Below, one piece after another: positions 1 to 43,622 of a stretch of 43,622 nt of DNA (the stretch's first letter is position 1; the number at the start of each line of letters is the position of its first letter). The stretch spans positions 1-43,622 of the forward strand of contig CAIRNJ010000052.1 of assembly GCA_903879915.1 (NCBI GenBank). The letters are read 5' to 3'. Source of the DNA: an uncultured Elusimicrobia bacterium (GTDB taxonomy: Bacteria > Elusimicrobiota > Elusimicrobia > Elusimicrobiales > UBA9959). The notes beneath the pieces are model-generated. The model did no database searches. It was not told the DNA's origin and was given only the letters and a program-made list of their open reading frames with translations. The position numbers and the translations under genes are program-made.

Positions 1-44
1 GGTCTTGCATTTCAACATTTTGTTGAAATGCAAGACCTGACCCC
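1..44. repeat. Palindromic REP-like element at window edge
   Basis: A 17-bp arm at 1-17 is followed by a short T-rich loop and its reverse complement up to about 38, then TGACCCC. The element is probably cut by the window edge. Motifs of the GGTCTTGCA...TGCAAGACC(TGACCCC) kind are typical of REP-like palindromes mobilised by REP-associated tyrosine transposases; that link is from general knowledge, and no such transposase is in this window. It sits just upstream of gpmI and could also fold in RNA. Confidence 0.6.
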
Positions 45-92
45 ATATATTTCCTAAAATATAGGCTGACCGCTTTACCTGAGGATATTACT

Positions 93-1649
93 ATGACCAA
101 GAAAAAAGTTCTGCTTATCGTGCGCGACGGCTGGGGGATGTACCGGCCCGACAAGTTCAACGCCGTCGACAACGCAAAAACGCCCAACATGCGCCGCTAC
201 CTCAGGGACTACCCCAATTCCGTGCTCGAACCGGCCGGCGAGGCCGTGGGGCTGCCCAAAGGCTACCAGGGCTCCTCCGAAGTGGGCCACCTGAACATGG
301 GCGCCGGCCGCATAGTCATCCAGGAGCTCAAGCGCATCATGGACATGATAGAGGACGGCACCTTCTTCACCATGCCCGCCCTGAAAGCCGCCCTCGACAA
401 CGCCGTGAAGAACGGCTCCGCCCTGCACCTGATGGGCCTGGTGCAGGACGAAGGCGTGCACTCGCACCAGGACCACATGTACGCCATTATGCGCCAGGCC
501 AGGAAAATGGGCATAAAGAAAGTTTACATCCATTTCTTCGCCGACGGCCGCGACACGCCCCCGCGCAGCGCGCTGAGCTTCCTGAAAATGCTGGAAGAGG
601 TCATAAAGGAAGTGGGCATAGCCTCGATAGGCACCATAATGGGCCGCTACTACGCCATGGACCGCGGCGAAAAATGGAAACTGACGGACCAGACCTATAA
701 CACCATCACCCGCGCAGAAGGCGCGAAGGCCGCCAGCGCCGAAGCCGCGCTGAACGACGCCTACGCCACACTGAAAAACCCCAACGGCCTGCCCATCGTG
801 GACGAGTACATCCCCCCCACCGTGATAGACGGCTATCCCGGCATGAGGGACGGCGATTCCGTGGTGCATTTCAACTTCAGGCAGGACCGCGCCATACAGC
901 TCACCAAGGCCTTCGTCGAGGACAATTACCCGGGGAACCGCTGGAAAAAGATGGACATCGTGTACTGCGGCCTCACCCGCTACTACGACGAGTTCAAGTT
1001 CAGCGCGCTGCCGCCGATGGACGAAGGCGGCGGCATGGAGAACCTGCTGGGCCAGGTGATCTCGGAAAAAGGCCTGAAGCAGCTGCGCCTCGCCGAGACG
1101 CAGAAGTTCAAGCACGTCACCTCCTTCTTCAACGGCAAGCGCACCGAACCTTACGCGGGCGAGGACCAGGTGGAGATAAAAGGCACCTGGGACCCCTCCA
1201 GCTTCGGCGAGCACCCCGAGATGAACGCACCCGAGGTATGCGCGCGCGCCCTTACCGAGATAGCCTCGGAGAAATACGACTTCATCCTGGTGAACTTCGC
1301 CAATTGCGACATGGTGGGCCATACCGGCATCTACGAGGCCGCCGTAAAAGCCGTGGAAATAACGGACCTTTCCGTAGGAAAACTGGTGGCCGAGGCGCTG
1401 CGGCACGATTACACCGTGATGGTCAGCTCCGACCACGGCAACGCCGAGGAAATGTGGAATTACAAACTGAACATGCCCATGACCGCCCACACCACCAACC
1501 CGGTGGAGTTCATTTATATAGCGAAGGATACCGCCGGCGTGAAACTGCGCCCGCACGGCATACTTTCGGACATCGCCCCCACGGTGCTGGCAGTGCTGGG
1601 CCTGCCGCAGCCCAAGGACATGACGTCGGAAACTTTAATACAGGGATAA
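93..1649 (+). CDS. gpmI: 2,3-bisphosphoglycerate-independent phosphoglycerate mutase
   Basis: Interconverts 3-phosphoglycerate and 2-phosphoglycerate in glycolysis and gluconeogenesis, using a phosphoserine intermediate and two Mn ions in the cytoplasm. The 518-aa length fits the iPGM family (about 510-520). The N-terminal metal motif appears as VRDGWG (usually LDGWG). The catalytic-serine region reads GSSEVGHLNMGAGR near residues 61-74, and the C-terminal metal site is visible in SSDHGNAEEM and the following TAHTTNPVEF. The alkaline-phosphatase-fold halves flank an inserted phosphotransferase domain. The ATG at 93 is preceded by GAGG. A DUF167 gene follows 11 nt after the stop, suggesting co-transcription. 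Confidence 0.96.
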   Translation: MTKKKVLLIVRDGWGMYRPDKFNAVDNAKTPNMRRYLRDYPNSVLEPAGEAVGLPKGYQGSSEVGHLNMGAGRIVIQELKRIMDMIEDGTFFTMPALKAALDNAVKNGSALHLMGLVQDEGVHSHQDHMYAIMRQARKMGIKKVYIHFFADGRDTPPRSALSFLKMLEEVIKEVGIASIGTIMGRYYAMDRGEKWKLTDQTYNTITRAEGAKAASAEAALNDAYATLKNPNGLPIVDEYIPPTVIDGYPGMRDGDSVVHFNFRQDRAIQLTKAFVEDNYPGNRWKKMDIVYCGLTRYYDEFKFSALPPMDEGGGMENLLGQVISEKGLKQLRLAETQKFKHVTSFFNGKRTEPYAGEDQVEIKGTWDPSSFGEHPEMNAPEVCARALTEIASEKYDFILVNFANCDMVGHTGIYEAAVKAVEITDLSVGKLVAEALRHDYTVMVSSDHGNAEEMWNYKLNMPMTAHTTNPVEFIYIAKDTAGVKLRPHGILSDIAPTVLAVLGLPQPKDMTSETLIQG

Positions 1650-1660
1650 TCGCTCCCTTT

Positions 1661-1879
1661 ATGTTCATTAAATTACGCGTCCACCCCGATTCCAAACGGG
1701 ACAAAGTAGTAAAACGCAGCGAGGATACTTACGAGATCTGGACCAAGGCGAAAGCCGAAAGGGGCATGGCCAACGCCGCGGCCCTGCGCGCGCTGGCGCT
1801 GGCGCTGGGCGTGGACGCTAAAAAAATACTGCTGATAAAAGGCGCACATTCGCCGTCCAAGATAGTCAAGCTTTTGTAG
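1661..1879 (+). CDS. DUF167 (YggU-like) family small protein
   Basis: A 72-aa cytoplasmic protein. The family hallmark GMANAAALRALA (about residues 35-46) is followed by a hydrophobic strand and GAHSPSKIVKLL at the C terminus, matching the DUF167/UPF0235 pattern 'G-x-A-N ... G-x-x-S-x-x-K'. The biochemical role of this family is not established. A longer in-frame ORF extends back into gpmI from 1238, but the ATG at 1661 starts exactly at the domain (MFIKLRVHPD) and leaves only an 11-nt gap after gpmI, so it is preferred. There is no strong Shine-Dalgarno, consistent with coupling to gpmI translation. Confidence 0.85.
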   Translation: MFIKLRVHPDSKRDKVVKRSEDTYEIWTKAKAERGMANAAALRALALALGVDAKKILLIKGAHSPSKIVKLL

Positions 1880-1885
1880 TATAAT
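1880..1885 (+). promoter_or_regulatory. Possible -10 box for the thioredoxin-fold gene
   Basis: A perfect TATAAT overlaps the stop region of the DUF167 gene and lies 39 nt before the ATG at 1924. No good -35 is seen at 16-18 nt, so this is a weak call. Confidence 0.3.
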
Positions 1886-1923
1886 TTCATGGTCTTAAGA
1901 AGTATTTTCAGGAAGGCCGTCTT

Positions 1924-2559
1924 ATGATAAGCAAAAAGAACGCGCGCCTGGCCGCGCTGGCCGCGGTCCTTATCTTCGTTTCCACCACGGCCGTGCTGCT
2001 GGCGCGCCAGTTGAACCTGGGCCCCACCCGGCCCGCGCCGGATTTCCGCACCTTCGGCCCCGTTACCGCCGCGGTACAGATCTACGAATACACCGATTTC
2101 GCCTGCCCCGCCTGCCGCCACGCGGCGCTGGCGCTGGAGGACATGCTGAAGATCTACGGCGGCGAGATACGGCTCACCTTCAAGCATTACCCGCTCGGCG
2201 GCATCCACCCATGGTCCGCGGACGCCGCGGCCTACGCCGACTGCGCCGGCGAGCAGGGCAAATTCCGGGAATACGGCGCGCTGCTGTTCGAAAACCAGGA
2301 AAAATGGGGGCTGGCCAAGGAAAAACCAGCGGAATTCGAAACCTTCGCGCGCAAACTGAACCTCGACTGGGGTAGAATGCAGGCCTGCGCCGCGGCCCCG
2401 GCCACGCGCCGGCGCGTGACGCTCGACGCCGCCGAAGGCGAAATGAAAGGCGTTAACGCTACCCCGACTTTTTTTATAAACGGCAAAAGAGCGGTAGGCG
2501 GCGGGCAGCTGCTGGAGCGGGCCAAAAGCTTCGATCTCCTGCTGAAAAAAGCCCGCTGA
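1924..2559 (+). CDS. DsbA-family thioredoxin-fold protein, membrane-anchored
   Basis: Predicted periplasmic thiol-disulfide oxidoreductase of 211 aa. Residues about 8-27 form a signal anchor after a Lys/Arg-rich start. The active site is CPAC in YTDFACPACRHA (about residues 56-67), and the cis-proline loop is NATPTFFING near the C terminus. The arrangement matches the Thioredoxin_4/DsbA-like family with an inserted helical domain. The start at 1924 has AGGAAGG upstream. The next gene, 35 nt downstream, encodes a MauE/DoxX-like membrane protein, a family that often accompanies thiol-redox proteins, so the two may exchange electrons across the membrane. Whether it oxidises, reduces or isomerises cannot be told from sequence. 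Confidence 0.88.
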   Translation: MISKKNARLAALAAVLIFVSTTAVLLARQLNLGPTRPAPDFRTFGPVTAAVQIYEYTDFACPACRHAALALEDMLKIYGGEIRLTFKHYPLGGIHPWSADAAAYADCAGEQGKFREYGALLFENQEKWGLAKEKPAEFETFARKLNLDWGRMQACAAAPATRRRVTLDAAEGEMKGVNATPTFFINGKRAVGGGQLLERAKSFDLLLKKAR

Positions 2560-2594
2560 GAATTTAGGGACCGCGGCCGGCCCCGGGAACTGAA

Positions 2595-3053
2595 ATGAGC
2601 GAAAAAACGGACCCTAAGGAAATTTTCGGCCTGCTGGCGAGGCTCGTGGTAGCCGGGGTTTTTATTTATTCCGGCATCGTCAAGGCGCTGGCCCCCGCCG
2701 AAGAGTTCGCTTACGCCATAGAGTCGTACAAAGTGCTGGCCGCCGGGCCGGCCCTGTGGGCCGCCTACTCGGTGCCCTGGATAGAACTTTACGCCGGGTT
2801 GCTGCTTGCGGCCGGCATCTTCACGCGGCTGTCCGGGCTGTTCACGGCGGCCATGCTGGCGTTCTTCGAGCTGCTGCTGGCCCAGGCCTGGCTGCGCGGC
2901 CTGCCCGTCACCTCCTGCGGCTGCTTCGGCGCCGGAAAATCCAACTCCCTGCCCCACGAATTCATGCAGAACCTGGTGCTGCTGGGGCTGCTCTGGCTGG
3001 CCCTGCGCCGCGGCCGCGGATTATCCGCGGACGCGCTGGTGAGGGAACCATGA
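2595..3053 (+). CDS. MauE/DoxX-like redox-associated membrane protein
   Basis: A 152-aa integral membrane protein with four hydrophobic segments (about residues 12-30, 55-75, 80-98 and 120-140). The short cysteine motif SCGCFG lies between TM3 and TM4, as in MauE and related DoxX-superfamily proteins, which are thought to pass reducing equivalents to periplasmic thiol proteins. Its gene directly follows the CPAC thioredoxin-fold gene, supporting a shared redox task. Its stop overlaps the next start (ATGA at 3050-3053), so the third gene is translationally coupled. Family membership is fairly clear; the exact reaction is inferred. Confidence 0.8.
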   Translation: MSEKTDPKEIFGLLARLVVAGVFIYSGIVKALAPAEEFAYAIESYKVLAAGPALWAAYSVPWIELYAGLLLAAGIFTRLSGLFTAAMLAFFELLLAQAWLRGLPVTSCGCFGAGKSNSLPHEFMQNLVLLGLLWLALRRGRGLSADALVREP

Positions 3054-3859
3054 CAAGGGCCGCCCTCCTGCTGGGCGCGCTGCTGTGCGCCGCCGGGCCG
3101 CTGCAGGCCATGCGGCCCTACGACCAGATGAAGAACAACCGCAGCAAGTCCGTCTGGCTTACGGGCAATTCCCCCAAGACCGGCGCGGACTATTACCTGG
3201 AAGTGTCCCAGGACGGGCGGGCCATCCTGCGCGAGGAAACGTCCAAGACCGTCACCACCCGGCGCGGGAACATCCCCGTGCAGCTGATCAAGGACTTTCT
3301 CCGCGAAACGGAGAACTCCGAAATAGTGAACACGAGGAACCGCAAACAGGACAAGACGGTTTTCTACCACGGTGAGCTGCTCAGCGTCTCGGCGTATGTC
3401 AGCGGCGAGCTTACCCTTACCAAGGCCCCGCTCAACAACTTCGGCGAAGCTTTCGCCTACGCTTTCGGCGAGTTACGCAAGGCGGTGATGGAGCTGCACG
3501 TCGACACCACTACGGCGGCCTTCCTGCGGGCCGAGCCGCTGGAAGGCGAAGCGCTGGACGCGTTCCGCGAAAAAGCCGCCCGGGACGGCGAAGTGAAGAA
3601 CATCGAGACCTACAATATCCAGAAAATAAAACCGCTGCTGGCCTCCATCAAGGACGCGAACCGCCTTATCCCGCTGGAAACCGCCGCGGACGTCAAAGAG
3701 CTGCAGGCGTTCATCACAGAGCAGCAGCTTTACGGCCTGCGCACGCTTTTTTACCTGCCCAGCACGCGCGGCACCTTTAAATGCAGCGTGCTGGAAGCTT
3801 CCAAGGCCGGCCCGGCCGGCCCCGCGGCAAAACCGGCCGCGCCGAGGAAGAAGCGCTGA
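3050..3859 (+). CDS. Secreted protein of unknown function
   Basis: A 269-aa protein whose first 20 residues (MTRAALLLGALLCAAGPLQA) form a clear signal peptide. The mature part is charged, has no cysteines except one near the C terminus and ends in a Pro/Ala/Lys-rich tail (PAAKPAAPRKKR). I do not recognise a family. The start is chosen because it gives the signal peptide and the 4-nt ATGA overlap with the MauE-like gene; longer in-frame extensions run through that gene in another frame. The operon position suggests an envelope role, possibly as a client of the upstream thiol pair, but the single mature cysteine makes that doubtful. Confidence 0.7.
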   Translation: MTRAALLLGALLCAAGPLQAMRPYDQMKNNRSKSVWLTGNSPKTGADYYLEVSQDGRAILREETSKTVTTRRGNIPVQLIKDFLRETENSEIVNTRNRKQDKTVFYHGELLSVSAYVSGELTLTKAPLNNFGEAFAYAFGELRKAVMELHVDTTTAAFLRAEPLEGEALDAFREKAARDGEVKNIETYNIQKIKPLLASIKDANRLIPLETAADVKELQAFITEQQLYGLRTLFYLPSTRGTFKCSVLEASKAGPAGPAAKPAAPRKKR

Positions 3860-3876
3860 CGCGGCCAGGCCCGACT

Positions 3877-4293
3877 ATGACCGAAGAACCACGCGTTAAA
3901 GTAGCAGCCATCGACGACGACGACGCCGTCCTGGAGATGTACGAGACCGGCCTGGGCGCGGCCGGCTTCGAGCTGCGCACTTTCTCCGACCCGAAACTGG
4001 CGCGGACCTTTTTCGCCGGGGCGCGGTCGGCCGAAATGCCGGACGTGATCCTGATGGACATAAAGATGCCGGACCTGGACGGCATAACCCTGATGAACGA
4101 GATCCGCGCGATGGACGCCGCCGCGCATATTCCCATCCTCGCGGTCAGCATCCTTGCCGACGCCATGACCGTCAGCGACGCCCGCCTGTTCGGCGCGATG
4201 GACTACATCGAAAAACCTTTCAATCTCCTCGCGCTCACGGACAAGATAAACCTGGCGGCGGAGATCTCGCGGAAAAGAGCGCCAAAAGCCTGA
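3877..4293 (+). CDS. Single-domain response regulator (REC only)
   Basis: A 138-aa receiver domain. The acidic pocket is DDDD at 13-16, the phosphoacceptor is Asp61 in VILMDIKMPDLDG, and the conserved lysine is Lys113 in IEKPF. There is no output domain, so it would act by protein contact or in a phosphorelay. The ATG at 3877 lies 17 nt after the preceding gene; an upstream in-frame start at 3781 would add 32 low-complexity residues that overlap that gene, so it is rejected. No cognate kinase is adjacent; the nearest kinase gene is at 7512. Confidence 0.88.
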   Translation: MTEEPRVKVAAIDDDDAVLEMYETGLGAAGFELRTFSDPKLARTFFAGARSAEMPDVILMDIKMPDLDGITLMNEIRAMDAAAHIPILAVSILADAMTVSDARLFGAMDYIEKPFNLLALTDKINLAAEISRKRAPKA

Positions 4294-4333
4294 CCGCGAA
4301 AGGCCGGGAACAAGCCTTCCTCTTTAATTTATA

Positions 4334-4339
4334 TATAAT
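4334..4339 (+). promoter_or_regulatory. Possible -10 box for the DMT-like gene
   Basis: TATAAT in an unusually AT-rich stretch (4321-4356), 43 nt ahead of the ATG at 4382. A convincing -35 is not visible. This marks a likely transcription start between the response regulator and the transporter-like gene. Confidence 0.4.
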
Positions 4340-4381
4340 ACAAGAGATTAAATTACGCCGATCAGCCGGACTGGAGACGAT

Positions 4382-5863
4382 ATGATAAGGACACTCAAGA
4401 CAGTTTTTACACAGAAAACCCATGAAGGAACCACCGAGCGCCTCTTACAGCTCTCCTTCTCCTACTTCGCCCTCTACGTGATGACAGGTTTCCTGGTCAA
4501 GTACTTCGAAAAAGTCCTGGGCGTAGGCGGCATCCAGTATACTTTCTACAACACCATGGCCGGCCTGATCATCTGCAACTCAGTGGTCATTGCCTGGGGC
4601 TGGTATAAGTTCCAGTCCACCGACCGGGTAAAAGTTCTGGGCTTCGATATGCCCCGGGAGTTCTTCTATATAATCCCCTCCGGCATCTGCACCGGCATCG
4701 TCATCCCCACGACCACGCTGATGTACACGCTGCCCATCTCCGTGATGGTAGCGATGATCATCATGCGGGCCAGCATCATCGTAATAAGCCGTCTCATCGA
4801 CGAGGCGCAGATACGCCAGGGCATCCTTCACAAAAAGGTCTACTGGGAAGAGAACGTGGCCGTAGTAATAGCCCTGATCGCCGTGGCCCTGCAGATGCTG
4901 AACTTCAAGGGCGCCACCGCCATGGTACAGGCCACCGGCAATTACGCCGCCTTCTTCGGCCAGCTGTTCGTGTTCGACAAGGCTAACTTCGACTTCCTGG
5001 GCAACGCGGCGGCCATGACCATCCTCACCTTTTACATCGTCGCCTACACCATCCGCATCTACATAATGAACTACTATAAAAACACCCGCAAGCCGGGCGC
5101 CGTCTACGACACCAAAGGCTTCTTCGCGGTGGAGCAGATCGTCTCCACCACGGCCCTGGTGCTGGCCGGGTTCATCTTCTTCCTGGTGGTGAACAGACAG
5201 GCCGCGGTACCGTTCACGGCTGCCGAACGCCCCGCCGCGGTACAGGCGGCGGAGCCCTCGCCCGAGCGCGAAGCCCTGGCGGCTTCCATAGCCAAAGCTG
5301 AAGCCCTGCTGGCCTCCGACACCTCCAAGTTCACCGCCGAGAACCGTTCCAAGGCGGAGGACGCCATCGCCGAGGCCGGGCAGCTGCTGGCCTACAAGAA
5401 AGTAACGCCGGAAGCGCTGAAAGCCGCCGCCGAGGCGGTGGACAAACCGGTGGCCGAAGTAAAAAAGACCTTCGCGTTCCAGTTCTCGGACGCGGCGAAG
5501 AACCCCACCCCCAAGTGGCTGCGCACCATAGCATCCGGCATACCCTTCGGCTTGGCGGCCTTCTTCTCGGTGTTCCTGTTCATGTTCAAGGGCCGCACCG
5601 CCACCTTCGCCGGCCTGGTGAACCGCCTTACCTCGCTGATAGCCGGCACTGCGGCCACCATACTGGTATGGTGGCTGATAAAAGACCAGAAACTGCCCAA
5701 GACGGAAGACTGGATCGGCCTGGCACTGATGTTCATCGCCATTTATTTCATAGGCAAAGCGGAGAAGAAACGCTCGCTGGAGCTCGCGAAAGCGCACGAA
5801 GTAGAACCCGAAGCGGATACGGAGCTCACTGTCAACGAGCCCGGGCCCGCGCCCGCGAAGTAA
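4382..5863 (+). CDS. DMT-superfamily-like multispanning membrane protein with inserted coiled coil
   Basis: A 493-aa inner-membrane protein. About six to seven hydrophobic spans lie in residues 25-290, then comes a soluble, Ala/Glu/Lys-rich insert (about 295-375, likely helical), then three more spans (about 385-465) ending in [18 protein letters not shown]. The last spans and the [18 protein letters not shown] region resemble drug/metabolite or nucleotide-sugar transporter repeats, but the match is by pattern only. An own promoter is likely (TATAAT at 4334). The next gene makes UDP-xylose, 43 nt downstream, so a sugar-nucleotide or glycan transport role is a reasonable guess. The substrate is unknown. 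Confidence 0.6.
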
Positions 5864-5906
5864 CCGGGGCCGACCGGGTAATATTTACGAACTGGAGGCC
5901 TATTTC

Positions 5907-6836
5907 ATGAGAATATTAGTCACCGGCGCGGCAGGTTTTCTGGGCAGCCATCTTTCACGCTATCTGCTGGGCAAGGGCCATTCGGTAATAGGCATAGACA
6001 ATTTCCTGACCGGCAGCGTCGACAATATACAGGACCTGTTCAAGAACCCCAAGTTCGAATTCACCAAGTACGACGTCACCAATTACCTGCACGTGCCGGG
6101 CAAGCTCGACGCGGTGATGCACTTCGCCAGCCCCGCCTCCCCCATAGATTACCTGAAGTTCCCCATCCCCACGCTGAAAGTGGGCGCGCTGGGCACGCAC
6201 AAGGCCCTGGGGCTGGCCAAAGAAAAGAAGGCCATTTTCATGATAGCCTCCACCTCCGAGGTGTACGGCGACCCGCTGATCAACCCCCAGCACGAGGCCT
6301 ACTGGGGCAACGTTAACCCCATAGGCCCGCGTGGCGTCTACGACGAGGCCAAGCGCTACGCCGAGGCCATGACCATGGCCTACCACCGTTATCATAAAAT
6401 GCAGGTGCGCCTTCTGCGCATTTTCAACACCTACGGCCCCAACATGCGCCTGAAGGACGGCCGCGCGGTGCCCAACTTCATGACGCAGGCCCTGAAGAAC
6501 AAGCCCATAACGGTTTACGGCGACGGCTCGCAGACCCGCAGCCTGTGTTACGTCTCCGACCTGATAGAAGGCATCTACCGCCTGCTGGTGAGCAAGGAGA
6601 ACGACCCCGTCAACATCGGCAACCCGCACGAGGTCACCCTGCTGGAACTGGCCGAGACCATAAAGCGCCTGACCCGCAGCCGTTCTAAAATAGTTTTCCG
6701 CCCCCTGCCCGAGGACGATCCCAAGGTGCGCCGCCCGGACATTACCCGCGCGAAGAAAATACTTAAATGGGAACCGAAAGTGGACCTCGAGGAAGGCCTG
6801 CGGCGCACCATCACCTATTTCAAAACCAGGGTCTAA
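5907..6836 (+). CDS. uxs: UDP-glucuronate decarboxylase (UDP-xylose synthase), extended SDR
   Basis: Converts UDP-glucuronate to UDP-xylose and CO2 with bound NAD, feeding surface glycan synthesis. The 309-aa extended short-chain dehydrogenase begins with the Rossmann motif [10 protein letters not shown] (6-15). It carries the UXS-type signatures [20 protein letters not shown], the YxxxK pair in [25 protein letters not shown] and a C-terminal substrate segment [16 protein letters not shown]. These distinguish it from GalE and from dTDP-glucose 4,6-dehydratase. The ATG has GGAGG about 10 nt upstream. It stands between a transporter-like gene and a two-component pair, 7 nt from the next start. 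Confidence 0.9.
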
Positions 6837-6843
6837 CGGCCTT

Positions 6844-7512
6844 ATGCGCGTCCTGATCGCAGAAGACGAAAAGAAAATCGCCGATTTCATAAAGCGCGGC
6901 CTTAAAGAAGAAGGCTACGCGGCCGACGTCACGCATTCCGGCGACGAGGCGCTGATGCTGGCCGAAGAGAACCCCTACGACCTGCTGCTGCTGGACGTGA
7001 TGCTGCCGGGCCTGGACGGCGTTACCGTCTGCTCGCGCCTGCGCGCCGCGGGCTTCGCCGCGCCCATCCTGATGCTGACGGCCAAAGACAGGGTGGAGGA
7101 CAAGGTAAAAGGGCTGGACTCGGGCGCCAACGACTATCTCACCAAGCCTTTCGCCTTCGAGGAACTGCTGGCCCGCATACGCGCCCTGCTGCGCGCCCGG
7201 CCCGAGGCCCCCTCCACGCTGCTCAAAGCCGGGGACATAGCGCTGGACCTTGCGGCCCATAAGGCCCGCCTGGCCGGCCGGGAACTGGACCTGAGCGCCA
7301 AGGAATTTTCGCTGCTGGAATACCTGGTGCGCAACAAGGACAGGATCGTCACCCGCACCATGATAGCCGAACACGTGTGGGACATAAACTTCGACACCGG
7401 CACCAACGTGATAGACGTCTACATAAATTATCTGCGGCGCAAGCTCGAAAAAAGCCCGGCCCGGAAAGTAATACACACCGTCAGGGGCAAAGGCTACATT
7501 CTTAAAAGCTGA
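6844..7512 (+). CDS. OmpR/PhoB-family response regulator
   Basis: A 222-aa transcription regulator. The N-terminal receiver has the acidic pair at Glu7-Asp8, phosphoacceptor Asp51 (LLLLDVMLPGLDG) and Lys101 (LTKPF). The C-terminal winged helix, about 125-222, shows the usual sequence LSAKEFSLLEYLVRN, then TRTMIAEHVW, then NVIDVYINYLRRKL and a final VRGKGYIL. It starts 7 nt after uxs and its stop overlaps the kinase start by one base (TGATG at 7510-7514), so all three are probably one transcript. The target genes are unknown. Confidence 0.95.
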   Translation: MRVLIAEDEKKIADFIKRGLKEEGYAADVTHSGDEALMLAEENPYDLLLLDVMLPGLDGVTVCSRLRAAGFAAPILMLTAKDRVEDKVKGLDSGANDYLTKPFAFEELLARIRALLRARPEAPSTLLKAGDIALDLAAHKARLAGRELDLSAKEFSLLEYLVRNKDRIVTRTMIAEHVWDINFDTGTNVIDVYINYLRRKLEKSPARKVIHTVRGKGYILKS

Positions 7513-8972
7513 TGCTGAACTCCGTCCGTTTCCGCATAACGCTCTGGTACGCCGCGGCGCTGGCCGTCACGCTGGTCATTTTCAGCCTGCTCGTCTACAA
7601 TAGTCTCGAAAAAAGCCTCGACGAGAACCTGGACCAGCTGCTGGCGGTGCGGGCGGAAGGCGTGGCCGACGCGCTGGAAGCCTACCTGGAGACCGAGCGC
7701 ATAGAGGTGGGCAGAGTTTCCGCCGCCGCGGCCAAAGGCGGCGCTTTCTACCGGATAGCCCCGGAGCTGGTGCGCCTGCACACCGAGGACCCGAAACAGG
7801 GCGCGATAGAACTGCGCATTCTCGACGCCAGCGGCGCCCAGCTTGAAAGTTCGCGCAGCGCGGCGGACGCGCCCGAGCTGCCGGAGCGCACGCTGAAGGA
7901 CGCGCTGAAAGGCAACGCCGCCTACGATACAATCAAAGCGGGCTCCGGGGACGGCCCGGAGAACACCTACCGCTCCTATACCACGCCGGCCTCCGGCACC
8001 CGGGGCGCCGTGTACCTGGTGCAGGCCTACCGCTCCACCTACCATACGCAGTTCGCCCTCAGGCACCTGCGCGTGATGATGGCCGCGCTGGTGCCGCTGA
8101 TAGTGCTGCTCACCGGGGCCTTCGGCATGTTCTTCGCCCGCGTGGCGCTGAGACCGGTGGCCGATATGGCCAGGACTATCCGGCAGATAACCGCCCACAA
8201 CCTGAGCCTGCGCCTGACCCCGCCGGGCACCCGCGACGAGATCCGCGAGCTGGCCGACCTTTTCAACGCCATGCTGGCGCGCCTCGAAGATTCTTTTCTT
8301 TCCGAGCGGCGTTTCATCCAGGACGTTTCCCACGAGCTGAAGACCCCGCTGACCATACTTAAGGGGGAGCTGGAGGTGGCGCTGAAAAAAGCCCGCTCGG
8401 CCGGGGAATACGCCGCCATCCTGCAGAGCAACCTGGAAGAGACGGAAAAGATGTCGCGCATAGTGGGCGACCTGCTTACGCTGGCCCGCTTCGACAACAG
8501 GGAAGTGCGCCTGGAGCGCTCGCGCGCTGACCTCGGCGAAATACTCGCCGGCGCCATAACCGCGCTGGCGGGGCTGGCCGAAAAAGCGGGAGTAAAGATA
8601 GAGCTGGCGGCGGCGGAGAATACCGGGGTGGAGGCCGACGCCGCCCAGCTGCACCGGCTGTTCCTGAACCTCCTGGACAACGCCATAAAATACGGCTCGG
8701 CCGGCGGCAGCGTAAAAGCGGAGATCTACAAGGACGCCGGGCGGCCGGCGGTAAGAATAGCCGACCGCGGCCCCGGCATCCCGGCCGGCGACCTGCCGCA
8801 CATCTTCAAGCGCTTCTACCGCGCCGACTCCTCCCGGAGCTCCGGCGGCTTCGGCCTGGGCCTGGCCATAGCCAGGTCCATAGCGGAGGCCCACGGAGCT
8901 GAAATAAAAGCCGAAAGCGCCCCCGGCGCCGGCGCCGCCTTCACCGTGATTTTCCCCCCCGCGGAACATTAA
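7512..8972 (+). CDS. Membrane sensor histidine kinase, partner of the upstream regulator
   Basis: A 486-aa inner-membrane kinase. TM1 is about residues 11-30, the periplasmic sensor 31-183, TM2 about 186-208, and HAMP about 209-262. The dimerisation helix carries His274 in DVSHELKTPL. The ATP-binding domain has the N box LFLNLLDNAIKYG, the G1 box DRGPGIP and the G2 box GFGLGLAIA. The periplasmic domain shows no recognisable ligand fold. The one-base overlap with the OmpR-type regulator makes them a cognate pair. The next gene, 86 nt downstream, encodes a small secreted protein that may be a regulon member or accessory factor. Confidence 0.95.
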   Translation: MLNSVRFRITLWYAAALAVTLVIFSLLVYNSLEKSLDENLDQLLAVRAEGVADALEAYLETERIEVGRVSAAAAKGGAFYRIAPELVRLHTEDPKQGAIELRILDASGAQLESSRSAADAPELPERTLKDALKGNAAYDTIKAGSGDGPENTYRSYTTPASGTRGAVYLVQAYRSTYHTQFALRHLRVMMAALVPLIVLLTGAFGMFFARVALRPVADMARTIRQITAHNLSLRLTPPGTRDEIRELADLFNAMLARLEDSFLSERRFIQDVSHELKTPLTILKGELEVALKKARSAGEYAAILQSNLEETEKMSRIVGDLLTLARFDNREVRLERSRADLGEILAGAITALAGLAEKAGVKIELAAAENTGVEADAAQLHRLFLNLLDNAIKYGSAGGSVKAEIYKDAGRPAVRIADRGPGIPAGDLPHIFKRFYRADSSRSSGGFGLGLAIARSIAEAHGAEIKAESAPGAGAAFTVIFPPAEH

Positions 8973-9058
8973 AATATTTTAATGCTGTTCTAAGCGCGCT
9001 TTAATGCGGCTAGTGCTACACTATGGGCATAGAAGTTATTTTTTGGGAGGAAACTAAA

Positions 9059-9442
9059 ATGAACAAGTACTTACTCGCGGTCGTAACCGTCGCCGCTTTC
9101 TCGGGCATGAGCTTCGCGCAGCCGGCTGCCGCCCCGGCCGCCGCCCCCGCTGTAAAAGCGGAGAAGCCCGCCGCCAAGAAAGAAGTGGCGAAGAAAGTTG
9201 AAGTGACCAACGGAGAGATCAGCGCCATCGACGCCGCCACCAACGAGATCACCGTAAAGGACGCCAAGGGCGCGGAGAAGAAATTCACCCTCGAAGCCGC
9301 CAAGATGGCCGGCCTGACCCAGGGCGAGAAGGTGAAAGTCTCCGTGAAGGACGGCAAAGCCTCCGTGAAGCCCATCATGAAGCATGAAGGCAAGCACGAG
9401 ACCAAAAAGGCCGACGCCAAGAAACCCGAAGCCGGCAAATAA
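9059..9442 (+). CDS. Small secreted Lys/Ala-rich protein
   Basis: A 127-aa protein with a cleavable signal peptide (MNKYLLAVVTVAAFSGMSFA, 1-20), a Pro/Ala/Lys-rich linker (21-45) and a compact region of about 60 residues (NGEISAIDAATNEITVKDAKG...). That region looks like a small beta-barrel/OB-like module, followed by a His/Lys-rich tail. A longer ORF from 9023 exists, but the ATG at 9059 has GGGAGG 9 nt upstream and starts the signal peptide. Placement right after a sensor kinase suggests a role in envelope sensing or metal binding by the His/Lys tail; this is a guess. It ends at a strong terminator. Confidence 0.75.
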   Translation: MNKYLLAVVTVAAFSGMSFAQPAAAPAAAPAVKAEKPAAKKEVAKKVEVTNGEISAIDAATNEITVKDAKGAEKKFTLEAAKMAGLTQGEKVKVSVKDGKASVKPIMKHEGKHETKKADAKKPEAGK

Positions 9443-9463
9443 GCAGCTGTAGCGGGCAAAAAA

Positions 9464-9498
9464 GCCGCCCCCCCGTTCACCGGGGGGGCGGTTCTTTT
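9464..9498. terminator. Strong bidirectional rho-independent terminator
   Basis: A 10-bp GC stem (CCGCCCCCCC with GGGGGGGCGG) around a short loop is followed by TTCTTTTT on the + strand and a run of T on the - strand. It serves the small secreted protein gene (+) and can also stop transcription from the C11 protease gene that ends at 9638 (-). Confidence 0.9.
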
Positions 9499-9506
9499 TA
9501 GTATTT

Positions 9507-9631
9507 AGGGGACGTATTTGACTTTTTGACTATTTGCAGAAGTTAGCGTCCCAACTTACAACCTGAACACTTAATTCCCGGATAAAACAGCAATTAATCG
9601 CCAAATAGTCAAAAAGTCAAATACGTCCCCT
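9507..9631. repeat. REP-like element, 30-bp perfect inverted repeat
   Basis: The arms at 9507-9536 and 9602-9631 are exact reverse complements beginning AGGGGACGTATTTGAC. They enclose 65 bp with no ORF. The same arm, with small changes, recurs at 14023-14103 and 31570-31651, so this is a dispersed, probably mobile family. It sits 6 nt beyond the stop of the adjacent C11 gene. Confidence 0.9.
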
Positions 9632-9637
9632 CAGTTG

Positions 9638-11008
9638 TCACTTCGCCGCGTCCCAGGCTATGAACTCGTCCCACTTCGTGGCCGCGGCCCAGGCTAGTTC
9701 GGAGTAGCCCTCGGCCGCGGCGGAGCCGGGCAGGTAGACGGCTATGCCGTGCGATTCGGAATAATCCTTGCCGCCCCATCTGGAGAGTTTCGCCCGGTAC
9801 GTGTCCCAGTCGTCGGGGTTGTCGTCGCCGCCGTCGGGCTGGTCGTTGAAGCGGTTGTGCTGCACCAGGTCCTTGGCTATATAGTTCTGCAGGTCGGCGG
9901 ACTTCGCTTTCACGCCGGCGTCCTGCGTTTTCCCCGCCACCAGGCTCACCAGGTGGTAAAGGTCCTTGTTCTCCGAGATGGAGTAGGACAGGGCCTCCGA
10001 GCGCGCGGCCGCCACTTCCGCCTTAAGGCCGGCGGCCATCACGGCGTCAACCCAGGCGTTCACGCGGGCCACCAGGCCGGTCAGGGCCGCGGTCTTTATG
10101 AAACTCTGCGTGGAACCGGTGCGCTGCTCCTTGTAATGGTCGCTGTACGCGTCCACCGCAATCTTGGCCAGTTCCGCCGGGGTCATGGCGGGCTTCGCCG
10201 CCACGGGGCCCAGGAAGGTATTGTAAGTGTAGCCGTCGCCCGGCTCGGTCTCTTCCGAACCCACAATATAGGCCGCGCTATCCTTCAGCTCGTAGTCCAC
10301 TTCCGGCATCTGCATCAGGCAGGCGTCGGAGCCGTACACGTCCACCCCGCCCATTTCCCTAAGGGCCAGGCCCAGCTGCGGCGTGGTTATATGGTTGTCT
10401 GTCTCGTCGTCGTAGGAGATGCCTTTATTAACGCGGAACCGCAGGCTTTTTTCCCAGCCTGAGCCGTGGTTCCAGACTATCAGCATATATTTTTTAGCGG
10501 GATATTTCGCTTTGGCCCATTTACCGAAAGCTATCAGGCTTTTATAATCGCCCATGTCCGTCTTGCCCAGGTCCTGCACCACTTTCGAGGAAACTATTTC
10601 GGTGTCGGTATCTTTCTGCACCAGGTAACGGCGGGTGCCCGTCCAGTCGCCGTCGGAATCGTCGTAGCCGTCTATGCGGCCGGTCTCGATAACGATGTTA
10701 AGCTTGTCGGTGGAGCCCACCATTTCCATCTCGTTCATGTCCTTGAGCGCGTACTGCTCCAGGTTGTTCTTGCCGTTGATGAACACCATTATGGTCCATT
10801 CTTTGGAAACTTTCTGCGGGGCCGCGTATTGCCCGAACAGCCAGTGCCCCAGCCCTTTCTCTCCGGCGGGCGACGGAGCCGGAACCTGCGCGCCTGAAAG
10901 CTCACCCTTCAGGCCGCCTGTGCCGCGGTCGAAATCCACTGGGGCCGCGGACGCGGCTGAAATTGAAAAGAACGCCGAAAGCGCTAAAAGCCCGGCTTTA
11001 TTAAGCAT
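9638..11008 (-). CDS. Secreted clostripain-like cysteine protease (peptidase C11), copy 1
   Basis: A 456-aa secreted protease of clan CD (caspase-like fold), expected to cut after Arg or Lys. It has a signal peptide at 1-21, a short propeptide-like region (22-66), then the core starting EWTIMVFINGKNNLE. The catalytic pair is His181 in IVWNHGSGW and Cys230 in YGSDACLMQM, followed by the conserved GSEETEPGDGYTYN loop. The C-terminal third is alpha-helical and copy-specific. The start has GGAGG 6 nt upstream. It is the first (most downstream) of four tandem paralogues on this strand. No sorting signal or dockerin is seen, so release or surface attachment cannot be settled. Confidence 0.92.
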   Translation of the reverse strand: MLNKAGLLALSAFFSISAASAAPVDFDRGTGGLKGELSGAQVPAPSPAGEKGLGHWLFGQYAAPQKVSKEWTIMVFINGKNNLEQYALKDMNEMEMVGSTDKLNIVIETGRIDGYDDSDGDWTGTRRYLVQKDTDTEIVSSKVVQDLGKTDMGDYKSLIAFGKWAKAKYPAKKYMLIVWNHGSGWEKSLRFRVNKGISYDDETDNHITTPQLGLALREMGGVDVYGSDACLMQMPEVDYELKDSAAYIVGSEETEPGDGYTYNTFLGPVAAKPAMTPAELAKIAVDAYSDHYKEQRTGSTQSFIKTAALTGLVARVNAWVDAVMAAGLKAEVAAARSEALSYSISENKDLYHLVSLVAGKTQDAGVKAKSADLQNYIAKDLVQHNRFNDQPDGGDDNPDDWDTYRAKLSRWGGKDYSESHGIAVYLPGSAAAEGYSELAWAAATKWDEFIAWDAAK

Positions 11009-11101
11009 GAGTCCTCCAGAAAAGCATCTTTACTAGTTTAACAGTATGCGGCCCCGGGCGACAGGGCCGAAAAGCCCAGAGGTTTTTCGTTAAAGGGCCT
11101 A

Positions 11102-11131
11102 TAAAAAAGCCGCCCGCTTTCGGCGGGCGGC
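11102..11131 (-). terminator. Terminator after C11 copy 2
   Basis: A 9-bp stem (GCCGCCCGC with GCGGGCGGC) and five-base loop; on the - strand it is followed by a run of six T. It lies 24 nt past the stop of the C11 gene at 11155, so that copy is a separate transcription unit from copy 1. Confidence 0.9.
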
Positions 11132-11154
11132 TCCTTACTGCGCTGTGCCTGAAC

Positions 11155-12444
11155 TTAAGGCAGCGCCAGCCAGGCTATGAACTCGTCCCAGTTGGAGTAA
11201 GTGGCCCACTGTAGCTCCGCGTAGCCGGCCGGGGCGGCGGTTCCGGGCAGGTACACCGCTATGCCGTGGGAATTGTCGTAGTTGGCCGGGGGATTCCAGT
11301 AGCCGCTGCCGGGGCTGTTGGTAGTGCGGTTATAGCCCACCAGCGTATCGGTGATGTAGCTCATCAGCGCCTGGCCTTTTGCCTTCACATCGTCGCTTTT
11401 GGTCTCGGCCAGCACCAGCTGGGCGAAGTGGTAGAAGTCTTTGTTCTCGGGGTAGGCGTAGCTCTGCGCGGCGCCCATGGCCTTCTTGGCCAGGTCTTTT
11501 TCCCCGGCCTGCGTAACGGCGTAGGCGAAGGCGTTGGCGGCGTCCAGGAAGCCGGGCAGGGCCGCGGTCCGCACGTAGCTCTGCGTGGAGCCTTCCTTAT
11601 TGGCGGCGTAATGGTTCGCGTATGCGTCTACGGCCACCCGGGCCAGCTCTTCGGGGTCCATGGCGGGCTTGGCCGCAACAGGGGCAAGGAAGTCGTTGTA
11701 AGTATAGCCGTCGCCGGGCTCGGTTTCTTCGGAGCCGACAATGAACTTCACGTAGTTCATTATTTCGTAATCCACCTCGGCCATCTGCATCAGGCAGGCG
11801 TCGGAACCGTACACGTCCACGCCGCCTATCTCCTTAAGGATCTGGGCCATCTGCGGGGTGTTGATGTTGTGCTTGGTCTCGTCGTCGTAGGAAATGCCTT
11901 TCGTGGCCTCCAGGCCGCGGGCTTTTATCCAGCCGGCGCCGTGGTTCCAGAGTATCAGCATGTATTTCTTGGCCGGGTAATTGGCCTTGGCCCAGTTGGC
12001 GAAGTCTATGACGCTCTTATAATCGCCCATGTCCACCTTGGGGAACTCGGCCAGCACCGGGGAAGTGACCTTGGCGGTCTCGGTGTCCTTCTTCACCAGG
12101 TAGCGGCGCACGGTCTTCCAGTCGCCGTCGGAACTGTCGAAGCCTTTTATGCGGCCCACCTCGGTGACTATGTTCACCTTGTCGGTGGAGCCCACCATTT
12201 CCATCTCGTTCATGTCTTTCAGCGCGAACTGCTCAAGGTTGTTCTTGCCGTTCACGAACACCATTATGGTCCATTCCTTGGCCGGGCGGTGGGCCTTGTC
12301 GGCGGCCGGGGCGGGCACGGACAGCGCTAATTTGGTCATTTCGCTGTTAAGGTCGAAAGCTTTGCCGTCGAAATTCACTTCCGCCATCAGCACCGGGGCG
12401 GAAACGGACAGGACCAGCGCGGCCAATACGAGTTTATGTATCAT
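11155..12444 (-). CDS. Secreted clostripain-like cysteine protease (peptidase C11), copy 2
   Basis: A 429-aa paralogue of the neighbouring proteases. Signal peptide 1-21 (ending VLMA-EVNF), short pro-region to about residue 56, core from EWTIMVFVNGKNNLE. Catalytic His168 (ILWNHGAGW) and Cys217 (YGSDACLMQM); GSEETEPGDGYTYND follows. It is the copy with WNHGAG rather than WNHGSG together with copy 4. The ATG at 12444 is preceded by GGAGG at 6 nt. A probable sigma70-type promoter sits at 12499-12528 and a terminator follows at 11102-11131, so it can be expressed alone. Confidence 0.92.
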   Translation of the reverse strand: MIHKLVLAALVLSVSAPVLMAEVNFDGKAFDLNSEMTKLALSVPAPAADKAHRPAKEWTIMVFVNGKNNLEQFALKDMNEMEMVGSTDKVNIVTEVGRIKGFDSSDGDWKTVRRYLVKKDTETAKVTSPVLAEFPKVDMGDYKSVIDFANWAKANYPAKKYMLILWNHGAGWIKARGLEATKGISYDDETKHNINTPQMAQILKEIGGVDVYGSDACLMQMAEVDYEIMNYVKFIVGSEETEPGDGYTYNDFLAPVAAKPAMDPEELARVAVDAYANHYAANKEGSTQSYVRTAALPGFLDAANAFAYAVTQAGEKDLAKKAMGAAQSYAYPENKDFYHFAQLVLAETKSDDVKAKGQALMSYITDTLVGYNRTTNSPGSGYWNPPANYDNSHGIAVYLPGTAAPAGYAELQWATYSNWDEFIAWLALP

Positions 12445-12498
12445 TAACTTCCTCCAAAAATATAGCCCTTGCAGGCCTTTTTCGTTATATTAATGATT

Positions 12499-12528
12499 AT
12501 TATATCCTTTTATCCCAGCCCGGGCCAA
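12499..12528 (-). promoter_or_regulatory. Probable promoter of C11 copy 2
   Basis: On the - strand TTGGCC (12528-12523), an 18-nt spacer and a perfect TATAAT (12504-12499), about 55 nt before the ATG. The -35 overlaps the T-tract of the terminator that follows copy 3, so the two signals abut. Confidence 0.5.
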
Positions 12529-12558
12529 AAAAAGAGGGCCGGCTGTTAAGCCGGCCCC
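12526..12558 (-). terminator. Terminator after C11 copy 3
   Basis: Stem GGGCCGGC/GCCGGCCC with a six-base loop, followed on the - strand by TC and a run of seven T. It lies about 25 nt after the stop of the gene ending at 12583. Confidence 0.88.
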
Positions 12559-12582
12559 CCGTTCGGTGATATTACCGCTTTA

Positions 12583-13905
12583 TTAAGGCTGGTTGATCCA
12601 GGTAACGAACTCGTCCCACTTGGAGGCCTTGGCCCAGGCCAGGTCCGCGTAGCCGTTGGCCAGGGAGCTGTTGGGGAAGTAGGCCGCTATGCCCTTGGTG
12701 ATGGTGTACGCCTTGGGGCCGCTCCAGTAGCCGCCCTTGTCGTCATGGGCGCGGCTGAGCAGCACCAGCTGGGTGGTGATGTAGCTCATCAGCGCCTGTC
12801 CTTTCGCTTTCACGTCCGCGTTCTTGGAACCTTCCACCACCAGGCGGGTGAAGTCGTAGAGGTCGCGGTTCTCGTCCATAGCGAAGTTGATGGCGGCGTC
12901 GCGGGAGGTCTTGGCCAGCGCCTTTTCGCCGGAAGCTATCAGCGCGTCGGTGAAGGCGTCGGTCACGGGCTGCAGCTGGCCTACGGCGGAGGCTTTCACC
13001 AGGCTCTGGGTATAGCCCTGCTCGATAGAGTCGTAATGGTCGCCGTAGCCGTTCACGGCCGCTTTGCCCACTTCCATCGCGGTCATGGTAGGCTTGGCCA
13101 CCACGGGCCCGAGGAAAAGGTCGTAGGTGTAGCCGTCGCCCGGCTCGGTCTCTTCTGAAGCCACTATATAGTCAACTGAATCCTTGATCTCATAATCCAC
13201 TTCGGCCATCTGCATCAGGCAGGCGTCGGTGCCGATCACGTCGGTCTTGCCCAGCGCTTTCAGGATCAGGCCCATCTGCGGGGTGTTGATGTGGTTGCCG
13301 CTCTGCTCGTCATAAGAGATGCCCTTGGCAACGCCGGCCAGCCGCCTGCTTTTTTCCCAGCCTGAGCCGTGGTTCCACAGTATCAGCATATATTTCTTGG
13401 CGGGATAGGCGGTCTTGGCCCATTTCGCGAAATCTATCACGCTCTGGTAGGAGCCCATGTCCACCTGGCCGAGGTCCTGCACCACCTTGGAGGTGACCTT
13501 GGTAGTGTCGGTATCCTTGGTCATGCGGTAGCGGCGCACGCCTTTCCAGTCGCCGTCGGTGGCGTCATAGCCGTCAATGCGGCCGGCTTCCACCACTATG
13601 TTCACTTTATCGGTGGAACCGATCTTCTCCATCTCGTTAAGGTCCTTGAGCAGGAAAGGCTCCAGGTCGTTCTTGCCGTTACCGAAGACCATTATGGTCC
13701 ACTCCGCCTGGGCCTTTACGGCGGTGGGTTTGCCGAACAGCCAGTCCCAGATAACGCCTTTGTCAGCGCCGGAGGGCGCCGTAACTTCCGTATTGGAGAT
13801 CTCTTTGTTCAGGTCGAAGCCGCCCTTGTCGAAATTAACTTCAGCCACAGCCATAGAAGCGGTCATAGCCAGCGCCAGCGCAGACAGAGATAACTTGGGG
13901 ATCAT
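12583..13905 (-). CDS. Secreted clostripain-like cysteine protease (peptidase C11), copy 3
   Basis: A 440-aa paralogue. Signal peptide 1-21 (MIPKLSLSALALAMTASMAV-A), pro-region with a WDWLFGKP segment also seen in copy 1 (HWLFGQY), then the core EWTIMVFGNGKNDLE. Catalytic His179 (ILWNHGSGW) and Cys229; the active-site strand reads VIGTDACLMQM where the other three have VYGSDACLMQM. The downstream loop is ASEETEPGDGYTYD. The ATG at 13905 has GGAGGC 8 nt upstream and starts the signal peptide; an in-frame start at 13944 lacks one. A likely promoter is at 13945-13972. Confidence 0.92.
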   Translation of the reverse strand: MIPKLSLSALALAMTASMAVAEVNFDKGGFDLNKEISNTEVTAPSGADKGVIWDWLFGKPTAVKAQAEWTIMVFGNGKNDLEPFLLKDLNEMEKIGSTDKVNIVVEAGRIDGYDATDGDWKGVRRYRMTKDTDTTKVTSKVVQDLGQVDMGSYQSVIDFAKWAKTAYPAKKYMLILWNHGSGWEKSRRLAGVAKGISYDEQSGNHINTPQMGLILKALGKTDVIGTDACLMQMAEVDYEIKDSVDYIVASEETEPGDGYTYDLFLGPVVAKPTMTAMEVGKAAVNGYGDHYDSIEQGYTQSLVKASAVGQLQPVTDAFTDALIASGEKALAKTSRDAAINFAMDENRDLYDFTRLVVEGSKNADVKAKGQALMSYITTQLVLLSRAHDDKGGYWSGPKAYTITKGIAAYFPNSSLANGYADLAWAKASKWDEFVTWINQP

Positions 13906-13944
13906 GGTTAGCCTCCGGGACAATGTTGAGAAGTTCACATACAT

Positions 13945-13972
13945 ATTCTAGCTCAACCATAACCGTTAACAA
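13945..13972 (-). promoter_or_regulatory. Probable promoter of C11 copy 3
   Basis: On the - strand TTGTTA (13972-13967), a 16-nt spacer and TAGAAT (13950-13945), 39 nt before the ATG. A GGCCC-rich motif lies upstream at 13994-14012. Confidence 0.45.
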
Positions 13973-14022
13973 GGCACATAAGACCCGGTATTAAGGGGCC
14001 AAAGGGCCCATAGATAGGGATA

Positions 14023-14103
14023 GGGACGTATTTGACTTTTTGACTATTTCTCAACGGCCTCACGCCCATTTCGGAGAAATAGTCAAAAAGTCAAATACGT
14101 CCC
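14023..14103. repeat. REP-like element, 30-bp perfect inverted repeat
   Basis: Arms 14023-14052 and 14074-14103 are exact reverse complements beginning GGGACGTATTTGACTTTT and nearly identical to those at 9507 and 9602. The spacer is only 21 bp here against 65 bp there. It lies between the terminator of C11 copy 4 and the promoter of copy 3. Confidence 0.9.
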
Positions 14104-14108
14104 CTCCT

Positions 14109-14143
14109 AAAAAAAGAAAGGCCGGCAGTTAAGCCGGCCTTTC
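14109..14143 (-). terminator. Terminator after C11 copy 4
   Basis: Stem GAAAGGCCGGC/GCCGGCCTTTC with a short loop, followed on the - strand by TTTTTTT. It lies 23 nt past the stop of the gene ending at 14166. Confidence 0.88.
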
Positions 14144-14165
14144 CGTTGCGCGCTGGGCGCTTAAC

Positions 14166-15422
14166 TTATTTTACGTACCAGGCGATGAACTCGTCCCACT
14201 GCGCGGCCTTGGCCCAGGCCAGTTCGGCGTAGGCGGAGTTCACGGAGTTGGGCATATAGATCGCCAGACCATGCGAGTCCGAGTAGTTGCTGTTCACGCG
14301 GTTGTGAAGCACCAGCGTCCCGGTAAGGTAATCCTGCAGGGCTTTCGCGGTGGTCTTTACGTTCGCGTCCTTGGAGGAAGCGGCGTAGAGGCTCAGGAAA
14401 TGCCACAGGTCCTTGTTCTCGGCGTAGGCATAAGCCTGCGCGCCGCTCATCGCGGTCTTGATCAGGGCTTTTTCGTTGGCGGCCATGGCGGCTTTAACGA
14501 AGTTATTGATCGGGGCTATCAGGCCGTTCATGGCGGAGGCCAGAACAAGGCTCTGGGTGTGGTCCTGAGTACCGTAATGGTCGGCATAGGCGTCCACGGC
14601 CAGTTTGCCGAGTTCGGCGCCGGTCATGGTGGGCTTGGCCGCCAGAGGGCCCAGCAGCAGGTTATAGGTATAACCGTCGCCGGGTTCGGTCTCTTCGGAA
14701 CCTACTATATAGTCTACATAGTCCTTTATCTCATAGTTCACTTCGGGCATCTGCATCAGGCAGGCGTCCGAGCCGTAAACGTCGATCTTGCCCATGGCTT
14801 TCAGGGCCATTCCCAGCTGGGGGGTGTTGATGTGGTTGCCGGTCTCGTCGTCGTAGGAGATGCCTTTGGTGGCGTCCATGCTGCGGGACTTGATCCAGCC
14901 GGCGCCGTGGTTCCAGACCACCAGCATATAGCGCTTGGCGGGATAGGTGGCCTTGGCCCAGGCGACGAAGTCGATGAGGTGCTTATAATCGCCCATATCG
15001 ACTTTGCCCAGGTCTTTTACCACGGGAGAGGCGATCTTGGCCATATTGGCGTCTTTAACCACCAGGTAGCGGCGGGAAGAGATCCAGTTGCCGTCCGAGC
15101 TGTCATAGCCGGCTATGCGGCCCAGTTCGGTGACTACGTTCACTTTATCGGTGGAGCCTATCATCTCCATCTCGTTCATATCAAGCAGGCCGTACTTTTC
15201 AAGGTTGTTCTTGGCGTTAATGAACACCATTACCGTCCATTCCTTATCAACCTTGGCGTGGGCCGCCTTATCCGCGGCGGGGGCCGCGGGCACGCTCAGC
15301 TCGAGAGCGGTTATTTCCTGCTGAAGGGTTTTCGTATTGGGGATGTCGAAGTTAATAGCTGCCGACACCATGGTGGATACTGCGGTGATTATCGCGAACG
15401 CTGCGGCTGTCTTTCTAAACAT
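14166..15422 (-). CDS. Secreted clostripain-like cysteine protease (peptidase C11), copy 4
   Basis: A 418-aa paralogue, the shortest and the first of the array in transcription direction. Signal peptide 1-21 (ending TMVSA-AINF), pro-region to about residue 60, core EWTVMVFINAKNNLE (Ala where the others have Gly). Catalytic His172 (VVWNHGAGW) and Cys221 (YGSDACLMQM), then GSEETEPGDGYTYN. The start at 15422 has GGAGG 5 nt upstream; the in-frame upstream start at 15467 would add 15 residues that spoil the signal peptide. A likely promoter at 15490-15517 gives a 5' leader carrying a GGCCC hairpin. Confidence 0.92.
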   Translation of the reverse strand: MFRKTAAAFAIITAVSTMVSAAINFDIPNTKTLQQEITALELSVPAAPAADKAAHAKVDKEWTVMVFINAKNNLEKYGLLDMNEMEMIGSTDKVNVVTELGRIAGYDSSDGNWISSRRYLVVKDANMAKIASPVVKDLGKVDMGDYKHLIDFVAWAKATYPAKRYMLVVWNHGAGWIKSRSMDATKGISYDDETGNHINTPQLGMALKAMGKIDVYGSDACLMQMPEVNYEIKDYVDYIVGSEETEPGDGYTYNLLLGPLAAKPTMTGAELGKLAVDAYADHYGTQDHTQSLVLASAMNGLIAPINNFVKAAMAANEKALIKTAMSGAQAYAYAENKDLWHFLSLYAASSKDANVKTTAKALQDYLTGTLVLHNRVNSNYSDSHGLAIYMPNSVNSAYAELAWAKAAQWDEFIAWYVK

Positions 15423-15736
15423 TACTCCTCCCGTGCTGCGTTTTGGTCTGTAGGCCCTTTGGGCCAAGGGCCCTTGAACTTACACCCATATTATAACTCA
15501 TTATTGACCAGCATCAAGGACAAAGTACCCAGATAGTTTTGGGCCAGTGTGCCCATTGCGCTTTGGGCCCTAAGGCCCATAGACATGTCAAGGCTTCATA
15601 GGAGAGGGGTCTGTTTGACGCTAAAACGCGGGAAAACACATTCTTACGCTTATCGGCCCGAGGGGTTAAAGGGCCTATGACATAGGTCTATTGGCCGCCG
15701 CCCGATATTACTCATCAGGCACAAGCCTGCGGAACG
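15423..15736. other. Intergenic region with C11 promoter and GGCCC motif cluster
   Basis: No coding region is seen. The part next to C11 copy 4 holds its probable promoter and leader. The rest contains repeated short GGCCC/GGGCC palindromic words: around 15452-15473, 15539-15555, 15575-15591 (with GGCCCATAGAC) and 15667-15694 (AAAGGGCCTATGACATAGG). Related words occur at 11091-11103, 13994-14014 and 30640-30685. Their role is unknown. Confidence 0.6.
15490..15517 (-). promoter_or_regulatory. Probable promoter of C11 copy 4
   Basis: On the - strand TTGATG (15517-15512), a 16-nt spacer and a perfect TATAAT (15495-15490), 68 nt before the ATG at 15422. The leader between them contains the hairpin-forming word GGCCCAAAGGGCC (15454-15466). 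Confidence 0.6.
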
Positions 15737-16150
15737 TTAATCCCCGGTTTTTTTCACCCGCCACGGCCTGTCACCCGGCTTTTTAACGCCTTCCCTGTCC
15801 GCCAGCGCGGACAGCACGACTTTCCGTATAACATCGAACTCGAACGGCTTGGTAATATAACTTAATGCGCCCATCTCCAGAGCCTTGTTCACCATTTCCA
15901 GCTCATCATTGCCCGTAAGCATAATGATCAGCGGCTTATCCTTTATGCCTTTAAGCGCGCCCAACACCTCAAGGCCGTCCATCAGCGGCATTTTAAGATC
16001 CAACAGCACCACAGAAGGGCGCTCAGCCGCTATCACGCACATAGCGGCCTGGCCGTCGCAGGCTGTAATAACGATATGGTCCGCGAACGCATATTCGAGG
16101 GCCACCCTTATGTTCTCGTCATCGTCCGCTATAAGTATTTTATGCTTCAA
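15737..16150 (-). CDS. Single-domain response regulator, TTG start
   Basis: A 137-aa receiver domain: acidic triplet DDD at 9-11, phosphoacceptor Asp51 (VVLLDLKMPLMDG), switch Thr79 and Lys101 (ITKPF). A short basic tail replaces any output domain. Translation appears to begin at a TTG (16150-16148) with GAGGTG 5 nt upstream; no ATG lies near the domain start. It is the last gene of a five-gene signalling operon on this strand, 107 nt after the other REC-only gene. It probably receives phosphate from one of the two upstream kinases and acts by protein contact. Confidence 0.87.
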   Translation of the reverse strand: MKHKILIADDDENIRVALEYAFADHIVITACDGQAAMCVIAAERPSVVLLDLKMPLMDGLEVLGALKGIKDKPLIIMLTGNDELEMVNKALEMGALSYITKPFEFDVIRKVVLSALADREGVKKPGDRPWRVKKTGD

Positions 16151-16257
16151 AATTCACCTCGCTCCGCATGAAGATTCCGCCCCCTTACCGCGCTGCGTCA
16201 CCCCGCTCACCGCCAGGTCCGCCCGGCACGCGTGCCAAGCCAAGGCGCACAGGCCCG

Positions 16258-16626
16258 TCAGGCCCGCTCGGAAAACTTTTTTACCAGGCCGACAAGTTCC
16301 TCCAGCTCGAACGGCTTATTGAGATAAGCGTCAGCGCCGCTCGCCTCCGCTTTTTCGCTGAGACTTTCAGCCACCGAAGAGATCAGGATCACGGGGATAT
16401 GCTTCAGCTTCTCATCCTTTTTTAACATCCAGGCGACCTCATCGCCGTTTATTACAGGAAGGTGGACGTCAAGGATCACCAGGTCCGGCATATGCCGAGC
16501 CGTCATAACCAGGGCCTCCCGCCCGTCCCGGCTGCAGAACACCTCACAGCCTCTTTTCTCCAGGCCATAGGACACCAGGGTCAGCAGGTCCGGCTCATCG
16601 TCGACTATTAAAATCTTTTTCGCCAT
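16258..16626 (-). CDS. Single-domain response regulator
   Basis: A 122-aa receiver with nothing else: acidic pair Asp9-Asp10, phosphoacceptor Asp53 (VILDVHLPVINGDE), Ser83-Ser84 switch region and Lys104 (LNKPF). The ATG at 16626 is 2 nt past the stop of the upstream hybrid kinase, with GGAGG inside the end of that gene, so the two are translationally coupled. Such a receiver placed directly behind a kinase usually acts as phosphoacceptor, phosphate sink or adaptor in a relay. Confidence 0.92.
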   Translation of the reverse strand: MAKKILIVDDEPDLLTLVSYGLEKRGCEVFCSRDGREALVMTARHMPDLVILDVHLPVINGDEVAWMLKKDEKLKHIPVILISSVAESLSEKAEASGADAYLNKPFELEELVGLVKKFSERA

Positions 16627-16628
16627 AG

Positions 16629-18140
16629 TCAGCCTCCGCGCTGCGTTACAGGCAGCGTAAAATGGAAAACCGAGCCTTTCTCCGGCTCGGACTCCGCCCA
16701 GATCTTCCCGTTATGGGCCAGGATTATCTCTTTTGAGATCGCCAGCCCCAGGCCGGTGCCGCCGATCTTCCGCTCGTTCGCTCTGCCCAGCTGCTCGAAG
16801 GCCTGAAAAAGCCTGGGCAGGTCCGCGGCTTTAATGCCGTTGCCGGTATCCCGGACCGAGACGTGCAGCATATCGCTTTCAAAACCGGCATGAACGGCGA
16901 TACCCCCTTTTTCAGTATGCGCTATGGCATTGGCCAGCAGGTTCGTAAGCACCTGGCTAATCTTGTCCCTGTCAAACTTCGACACGGGAAGGCCGGCGTT
17001 CAGCTCCGTCGTCAGCTCCAGCCCTTTCTTTTTCGCCAGAAGGGCCATGGACCGGGTCACGCTCAGGATCAGGTCGCAAATATTATTTTCAGAGAGATCA
17101 ACGGTCATTTTCCCCGCCTTGATCTTCTGAAAATCCAGGACATTGTTGATCAGGCGGCCCAGCCGCCTGCCATTATCGTTCACGAGCTCAAGCAATGACC
17201 TGTGTTTTTCGCTCAGACCGGCCGCCTCGTCCAAAACCAGACTGACGCCCAGCATAATGGCGGTCAACGGGCTTCTCAGCTCATGGGAAACCATGGAGGC
17301 GAACTTCGATTTCGCCTCCGCGGCTTCCGCCAGCGCCTCCTCCGCTTTTTTGCGCTCGGTGATGTTATCCATTAAGGCCAGTATAGCGGGGCGCCCGTCC
17401 CAGACCAGCCGGACCGCGGTTATTTCCACCAGCACAGTGTTTCCGGCCTTTGTTACAGCCCGGAACGCATAGCGGGAGGGGAGAGTTTCACCCTGCAGCC
17501 TCTTCTGGTAGCGGCCCACCACCATGGCGCGGTCAGCGGGATGGATGACCGCGGAAAAAGGCATCGCTTTGAGTTCCTGCTCCGAAAAGCCCAATATTGC
17601 CGTGAGCGCGGGATTGACCAGCCGGAACATCCCATCCTGCGCCACCATGACAGCCTCGCTGGCGTTATCCACCACCATGCGGTACTTCTCCTCGCTTTCG
17701 CGCAGCTTCTTCTGAGCGGTTTTCAGCTTAAGCTGCAGCGCCGCTTTCTCCAGCGTTTTTTTTACGGTCGGGAAGAGGTTTTCAAGGAAAGCCGAATCTT
17801 TCACCATGTAGTCCAGGGCGCCGGCCTTCATGCTGTTCACGGCCACGGTTTCGTCGCCGTGGCCGGTTATGATAAGGAAAGGCGGAACCGGAATGGCGTC
17901 TTTCCTGAACCGTTCCAGCAGGTCCACGGCGTTGGTGCCGGGCAGGGAATAATCCAGCAGCATCAGCTCCGGGGTGTCCGCTTTAAGCATAGCGCCCGCC
18001 TCTTCGGCGGTCGCTGCCCGGCGCAGCTTCAGCCCCAGCGGCTCCAGGCGCTGCGCCGCCAGTTCACTGGTGCCGCGCTCGTCGTCCACTATAAGGATAT
18101 AGCCTTCGCTTCGGTCCGTTTTTCCTGCCATGGTTTTCAT
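16629..18140 (-). CDS. REC-PAS-histidine kinase (hybrid sensor, soluble)
   Basis: A 503-aa cytoplasmic kinase without membrane spans. An N-terminal receiver (about 13-130; phosphoacceptor Asp63 in LMLLDYSLPG) is followed by a linker helix, a PAS domain (about 150-265, with PAC-like ending MDNITERKKAEE), a dimerisation helix with His286 in MVSHELRSPLTA, and an ATPase domain ending in GGTGLGLAISKEI. The N-terminal receiver suggests it takes phosphate or a docking signal from an upstream partner, most simply the PocR kinase encoded just before it. The first ATG (18140) lacks a clear ribosome site; a second ATG is three codons on. Confidence 0.93.
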   Translation of the reverse strand: MKTMAGKTDRSEGYILIVDDERGTSELAAQRLEPLGLKLRRAATAEEAGAMLKADTPELMLLDYSLPGTNAVDLLERFRKDAIPVPPFLIITGHGDETVAVNSMKAGALDYMVKDSAFLENLFPTVKKTLEKAALQLKLKTAQKKLRESEEKYRMVVDNASEAVMVAQDGMFRLVNPALTAILGFSEQELKAMPFSAVIHPADRAMVVGRYQKRLQGETLPSRYAFRAVTKAGNTVLVEITAVRLVWDGRPAILALMDNITERKKAEEALAEAAEAKSKFASMVSHELRSPLTAIMLGVSLVLDEAAGLSEKHRSLLELVNDNGRRLGRLINNVLDFQKIKAGKMTVDLSENNICDLILSVTRSMALLAKKKGLELTTELNAGLPVSKFDRDKISQVLTNLLANAIAHTEKGGIAVHAGFESDMLHVSVRDTGNGIKAADLPRLFQAFEQLGRANERKIGGTGLGLAISKEIILAHNGKIWAESEPEKGSVFHFTLPVTQRGG

Positions 18141-18244
18141 CTTAGGCCGCCTTGATATTGCTGACTTTAACTGCCATCAAAAGAACCCGGCCGCTTTACT
18201 GCTCCGGTGAATATATTAACTCTTCCGTCTTCACCGGGTAATTA

Positions 18245-20131
18245 TTATTTTCCGTTTTCCGCCACCTCCGGCGCCGGCAGCTCAATGCAGAACACCGAAC
18301 CTTCCCCGTCTTTTGATTCCACCCTGATACCGCCGCCGTTCATTTCGGCGATGCGCCGCGCCGTGGGGAGGCCTATGCCTTCGCCTTTCCTTCCCGGCGT
18401 TCTGCCGGACTGGTAAAACATGTTCCAGATCAGGTGCAGATCGGCTTCCGGTATACCGGAGCCGTTATCGGCTACCGTGTAAGAGACCATGCCGTCCTTA
18501 ACTTCCCCGGCCACGGCAACCGCCAGCGGCCGGAGCTTGTCCCGGTATTTTACGGCGTTGTCCAGCAGGTTGCTGAAGAGCTGGCTCACCGCGCCCGGAT
18601 CCGCCTTGCACGGGGGCAGACTCCCGCACACTATTTCGCCCCCGGCGGCTTCAAGCTGATAGCGCATGGAATCCAGTATTTTTTTTATCAGCCCGTTCAT
18701 CTCCAGCACTTCAGGCTTCATCTCCACCCGGCCCAGCCGGGAGACTTTAAGCAGGGCCGTTATCAGCGAGTCCATCTTGCGCGAGCTTTCCAGGATGAAC
18801 TTCAGCGCGCCGGGAATGCGCTCGCCCGTTAATTTAGCCAACTCCTGTTCAGCCTCCGGCGGCAGGCGCACCGGCAGGAGCGCCTCCCGCAGCTCCCTTG
18901 CATAGGTCTCCAGGTTCTGGCTGAAACCCTGTATGTTCACCAGCGGGCTGCGCAGGTCGTGCGTGGTGATATAAAGGAAATTTTCCATTTCCTTGTTCTT
19001 TTCCGCCAGCGCCGCGCCAAGTTTTTCTTTTTCCGCCTCCGCCTGCTTGCTTTGCGCGAGCGCGCGGGCCAGTTTTATTTTCCCATAGCTCAAGCTGGAG
19101 ATCAGGTCCGAGAACCGCCTGTAGAAACGCATTACCACCTCTACCCTTTCCCTGCTGAAACGCGGCATGCGCTCATAGGCGGCGAGGTATTCTTTCTCGT
19201 CAAAGCCATAGCGCCGGGCCTGTTCGCGGAATAAAGCGTGATCACGAGGCTCGTCCTCGTAGAGGAACTGGCCCAGGAAAAGATTCCCGACATGTTTCCC
19301 GCCGACCATGATAGGCGTCGCGATATCCCGCAGATTGTTCCTGCACAGGTATGTCCTGCACGTCCCCGGTTCAACGCCTTTCGTAAGAACAGTATCGCTC
19401 TCGGCGCAATTCCGTGCGGTTTCAGGCTGGACACGGTGGAACTTGGTGCAGATATCCTGCCAGCCGGTGCCCACCAGCACTTTCCCGTCGATCCCGATAA
19501 TGCCGATACCGATGTTCGTCAGTTTATAGAATTCGTCCATTATCCGCTGGATCGCGGGGATATCGAATATGTCCGCTATTTCCAGCGTCCCGGTATCGCC
19601 TTCGGGAGCCAGCATAGCCTTCAGTTTGGCGCTAACTACGCTTTCGCTTGCCTTCAGCTCGGCTGTGCGCTCATTGATCCGTTGTTCCAGAAGTTCACCG
19701 GCCTCGCGCAGTTCCCGCTGCTGCCGGCGGTTTTCCAGCGTCAGCGCGAAACTGTTTGCCAGGTTCTTCAAAAAAGGCTCATATTGCCCGAAGTCGGCGG
19801 CATTGCCTATGTTCAGGATAAGATAGCCGTACAGCCTTGTCACCGTTTCAAAAGGATAGGCGCGGATATTATCCGTCCCGGCAAGCCCGCAGGGATACGG
19901 CGCCTCGCCGCCGTTCCGTTCACGCCGCCCGGCGCAGTCGCGGCATTCCCCGGCGCCGCCGGCCGGGCCGGCTGAATGCCGGAAACACACCTCCGCGCGA
20001 AGGCAGCCGGGAATGCCCGCCAGCAGCGGCACGAGGAATTCGCCGGCCTTTTCCTCGGAAGGAAGAACATGCAGCAGAGCGATGGAGGAAACCAGCTGCC
20101 CGATAATTTTAAGGTCTATTTCACGGTTCAT
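18245..20131 (-). CDS. PocR-domain sensor histidine kinase
   Basis: A 628-aa soluble kinase. The N-terminal region (about 1-135) looks GAF-like and holds a cysteine cluster (Cys43, 49, 63, 66, 81, including CRDC). A coiled coil (135-170) leads to a PocR sensory domain (about 187-350), recognisable by IQRIMDEFYKLTNIG and GNLFLGQFLYEDEP, with cysteines at 228, 242, 258 and 263 that could bind metal. The kinase core has His391 in THDLRSPLVN, an N box with NLLDNAVKYR and G boxes DNGSGIP and GEGIGLPTA. PocR domains are proposed to sense small hydrocarbon-derived ligands such as propanediol. Its start overlaps the MEDS gene stop (ATGA). Confidence 0.92.
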   Translation of the reverse strand: MNREIDLKIIGQLVSSIALLHVLPSEEKAGEFLVPLLAGIPGCLRAEVCFRHSAGPAGGAGECRDCAGRRERNGGEAPYPCGLAGTDNIRAYPFETVTRLYGYLILNIGNAADFGQYEPFLKNLANSFALTLENRRQQRELREAGELLEQRINERTAELKASESVVSAKLKAMLAPEGDTGTLEIADIFDIPAIQRIMDEFYKLTNIGIGIIGIDGKVLVGTGWQDICTKFHRVQPETARNCAESDTVLTKGVEPGTCRTYLCRNNLRDIATPIMVGGKHVGNLFLGQFLYEDEPRDHALFREQARRYGFDEKEYLAAYERMPRFSRERVEVVMRFYRRFSDLISSLSYGKIKLARALAQSKQAEAEKEKLGAALAEKNKEMENFLYITTHDLRSPLVNIQGFSQNLETYARELREALLPVRLPPEAEQELAKLTGERIPGALKFILESSRKMDSLITALLKVSRLGRVEMKPEVLEMNGLIKKILDSMRYQLEAAGGEIVCGSLPPCKADPGAVSQLFSNLLDNAVKYRDKLRPLAVAVAGEVKDGMVSYTVADNGSGIPEADLHLIWNMFYQSGRTPGRKGEGIGLPTARRIAEMNGGGIRVESKDGEGSVFCIELPAPEVAENGK

Positions 20132-20748
20132 TTCGCGGCCAGATGAGTTTTAAGAAAGTCCCGCGGCTTCATGTAATAAGGATTCTGCACTATCTGGCCG
20201 TAAACTATCATCATCGGGTGCACTTTCAGCACGTCCAGAATACTGGCCCCGCTGAATTTATTCACGTCATACTGGCAGATGGCGGTTACGGGATGCGTCA
20301 AAAGCACCTCGTTGACCAGAGCCTCGTACTCCATAAGGCGTTCAGCCCCGGGGATGCGCTTTAAAGCCCAGGACATTTCGCCGCTTACCCGGGCGGCGGG
20401 ATAGCCGTCTTTTATCGCCCGCTCATAGAACGCGCGCAGGGTATCCAGCATTTTTTCGGGGACGAAGGTCCCGTCGGGACAATAGGTTCTTTCAGCGGCC
20501 AGTATGGAAAAGCCGTCGCTTTCCGGGAGCGTTATCCCCAGGTCCAGCAGCCAGGCGCGGACCTCCTCCGGCTTCATGATATCCGCGAAATACGAAACTT
20601 TTTCTCCGCCGAGTATCCCGCTCTCGAGGAACTTTCCGATTATTTTGCGGCGCTCAGCCTCATGCGTGTAGATCATGCACATGTGCGTGCCGGGCGGGAA
20701 GGCTTGCTGAGTAAAACCCATCGCACCCGGCTTTTCTTTGTGATCCAT
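20128..20748 (-). CDS. MEDS-domain sensory protein
   Basis: A 206-aa stand-alone MEDS domain, the family first noted in DcmR-type regulators and proposed to sense C1 and other simple organic compounds. The signature PPGTHMCMIYTHEAERRKI (18-36), then the segment LESGILGGEKVSYFAD, and near the end CQYDVNKFSGASILDVLKVHPMM, fit the family. There is no output domain, so it must signal by contact, most likely with the PocR kinase whose start overlaps its stop by 4 nt. The ATG at 20748 has AAGGA 6 nt upstream. It is the first gene of the signalling operon. Confidence 0.85.
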   Translation of the reverse strand: MDHKEKPGAMGFTQQAFPPGTHMCMIYTHEAERRKIIGKFLESGILGGEKVSYFADIMKPEEVRAWLLDLGITLPESDGFSILAAERTYCPDGTFVPEKMLDTLRAFYERAIKDGYPAARVSGEMSWALKRIPGAERLMEYEALVNEVLLTHPVTAICQYDVNKFSGASILDVLKVHPMMIVYGQIVQNPYYMKPRDFLKTHLAAK

Positions 20749-21081
20749 ATCGTTTTCCTTTTTACTCCTGCCTGCTTTTGACCCGCAGCGGACCTATCCG
20801 GGACTTTTTAAAAAGTTCAAAACCTGTATCCTTTCCGCGGAACTGAACGCAGAACTGCCGCCTGGCGGCAGGAAAAGCCAAAGCCCGGCGCCCCCGCCGG
20901 CACTGACAGCGCACCACTACCCTTTTTACCGGAGAATTCTCTCAGTAAAAGTTAAATAGGGACGGGCCTTTGAATGCAGCAATTATCGGAAATACCCCCC
21001 CTTCCCACATAATAGCAAAAGTTTGCGCGTTTTTACCCGGCTGATACCGCCTAAACTATGCGCGCGCGTAAAAACGGCTTT
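20749..21081. other. Intergenic region between two - strand units
   Basis: No gene is seen. It contains a 14-bp perfect AT palindrome at 20803-20816 and a GC hairpin at 20855-20871 (8-bp arms), neither followed by a T-run suitable for termination. The promoter of the MEDS operon should lie here, but no convincing -35/-10 pair is visible. Confidence 0.5.
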
Positions 21082-22860
21082 TTATTTTCCCGGCAGCGCC
21101 TGCAGGGCGCGCAGGCCGGCGGCGGCTTCTGCGTAGTCCGGCTTAAGCTCTAGGGCTTTTTCGTAATGCGCCCCGGCTTTCAGGAAAAGCCCGCGGGCCT
21201 CGGCTTGCTGACCCCAGGCATAGACCACCTCGCCTTTCTGCCTGCAGGCCAGCGCCAGGTTGTAATGCAGTTTTACGGCCCCGGGCTCGGTGAGCAGCGC
21301 CGTTTCAAAGGCCGCGATGGCGCCGTCGTAGCGCCGCTGCCGCGCGAACACGATGCCCAGGTTCACCCGCGCGTCCAGGTCGAGGGGGTCGCGCTTCAGC
21401 GCCTCCCGGAACGCCAGTTCCGCCGCCGTCAGGTCGCCCTCGCCCAGGTGCGCCAGGCCCAGCGTGTTATAAGGCAGCGGGAACTTATCCGTGACCGGAG
21501 AGAGCCTGAGCGCCCGCAGCACCAGTTCCCGGGCTTCCGCGAATTTTCTGCGCTCCACCTGTGCCTGGGCGGCGTTGACCAGCGCCCGCACGGAAGCTGG
21601 CGAGGTGGCGGCGGTCTTCACGAAAAGTGCGTTGTCGTCCCGCCAGTCGCGGTTGCGCGTGAAGCTGCGGCCGGCGTAAAGGCAGAGCAGCAGCGCGGCG
21701 GCCAGCGCGGGCAGCGCCCCCCGGCCCCTCGGGAAGGCCATAGCCGCCAGCAGGCAGAAACCCGCGGACGGCAGATACAGCAGCCGCTCCGCCATGATAG
21801 TGCCTATGGGGAAGGCCATATTCGAGACGATAGTGAAAGTGAGCAGGAAGAAGCCGGCGGCGAACAGGACCTCCCGGCGGCGCCCGGCCCAGCGCCAGAG
21901 CAGGCCGCCCGCGGCGGCCAGGCCCGCGGCGGCGGAAAGGTTCCGCAAAGACAGCACGCCGAGCAGCGGGATGGCGTTGGGCGAATAATCGGCCGACAGG
22001 GTGCCGGGATAAACGCAGAGCAGGAGATAGCGCCACAGGATATAAATAGCGTTCGAACACCTTTGAAAGAACGGCAGGGCGGCCAGCGGGTTATCCAGTT
22101 CCAGCGCCGCGCCGCCTACGGGAACCGCCGCCGCGCCCGCGCCCGGCACGAAAGCCCCGATAGCCAGCCGGCGGTAAAGGATGTACGCGCCCGTAAAAAC
22201 CGCCAGCAGCAGGCAGCAGCGCACAACGCGCCGCCAGCCGCCGGCGGCAGGCTTCAGCCAGGCGAGCGCGGGAACCAGCAGTATGAAAGTGGCGGCGCTT
22301 TCCTTGGAAAGGAGGCCGAGAACAAAGAAGCCCGCAGCCCAAAGGCGCCGCCCGCGGCCGTAAGCCAGGCAGGCCAGCAGCACGAACAGCGTAGCCAGCA
22401 GGTCGGCCCGGCCCACTATGGAATTGAGCGCCTCGGTGTGTATGGGATGCAGCGCGAACAGCAGCCCGGCGAGCATCGGTACCGGCCCGGCCAGCCCCAT
22501 AAATTCCGCCAGGCGTACGATAAGAACGCTGTTGGCCGCGTGGAGCGCAAGATTAACCGCGCGGAAAGCCGCGGGGTCCGGCCCGCTAAGCTTCCAGTTA
22601 AGGGCGAAGCTGGTAGAGGTAAGGGGCCGCCAGACAGTATCGTCCTTGTCCGGGAACCAGGAGGCGGGCTCCGTCCAGAGCCCCTTAATATCCGCCCGCG
22701 TCACTTTCCTGTTCTCGACTATCACCCGCCGGTCGTCGAAAACGAAAGCGTTGGGCAGGGAATTGCCGAAAGCGGCGGCCACGGCGGCCGCCAGCACGCA
22801 GGCTTCCAGCCAGCGTTTAAGCTTCCAGCCTCCCGCTTTATCCCCGGTGGTCCGCGGCAT
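21082..22860 (-). CDS. TMTC-like membrane glycosyltransferase with C-terminal TPRs
   Basis: A 592-aa protein with about 10 hydrophobic segments in residues 18-405, then tetratricopeptide repeats (about 420-585). Early motifs FVFDDRRVIVEN, RPLTSTSFALNW, HPIHTEALNSIVGRADLLA and LLSKESA, and later MAERLLYLPSAGF, match the TMTC/GT-C pattern, in which a lumenal DD motif is catalytic and a polyprenyl-phosphate sugar is the donor. In animals TMTCs O-mannosylate cadherins; bacterial members are usually uncharacterised. The DD at about 42-43 is the likely active site. Donor and target are unknown; a secreted or surface protein substrate is plausible. Confidence 0.75.
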   Translation of the reverse strand: MPRTTGDKAGGWKLKRWLEACVLAAAVAAAFGNSLPNAFVFDDRRVIVENRKVTRADIKGLWTEPASWFPDKDDTVWRPLTSTSFALNWKLSGPDPAAFRAVNLALHAANSVLIVRLAEFMGLAGPVPMLAGLLFALHPIHTEALNSIVGRADLLATLFVLLACLAYGRGRRLWAAGFFVLGLLSKESAATFILLVPALAWLKPAAGGWRRVVRCCLLLAVFTGAYILYRRLAIGAFVPGAGAAAVPVGGAALELDNPLAALPFFQRCSNAIYILWRYLLLCVYPGTLSADYSPNAIPLLGVLSLRNLSAAAGLAAAGGLLWRWAGRRREVLFAAGFFLLTFTIVSNMAFPIGTIMAERLLYLPSAGFCLLAAMAFPRGRGALPALAAALLLCLYAGRSFTRNRDWRDDNALFVKTAATSPASVRALVNAAQAQVERRKFAEARELVLRALRLSPVTDKFPLPYNTLGLAHLGEGDLTAAELAFREALKRDPLDLDARVNLGIVFARQRRYDGAIAAFETALLTEPGAVKLHYNLALACRQKGEVVYAWGQQAEARGLFLKAGAHYEKALELKPDYAEAAAGLRALQALPGK

Positions 22861-22885
22861 GACAGTTATTATAACTTTCTAAAGA

Positions 22886-22927
22886 TAAAAAGCGGCGGCG
22901 GCCTGCAGCAGGCCGCCGCTAAAAAAA
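22886..22927. terminator. Terminator after the CsgG-like gene
   Basis: A GC stem AGCGGCGG...CCGCCGCT (about 22891-22920) is flanked by AAAAA and AAAAAAA, so T-runs follow in both directions. It lies about 10 nt past the stop of the gene at 22936 and separates it from the TMTC-like gene downstream on the same strand. Confidence 0.85.
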
Positions 22928-22935
22928 CCGGGCAG

Positions 22936-23949
22936 CTATTTCGCGAAACCTTTCTCAATAAGGTCCACGAACCGGTTCAGGCGGCAATCTTCCCCGTAGG
23001 CGCTCCAATAGAGCTCCCCGGACTCGACGTCCGCCAGTTTCGCGTGATACGCGCATACCTGGCCGCCTGAGGCGGTGCCCACAAGCACGGCGCGCAGCCC
23101 TGCTATCTTCCCCAGCCGGGCCATATCCTGCGCGCGCGTGACGCCGGTAAGCGAGATCTTCTGTTCCGCGAGTATCTTTTCCAGCTGCTGGCGGTCAACC
23201 ACGTCGTAACCGGCCCTGAGCAGCATGGCCGCGGCCTTATCGGCCCAGGCGCCGCCGTCGCCGTTGTCGTTGCCGCCGGCGAAAGCGTACACGCCTACGC
23301 GCATCCCTTTTTTCGCGCGCAGCTCCGGGTTAAAAGCTATTTCCGCTTCGGAGGAGCTTTCGCGCACCGGCCTGCCGGTTTTCCAGCCGCCGTCCTTCAG
23401 CGCGCCTTCCAGGGAGCTCCTGAGCTGCGGGTTCACGGCGCGGCCCTCCCGCGCCACGCTGAGCGCCTCCGACTGTTCTCCGGAAACGTTCCAGACCACG
23501 CGCGCGGTGGCGGTTTCAACAAGCTTCACGGAAACCGGCGCGGGCTCCGAGAGCCTCGCCATGCCGGTCATGGTGTAGGAATAATACGGATCGCGCGGAT
23601 TGGGGCGGCCCAGCACCAGGCCGTCCACGCCAAGGAGCTCGCCTATCCGGGGAGCTTCGGACGGATCCACTATCCCGTTCACGGAAAGCCCCTGCTCCCT
23701 GAGCAGCGGCTCGATATTGTCCCGTTCAACTACGCGGTACCCCAGCGAAAGCAGCAGCGTTTCCCATTCGCCGGTAATGCGCGCCTGCGCCGGAGCCGCC
23801 CCGAAAGGAACGACGGCGATCTTTCTCACGGAGGAAAGTCCGGCGTTGGGATTGCGCGTTATCTGAAGGCTGCCGCCGCAAGCGCACAGGGCCGGCGCCA
23901 GGAGAACAAGCGCGGCCCCGCGCAGGCGGCGGGGAAGATCGGCGTTCAT
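22936..23949 (-). CDS. Lipoprotein with two CsgG-like domains
   Basis: A 337-aa predicted outer-membrane lipoprotein (lipobox-like LCAC at about 21-24). Two repeats share the CsgG/GNA1162-type pattern. The first runs KIAVVPFG ... LGYRVVERDNIEPLLREQ ... IGELLGVDGLVLG. The second runs MRVGVYAFAG ... AGYDVVDRQQLEKILAEQ ... LGKIAGLRAVLVGTA. CsgG forms the curli export pore, but most related proteins have no tested role and a double copy is uncommon. No curli subunit gene is nearby. The start at 23949 places the signal sequence at the N terminus and falls just past the stop of the previous gene; a longer ORF from 24015 overlaps it. A terminator follows. Confidence 0.78.
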   Translation of the reverse strand: MNADLPRRLRGAALVLLAPALCACGGSLQITRNPNAGLSSVRKIAVVPFGAAPAQARITGEWETLLLSLGYRVVERDNIEPLLREQGLSVNGIVDPSEAPRIGELLGVDGLVLGRPNPRDPYYSYTMTGMARLSEPAPVSVKLVETATARVVWNVSGEQSEALSVAREGRAVNPQLRSSLEGALKDGGWKTGRPVRESSSEAEIAFNPELRAKKGMRVGVYAFAGGNDNGDGGAWADKAAAMLLRAGYDVVDRQQLEKILAEQKISLTGVTRAQDMARLGKIAGLRAVLVGTASGGQVCAYHAKLADVESGELYWSAYGEDCRLNRFVDLIEKGFAK

Positions 23950-23954
23950 TCGTT

Positions 23955-24440
23955 CTATTCGAGGGCGCCGGCGTCGGTCTTTATGGCGAAAGCCTTGCCC
24001 TGCACCGTGGCGCATTCCTCGCGGTAGAACAGGGGAAAGGAATATTTCCTTTGCGTCCTGATCCTCACTGAAAGCAGCGCGTCGGCGCCCGGCACTTTTT
24101 CAAGCGCTTCGTAGGTGGCTTCCTGCACCACTTTCTCCTGCCCGCCGAAAAAAGTGCCTATTATAGGAAGGGAAGCGAGGAAATTGCCGCCGCCGCCCTC
24201 GGCCCCGGCCACCGTCTTGGAGGGAGAACCGCTGAACCAGGGCAGCTTGCCGCCTAAAAAATACTTGGCGCAGGCTTCGGCCTTGGTATCCCCCATCACC
24301 TTATATTCGTTCCTGTTAAGCGGCATGATCTCCACGCCGGAGCTCAGCCGGTTGACGGGATAGGTTTTGCTCATGGACGTGCAGCCGGCCAGGCCCAGCG
24401 CGGCCAGGCTTACGGCCGCCAGTATAAGTTTTCTGTTCAT
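23955..24440 (-). CDS. Small lipoprotein, unknown function
   Basis: A 161-aa lipoprotein: the signal sequence ends in LGLAGC (Cys19), then a Ser-rich linker. The mature part contains a hydrophobic Gly-rich segment (GGGGNFLASLPIIGTFFGG) and a closing strand-rich region with ALLSVRIRTQRKY and a single cysteine. I do not recognise the family with confidence; the 'DALL..R......' layout resembles small lipoproteins that keep company with CsgG-like proteins. GGAGG lies 10 nt before the ATG. It lies between the beta-barrel gene and the CsgG-like gene with gaps of 42 and 5 nt, so the three probably form one envelope operon. Confidence 0.72.
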   Translation of the reverse strand: MNRKLILAAVSLAALGLAGCTSMSKTYPVNRLSSGVEIMPLNRNEYKVMGDTKAEACAKYFLGGKLPWFSGSPSKTVAGAEGGGGNFLASLPIIGTFFGGQEKVVQEATYEALEKVPGADALLSVRIRTQRKYSFPLFYREECATVQGKAFAIKTDAGALE

Positions 24441-24482
24441 TTCTGTTGTTCCTCCATCTTGTTTTTAGATCCGTTTCCCGCG

Positions 24483-26057
24483 TTAAAATCCGAAAGAAAG
24501 GCCGGCCCCGAAGCTGTCCACGCCCTTGAAAGACCCGGCCTCCTGAATAAATTTGGATTCCCCGAAGATACCGAAGCCGCTGGCGGACCTGAACGCGAAA
24601 CCGACGCCCGCCATCACAGTGGTAGCGGACCCGCTTTTCTTCGCGTCGAACGTTCCCGGCGTTGAGGTGTCGTTAAGGTGATTGCTGAAATCATAGTGGT
24701 CGATCGTACTTACCCCGGTCTCCACGTTATCGCAACTCACCATAGCCGGCCCGACAAAAAAGTAATAAGAGAAATTCTCGATAGGCAGGGACAGCACCAG
24801 GGAGGCATACACCACGCTGGCGTCCGTATTGCGGGTTCTCACGCCGCTGGTGACATCCATGGTGTTACCCGACTGTATAAGGTCCTGGACATCCTCGGTA
24901 ACCGTTTCTGAAAAACTCAGGTAACCCATATTCCAGGAGACCCAAGTTCCGGGCTTTATTACTCTCATCTCGATGTACGAACCGGTCTTAACGTCCGTGG
25001 CGTCAATGTCATCAAGCTGGGCGTAGGGCATAATATCGAAGCGCGTGCCCGGCATTTTTTTCACCGCGCTGCCTCCGTGTAAGCCGGAGGGTTTTCCGGC
25101 TACTCCCGAACTCACCGCCCCGAGGCCGGGGACGTTGTCCTTCTCCCTGGCATAATACAGCCTGGCTTTGTTCGGATTCTGCCATTTAAAACCGAGCATG
25201 GTCTTTGCGCTATAGCGCGCGGCCATCCACTCCATTAAATTATCGGGCAGCGCTTTCGGGGCTGGAAATTTCAGCTGGCCTTTTCCGGCGGCTTCCTGCA
25301 GAATGGCGCCTTTTCCCGGGGCTGCCGCGGCGGCAACTATTTTCCCCCCGGCGGCCGGAGCCGCGGCGCTTTTCTCCGCTGCAGCCGGAGCCGCGACGTT
25401 TTCCTCGACGGTCTCCCCGGCCGCGCCGCTTTTTCCGGAGGCCTGCGCCTCGTCGTTCTCTTCCGCGTCCGCGCCAGGTCCGCCGCACAGGGATGCCAGG
25501 ATATCCTCGTTGGTTTCTTTGTCAAAAACGGAGCTTATCTCCGCGGCACTTATCCTTTTTATTTTGCCGTTCTTGAACCTGATAAAAACAGCGTCCTTAC
25601 CATAGGCCGCAAGCTCGCCTTTGCGCTCTACCCCGTTCTTCAATACGATCGTTATCTTGGCGTTCTTTTTAACTCCGGGCGCCAGCGCGGCGGAGGTTTC
25701 CGCGGCGGCAGACCGCGGGGCGGCAGGCTTTTTCGCCGCCGAAGGCTTTTCCTTGGCGGCCGGGGTTTCTTCCGCGCCGGATTCTTCCTCGGCCGCGGTG
25801 TCCGCGCTCTGGAGGGAAGGCAGGATATCCTTTTTCGTTTTCCGGTCCACGACCGAATCTATTTCCGCGATATTTATCTTTCTTATTTTGCCGTTCCTGA
25901 ACCTTATGGAAACGGAATCTTTATCCGAGGCCGCAAGCTCGCCTTTGCGCTCCACGCCGTTTTTCAGGACAACGGCCACATCGCGCGAATATCCCCGGCC
26001 GCAAAACAGCGCCGCCAGCAGAATTGCAAGAAATATCGTTTTTGCAGAAGTCCCCAT
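24483..26057 (-). CDS. Outer-membrane beta-barrel protein with duplicated N-terminal module
   Basis: A 524-aa exported protein. After a signal peptide (about 1-24) come two copies of a 50-residue module, VVLKNGVERKGELAA...IRFRNGKIRKI...DSV and IVLKNGVERKGELAA...IRFKNGKIKRI...SSV. They are separated by Ala/Lys/Glu-rich linkers and followed by a long Ala-rich linker. From about 280 to the end the pattern of alternating residues and the terminal Phe (SFGF) indicate a beta-barrel of 8-12 strands. The module resembles small five-stranded (Sm-like) folds often placed on bacterial envelope proteins. The ATG at 26057 is chosen; a GTG at 26120 would add 21 residues. Function unknown. Confidence 0.7.
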   Translation of the reverse strand: MGTSAKTIFLAILLAALFCGRGYSRDVAVVLKNGVERKGELAASDKDSVSIRFRNGKIRKINIAEIDSVVDRKTKKDILPSLQSADTAAEEESGAEETPAAKEKPSAAKKPAAPRSAAAETSAALAPGVKKNAKITIVLKNGVERKGELAAYGKDAVFIRFKNGKIKRISAAEISSVFDKETNEDILASLCGGPGADAEENDEAQASGKSGAAGETVEENVAAPAAAEKSAAAPAAGGKIVAAAAAPGKGAILQEAAGKGQLKFPAPKALPDNLMEWMAARYSAKTMLGFKWQNPNKARLYYAREKDNVPGLGAVSSGVAGKPSGLHGGSAVKKMPGTRFDIMPYAQLDDIDATDVKTGSYIEMRVIKPGTWVSWNMGYLSFSETVTEDVQDLIQSGNTMDVTSGVRTRNTDASVVYASLVLSLPIENFSYYFFVGPAMVSCDNVETGVSTIDHYDFSNHLNDTSTPGTFDAKKSGSATTVMAGVGFAFRSASGFGIFGESKFIQEAGSFKGVDSFGAGLSFGF

Positions 26058-26244
26058 ATGTAACCCTGCGAATATTATACATATAATCTTCCACGCGCTG
26101 ATTAACAGCCGGCTCCGCACCGGTGGCAGAACGGCAAAGCTGCCGCGCTGTGAACAGGGAAACCGGTTCGCCCGGAACAGGCATTCTTACCCGGCGGCAG
26201 GGCGTCACCTTTTTGCAGACCGGTTCTGGCGGCCCGGCATAAGC

Positions 26245-26946
26245 TCACCTGTTTCGGGAAAGATAAGGGGATAACGCCGCAAAAAACAATTCGGCTAGAA
26301 GCCGCGCACCGCGCAGGTTCGGATGCACTCCGTCGGTGGTCAACCGCAGGCCCCGCCGCAAAGCTTTCAGTTCCGCTTTTTCCGGCGTATGGAACACGGC
26401 GTCCAACAGCAGCGCGGCGCTGCCCGGCATGTACGCCGAAGGCCGCGCAGGCAGGCGGGCAAAGAACGGTTTTCTCAGGTCCAGATATAAAATGTTCCGC
26501 GCGGGGTCGGCCAGGCCGGGCAGCGCCGCGGCCAATTCTTCCAGCCGCCTGTTCAACGGGTTAGCCGGGTCCTCCCCTATGCATAAAGGGGACACCAGAA
26601 GAACGCGCCGCGCTTTAGCGCGGAGAGCGCACACCGCCTTTTCATAATACGCCAGAAATTCTTCCGCCGTTCGCGCCCATTGCCCGAAAATAAGTTTTTT
26701 GGGGAGCGCGGGCCAGGGTTCGCGCCGGGCGGCCAGCACGTCGTTGACGCCCACCCACAGCACCGCGATATCGTGGCTTTCAACGGCGGCCGGCCCTTCC
26801 AGCCGCCGGCATAGAGTTATCACGGTGTCGCCGTTGCGCCCGCGGTTCAGCAGTTCGTGCCCGGGCAGTTTTTGCCGCAGGTCCCCGACAAAGGCCGCGC
26901 CGGGCCGGCCCAGCGTCAGGCTGTCGCCCCAGAAAATTACTTTCAT
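26245..26946 (-). CDS. SGNH/GDSL-family hydrolase
   Basis: A 233-aa esterase-type hydrolase. Block I is FWGDSLTLG with catalytic Ser9, block II is NRGRNGDT (oxyanion Gly), block III is VGVNDV (Asn), and block V is TDGVHPNLRG with the Asp-x-x-His pair. No signal peptide is seen, so it is probably cytoplasmic. Its ATG overlaps the GT2 gene stop (ATGA), making it the last gene of a glycan operon. A role in deacylating or acyl-editing a sugar intermediate fits that setting, but the substrate cannot be read from sequence. Confidence 0.88.
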   Translation of the reverse strand: MKVIFWGDSLTLGRPGAAFVGDLRQKLPGHELLNRGRNGDTVITLCRRLEGPAAVESHDIAVLWVGVNDVLAARREPWPALPKKLIFGQWARTAEEFLAYYEKAVCALRAKARRVLLVSPLCIGEDPANPLNRRLEELAAALPGLADPARNILYLDLRKPFFARLPARPSAYMPGSAALLLDAVFHTPEKAELKALRRGLRLTTDGVHPNLRGARLLAELFFAALSPYLSRNR

Positions 26947-27833
26947 TTTTCCAAGTACCGCCCGTAGTCGGAGGCTCCGTCGCCGTCCTGCGGCTGGCGC
27001 GCGGCTTTCCAGCCGTGTTTACAGACCAGGTAAACGAAGCCGCGCGCTATCCTGAAGAACGTCCTGAGCCGGAAAGCGCGCGCCGTCTGCGAGCCGGCGT
27101 TGGGGCCGGCGGCCTGCAAACCCCGGCGCAGCCCGCCGTGAAAAACGAAAGCGTCCGGGACCACGGCCAGCCGCCAGCCGGCGCGGCGCGCCCTGACGGC
27201 GTAATCCAGCTCTTCCAGGTAGCCGAAGCCGAAGCCCTCGTCCAGCGGGCCTATTTCCTCCACTACCTTCCTGCGGATCAGGGTACAGAAGCCCAGCAGC
27301 CAGGCGGCCTCCACGGGCGCGGCCGGGGCCGCGGCAACGGCCCGCCCGAACACGTCCAGCGCGGCAAGTTCGCCGGCGGAGAAAGAGGCGAGGGGCCGCG
27401 GCAGCCGGGCGCACTGCTGCAGTTTGGCGTTGAACGCGCTGTTGCTAACGGGACCGGCCATGCCCAGGCGCTCGTCCGCGTCCAGGGCCGCCTCAAGGCG
27501 GGCCAGCGCCAGCGGCGCGAGGCGGGTATCGCTGTTGCAGACCAGCAGCCTGTCGCCGGTGGCGAGCGACAGGCCTTTGTTCACCGAGCGCACATAGCCC
27601 AGGTTGACGCTGTTTCGGTAATGTACCACGTCGGCCCACTGCTGCGCCGCGCGCGCCAGCGCCTCCGTTTCCCGGCCCAGCGGCGAAGCGTCGTCTATCA
27701 GGACCAGCTCCACCCTGCGCCCGGCGTACAGGCGCAGGCCCGGCAAAAAAAGCCGTTCCAGCATTTCCAGCAGGTAGGCGTCGGCGCTGTAGACCGGCAC
27801 GATAACGCTTATTTTTTCTGGAGGCATGGTCAT
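26943..27833 (-). CDS. Glycosyltransferase family 2 (GT-A fold)
   Basis: A 296-aa cytoplasmic glycosyltransferase. The N-terminal nucleotide-binding strand reads KISVIVPVYSADAYLLEML, followed by ELVLIDDASP, NLGYVRSVNKGL and the metal-binding CNSDTRL (DxD-like). Later FGYLEELDYAVRARRAGW supplies the ED base motif. This layout matches rhamnosyl/GlcNAc-type GT2 enzymes of polysaccharide loci; the sugar is not predictable. The first ATG (27833) has AGGA 7 nt upstream and overlaps the end of the methyltransferase gene. Confidence 0.92.
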   Translation of the reverse strand: MTMPPEKISVIVPVYSADAYLLEMLERLFLPGLRLYAGRRVELVLIDDASPLGRETEALARAAQQWADVVHYRNSVNLGYVRSVNKGLSLATGDRLLVCNSDTRLAPLALARLEAALDADERLGMAGPVSNSAFNAKLQQCARLPRPLASFSAGELAALDVFGRAVAAAPAAPVEAAWLLGFCTLIRRKVVEEIGPLDEGFGFGYLEELDYAVRARRAGWRLAVVPDAFVFHGGLRRGLQAAGPNAGSQTARAFRLRTFFRIARGFVYLVCKHGWKAARQPQDGDGASDYGRYLEK

Positions 27834-27837
27834 GGTT

Positions 27838-28659
27838 TCATCCTGGCAGGCGCAGCGCGCCTATGCCGTAGCTTTTCTGCGAACTGTCGGCGATGAACTC
27901 GGCGCGGGCGCCGGGCAGGGCCGTCTCCAGCCAGAAGCGCCGCACCGCCACGCCGTGCTCCTCGAAGCCGGGCTGGATGTCGTGGAAGGCTATCACTCCG
28001 CCGGGCTTGACGAAACCGGCGTAGTTCTCATAATCGGACTTCACCCCGTCCCAGGTATGGTCCCCGTCTATGAACAGCAGGTCGAGCTTGCGGCCTGCCA
28101 GGGCCGCGCGGAACTTTTCGCGCGTGGCCGGCAGTTTAGAATCCCCGTCTATAAGGCGCAGTTCCTGCCCTGGGCCGGCCATCGCCCTGAGCAGCGGCGC
28201 GCGCCAGGCGCCCTTGTTCAGCAGCGGTATGAGCCCGCTGAAAGCGCCGCCGGGAAGGTCGAGGCTGACTACCAGCGCGCCGGGCGCGGCCGCCCGGCAC
28301 AGGAGGGCCAGCGTGCCGCCTTTCGCGCGCCCTATCTCGGCCACCGCCGCGGGCGGCGCGGGAAAAAATTCTTTCAGGAACGGGATTATCTCGGCGCGGT
28401 GCTGCAGCGCCCCCACCAGCGGCCGGCCGGGGCCCAGCACGAAATCCGCGGTTTCCCCGATGCCGCCGGAGGCCAGTTCCGCCAGCCTGCGCAGGCAGAA
28501 AAAATAATAGGCGGGCGGCAGCAGCGCCGCCGGCAGCGCGGCCAGCCACCGCGGCCAGCCCGGCACGCCCGCCGCCAGAAAGCCGGCCGCGCCCAGCAGC
28601 AGCATGGCCGTCAGCCTGAAATACAGCTCGGCGCGGCTTTTTTCCCCGTCTTCGCTCAT
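27838..28659 (-). CDS. Class I SAM methyltransferase with N-terminal membrane hairpin
   Basis: A 273-aa protein. Residues about 14-55 form two hydrophobic segments separated by GVPGWPRW, then a Methyltransf_24-like domain: AEIGRAKGGTLALL (SAM-binding loop), then DLPGG, then LDLLFIDGDHTWDGVKSDYENY and KPGGVIAFHDI. The same fold is found in cephalosporin hydroxylase-like and sugar O-methyltransferases. A TTG start six bases upstream is possible; the ATG at 28659 is preferred. It lies 21 nt after the radical SAM gene and overlaps the GT2 gene, so it probably methylates a glycan or lipid-linked sugar at the membrane. Confidence 0.82.
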   Translation of the reverse strand: MSEDGEKSRAELYFRLTAMLLLGAAGFLAAGVPGWPRWLAALPAALLPPAYYFFCLRRLAELASGGIGETADFVLGPGRPLVGALQHRAEIIPFLKEFFPAPPAAVAEIGRAKGGTLALLCRAAAPGALVVSLDLPGGAFSGLIPLLNKGAWRAPLLRAMAGPGQELRLIDGDSKLPATREKFRAALAGRKLDLLFIDGDHTWDGVKSDYENYAGFVKPGGVIAFHDIQPGFEEHGVAVRRFWLETALPGARAEFIADSSQKSYGIGALRLPG

Positions 28660-28680
28660 AAGCAAGGTCAGGCCGGCGCC

Positions 28681-29631
28681 TCAGCGCCGGTCTTTCTCCG
28701 TTCTCCCGCGCTTCATGGCGTCCAGCACCCGGCGCATGTCGTGGAAAGCCCGGGGCAGGCGCGCGGCCTTGCCGGGCGGCACCGCCACCGTGGCGCCGCT
28801 CCGCGCCATGCAGCGGCGGCAGATCTCGAAGATCCATTTTCCGCCCATTATCTTCCTGCGCGCGGCCAGGAAAGCGGGGGCGTTCCAGATCTCGTAAAGG
28901 TCCTTTTCTCCGACGTTGCCGAACACGTAGGAGGAGGTGCAGTCGTTGTTGCAGAGCAGCACGTTGCCCAGGCAGTCCACCGCGGCCGACTCCACGTCGC
29001 AGCAATGCAGGTAAGGGACGCGGTTCACGTCGGCCAGGCCGCCCTTGTTATTAAGCAGCCCTACGTTCTCCCACCACACGTTGTACTGCCTGTAATAATT
29101 GACCACCCAGAAATCGGCCAGCTTCGGATAGTCGCGCTCCAGCGCGCGCAGCGCCGCGGCCGTCGGCGCCGGCAGCGTTGCGGAATGCTGCGAGATGGAC
29201 AGCACGTCCATGCCCGCTTTTTTAAGGCTGAGAAATCTTTTGACGGTGAGCAGGTCGCCGTTGGTGAACACTATCAGCTTAGCCCCGGGCAGCCGCGCCC
29301 GGGCCAGGCCCAGCCATTCCTCAAGCCGCTCGTCGGTAAGCGGCTCGCCGTAGATATTGAAAAAGATCTTTTCAGTGTAGCCATGCGCGGCCAGGGAGTC
29401 GAGCACCCTGCGGTAGAGCTCCGGGGCCATCCGCAGGCGCGGGATCCGCATGGAAGAGTGGGGCGGGCAATAGGGGCAATTGCGGGTGCATTCCGTGGTG
29501 GTTTCCAGCGCCACCATCCTGAAAGTCAGCGGGTCGCGCAGGAAAGGGACCAGGCCGAGCGCCAGGTCATAGAGGCGCCGGCCCAAGCGGAATACCTGCA
29601 TTTCCCAGGTAAGTTTTCTGACTGGGGACAT
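28681..29631 (-). CDS. Radical SAM protein with SPASM-like C-terminal cysteines
   Basis: A 316-aa radical SAM enzyme. The 4Fe-4S motif CxxxCxxC is CTRNCPYC (about residues 48-55) after the strand ALETTTE, followed by the GEP-like IYGEPL. The C-terminal part carries CCDVE, DCLGNVLLCNNDC, GNVGEKDLYEIWN and ICRRC, a cysteine set of the SPASM/twitch type that binds extra clusters. Such proteins modify peptides or sugars. It heads the operon with a methyltransferase, GT2 and SGNH hydrolase, arguing for a glycan or glycopeptide. The ATG at 29631 lacks a clear ribosome site; Met11 is an alternative start. Confidence 0.85.
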   Translation of the reverse strand: MSPVRKLTWEMQVFRLGRRLYDLALGLVPFLRDPLTFRMVALETTTECTRNCPYCPPHSSMRIPRLRMAPELYRRVLDSLAAHGYTEKIFFNIYGEPLTDERLEEWLGLARARLPGAKLIVFTNGDLLTVKRFLSLKKAGMDVLSISQHSATLPAPTAAALRALERDYPKLADFWVVNYYRQYNVWWENVGLLNNKGGLADVNRVPYLHCCDVESAAVDCLGNVLLCNNDCTSSYVFGNVGEKDLYEIWNAPAFLAARRKIMGGKWIFEICRRCMARSGATVAVPPGKAARLPRAFHDMRRVLDAMKRGRTEKDRR

Positions 29632-29660
29632 TGAGCTAATAATACAAAATTGCTGGGGGA

Positions 29661-29673
29661 GGGGACGCTTTTA
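29661..29673. repeat. Half REP-like end at a stop codon
   Basis: GGGGAGGGGACGCTTTTA has the GGGGACG boundary of the REP-like family, but no matching arm is found within about 100 bp. It overlaps the stop codon of the minus-strand gene at 29671, so it may be a decayed element. Confidence 0.4.
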
Positions 29674-30570
29674 CTGCTTATAGATCTCCAGCGCGCCGCC
29701 CGCCAGCCTGAACCCGTAGCCAGTTTCGAAGGACGGAAAGCTGACGCCGGCGGAATTTATTTCGGAAACGCTGAAAGTGTAGGAGGAACCCCTTTCCACC
29801 ACCGGGAACTGGATAAGCAGCACCATCAGCTTCGGGCCGAACCTGGCGCCCTCGGGGCCCTGCACGATCTCGCTGCCGTAGGCCAGTTTATAAGGCAGGG
29901 AAAGCTGAACATCGGTGCTCTTCTGCGCCACCGCGTCCGCCACTTTCTGCAGCGTGGAGCTCAGCGCCACGCCGCGGGGGCCCTTGATCTCGAGCTTGCT
30001 GCTCTCCGGGCTGGAAACGTTGGCGTAAGCTTTTACAACGTACGCCTCGCCGTCTATCGTTACCGTCCTGGAGCCGTGCATCAATATGCCCCAGTTCAAT
30101 ATTGCCATGGCCGGAACGAAATAACTCTCGTTGTTCTCCGTGGTAAGCACAAGGAAGATCCTGTCCTTGGTAGCGCAGGAGCCGCCGCCGTTGGGGCAGT
30201 TCGAGGCCTTGTACGTGCTGACGTACACTTTCTTGCCGGCGCCGGTGGTAAAAAAAACATCGGGCTTGAGATAGGCGTTCTTTATGGACTCCAGGTTTAT
30301 GGAAGCCGCGGCTCCTTTTTCTATCCCCTTTAGTTCGTACTTCACGGCTTTCATGGAAGTTGCGGCGGTATCGCCGTAGCCGAAGCAGCGGAAAATATCC
30401 GGGAGCGCAGCCTGCCCCGCGGCGGCCGCCGGGGCGGAAACTTCGGGAATGGAAACGGCCTCGCTCCGGAGGCCGGCGGAGCTCAGCGCTTTGTTTTCCT
30501 GCGCTGAAGCAGGGAACATAAAATTTAAGGATAACAAACCAACTGCGGCAACCTTGGCGATATTTTTCAA
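29671..30570 (-). CDS. Secreted protein of unknown function, TTG start
   Basis: A 299-aa exported protein. Starting at the TTG at 30570-30568, with GGAGG 5 nt upstream, gives a classic signal peptide (L/MKNIAKVAAVGLLSLNFMFPASA, cut before QENK). A longer ORF to 30642 lacks one. The mature protein is strand-rich with a Cys pair in SNCPNGGGSCATKD that may form a disulfide, plus one Cys in FRCFGYGD. No family is recognised. It is upstream of the glycan operon on the same strand but separated by a half REP. A GGCCC-motif cluster lies upstream at 30640-30685, as near the C11 proteases. Confidence 0.72.
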   Translation of the reverse strand: MKNIAKVAAVGLLSLNFMFPASAQENKALSSAGLRSEAVSIPEVSAPAAAAGQAALPDIFRCFGYGDTAATSMKAVKYELKGIEKGAAASINLESIKNAYLKPDVFFTTGAGKKVYVSTYKASNCPNGGGSCATKDRIFLVLTTENNESYFVPAMAILNWGILMHGSRTVTIDGEAYVVKAYANVSSPESSKLEIKGPRGVALSSTLQKVADAVAQKSTDVQLSLPYKLAYGSEIVQGPEGARFGPKLMVLLIQFPVVERGSSYTFSVSEINSAGVSFPSFETGYGFRLAGGALEIYKQ

Positions 30571-30699
30571 GCTACCCTCCCGCGTTAACCGTTCTACCGT
30601 CATCATGTTATACCAGCGCGGACGGCACGGCTCAAGAACCATAAGGCCCGCTCTTTAGAAGTAAGCGGCCTATAGGGCTATGGGCACTTGAAGACCCAA

Positions 30700-30734
30700 A
30701 TAAAAACCCCGCTATCTTCAGCGGGGTTTTTCTA
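30700..30734. terminator. Bidirectional terminator after the DUF4097 gene
   Basis: Stem AAAAACCCCGCT/AGCGGGGTTTTT with a short ATCTTC loop; T-runs follow on both strands. It lies about 60 nt beyond the stop of the gene at 30792 (-). Confidence 0.92.
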
Positions 30735-30791
30735 TTACGGCGAGCAGGCCCGGGGCCGCCGCCGGCCCCGCAGCCGCCTGCGGAAGTCTTC

Positions 30792-31526
30792 TCAGCGCTT
30801 CTTGATATCCACGCTGCCGGCGCCGGTCTTTACGTCCAGCTTAAAAGCGGCGGCGCTGTCGCTGGCCAGCTCGCTGTTGAAGCTGCCGGCCCCGCTGCTG
30901 TGGCTGATCTTTAGCTTGCTGTCGGCCGGGAAAGCCAGCTTTATGGTGCCCGCGCCCGACTTTATCGAGGCCGAGCCGGCCTTGGGCGCCCTGGTCCAGG
31001 CCAGGTCTACCGTGCCGGCCCCGCTCTTGCACTGGAAAGCTTCGGAGTAGATCTCGCCGGAGATCCGCCCTGCGCCGCTGGTAAGGTCCAGCGCCCCGGC
31101 CAGCCCCGCGAACTTAACGCCGCCGGCCCCGGAGACGACCTCCGCCCCGGCGGTGAAAGCCCCGGCCTCTACGCTGCCGGCGCCGGTCTTTATATTAAGC
31201 TTCAGGCCGGCGGGAGCCGTCACGGAAAAACCGGCTTTGCAGCCGTCCATGCCCAGCTTGAACCATTTAGCTTTCTTCGTTTTCGCGGCAAGGAAAACCA
31301 CCCCGCCGCGGACCTCGGCCGTTATTTCGCATTTATCCGCTTTATATTCGCCTGTCTGCTCGGCTTTTACGGAAGCGCCGGCCGCCGGAATAAATTTAAG
31401 GTCACCCGACTCGGTCTGCGCCTGCACCGCGGTTATTCCCGCCGCGGGGAATTCCCAGTTTCTGGCCGTTTCGGCCGCCATGCAGTTACCACTCAGCATC
31501 ATCAGCGCGCACACGATAGTTTTCAT
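30792..31526 (-). CDS. Secreted DUF4097-type beta-solenoid protein
   Basis: A 244-aa exported protein with a signal peptide (1-18, ending NCMAA) and a series of short repeats built on SGAG/TGAG (TGAGSVEAGAF, SGAGGVKFAGL, SGAGRISGEIY, SGAGTVDLAW, SGAGTIKLAF, SGAGSFNSEL, TGAGSVDIKK). They make a right-handed beta-solenoid of the DUF4097/'putative adhesin' type. Members are often linked to envelope stress regulators, but their role is unsettled. AAGGAG lies 8 nt before the ATG. The gene is flanked by terminators and looks monocistronic. Confidence 0.85.
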   Translation of the reverse strand: MKTIVCALMMLSGNCMAAETARNWEFPAAGITAVQAQTESGDLKFIPAAGASVKAEQTGEYKADKCEITAEVRGGVVFLAAKTKKAKWFKLGMDGCKAGFSVTAPAGLKLNIKTGAGSVEAGAFTAGAEVVSGAGGVKFAGLAGALDLTSGAGRISGEIYSEAFQCKSGAGTVDLAWTRAPKAGSASIKSGAGTIKLAFPADSKLKISHSSGAGSFNSELASDSAAAFKLDVKTGAGSVDIKKR

Positions 31527-31569
31527 ATGTTATATCTCCTTTAACTAATAAGCCGCTCCAGCAAGGGGA

Positions 31570-31651
31570 GGGGACGTATTTGACTATTTGACTATTTGCG
31601 GGCGAAACGTTGGCTTTGTTAATAAATAGTCAAATAGTCAAATACGTCCCC
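31570..31651. repeat. REP-like element, 28-bp perfect inverted repeat
   Basis: Arms 31570-31597 and 31624-31651 are exact reverse complements beginning GGGGACGTATTTGACTATTT; the inner TTTTTGAC of the copies at 9507 and 14023 is replaced by TATTTGAC on both arms. The compensating change on both arms indicates selection for pairing. It lies 6 nt beyond the stop of cinA. Confidence 0.9.
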
Positions 31652-31657
31652 ACCTCC

Positions 31658-32878
31658 TTAAATTATTTTCCGCAGTTCATCCAGGATGAAATTCGCGGCG
31701 CAGGCCCGTATATAGGCGCGGGTCTTGAAAAATTGCCGCCGGAACACTCTTACGCCTTTTTTTCCGGCCAGCGCGAAAAATACCAGCCCCACGGGCTTCG
31801 CGGCCGTGCCGCCGTCGGGCCCGGCGATGCCGGTCACCGACAGTGCGTAATCGCTTTTAAAAAGTTTCCGCGCGCCCAGCGCCATTTCCCGCGCGCTCTG
31901 CATGGACACCGCGCCGTATTTCTTCAGCGTGGCGGAGCGCACCCCCAGCAGTTTTATTTTAGCGGCGTCGGAATAGGCAACCGCGCCGCCCTGCAGATAG
32001 GCCGAACTGCCCGGCACGGAAGTAAGCAGCTCCGACACCAGCCCGCCGGTGCACGACTCGGCCGTGGCTGCGGTCTTTCCCGCGGCGGAGAGTTTTTTCC
32101 CCACGGCGGAAGCCAACGTTTCGTCTTCAAAGCCGTAGATCCTGTCCGCCAGTATTTTCACGGCTGCCGCTTTTATTTTTTCCGTCAAACCCGAGCCCGC
32201 CGGCGCGGCGGCTATGAATTCCACGGTATAAGGCCCGGCCAGGATGGTGTACGCAGCTGTCGGGAATTTTTTCATCACCGGGCGCAGCAGCGCCTCGGCC
32301 TGCGGCTCCCAGAGGCCGGCTATCTTAAATTTCACCGAGGCCACGGCCGGCGCGCCGGGGAACGCCGCCTTTATTTCCGCGTTCAGGCACTGCCCGAACA
32401 TAGGCTCCCATTCCAGGCGCGGCCCCGGCAGCAGCACCATCAGCTTGCGCCCTTTGCGCAGGAGCTCGCCGAAAGCGGTGCCGTTGTCGTTCCTGATATA
32501 TTTCGCCCCGGCCACCAGCCGGCACTGGTCCTTGAGATTGGGCAGCCGCACGCGCGCCCCGTATCTCTCGCGCAGTATGCCTTCGCATTCCTTCGAGTGG
32601 TAAATGGAGCGCCCGAGCACCCGCGCCGCGGCGGCCCGGGTAAGGTCGTCGAAAGTAGGGCCCAGCCCGCCGCAGACCAGCACCAGATCGGCGCGCGAGA
32701 GCGCGCCCCGCATGCAGGAGGCTATGTCCTCGAGCCCGTCCCCGCAGGATTGTTCGCGCGTTATAGCGAAACCCAGCGGCGCCAGACGTTCGTAAAAAAG
32801 GGGCACGTACAGGTTAAGTTTGCCGCCGAGCAGTTCCGAGCCGGTGCAGATAATTTCAGCCTTAAGGCGCGCGTTCAT
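31658..32878 (-). CDS. cinA: CinA-like competence/damage-inducible protein
   Basis: A 406-aa two-domain protein. The N-terminal MoCF/CinA domain (about 6-170) has CTGSELLGGKLN and CGGLGPTFDDLTR and is linked in the family to ADP-ribose pyrophosphatase activity. The C-terminal PncC domain (about 250-406) has ATAESCTGGLVSELLTSVPG, VAYSDAAK and VTGIAGPDGGTAAKPVG, which deamidates nicotinamide mononucleotide to salvage pyridine nucleotides. The start at 32878 begins MNARLKAEIICTGSELL and gives the normal family length; the longer ORF to 32983 runs into the insertion sequence. The insertion sequence lies 26 bp upstream, probably cutting the gene off from its native promoter. Confidence 0.93.
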   Translation of the reverse strand: MNARLKAEIICTGSELLGGKLNLYVPLFYERLAPLGFAITREQSCGDGLEDIASCMRGALSRADLVLVCGGLGPTFDDLTRAAAARVLGRSIYHSKECEGILRERYGARVRLPNLKDQCRLVAGAKYIRNDNGTAFGELLRKGRKLMVLLPGPRLEWEPMFGQCLNAEIKAAFPGAPAVASVKFKIAGLWEPQAEALLRPVMKKFPTAAYTILAGPYTVEFIAAAPAGSGLTEKIKAAAVKILADRIYGFEDETLASAVGKKLSAAGKTAATAESCTGGLVSELLTSVPGSSAYLQGGAVAYSDAAKIKLLGVRSATLKKYGAVSMQSAREMALGARKLFKSDYALSVTGIAGPDGGTAAKPVGLVFFALAGKKGVRVFRRQFFKTRAYIRACAANFILDELRKII

Positions 32879-32997
32879 AGCAGAAAGGGTACCAAATAGA
32901 TAAGATGAATGAGCCAGCGGCCCCCAGTAGGTTATAATAACGCGGGTTATTCCGGCGAACCGGAACCTATCCGCATATAACACGGAGGCGCTGACTC

Positions 32998-34107
32998 ATG
33001 AATAATTATACTACAGTCGTTGGGCTGGATGTCCACAAAGAAAGTATTGTTGCGGCGGTGCTGCCCTACGGGCATAAAGATGTGGTTGAGCAGGTAAGCA
33101 TTGCGAACAATCCCAAGGCGATTGAAAAACTTATCAATCGCCTGACAAGGCAGGGCCCGACAGAATTTGTATATGAAGCTGGACCCTGCGGATACCAGAT
33201 ACAGCGGCAAATTGCAGGATTGGGGTACCGCTGTGCGGTAATCGCACCATCGCTGACGCCGGTGCGGCCTGGCGACCGTGTAAAAACGGATAAGCGCGAT
33301 GCGGTAAATCTGGCACGATTTTATCGGTCCGGTGATTTAACGGAGATCCATATCCCGACGTGCGAAGAAGAAGCTGCCAGGGACCTGCCGCGTGCCAGAG
33401 AGGATGTTCTTAAAGATAGATTGCGAGCCCGGCACCGGTTGTCTAAGTTTTTGTTGCGGCAGGGGCGAGTATTTCAGGAAACAAAATCCTGGGGCACGGC
33501 TTATAAGGCATGGCTAAGAACCCAGAAGTTTGAATGGCCTGCACTGCAACAGACTTTTGAAGCCAATATGAGGGCGCATGAGGAAGCGGAAGCCCGCCTT
33601 GAGCTGTTGGAACAGCAGACATATGAGCTGGCTCAGCAGCCAGCGTATCAAATGGCGGTAAATTATTTGCGTACGCTCAAAGGCATCGACACCTTAGGGG
33701 CGCTGACATTGGTGGTTGAAGCGCAGGATTTTCGGCGTTTCAGTAAGGCCAGCGAGTTTATGAGTTTCACGGGATTGGTAGGTTCAGAGAACAGTTCTGG
33801 CGAGAAGGTGCAGCGCGGTAGCATTACAAAGGCCGGCAACGCGCACATCCGGCGTGTTTTGGTGGAGGCGGCCTGGTCGCAGCGTTATCCTAATGTGATG
33901 AGCTTGCAACTGGCTGAACGGCGCAAGGGCTGCCCACCTGAAGTTCTCAAGATAGCGAAGAAGGCACAGGCACGGCTGCACAGAAAGTTCCTGCGAATGA
34001 CTAGCAGGAACAAACTGCACCAGGTAACGGTAGTTGCGGTGGCGCGGGAACTGGCCGGCTTTGTGTGGTCCATCGGTCAGCATATTCCTGCTGCGGTGGC
34101 GGCCTAA
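32998..34107 (+). CDS. IS110-family DEDD transposase (recombinase)
   Basis: A 369-aa RNA-guided recombinase of the IS110 family. The RuvC-like N-terminal domain carries Asp11 (VGLDVHKE), Glu60 (VYEAG), Asp98 and Asp101 (KTDKRDA). A coiled coil follows (about 185-215), then the Tnp domain with the predicted catalytic Ser275 in RGSITKAGNAHIRRVL. All residues are present and the frame is intact, so it may be active. The ATG has GGAGG about 9 nt upstream. Codon and base use are less GC-rich than the flanking genes, as expected for a mobile gene. Confidence 0.95.
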   Translation: MNNYTTVVGLDVHKESIVAAVLPYGHKDVVEQVSIANNPKAIEKLINRLTRQGPTEFVYEAGPCGYQIQRQIAGLGYRCAVIAPSLTPVRPGDRVKTDKRDAVNLARFYRSGDLTEIHIPTCEEEAARDLPRAREDVLKDRLRARHRLSKFLLRQGRVFQETKSWGTAYKAWLRTQKFEWPALQQTFEANMRAHEEAEARLELLEQQTYELAQQPAYQMAVNYLRTLKGIDTLGALTLVVEAQDFRRFSKASEFMSFTGLVGSENSSGEKVQRGSITKAGNAHIRRVLVEAAWSQRYPNVMSLQLAERRKGCPPEVLKIAKKAQARLHRKFLRMTSRNKLHQVTVVAVARELAGFVWSIGQHIPAAVAA

Positions 34108-34389
34108 AAGCCGAAGCGTATATGAGGAGAGTCATGATCCCGGAGGCGAGGCAACGGCACGGAGAACCCTCGTCGTCCCCTTGTGCAATGGACAAGAGTA
34201 CGTCCATGACGCACGCGAATAGATTGAGGCAGCTCCCGACGAATCATAATCATGCGAGCTCTGTCCGCCTTCGGCGGATAATCCGCGAATATCAGGTTGA
34301 TTCACCGTCGAGAAACGCCTCGCTTTCGGGATCATGGCTTTCCAGGAATGGACCAGGAAGTAAAGCGGTGTAATTCGCAATGGGCTTGA
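34108..34389 (+). ncRNA. Candidate bridge/seek RNA region of the IS
   Basis: A 282-nt stretch between the transposase stop and the right inverted repeat without a credible gene. In IS1111-type elements the guide RNA is encoded downstream of the transposase, so this is where it should be. A perfect hairpin TCCGCC-TTC-GGCGGA lies at 34264-34278 and other GC-rich stems are likely. RNA boundaries and guide loops cannot be read without comparison to the target. Confidence 0.4.
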
Positions 34390-34406
34390 CTGGCTCATTC
34401 ATATCA

Positions 34407-34488
34407 GGGGACGCTGATGACGATATGATTATTTATCAACACAGAAAATGGATTGTTAAGAATAAGTCATATCGTCATCAGCGTCCCC
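34407..34488. repeat. REP-like palindrome with different inner sequence
   Basis: Arms 34407-34433 and 34461-34488 start GGGGACGCTGATGACGATAT and pair along their whole length apart from one extra C on the right arm. It shares only the GGGGACG boundary with the copies at 9507, 14023 and 31570. It touches the insertion sequence on the left, and its right arm encodes the last residues of the ABC-F protein. Confidence 0.88.
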
Positions 34489-36009
34489 CTCTAAACGCAA
34501 TTCGCCAGTGACCCCTATCCCTTTAAGGAAAGTAAGGTCGTGCGAGATCACGAGCAGCGCGCCCTCGAAACGGGCCAGGGCGGCTTCCAGGAATTCAAGG
34601 TTCACGATATCGAGATTATTGGTGGGCTCATCGAGGATAAGCAGCTGCGGCGGCGGGTCCGAGATAAGTATTTTGGCCAGCGAAGCCCGCAGCCGCTCGC
34701 CACCGCTTAAAGTGTCCACGCGCTGAAGGGCCTTGTCGCCCTGGAACAGGAACTGGGCCAGGAGGTTGCGCACCTCCGCCTCGGTCTTCCTGGAACCGCT
34801 CCTAACATTCTCCAGCACGCTGCGCCCGGCGTCGAGCAAGGTGGAGTTCTGGTCCACGAAGCCGTACGCCACGCCGCCCAGCTTCAACCCGCCGGAGATA
34901 CAGCCTTCCAGCTCCCTGAACCCGGTGAGCAGGTTGAGCAAAGTGGTCTTGCCCGAACCGTTGCGCCCCGCTATGGCTATGCGCGCAGGCCCGTGCATTT
35001 CGAAAGTCACGCTCTGCCCCCACAGATTCCGGTCCATTCCCGCGTACCTGAAGTTCAGGTCGCGGGCGGCGAACACCAGCTTGGAGGCGGGCAGGGCGGT
35101 CTCCGGGAACTCCGCATAGATGACGGGGTCCGTCTTCTGCCGCTCGAAGGCGCTGCGGGCAGAATCCACTTTCACCTGAATGTCCTCATCGGCGGCCGAG
35201 CGTATTTTGCTCATGGTCTTCTGCGCGCGCATTTTTTTTCCGCCGAGCAGGATCTTCGGCGCCCCGCCCTTTTCGGCGGCCTTCTGCCCGCGGCGCATCC
35301 GCTTTTCCTGGGCGCGCAGTTTGTCGGCCCTTTCGCCGGCCGCTTTGTCGCGCTCGCGGGCGGCCTGGGCCAGGTCTCCGGCCAGCCGGGCCCGCTCCCG
35401 GGCGCGCTCGCCTTCGTAAAAGGTCCAGTTCCCGCCGAAAACGGCCAGCCCCTGGTTGGACAGCTCCAGGATGGCGTCCGCTTCGTCCAGCAGCTCCCTG
35501 TCGTGCGAAATTATAAGCAGCCCGCGGCGCGTAAGGCGGACGAAAGCCAGCACGCTTTCCCGCGCCTGCCTGTCGAGATTATTGGTAGGCTCGTCCAGCA
35601 CTATAAAGTCGGCCCCCGACGCCAGCTGTTTAAGGAACCGCACCCTGGTCCACTCGCCGCCGCTCAGGGAGGCGCAGGAGGCCGCCGGGTTTATATCTTT
35701 CTGCAGGGCCGCCACCGTGCCGGCGTCGGCCGGGGCGATGCCGGCCCACAGCCCTGAAAGATATTCGTCCACAGTTATATCCGGCGGGGGCTCTATCTGG
35801 TCGAAATAGGCCACCTGGGAATCTTTTTTTATCCGGCCGGCCGCGGGAGAAAGCTTGCCTTGCGCCAGCCGCGCCAGCGTGGATTTGCCGATGCCGTTAG
35901 GGCCGATGAGGCCATACTTCCGGCCCGACTCCAGCGAAAGGCTCAGGCCTTTGAAAACCGCGCTGCCGTTCGGCCATTCGAAATCCACGGAGTTGAAGAT
36001 TATCGACAT
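34456..36009 (-). CDS. ABC-F family ATPase (ribosome-associated)
   Basis: A 517-aa soluble protein with two ATP-binding cassettes. The first has GPNGIGKS, SLSGGEWTR and FIVLDEPTNNLD; the second has GRNGSGKTT, TLSGGERLR and LLILDEPTNNLD. They are joined by a charged helical linker (about 215-290). ABC-F proteins bind the ribosomal E site and relieve stalls or antibiotic block; which type this is cannot be told, although the linker is long enough for P-site contact. The final residues GDADDDMTYS and the stop are encoded by the REP-like palindrome at 34407-34488. There is no clear ribosome site at 36009. Confidence 0.92.
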   Translation of the reverse strand: MSIIFNSVDFEWPNGSAVFKGLSLSLESGRKYGLIGPNGIGKSTLARLAQGKLSPAAGRIKKDSQVAYFDQIEPPPDITVDEYLSGLWAGIAPADAGTVAALQKDINPAASCASLSGGEWTRVRFLKQLASGADFIVLDEPTNNLDRQARESVLAFVRLTRRGLLIISHDRELLDEADAILELSNQGLAVFGGNWTFYEGERARERARLAGDLAQAARERDKAAGERADKLRAQEKRMRRGQKAAEKGGAPKILLGGKKMRAQKTMSKIRSAADEDIQVKVDSARSAFERQKTDPVIYAEFPETALPASKLVFAARDLNFRYAGMDRNLWGQSVTFEMHGPARIAIAGRNGSGKTTLLNLLTGFRELEGCISGGLKLGGVAYGFVDQNSTLLDAGRSVLENVRSGSRKTEAEVRNLLAQFLFQGDKALQRVDTLSGGERLRASLAKILISDPPPQLLILDEPTNNLDIVNLEFLEAALARFEGALLVISHDLTFLKGIGVTGELRLEGDADDDMTYS

Positions 36010-36058
36010 AGGGGGTATCCAGGTAGCCTATACAATTTTTGCCGATTATTCAATAATT

Positions 36059-36192
36059 CGAAAGCAGCGCCAGAACCGCCTACACCTGGTACGCTTCCCC
36101 GGATGGCACCATACATTGCACCACCCCGCTTTAGCTCTTCACGAAATATTGTAGAATTGTCAATGAGAAATGCCGACGTAGCTCAGCGGTAG
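36059..36192 (+). pseudogene. 3' remnant of a related tyrosine integrase
   Basis: An open frame here ends ...APYIAPPRFSSSRNIVEL then SMRNADVAQR and TAG. The intact integrase at 41235-42329 ends ...APRIAPPLINAPINFVEL then the same SMRNADVAQR. The shared last ten residues come from the att repeat and tRNA, but APxIAPP and its spacing lie outside that repeat, so this is the tail of another copy. The 5' boundary is uncertain because the similarity fades before 36059. The rest of that gene and its element are gone. Confidence 0.6.
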
Positions 36193-36210
36193 AGCAACCG
36201 CCTTGTAAGC
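36149..36210 (+). repeat. Left att direct repeat of the integrative element
   Basis: 62 bp matching 42286-42347 with one difference (T at 36171 against C at 42308). It covers 23 bp of tRNA upstream sequence including TAGAAT and the first 39 bases of tRNA-Thr, to just past the anticodon. Crossover therefore lies within this block, most likely in the anticodon arm. Confidence 0.9.
36172..36210 (+). pseudogene. 5' fragment of tRNA-Thr(TGT)
   Basis: The first 39 bases of the tRNA-Thr at 42309 are repeated here exactly: acceptor 5' strand, D-arm and anticodon up to GC of the 3' anticodon strand. The sequence then departs (CCGCAGAAGC), so no tRNA can form. It is the half left behind when the element recombined into the gene. 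Confidence 0.9.
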
Positions 36211-36471
36211 CCGCAGAAGCATTCAGTTGGAGTGAGCCCGGCTCAGTTCCCCGTCGTAAACCCAAAACCTAATTTCGCCAGAGTAAGCCTGATTACGTTG
36301 GATTCAGTTGGCCGGATTGCACCAGGAATTGCACCACACTTGCCACCGTCAGAACTGGCCTAAATTACGGAGAGGGGGGACGGTCAGTGGTTAAGCCAGT
36401 AATGAGCGTACAGTAACCCCGAAACTTACGCAAGAGAATTCATCGCACCACCGTATACGGTAAAAAAACGC

Positions 36472-36843
36472 TCACTTGTTTAATGGAGTGCCTCCTGTTT
36501 TTGTAAATTTTATCACCGTGCCATGTACGCGGATTGTTTGCCGACACCAAAACGGGGGAAAAGCCCATGTCTCATGTTCCGCAACAGTATTAATAAGCGC
36601 ATCCCCCTTTTTTGACTCAACCGCCACGTCGATAGCCTCCCCTACTGAATAACTCGTGTCCAGGCTATCGCTTATAGGGATTACACACAAAAAATATCCA
36701 CGGCTACTCACACCCTTACCTGTCCCCAAGACTTCCATAGCGTCGGAAGAAAAGTTCATACTGGAAACCATTGGGGTCACATGTGTACAACCGGATAGCA
36801 ATAGGCAACAGATTATAAAACAATAACCTAAAATATTTTTCAC
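36472..36843 (-). CDS. Element-borne small lipoprotein, GTG start
   Basis: A 123-aa lipoprotein: the signal sequence ends in LLLSGC (Cys19). The mature part contains GKGVSSRGYFLCVIPISDS, then KKGDALINTV and a Cys-containing segment FPPFWCRQTIRVHG; two mature cysteines could pair. The DALIN segment and overall length resemble TRL-type small lipoproteins, but I do not claim the family. The start is a GTG at 36843 with AGGAGG 8 nt upstream. It lies in the AT-rich integrative element and is not needed for integration or replication, so it looks like a cargo gene acting at the host envelope. Confidence 0.68.
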   Translation of the reverse strand: MKNILGYCFIICCLLLSGCTHVTPMVSSMNFSSDAMEVLGTGKGVSSRGYFLCVIPISDSLDTSYSVGEAIDVAVESKKGDALINTVAEHETWAFPPFWCRQTIRVHGTVIKFTKTGGTPLNK

Positions 36844-36954
36844 TAATGAGCCCTCCTACACCGGAAACCTCTAATACGATATAATATAAAAAACCTATTA
36901 GGAAGGCACTCTCCTACAGCATAGTATTGGGCGAGTTTGGTTGCCACGAATGAA

Positions 36955-37086
36955 CTAAACTTTTTTCGCTTTTCCCATTATACGGGCAACATTTCCTGGC
37001 CCGATTGTTGTAAGGACAAGAAGGAGCCCTAGTAAAAGCCAGAAGCCCGAATCCAGTCGCACGTTTATGTCGCAATTAATCGGCAT
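36955..37086 (-). CDS. Possible 43-residue membrane peptide
   Basis: A short ORF starts inside the end of the RHH gene (ATG at 37086; overlap ATGCCGATTAA) and encodes 43 residues. One hydrophobic span, FWLLLGLLLVLTTIG (15-29), is followed by a basic tail GKAKKV, as in small single-span membrane proteins. There is no ribosome site of its own; translation would depend on coupling to the upstream gene. It could be a real accessory peptide or a chance ORF. Confidence 0.4.
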   Translation of the reverse strand: MPINCDINVRLDSGFWLLLGLLLVLTTIGPGNVARIMGKAKKV

Positions 37087-37300
37087 TTTTAAATATTCGG
37101 CAAGGGCTTATTAAACACCCCGGTGTTTCCGTGTTTGCCGCCTCCAAAATAACTTCCGGTTTTGCTTCCCGATTTTCCACAAATGAATTTGCCATTATTT
37201 CTATGGCTTTCATTTTGGGAATGTTCATTTTCTCCGACATTTCGGAAAGAATTTTATATACGCTTTCCGGAGCTTGAACTGCATACGTTTTTTTTCTCAT
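37076..37300 (-). CDS. Small ribbon-helix-helix-like regulator
   Basis: A 74-aa protein. The N-terminal half (KKTYAVQAPESVYKILSEM then SEKMNIPKMKAIEIMANSF) has the strand-helix-helix pattern of CopG/Arc DNA-binding proteins; the tail carries two cysteines. The ATG at 37300 has GGAGG 5-6 nt upstream; a longer ORF adds five residues. Two operator-like palindromes lie directly upstream (37313-37327 and 37344-37355), pointing to autoregulation. It may be an antitoxin or an element copy/lysogeny regulator; no toxin-like partner is evident apart from the small membrane ORF overlapping its end. Confidence 0.65.
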   Translation of the reverse strand: MRKKTYAVQAPESVYKILSEMSEKMNIPKMKAIEIMANSFVENREAKPEVILEAANTETPGCLISPCRIFKNAD

Positions 37301-37605
37301 AATCACCTCCGCCAAACATTATGTTTGTATATTAAATTACCAACAAACATTATGTCAATAAGGATTTTAAAAGGCTTACAACAACCCCACACAAATGCGG
37401 CCAAATCCATATTCATTAAATTACTTATTATTTTAAAACCCCAGTTTGCAGACAGGCCTCTCAATGGTCACAATTTAGTCGGTGGGCACAAGCACAAGCC
37501 CCATAATCCGGAACCAAGTAAAAAAATAGGTAGAATATATACCATTGGGGAAATATAAGATTAACAATCTTGGAGTTTGTGTCCCAAGAATCAGGAGGAG
37601 GGATA
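37301..37605. other. Divergent intergenic region inside the element
   Basis: It contains the operator-like palindromes at 37313-37355 near the minus-strand RHH gene and, at the other end, an AT-rich run with TAGAAT/TATATA (about 37531-37543), which may be the promoter of the lipoprotein gene at 37606. Nothing coding is seen. Confidence 0.5.
37313..37355 (-). promoter_or_regulatory. Twin operator-like palindromes before the RHH gene
   Basis: CAAACATTATGTTTG at 37313-37327 is a perfect 15-nt palindrome. CAAACATTATGT recurs at 37344-37355, 31 bp away, about three helical turns. The AT-rich spacer TATATTAAATTA between them could hold the promoter. The layout suits a dimeric autorepressor. Confidence 0.55.
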
Positions 37606-38061
37606 ATGAAAAAATTCTGGATAGGGGTTTTGTTCTTGGGATTGGTCGGTTGTGCTACAATGCCCGACGTGATGCTAAACACTCCATCTGGTAGACCAGA
37701 AGTAAGTATTCAGAATGCAACTAAAAAACAAGTGATGGATGCTATTATAAATCGGGAATTGTCTAAGTCCTGGGATTTGAAAAGCCAATCAGATTCACTT
37801 CTTGTGTTTTCTCACAAAGTTACGGGGTTTGCTGCGGCTTTAGCTTATGGGTCACAATATGACAGTACCCCAGAGCAGCGTGGGACATTTACTTTAGTTG
37901 ATTCGGGAAATGTAATTAGAGTTTTGCTTAAAGTTGAAATGGTAACAAATCCTGGCAGCGCGTATGAGCGCACTAGTGATGTGACACTTGGGAAAAATGC
38001 CGCACCGTTACAAACTACTTTAGAGGAAATAAAAGCTTCTTTAACACCTTTAAAAAAATAA
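37606..38061 (+). CDS. Element-borne lipoprotein, unknown function
   Basis: A 151-aa lipoprotein with signal sequence MKKFWIGVLFLGLVGC (Cys16). The mature protein begins with a segment PEVSIQNATKKQVMDAIINREL, then mixed strands (DSLLVFSHKV, GTFTLVDSGNVIRVLLKVEMV) and a final helix. I do not recognise the family; the layout resembles small outer-membrane lipoproteins with one alpha/beta domain. The ATG has GGAGG 8 nt upstream; an in-frame start at 37570 would bury the signal. Base use is far more AT-rich than host genes. It diverges from the minus-strand lipoprotein group and is a cargo candidate. Confidence 0.72.
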   Translation: MKKFWIGVLFLGLVGCATMPDVMLNTPSGRPEVSIQNATKKQVMDAIINRELSKSWDLKSQSDSLLVFSHKVTGFAAALAYGSQYDSTPEQRGTFTLVDSGNVIRVLLKVEMVTNPGSAYERTSDVTLGKNAAPLQTTLEEIKASLTPLKK

Positions 38062-38086
38062 CCCACGACAGCAATATACCCCCCAT

Positions 38087-38135
38087 GAGTCTGTCCGACA
38101 TAAGCCCAAGTTTTGGAGTTATGTCAGACAGGCTC
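38087..38135. repeat. Imperfect 17-bp inverted repeat
   Basis: GAGTCTGTCCGACATAA (38087-38103) and its near-complement (38119-38135) pair with two mismatches around a 15-base loop. No T-run follows, so it is not a typical terminator. It may be a small mobile palindrome or a protein-binding site. Confidence 0.6.
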
Positions 38136-38231
38136 CTAGGTCGCCGCGACCAGCGGTTTTATTGCCGGTGCTTTCTTTTGTCTTTGCCATTGAGGGCCGC
38201 CTTTTGAAGCCTTATTTGTTTTTGCAAATAA

Positions 38232-38261
38232 TTGGAGTTAATTGAGATAACAGGCTATAGA
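38232..38261 (+). promoter_or_regulatory. Possible promoter of the hypothetical gene at 38288
   Basis: TTGGAG, an 18-nt spacer and TATAGA, ending 26 nt before the ATG. Both hexamers match the sigma70 consensus at only four of six positions. Confidence 0.3.
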
Positions 38262-38287
38262 CTGGCAATGAATTACATCATAATCTT

Positions 38288-38989
38288 ATGACACTTGAAC
38301 CCAAAATACTGGCCTGTATTGATTGTCAATACCTCTCACAATTACGGCGCGGGGAAATGACCACAGCAGGCCCCTATAATGTCAATCCGGATGTGCGGAC
38401 ACAAATCCGGGACAACGCTTATAATTGGCGGGACAACAGCTTCTATTTTTATTGTAGACGTGGGGTATGGGTAGAGCGAACGAACGCCAGGAAAGCAGCG
38501 CGGCGCAAATTGCGAAGTGTAATAGTAGAGACCGACCAGGGGATCAAGCAACCCGCTTCCTGCGTTTTTAGTTTTTATACCCCGCGAATCAGTTTTCCGG
38601 ACATTATTACTTCCCCCAAAACGCCCACTCCATTAGCGTCCGGGGAAAAAATTAAATTGCGTTCTCAAAAAATCAGCTTTGACGACGAAACCGCAACAAT
38701 AACAATCGGGCAGTCCAAAATAAAATTACCCCCAAATAAATTTGAACATTGCTTTTGCCGCGTGATGTTTTCCAAAAAAGTCAACAAGGCCATTTCCTGG
38801 GAAACTGTATATGAGAAAGCAATAGGGAATGACGACGCCGTAATGGTTGGGCAAGCCATATCCGCCCAACAACAATGGCATCGAGTGTATGATATTGCCA
38901 AAGCAATTAATAACCGAATAAAAAAGGAAATGCACACCGATGACAAGTTGTTTACTTGCGGGGAAGATGCCATAGAAAGAAACTTTTAA
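38288..38989 (+). CDS. Element protein with possible C-terminal winged helix
   Basis: A 233-aa protein without signal or membrane spans. The last 100 residues (from ITIGQSKIKLPPNKFEHCF through ISWETVYEKAIG to IAKAINNRIKKEMH and LFTCGED) follow the order of a response-regulator-type winged helix: strand pair, helix, recognition helix, closing hairpin. The N-terminal half has CIDC near the start and no known fold. I cannot name a family. There is no ribosome site at 38288; an internal ATG at 38357 is preceded by GGGG and could be the true start. It precedes the replication genes and may regulate them. Confidence 0.6.
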   Translation: MTLEPKILACIDCQYLSQLRRGEMTTAGPYNVNPDVRTQIRDNAYNWRDNSFYFYCRRGVWVERTNARKAARRKLRSVIVETDQGIKQPASCVFSFYTPRISFPDIITSPKTPTPLASGEKIKLRSQKISFDDETATITIGQSKIKLPPNKFEHCFCRVMFSKKVNKAISWETVYEKAIGNDDAVMVGQAISAQQQWHRVYDIAKAINNRIKKEMHTDDKLFTCGEDAIERNF

Positions 38990-39032
38990 ATATTGACTCT
39001 ACTTGAGTCAACTAACGGTTTGTCATACTAAA

Positions 39033-39063
39033 GCCAGAGCAAAAACATGCTTTGGTTTTTTTA
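39033..39063 (+). terminator. Terminator before the replication genes
   Basis: Stem CCAGAGC/GCTTTGG (one G-T pair) with an eight-base loop followed by TTTTTTTA. It lies about 45 nt past the stop of the gene at 38989, so the replication module downstream has its own start site. Confidence 0.75.
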
Positions 39064-39114
39064 TTTTATGTGATGAGCAAAAAAGAATAGGTTGCGGTTA
39101 TAGAAAAGGAAATT

Positions 39115-39825
39115 ATGTCTAAACGCTTCACGGCAACAGATAAATGGGACCACCCGTGGTTCTCCCGGCTTTCAGATGCGGATAAGCTGTATTGGTTCTA
39201 CCTTTTGGATAAGTGCGACCATGCCGGGATATGGCGGGTCAACTGGCCCCTGGTAAAGTTTCATATTAAAGGGAAGATAAACCCGGATGCTTTCAAGGAT
39301 AGGGTTGTTGTGCTAAGTGCAGAGAAGTGGCACATCCCTGAATTCATCGCCTTCCAATACGGTGAGCTTAACCCTCAAAACAACGTCCACCGTTCTGTTA
39401 TCTCTATACTTGAGAAAGCAGGGGCTGCCCAGCCCCTACCTAGGTCCTTACAAGGACCTATGGATATGGATAAGGATAAAGTCGAAGATAAAGCTAAAAA
39501 TATTAAGAATAAGAGAACAGTAGCCCCTTTTACTTTGCCGGATTGGGTCCCCCCCGCTGCCTGGCAAGCCTACGTGGAAATGCGCACAAAAACCCGGAAG
39601 CCGATGACCGAGACGGCTATGGGTATAGCAATTAATAAATTATCTGATTTGAAGGAGCAAGGCTACGACCCGCAAAAGGTGTTAGAGCAGAGTATCTTCA
39701 ATTCCTGGCAGGGGCTTTTTCCTTTAAAAGACACCGGACAGCACAAGAGTGCGGCGGCCCCGATACCGGGGAAGTATGACCATGTAAGCATAAAAGCAGG
39801 AGGAAACAATAATGGAAAACGCTAA
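39115..39825 (+). CDS. Phage-type replication initiator (replisome organiser-like)
   Basis: A 236-aa protein. The N-terminal winged-helix region starts FTATDKWDHPWFSRLSDAD and continues LYWFYLLDKCDHAGIWRV, a pattern common in phage replication proteins that bind the origin. A charged hinge (MDMDKDKVEDKAKN) follows. The C-terminal domain (from about 140, PDWVPPAAWQAYVEMR to FNSWQGLFPL) resembles the DnaD/DnaT-like helicase-loading segment. AAAGGA lies 6 nt before the ATG. It overlaps the DnaC-like gene by 14 nt, the usual initiator-loader pair of temperate phages. This indicates that the element can replicate, or once could, using the host DnaB helicase. Confidence 0.82.
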   Translation: MSKRFTATDKWDHPWFSRLSDADKLYWFYLLDKCDHAGIWRVNWPLVKFHIKGKINPDAFKDRVVVLSAEKWHIPEFIAFQYGELNPQNNVHRSVISILEKAGAAQPLPRSLQGPMDMDKDKVEDKAKNIKNKRTVAPFTLPDWVPPAAWQAYVEMRTKTRKPMTETAMGIAINKLSDLKEQGYDPQKVLEQSIFNSWQGLFPLKDTGQHKSAAAPIPGKYDHVSIKAGGNNNGKR

Positions 39826-40558
39826 CAAATTCGGCGCGGACTTCCTGGAACGAATGGAAGAGAGATATAGAGAGAGGCGGGAGTTGGAGGCCAAAGCCCC
39901 AAAGTGCCCGGTATGTAACGGCCCCGTGTTGGATGGCGGCTGTGACTTATGTGCGGAAAGAGCCGAGCAAAAGCGCCGGAAGCAGGAGCAGGATGCGGCA
40001 CAGCGTGCACTGGATATACGGCGATTAGGCGGAGAGAGGGCTTACCGGGAGTTTACCCTTGAGGGGTACAAAAATAAACATGTCATTGACTTGTGCAACA
40101 GTTACCCGGCCAAAAACCTTTATATCTGGGGGTCGCCTGGTGTGGGTAAGACCCATCTTGCCACAGCCCTTGTGCGGCAGTATCAAGACGCGCGTGTGGT
40201 AAAGCCTCAGGACATATTCTGGGACTGCCGCGCCGCTAAGACCGTGGAGGAAGAGAGGGCGGTTGTGCATCGGTTTGTAAAGACGGGGCATCTGGTAATT
40301 GATGACCTGGGCATAGCCAAGAATACGGAATTTAATTCCTCCATCCTTTACCTGATACTGGACGGGCGCGACATGGCCGAACGCTCAGGCCTTATCATAA
40401 CAAGCAATCTTTCTCCGGGGGCTTTGTGTGCCCGCCTTGATGATGACCGCCTTCCATCACGCATCTTCGGAAGGGGCACTATCGCAATAGACCTGATGGG
40501 TGAGGATGGAAGGCTATATTCCAACAACAAACCTACTGGGAAAAAACTTGAGTTATAA
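39812..40558 (+). CDS. DnaC-like AAA+ helicase loader with zinc finger
   Basis: A 248-aa ATPase. An N-terminal helical region is followed by a zinc-binding CPVCNGPVLDGGCDLC (about 32-47). The AAA+ core has Walker A GSPGVGKTH (about 107-115), Walker B HLVIDDLG, sensor I in LIITSNLS and an arginine-finger candidate in LPSRIFGRG. It belongs to the DnaC/DnaI/IstB-like group; the neighbouring initiator and lack of a transposase favour helicase loading over IstB. The ATG at 39812 has AGGAGG 8 nt upstream inside the previous gene. Confidence 0.88.
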   Translation: MENANKFGADFLERMEERYRERRELEAKAPKCPVCNGPVLDGGCDLCAERAEQKRRKQEQDAAQRALDIRRLGGERAYREFTLEGYKNKHVIDLCNSYPAKNLYIWGSPGVGKTHLATALVRQYQDARVVKPQDIFWDCRAAKTVEEERAVVHRFVKTGHLVIDDLGIAKNTEFNSSILYLILDGRDMAERSGLIITSNLSPGALCARLDDDRLPSRIFGRGTIAIDLMGEDGRLYSNNKPTGKKLEL

Positions 40559-40559
40559 A

Positions 40560-40745
40560 ATGAACCAGCACAAGCTGATTGAAAAAGCATGCGAGATTTG
40601 CGGGCGGAAGTTTCCGGCCAGGGCTTCTGATAAGCGGGCGAACCGAGGCCGGGCATGCTCTTTTAGGTGCTCGGGGCGGTTAGGGGCCACCGCAAAGAAA
40701 AACCTCAACAAAGCGAAGCCGCGCACCCCTTACGCGCCGCTTTAG
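40560..40745 (+). CDS. Small zinc-finger-like protein
   Basis: A 61-aa basic peptide with four cysteines arranged CEIC(GRKFPARASDKRANRGRA)CSFRC, a treble-clef or HNH-like knuckle that could bind zinc and DNA. It begins 2 nt after the DnaC-like gene and is probably translated by coupling. A function in element replication or as an incomplete endonuclease cannot be separated from sequence; the catalytic His-Asn part of an HNH enzyme is missing. Confidence 0.6.
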   Translation: MNQHKLIEKACEICGRKFPARASDKRANRGRACSFRCSGRLGATAKKNLNKAKPRTPYAPL

Positions 40746-40790
40746 CGAGCGATTGGCAAAGTCAACTAGTAGCAGAAAAAGGAGCACACT

Positions 40791-40991
40791 ATGGAAAACC
40801 GGTTAATCGACATAAAGGAACTGTCGGCGTATATAGCAACGCCCGTAACTACGATATATGGTTACGTATACTCAAAAACAATTCCGGCCGACTGCATTAT
40901 AAGAATCGGCAGGAGGCTAAAGTTTGATAAGGCGGCGGTGGACCGGTGGATTAGCGGGATTGCTGCTGCTCAAGCCAACGCTCCAAAATGA
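40791..40991 (+). CDS. AlpA/excisionase-type HTH protein
   Basis: A 66-aa MerR-like winged HTH. The sequence reads RLIDIKELSAYIATPVTTIYG then YVYSKTIPADCIIRIGRRLK and FDKAAVDRWISG, the HTH_17 layout used by excisionases and AlpA activators of integrases. AAGGAG lies 8 nt before the ATG. In P4- and PICI-like elements this gene controls excision. Its 3' end overlaps by 41 nt a convergent small RHH gene on the other strand, so transcription of the two may interfere. Confidence 0.85.
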   Translation: MENRLIDIKELSAYIATPVTTIYGYVYSKTIPADCIIRIGRRLKFDKAAVDRWISGIAAAQANAPK

Positions 40992-41124
40992 ACTCAATTT
41001 GAGCGTTAAGGGTTCGATGCTCTTTTTGCGCGATAGCGGCCAAGGCTTTATACGTTGTCGCCGCAATTCTCAGCGGATAGGCGCTTCTCTTCGGCTTTGT
41101 CGGCTTAGTCTTCGGCGTGGTCAT
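40951..41124 (-). CDS. Arc-like RHH repressor, 57 aa
   Basis: A short antisense ORF of 57 residues. After a basic N terminus (TTPKTKPTKPKR) it reads SAYPLRIAATTYKALAAI then AQKEHRTLNAQIEFILERWL, the full strand-helix-helix of the Arc/CopG family with its typical 'R.LN.QI...L' second helix. It is convergent with the AlpA-type gene and divergent from the integrase gene, whose promoter is 44 nt away. Tandem ATATCACC words lie in that gap. It is therefore a good candidate for the integrase/excision repressor. There is no strong Shine-Dalgarno. Confidence 0.72.
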   Translation of the reverse strand: MTTPKTKPTKPKRSAYPLRIAATTYKALAAIAQKEHRTLNAQIEFILERWLEQQQSR

Positions 41125-41148
41125 ACAAATGAGTATATTTTATTTTAA

Positions 41149-41167
41149 ATATCACCGCAATATCACC
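41149..41167. promoter_or_regulatory. Tandem ATATCACC operator-like repeats
   Basis: ATATCACC at 41149-41156 and again at 41160-41167, 11 bp apart (one helical turn), directly touching the integrase -35 box. A related ATATCACT is at 41212-41219. Spaced direct words of this kind are usual for RHH dimers. Confidence 0.5.
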
Positions 41168-41196
41168 TTGACATTCACCTTTGTTGGCGTTATACT
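41168..41196 (+). promoter_or_regulatory. Consensus sigma70 promoter of the integrase gene
   Basis: TTGACA (41168-41173), a 17-nt spacer and TATACT (41191-41196): a near-perfect housekeeping promoter. Transcription should start near 41203, about 32 nt before the integrase ATG at 41235, which rules out the upstream TTG start at 41181. Confidence 0.85.
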
Positions 41197-41234
41197 ATAT
41201 ATGTCTGTTTGATATCACTTTGTATCATATCAAT

Positions 41235-42329
41235 ATGTCCGTATTTAAGAAGCGGGGGAGGTGGTGGATTTTATACCGGCTTGCCAACCGCAAGTGGAGA
41301 CGGGAGCCTGTCGGCACGAGTTATACTTTAGCCAAACAGGTTGAAGCGAAAAGAAAAGCCGAAGTGGCGGAAGGCCGTTTTTTCCCAGAGCGCAAGACAA
41401 ATAGACAGAACTTTCAGGAAATATCGGACAATTACTTTAAATTGCACGGCCAGAACCTACGCTCAAAATCATGGAGCCAGATGATGCCCCGCATTATCGC
41501 CGCCATTGGAGCAAAACCCATCGGCAACATAACGCCGCAGGATATTCAAGCCTTCTATAATCAACTGGAATCCACCTCATCGACCTCAACCGCGAACCGG
41601 CACTTGACCCTTATTAAGGCTATTTTCAACAAAGCCAAAGCGTGGGGCACTTTTCATGGGGAAAACCCTTGCGCGGCAGTAAAGAAGAAACGGGAGCCGA
41701 ACCACCGGCTAAGATACCTGTCAGAACCGGAAATAAAAACCCTGACGGAGAACTGCCACCCGCGCCTATACCCTGTTGTAGCCTGTGCCCTCATGACCGG
41801 CATGAGGCGGGGAGAACTACTAAATCTGGATTGGCGGGATATAGACTTCGGCAGCAACGTTATACAGATACTTAAATCAAAGTCCGGAAAGCCGCGAGAA
41901 ATACCAATGATGCCGACCCTGCGGGCTATTCTAGAGAACCTCGGTACCCCCCACACCGGAAACGTTTTCAACCTGCCCGCCATAATGCTCAGAAGGTACT
42001 TCGCAAGGGCCTTGGCGGCCTCCTCAATCACTTCTTTTCGTTTCCACGACCTTCGCCATACCTTCGCCTCTCATTTCGCCATGAAGGTCAAGGATATACC
42101 CGCCCTGCAAAAGATACTCGGTCACGCGAGTATTCAGATGACCATGCGATATGCCCACCTGAGCGACACCCACACGGCCGCGACGATGACTCAACTATCA
42201 AAGTCCATGCCGATTGCGCCTTGCACCACGCCTACCCAAATTGCACCCCGGATTGCACCACCCCTAATTAACGCGCCGATAAATTTTGTAGAATTGTCAA
42301 TGAGAAACGCCGACGTAGCTCAGCGGTAG
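41235..42329 (+). CDS. int: Tyrosine-type integrase ending inside tRNA-Thr
   Basis: A 364-aa site-specific recombinase. The order is an N-terminal arm-binding strand domain (SVFKKRGRWWILYRL), a SAM-like core-binding domain (about 65-150) and a catalytic domain with Arg in MTGMRRGELL, Lys in KSKSGKPREIPM, His-x-x-Arg in FHDLRHTFAS, His in ILGHASIQ and the Tyr nucleophile in MRYAHLS. The C terminus continues through the att repeat into the tRNA, with the TAG stop formed by bases of the tRNA D-arm (42327-42329). A near-consensus promoter lies upstream. No ribosome site is seen. Confidence 0.95.
   Translation: MSVFKKRGRWWILYRLANRKWRREPVGTSYTLAKQVEAKRKAEVAEGRFFPERKTNRQNFQEISDNYFKLHGQNLRSKSWSQMMPRIIAAIGAKPIGNITPQDIQAFYNQLESTSSTSTANRHLTLIKAIFNKAKAWGTFHGENPCAAVKKKREPNHRLRYLSEPEIKTLTENCHPRLYPVVACALMTGMRRGELLNLDWRDIDFGSNVIQILKSKSGKPREIPMMPTLRAILENLGTPHTGNVFNLPAIMLRRYFARALAASSITSFRFHDLRHTFASHFAMKVKDIPALQKILGHASIQMTMRYAHLSDTHTAATMTQLSKSMPIAPCTTPTQIAPRIAPPLINAPINFVELSMRNADVAQR
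42220..42260. repeat. Arm-type ATTGCACC repeats at the right end
   Basis: ATTGCACC at 42240-42247 and ATTGCACCA at 42252-42260, 12 bp apart, with a further TTGCACCA at 42221-42228. The same 12-bp spacing is seen inside the left end (36316, 36328) and outside it (36103, 36115). They lie within the integrase coding sequence (repeated IAP residues). Confidence 0.6.
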
Positions 42330-42347
42330 AGCAACCGCCTTGTAAGC
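42286..42347 (+). repeat. Right att direct repeat of the integrative element
   Basis: Matches 36149-36210 at 61 of 62 positions. It contains the -10 box TAGAAT (42289-42294), the tRNA 5' end and anticodon arm, and the last residues of the integrase. The intact tRNA is on this side. Confidence 0.9.
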
Positions 42348-42380
42348 GGTAGGTCGAGAGTTCAATTCTCTCCGTCGGCT
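42309..42380 (+). tRNA. tRNA-Thr (anticodon TGT)
   Basis: 72 nt folding as a cloverleaf: acceptor GCCGACG/CGTCGGC, D-arm GCTC/GAGC, anticodon stem ACCGC/GCGGT with loop CTTGTAA (anticodon TGT, reading ACA), variable AGGTC, T-arm GAGAG/CTCTC with TTCAATT loop. CCA is not encoded; a run of T follows. Its 5' half and -10 box lie in the att repeat, so after integration the gene uses promoter sequence supplied by the element. Confidence 0.95.
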
Positions 42381-42422
42381 GATTTTTTTTGCCATAGCGA
42401 ACCTCCGACAAGGATCAGCTCC

Positions 42423-43496
42423 ATGAACAAACTTCTGCTCTCCGCACTGCTGTTTTTCTGCGCGTCCGGCCAGGCCGCCGCCGAAGTCACTTCCAAGTTC
42501 AAGGTAGATATTTACGGCTTCATCAAGACCGACCTTATCTATTCCGACCACGGCACCGGCACCAACGAATACCGCACCTACGCCACCACCCGCGCGGACA
42601 AGGCGTTCCGGGCTTCGGCCAGAGGCACCCGCTTCGGCATGAACATAAGCAGCGGCTCCGGCATGAACGGAAAGATAGAGATGGATTTCCTGGGCCTGAC
42701 AGAAAGTCTGGGCGGCACGGCCGGCACTACCGCCGACGTGCGCCTGCGCCACGCCTATGTGGCGTTCAAAACGGGCAAGACCGAGATACTGGCCGGCCAG
42801 ACCTTTTACCCGATAACCGCCGACATCCCCGAAACCTATAACGATTATTTCCTCGGCCATTCCGGTGCGCTGTGGTCCCGGGCGCCGCAGCTGCGCGCCA
42901 CCTACGTCCCGGTAAAGAAACTTAAGATCATAGCCGCCGTGGTCCGCCCCTCCGCCAAGCTTACCGATGCGGAAGGCACCCGCTCCGCCCTGCCCGGCGT
43001 GCAGGGCAAGATAGAGAAAGAATTCGGCAAGGCCAGGTTCAGCGTGGCCGGCGCGGCCGGCGTCTGGAAAAGCACCTTCAGCGCGCAGACCGCGGACAGC
43101 TCGGTGCTGGTAGCGGGCTTCAATGTGCCGCTCTCGCCCTTTACCGTTTACGGCGAAGCCTGGGCCGGCCGGAACCTTTCGGATTTCCTGGGCGGCCTCG
43201 GCAATACCGGCTACGGCGCCAACGCCGTACCCGGGAAAGGCGGCTACCTGGCGCTTAAGTTCAAGCCGAAAGATACGCTCTGGTTCAACCTGATCTACGG
43301 CGTGGACGACCCGAGGAATTCCAAAGTGCTGACCAAGGGCAAAACGAGGAACTCCACCGCCATAGCCAACGCCTCTGCTTTGTTCTACGACTGCGTGGAA
43401 ACGGGCGTGGAAGTTTCGGCGCTGAACACTGAATACAAAGACCTTCAGAACAGGTCGGCCATGACCTACCAGCTGACCGTAAAGCTGCTGTTTTAA
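42423..43496 (+). CDS. DcaP-like outer-membrane porin
   Basis: A 357-aa exported protein. Signal peptide 1-20 (ending GQAAA), then KVDIYGFIKTDLIYS, the entry strand typical of DcaP-type trimeric porins. The segment ADVRLRHAYVAFKTGKTEIL followed by AGQTFYPI is also characteristic. Alternating strands run to a terminal Phe (VKLLF), the outer-membrane insertion signal, consistent with a 16-strand barrel. DcaP porins pass small organic acids and similar solutes; the substrate here is unknown. AAGGA lies about 9 nt before the ATG. It is host DNA just outside the integrative element. Confidence 0.8.
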   Translation: MNKLLLSALLFFCASGQAAAEVTSKFKVDIYGFIKTDLIYSDHGTGTNEYRTYATTRADKAFRASARGTRFGMNISSGSGMNGKIEMDFLGLTESLGGTAGTTADVRLRHAYVAFKTGKTEILAGQTFYPITADIPETYNDYFLGHSGALWSRAPQLRATYVPVKKLKIIAAVVRPSAKLTDAEGTRSALPGVQGKIEKEFGKARFSVAGAAGVWKSTFSAQTADSSVLVAGFNVPLSPFTVYGEAWAGRNLSDFLGGLGNTGYGANAVPGKGGYLALKFKPKDTLWFNLIYGVDDPRNSKVLTKGKTRNSTAIANASALFYDCVETGVEVSALNTEYKDLQNRSAMTYQLTVKLLF

Positions 43497-43528
43497 CCCG
43501 GCCACACAAACGTGGGCGGGGTATTTGA

Positions 43529-43534
43529 TATAAT
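43529..43534 (+). promoter_or_regulatory. -10 box of tRNA-Glu
   Basis: TATAAT ends 10 nt before the first base of tRNA-Glu, a normal distance for a tRNA promoter. The -35 is poorly matched. Confidence 0.5.
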
Positions 43535-43544
43535 TTACAGGTAC

Positions 43545-43620
43545 GGCCCCTTCGTCTAGCGGTTAGGACGCTGCCCTCTCAAGGCAGAGATCACGGGTTC
43601 GAATCCCGTAGGGGCCGCCA
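43545..43620 (+). tRNA. tRNA-Glu (anticodon CTC)
   Basis: 76 nt including an encoded CCA. Acceptor GGCCCCT/AGGGGCC, anticodon stem CTGCC/GGCAG with loop CTCTCAA (anticodon CTC, reading GAG), T-arm ACGGG/CCCGT with TTCGAAT. The encoded CCA contrasts with the tRNA-Thr above, which lacks it. Confidence 0.97.
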
Positions 43621-43622
43621 AA

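Follow-up and report, generated by a model that had tools for sequence, protein, structure and literature searches.

The window, by which we mean the whole 43,622-nucleotide stretch of Elusimicrobia DNA analysed here, contains a 6,137-bp segment that is, to judge from its sequence, a genuine site-specific integrative element, inserted in the 5' half of a tRNA-Thr gene such that the gene is rebuilt. We favour with considerable confidence a model in which this small and probably still mobile Elusimicrobiota element joins its attP to the tRNA-Thr 5' half by means of its integrase, with arm sites, and carries its own replication functions; our term for it is a 5'-half tRNA integrative element whose replication module is of phage type. 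The original prediction, that an integrative element equipped with a replication module of its own has entered tRNA-Thr, is supported.

The element is AT-rich, GC content falling from about 0.6 to 0.40–0.52 inside it, and is flanked by a 62-bp direct repeat (36149–36210 and 42286–42347) with 61/62 positions identical; the repeat first noticed is thus confirmed. The right copy starts 23 bp upstream of tRNA-Thr(UGU) and ends at tRNA base 39, and the tRNA part of the left copy consists of bases 1–39 alone, with no tRNA called there by ARAGORN or Rfam. The boundary features are as follows.

36149–36210, + strand: left att copy, with the -10 box region and tRNA-Thr bases 1–39, 61/62 identical to 42286–42347.
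42286–42347, + strand: right att copy, carrying the tRNA -10 box TAGAAT at 42289–42294.
42309–42380, + strand: intact tRNA-Thr(UGU), the integration target (ARAGORN; Rfam 75.7 bits).
36058–36189, + strand: remnant of the C-terminal end of an older integrase, 62% identical to the integrase tail over 43 aa and lying mostly left of the element.

When the 72-bp tRNA is used as a query against the whole 3.37-Mb host assembly it matches only the two att places, and the tRNA-Thr(UGU) isoacceptor is therefore apparently single-copy. The host assembly is a draft metagenome assembly, a point against our favoured model and the one circumstance that would favour reading the repeat as an assembly duplication or as two native tRNA-Thr genes. 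There is practically no chance that either is correct: the left copy comprises only half of a tRNA, which excludes two native genes and disposes of one of the two outcomes that would have undone the original prediction, and the corresponding site in relatives is either empty or differently filled. The half-tRNA repeat and the state of the site in relatives together argue for a genuine site-specific integrative element, and the segment has what is expected of those in tRNA genes: an intact tRNA with a displaced fragment, an integrase aboard, and an unoccupied site in related genomes.

Comparison with relatives places this insertion in context. The tRNA-Thr(UGU) gene is widely conserved in the family, usually followed by tRNA-Glu, and at 23 of 29 such loci there is neither an integrase match nor a half copy in the fetched flank, some of the flanks being short. 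Among these 23 are eight same-genus genomes (G045, G032, G037, G029, G048, G039, G040 and G044) with the tRNA-Thr and no adjacent integrase, which rules out an element fixed in all relatives, the other outcome named against the original prediction; the unoccupied site of G045 retains the downstream porin gene. Genome G047 has the same neighbours as the window (ABC-F 97%, porin 95%) and shares its left end up to base 36337, beyond which the insert differs: it is 1.2 kb long, encodes a single secreted protein and lacks an integrase. G053 also has this left arm, on an insert of 4 kb that encodes no integrase and carries DUF6880, Schlafen/AlbA_2 and HATPase_c_4 genes. By sharing the left end of the element in the absence of an integrase, these two inserts may resemble cis-mobilizable elements. 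G023 carries a 70–71% identical integrase in the same tRNA, with the same end position (-20) and beside an orthologous porin gene, and the tRNA-Thr of G056 holds an element of 11.7 kb between 75-bp repeats at 96%, containing Prim-Pol, AlpA-like and integrase (51%) genes. At tRNA-Arg in G022 there is an element of 6.6 kb whose repeat measures 39 bp and whose integrase is broken. (Locus L105 is CAIPTO010000137 of G058, L106 is WOVA01000033 of G018, and L107 is JAGVVD010000031 of G019.) The older integrase tail at the left border has arm-like sites at -68 and -56 and is common to G047, so this tRNA-Thr site seems to have been used earlier.

The genes of the element, with the profile or comparison on which each assignment rests, are listed here.

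36472–36843, - strand: small lipoprotein, DUF6567 (Pfam PF20205, 1.8e-7, over the cut-off; lipobox).
37076–37315, - strand: 79-aa protein, ribbon-helix-helix (RHH)-like by eye only, no significant family match.
37603–38061, + strand: small lipoprotein (phrog_3152, unknown function, 1.3e-7; lipobox).
38288–38989, + strand: orphan 233-aa protein, no relatives found.
39115–39825, + strand: phage O-like replication initiator (phrog_678, 1.1e-21).
39812–40558, + strand: DnaC-like helicase loader (phrog_50, 7.8e-30; IstB/DnaC-type AAA+).
40560–40745, + strand: small Cys-rich, zinc-finger-like protein, with similar genes in the G019 and G022 elements.
40791–40991, + strand: AlpA-like HTH_17 protein, likely an excision factor (PF12728, 5e-8; phrog_66, 7e-7).
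40951–41124, - strand: putative Arc-like repressor (phrog_228, 5e-5; 71% identical in G023).
41235–42329, + strand: tyrosine integrase (PF00589, 2.6e-29), start conserved in relatives, stop inside the tRNA.

Most of the gene content read from the open reading frames holds up in these searches, namely the integrase, the AlpA-like and Arc-like proteins, the initiator, the loader, the zinc-finger-like protein and two lipobox proteins; the exception is the 79-aa 'RHH regulator', whose family assignment finds no significant match among the profiles. The zinc-finger-like gene has 63–74% identical counterparts directly upstream of the AlpA-like gene in the G019 and G022 elements, and the AlpA-like gene is conserved beside related integrases. 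The orphan protein has no relative among 295 Elusimicrobiota-phylum genomes or the viral contigs and no PDB sequence relative, and its fold model is unusable. PADLOC defence matches (DrmD, mad1) seem to reflect generic AAA+ and HTH similarity.

The integrase gene and the tRNA overlap. The reading frame of the integrase extends across the tRNA -10 box (TAGAAT, 42289–42294) and stops at 42329, within the 62-bp block, where the D-loop TAG of the tRNA serves as its stop codon. The sole att mismatch, T versus C at position 23, leaves the encoded residue unchanged in this frame (AAT/AAC, both Asn), and thus the integrase protein would be identical in the integrated and circular forms. Both att sides carry repeats of a short motif, and a strong candidate promoter precedes the integrase gene.

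42221–42260, + strand: candidate P arm, TTGCACC at -88, -68 and -56 from the tRNA start, at identical positions in G023.
36317–36337, + strand: candidate P' arm, TTGCACCA occurring twice, +145 and +157 relative to the start of the half-tRNA, with the spacing kept in five genomes.
41149–41218, no strand assigned: putative int promoter, TTGACA-17-TATACT (41168–41196), an 11/12 promoter match and the region's best.

All six TTGCACC copies in the window are on the + strand and lie at the element ends or in the left remnant. The positions on both sides are exactly matched in G023, and the left pair is matched in G047, G053 and G058, with a shift of +1 in G053 owing to a longer D-loop. A search of 59 family genomes for the left-pair pattern, one mismatch being allowed, found it in five, each time at these ends of the element, and the remaining 54 lacked it; a reversed control gave 0 matches. 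The more distant G056 element (51% identical integrase) is without the left-pair pattern and has AATTTGGGTACAAA-like repeats at its ends instead. From this conserved geometry the TTGCACC repeats are probably arm-type sites of the integrase. The pattern also matched 16 times in viral contigs, where only one match was beside an integrase, a distant one, and these were treated as unrelated; the exact attP-side junction is absent from the viral contigs searched, and no excised circle was seen. The putative int promoter lies between arc and int, and of the five ATATCAC words in the window three are grouped around it, an arrangement conserved in G023, and the simplest model would be an Arc-repressed int promoter that reads through into the tRNA.

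These features bear on the reading of the segment as a remnant, in decay and no longer mobile, of a prophage or island. Small size, the lack of structural genes, the existence of broken relatives such as the G022 integrase, and the older integrase tail at the left border are all in keeping with decay, but the main genes are all open, the att copies agree at 61/62 positions, and neither side has lost its arm sites; we regard this reading as improbable.

A plausible course of events for the favoured integrative element can be inferred from this layout. The tyrosine integrase would recombine the 62-bp attP with the 5' half of tRNA-Thr(UGU), along a block of common sequence that ends in the anticodon arm, and the element would land upstream of the tRNA and supply both its 5' half and its upstream promoter region. 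In doing so the integrase probably binds the TTGCACC arms, three in the 3' end of int (P) and two inside the left end (P'), and the AlpA-like protein would be the likely excision factor. The Arc-like protein is the probable repressor of the strong int promoter; given the overlap of int with the tRNA, transcription of int would be expected to continue into the tRNA. Replication of the excised circle would depend on the O-like initiator together with the DnaC-like loader, the two bringing in the host helicase as in lambdoid phages, and the lipoproteins would be cargo.

Comparison of the related elements shows a constant end, formed by the AlpA-like and integrase genes and in several cases the Arc-like gene, behind which other modules differ. 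The replication genes are O-like plus DnaC-like in the window, Prim-Pol in G023, G058 and G056, and Prim-Pol/D5 in G019. Cargo just inside the left end is the DUF6567 lipoprotein in the window, PemK/MazF with a reverse transcriptase in G023, and an AbiEii-type pair in G058. Aligned in this way, the elements show that replication and cargo modules have been exchanged between relatives with the AlpA–integrase end kept. Lipoprotein cargo had been thought unusual, but single lipoproteins also occur beside three related integrases (in G056, in G022 and at a tRNA-Phe locus).

How the element moves between cells is a separate matter, and the two readings that follow concern the transfer route within the main explanation. 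The first, which takes up the satellite label of the original prediction, a label supported in part, is a minimal phage satellite in the style of PICMI, P4 or PICI, with helper-triggered excision, its own replication and packaging by a helper. We regard this as a real possibility that falls somewhat short of an even chance. At 6.1 kb, and with genes for an integrase, an AlpA-like protein and replication, the element compares well with PICMI115 at 6,110 bp (PMC10803314), and the phage-type initiator/loader pair is common to prophages of the phylum: the N-terminal relatives of the O-like protein are in prophages and phages, and those within the phylum (G277, G200 and G089) are followed by a DnaC-like gene, in prophages that also encode terminase, Erf or tail proteins. 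The related G056 element also has a weak small-terminase match (2e-4). Against this, Pfam and PHROG profiles find no packaging or capsid-modifying gene among the element proteins, although a satellite packaged by helper machinery would need no packaging gene of its own; the host assembly is without a convincing terminase and no helper is known; and the nearest integrase relatives have a relaxase near the integrase. A terminase profile as a means of finding a resident helper prophage gave a weak match only and also matched 11 of 14 control genomes.

The second reading, that of a genomic island which a conjugation system would mobilize in trans, and which would be related to integrative and mobilizable elements but without a relaxase, takes up the last of these points but is unlikely. 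In the nearest relatives by integrase, G023 (71%) and G058 (68%), whose elements are split over contigs, a TrwC/MobF relaxase gene lies in the neighbourhood of the integrase. In the element itself no relaxase or conjugation gene is seen, as first noticed, and the host assembly has no TrwC match. Its DNA similarity to these relaxase-bearing relatives is confined to the int/alpA end and the left end, and on the same grounds a shared oriT was rejected.

Among described systems PICMI of the Vibrionaceae (PMC10803314) has the closest layout, with a size of about 6.1 kb, an integrase, an AlpA-like regulator, a replication gene and no packaging or capsid genes. PICMI differ in their position next to fis and in having a primase, so that of the integrase–AlpA–primase core the element has integrase and AlpA-like genes only, together with a tRNA 5'-half site and an O-like/DnaC-like pair. 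P4 and PICI share with it an integrase, an AlpA-like regulator and their own replication genes, and to this extent the proposed resemblance in gene order stands, but the capsid or packaging-redirecting gene of P4 and PICI was not found among the element proteins. Integrative and mobilizable elements are comparable in the integrase type, which occurs in relatives with a TrwC relaxase nearby; the element differs in its lack of a relaxase. Archaeal pTN3-like integrases also use a tRNA 5' half as attachment site, and the tRNA so restored is transcribed from the promoter of the integrase, a state of affairs uncommon among bacteria (PMC8371274) that may also obtain here; they are split upon integration, whereas the integrase of the element stays intact. 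The integrases of Mx8 and SSV (named in PMC4383910) likewise have reading frames that cross the attachment site, but with its stop codon inside the identical block the integrase of the element, unlike theirs, would be unchanged by integration.

Tentatively, and with rather less assurance than we give to the satellite reading itself, we suggest that the element belongs to an undescribed Elusimicrobiota family of phage satellites and hitchhiking islands, in which int lies head-to-tail with a probably essential tRNA, and the element supplies the promoter region and 5' half of that tRNA and takes its conserved D-loop TAG as the int stop, with replication and cargo modules swapped behind a fixed attachment architecture. 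Mobile elements of Elusimicrobiota are little described so far, and should the satellite reading be true this would be a minimal satellite in that phylum. The arm-site geometry offers a simple DNA signature for finding such elements, integrase-less ones included.

Few catalogued islands occupy a tRNA 5' half: in Islander they number 159 of 3,919 (PMC4383910). Among the integrases placed on our tree, 62 have an adjacent tRNA; half of these genes (31) read into the tRNA from its 5' end and the remaining 31 are convergent with it at the 3' end, and identity blocks, where found, extend to the anticodon region from either side. The recovery of both orientations makes a switch of tRNA half by an integrase a testable question. 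The tRNA-half label is clustered on the tree, with a parsimony score of 5 changes, at least 3 of them forced by starred branches, against a shuffled mean of 21; the tree omits the Elusimicrobiota tRNA-Gly integrases (L067, 49-bp 3'-half repeat), which lie outside the distance limit. The window integrase falls in a 12-row, mostly Elusimicrobiota group in which all use the 5' half (88% SH-aLRT), with a starred inner set of 8 rows. In ten of the 5' cases the integrase stop codon lies inside or past the tRNA start.

At the left border of the window's tRNA-Thr(UGU) element lies the remnant of an older integrase tail together with arm-like sites (window 36058-36189), and the same old tail is present in the G047 comparison genome (L055 5988-6098). 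The shared tail looks like a scar from a time when another element occupied this tRNA. Another threonine tRNA in G058, tRNA-Thr(CGU) (contig C106, L104 1501-1572), is accompanied about 130 bp upstream by a partial copy of its 5' part (L104 1367-1402; 36 bp, 94%), possibly the scar of a lost 5'-half element.

A 4-kb insert without an integrase is seen in G053 (contig C26, L056 4050-8250). The repeat that flanks it is at least 102 bp long and takes in part of the adjoining protease-like gene, such that the right end of the insert looks to have been rebuilt from host DNA.

A DNA methyltransferase-like gene with an AlpA-like C-terminal part directly precedes a related integrase at L069 (8405-9433), and its counterparts at L070 and L071 are likewise placed just before related integrases (the three loci belong to G041, G047 and G051); the gene may join a modification enzyme to an excision factor in one protein. 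The 11.7-kb tRNA-Thr element of G056 encodes a 178-aa protein (L063 3301-3834) that matches a small terminase weakly, over almost the full length (phrog_4102, 2e-4); such a gene would be in keeping with a satellite of the PICI kind. The G023 element contains an RVT_1 reverse transcriptase gene inside its left end (contig C17, L323 5469-6521).

Follow-up and report, generated by a model that had tools for sequence, protein, structure and literature searches.

Gene content of the tRNA-Thr locus

The window, i.e., the whole 43.6-kb stretch of DNA analyzed here, contains an integrative element of about 6.1 kb whose right end lies within a tRNA-Thr(TGT) gene (Table 1). This gene is the sole full match for this tRNA in an own-genome search of the assembly. 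The resident element encodes a lipoprotein, an O-like replication protein, a DnaC-like loader, an excisionase-like HTH protein, and a tyrosine integrase. Homologs of the HTH protein adjoin integrases in three other genomes (G155, G157, and G159). At its 3′ end, the integrase gene extends across the right arm into the start of the tRNA gene, and its frame stops within the tRNA. No capsid or transfer genes were recognized in 36211-42329, and phage and viral collections gave distant matches to the integrase (at most about 36% identity) and no closer relative. The element could be either a satellite or an integrative element that replicates. Farther left, an IS110-type transposase gene (32998-34107) is located between cinA and an ABC-F gene, and it is not present there in the sister genome G002.

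Table 1 Features at the tRNA-Thr locus (arm assignments are putative).
Feature	Position	Strand	Details
Probable truncated right (P) arm of an earlier element	36091..36148	+	38/57 identical to 42228-42284; decamer table over about 25 sites
Decamer ATGGCACCAT in the left-flank remnant	36103-36112		Position -69 from tRNA start; two mismatches
Decamer ATTGCACCAC in the left-flank remnant	36115-36124		Position -57 from tRNA start
Core repeat	36149..36210	+	-10-like region and 5′ half of tRNA-Thr through the anticodon loop; 61/62 identical to 42286-42347
Displaced tRNA-Thr 5′ fragment	36172-36210	+	tRNA part of the left core
Resident integrative element, about 6.1 kb	36211..42347	+	Pfam and PHROGs
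Left (P′) arm of the resident element	36211..36337	+	ATTGCACCAG at 36316, ATTGCACCAC at 36328
Excisionase-like HTH protein	40791..40991	+	PF12728, phrog_66
Intact tyrosine integrase	41238..42329	+	PF00589, E = 3.7e-29; G155 homolog 70% identical (amino acids), same tRNA
Right (P) arm decamers of the resident element	42220..42261	+	Positions -89, -69, and -57 from tRNA start
tRNA-Thr(TGT), 5′ half element-supplied	42309..42380	+	ARAGORN; own-genome search

Similarity between the left flank and the right end

The left flank and the right end of the element align without gaps over 120 nt (36091-36210 and 42228-42347; 83% identity). The core repeat within this alignment has a single mismatch, at position 36171. 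Its identity extends to 36210, just past the anticodon, with 36211 as the first differing base, and ends at the same place in G155, a genome from another genus of the same family. The crossover appears to lie in the anticodon loop of tRNA-Thr. Beyond the 62-bp repeat, 36091-36147 matches 42228-42284 in the same register at 67% of positions, against 26% expected (binomial for a fixed register, p about 2e-10), and 21 of 37 positions still match when both decamer sites are left out (p about 8e-5). The original prediction that the similarity reaches beyond the att repeat is therefore borne out: it had named likeness confined to the 62 bp as its refutation, and the DNA alignment gave no such confinement. 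The similarity it placed at 36059-36192 is real, but that start is about 30 bp too far to the left; the true start is near 36091, as 36059-36090 has no similarity to the resident right end and 36050-36090 matches at 8/41 positions, which is the chance level.

At the protein level, the frame of the left flank terminates in RMAPYIAPPRFSSSRNIVELSMRNADVAQR and the intact integrase in QIAPRIAPPLINAPINFVELSMRNADVAQR. A tblastn comparison of the two frame ends yields E = 2e-8, most of which is derived from the repeat, and no integrase sequence remains to the left of 36091. The decamer ATTGCACCAC (one mismatch or fewer) occurs in eight copies in the window versus 1.8 expected, and seven of these lie at the element ends. 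The copies sit just inside the left end, with a third inner decamer at 36442, and under the 3′ end of the integrase gene, where the integrase frame reads them as 'IAP-IAPP'. The -89 decamer of intact right ends is absent from the left flank. For a tyrosine integrase with a lambda-type mechanism, arm-type sites are expected as direct repeats on either side of a core, and from their position and repetition, the decamers look like candidate arm sites of the integrase. The similarity outside the repeat thus appears to be mainly attachment-site DNA rather than a leftover of integrase coding sequence. A comparison of the intact integrase genes of the window and G155 gave 7, 7, and 7 differences at the three codon positions in the arm stretch and 80, 60, and 174 in the gene body. 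With 21 differences, the even spread in the arm stretch is no more than suggestive. The "tail of a second integrase" that had been proposed here was overclaimed. What is shared outside the repeat is mainly putative arm-site DNA, and the APxIAPP residues, which had been taken as a coding remnant, probably come from that DNA being overlapped by the integrase frame.

The left junction has the order right arm, core, left arm (36091-36337). With a probability of roughly 85%, we interpret this as a tandem junction in which the left flank retains the truncated right end of a predecessor whose attachment-site family was that of the resident. The earlier presence of a related element at this tRNA, now mostly lost with its body and left end gone, had been predicted and is well supported.

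Comparison with the sister genome

The ABC-F gene, the left-flank remnant, the core, and 127 bp at the start of the element recur in the sister genome G002 (95% identical) with about 95% identity. The junction is common to both genomes; therefore, it predates their split and does not stem from misassembly of either. The two sequences diverge right after the second inner decamer (7225-7226 of G002 locus L135; 36337-36338 of the window), and the interior is replaced while both flanks are kept. The G002 interior spans 1.1 kb and contains one gene of 283 codons and no integrase gene; decamers at -69 and -57 mark the right arm in which it ends. This element (L135 7226-8284) is located between two tRNA cores, and its gene product looks secreted and has a weak RHS-repeat match. 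It is possibly a non-autonomous element moved in trans.

The G002 element is a present-day right end of this kind without an integrase gene, which is a further reason why "second integrase" is too strong. Within the preferred reading, the earlier occupant might never have carried an integrase gene and might instead have been a small arms-only element like that of G002, relying on a family integrase in trans for its movement. We consider this version plausible, at odds somewhat short of even. The G002 element has both arms, its right arm and the left-flank remnant of the window are cut off at about the same place (-81), and in the interval -46..-24 the remnant matches the G002 right arm best (18/23, versus 12/23 for the resident integrase end). 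However, a truncated integrase gene would look alike, and the frame is open up to the tRNA in both cases, although 27 open codons carry little weight.

tRNA-Thr sites in other genomes

Decamers are missing from all 17 tRNA-Thr sites that lack this element type. In G155, the gene for the homologous integrase likewise terminates within this tRNA, decamers lie at -89, -69, and -57, and the left end, on a separate contig, has decamers inside and none outside. The left end in G159 is likewise clean. Decamers outside the element are thus not left by a first insertion, and their presence in the window indicates that an older right end was already there. At -69 and -57, decamers score 8-10/10 in the left flank of the window, in the right ends of the window, G155, and G002, and in the left flank of G002; those of G011 also score 8-10/10, displaced by 1 nt. 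The highest score anywhere in -120..-30 is 7/10 for the 17 sites without this element type and the clean attL sites of G155 (contig C17) and G159 (contig C69). At the left (P′) arm, the left ends of G155 and G159 match the window at 83-84 of about 128 aligned positions, and that of G002 at 122/127. The inner left-arm pattern was found in only four of the 340 genomes of the phylum (G000, G002, G155, and G159).

These sites bear on the proposal that the decamers and promoter region are native DNA upstream of the tRNA, the integrase end being alike through attP copying the host. While attP indeed copies the 5′ half of the tRNA and the -10-like region, decamers are lacking at the 17 sites that do not hold this element type and at the two clean left ends, and they also occur at the inner left end of the element, which makes this proposal highly improbable. 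The near-identity of the core might instead suggest that the resident right end was recently duplicated or copied by gene conversion. We regard this as equally far-fetched: only 38/57 positions match outside the core, whereas the left copy is common to G002 at 54/57. Furthermore, when the right ends of the window and G155 elements, both intact but distinct, are compared, 37/58 positions match, which is similar to 38/57 and indicates that the remnant is not a recent copy. Similarity by chance or confined to the repeat merits next to no credence, because even though the region is short and free-register scores of this size turn up occasionally in real sequence, the fixed-register p value is about 2e-10 and the decamer spacing is kept.

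The same tRNA is also occupied elsewhere. In G011, what precedes it is a truncated integrase end that has undergone an internal deletion and has the decamers. More distant integrases (51-52%) use it in G157 and G154, with different repeated words, TTGGGTACAA and TGGACACC, close to the integrase end; these elements (L178 on G157:C28 and L182 on G154:C41) belong to other integrase subfamilies, and that of G157 is 11.7 kb long. The tRNA-Thr(TGT) gene is an insertion hotspot, and the original proposal that related elements have used it repeatedly finds support in the clean left ends, the sister genome, and the independent decayed right end in G011. Genes for a primase-polymerase and a TrwC relaxase are located upstream of the G155 integrase (L165 6352-9281) and suggest that some relatives are mobilizable.

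A TPR gene (L181 5370-7118) abuts the half tRNA in G155. The gene is present in only four of 59 family genomes; its copy in the window (21082-22860) lies 13.3 kb to the left of the site, and that in G002 about 5 kb away. The distance in the window implies that its left flank has been rearranged, and the comparison of the TPR gene yielded no breakpoint.

Proposed history of the locus

We observe that the junction exists, that G002 shares it, and that clean left ends and sites without the element lack it; from this we infer the following order of events. Elements of this family appear to cross over in the anticodon loop of tRNA-Thr(TGT), with an attP that carries a -10-like promoter part together with the tRNA 5′ half. 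Integration then leaves the former 5′ half behind on the left and rebuilds the tRNA downstream of a region derived from the element. After entry of the earlier element, a deletion may have removed its body and left end, sparing the last ~80 bp before the tRNA. Deletion is the probable cause, since precise excision would take the right arm away with the circle. The rebuilt tRNA would then have served as attB for a second element, the ancestor of the resident, and the order right arm, core, left arm would have arisen.

A search for the left end or body of the earlier element, using a third half-tRNA and core in the 22.7-36 kb interval, gave a best match of 28/59, which is random. cinA was rejected as a gene of the lost element because 46 of 59 family genomes carry it as a single-copy gene. 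As for ABC-F, only G000 and G002 of 41 genomes gave a match to the protein at E ≤ 1e-150, which does not place its gene in an element.

Tentatively, decayed elements of this 5′ type might keep their last ~80 bp because the only tRNA-Thr(TGT) of the host is transcribed from them, leaving a general fossil record and ready half-sites for the next element. The left flank of the window and G011 are the lone right ends of the kind proposed as fossils. A scan before tRNA-Thr gave no full match to the sigma-70 consensus, so the promoter argument is based on the conserved -10-like region. If true, the host needs the end of the element to transcribe tRNA-Thr, which would be simple to test. With clean controls, the locus records how one family of elements probably inserted more than once into a single tRNA gene of a little-studied bacterial lineage. 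A further lesson is that arm-site DNA can mimic a protein-coding remnant where an integrase gene overlaps its own attachment site.

Comparison with known systems

Accretion beside decayed elements is well described for CIMEs and tandem accretion, including ICESt1-type and IME tandems (PMC5704250). The present locus resembles these systems in site-specific insertion, decay with loss of the integration genes, and a second insertion at an att site containing the target gene. Integration genes are absent both upstream of 36091 and from the 1.1-kb element of G002, and the segment 36091-36337 joins a right arm (-69/-57), a shared core, and a left arm (36316 and 36328), as in tandem accretion. However, the remnant in the window also lacks its left end and retains the right att site only; it is a lone right end and not a CIME. 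The 1.1-kb element of G002, which is flanked by both att sites and has no integrase gene, fits the integration part of the CIME definition. That definition also calls for descent from an element with conjugative transfer genes; of the earlier element in the window the body is gone, and the relative in G155 has its TrwC relaxase gene near the integrase.

In the Islander collection, a 5′ tDNA fragment was found in 159 of 3919 islands (PMC4383910). Our element is similar to these islands: the 5′ half is displaced upstream, the tRNA is rebuilt at the far end in the same orientation, the crossover probably lies in the anticodon loop, and the gene for the integrase, with its PF00589 catalytic domain, lies between the fragment and the tRNA. 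It differs in that the integrase frame crosses the candidate arm sites into the tRNA and that an older right arm lies outside. The decayed integrase tail in G011 is comparable to the left flank of the window in that a right end with decamers precedes tRNA-Thr and the integrase body is gone; in contrast to the window, no second element follows in the available sequence. The locus is a case of decay and accretion at a tRNA site, in the rarer version with a 5′ tRNA fragment, and each of its steps is of an established kind.
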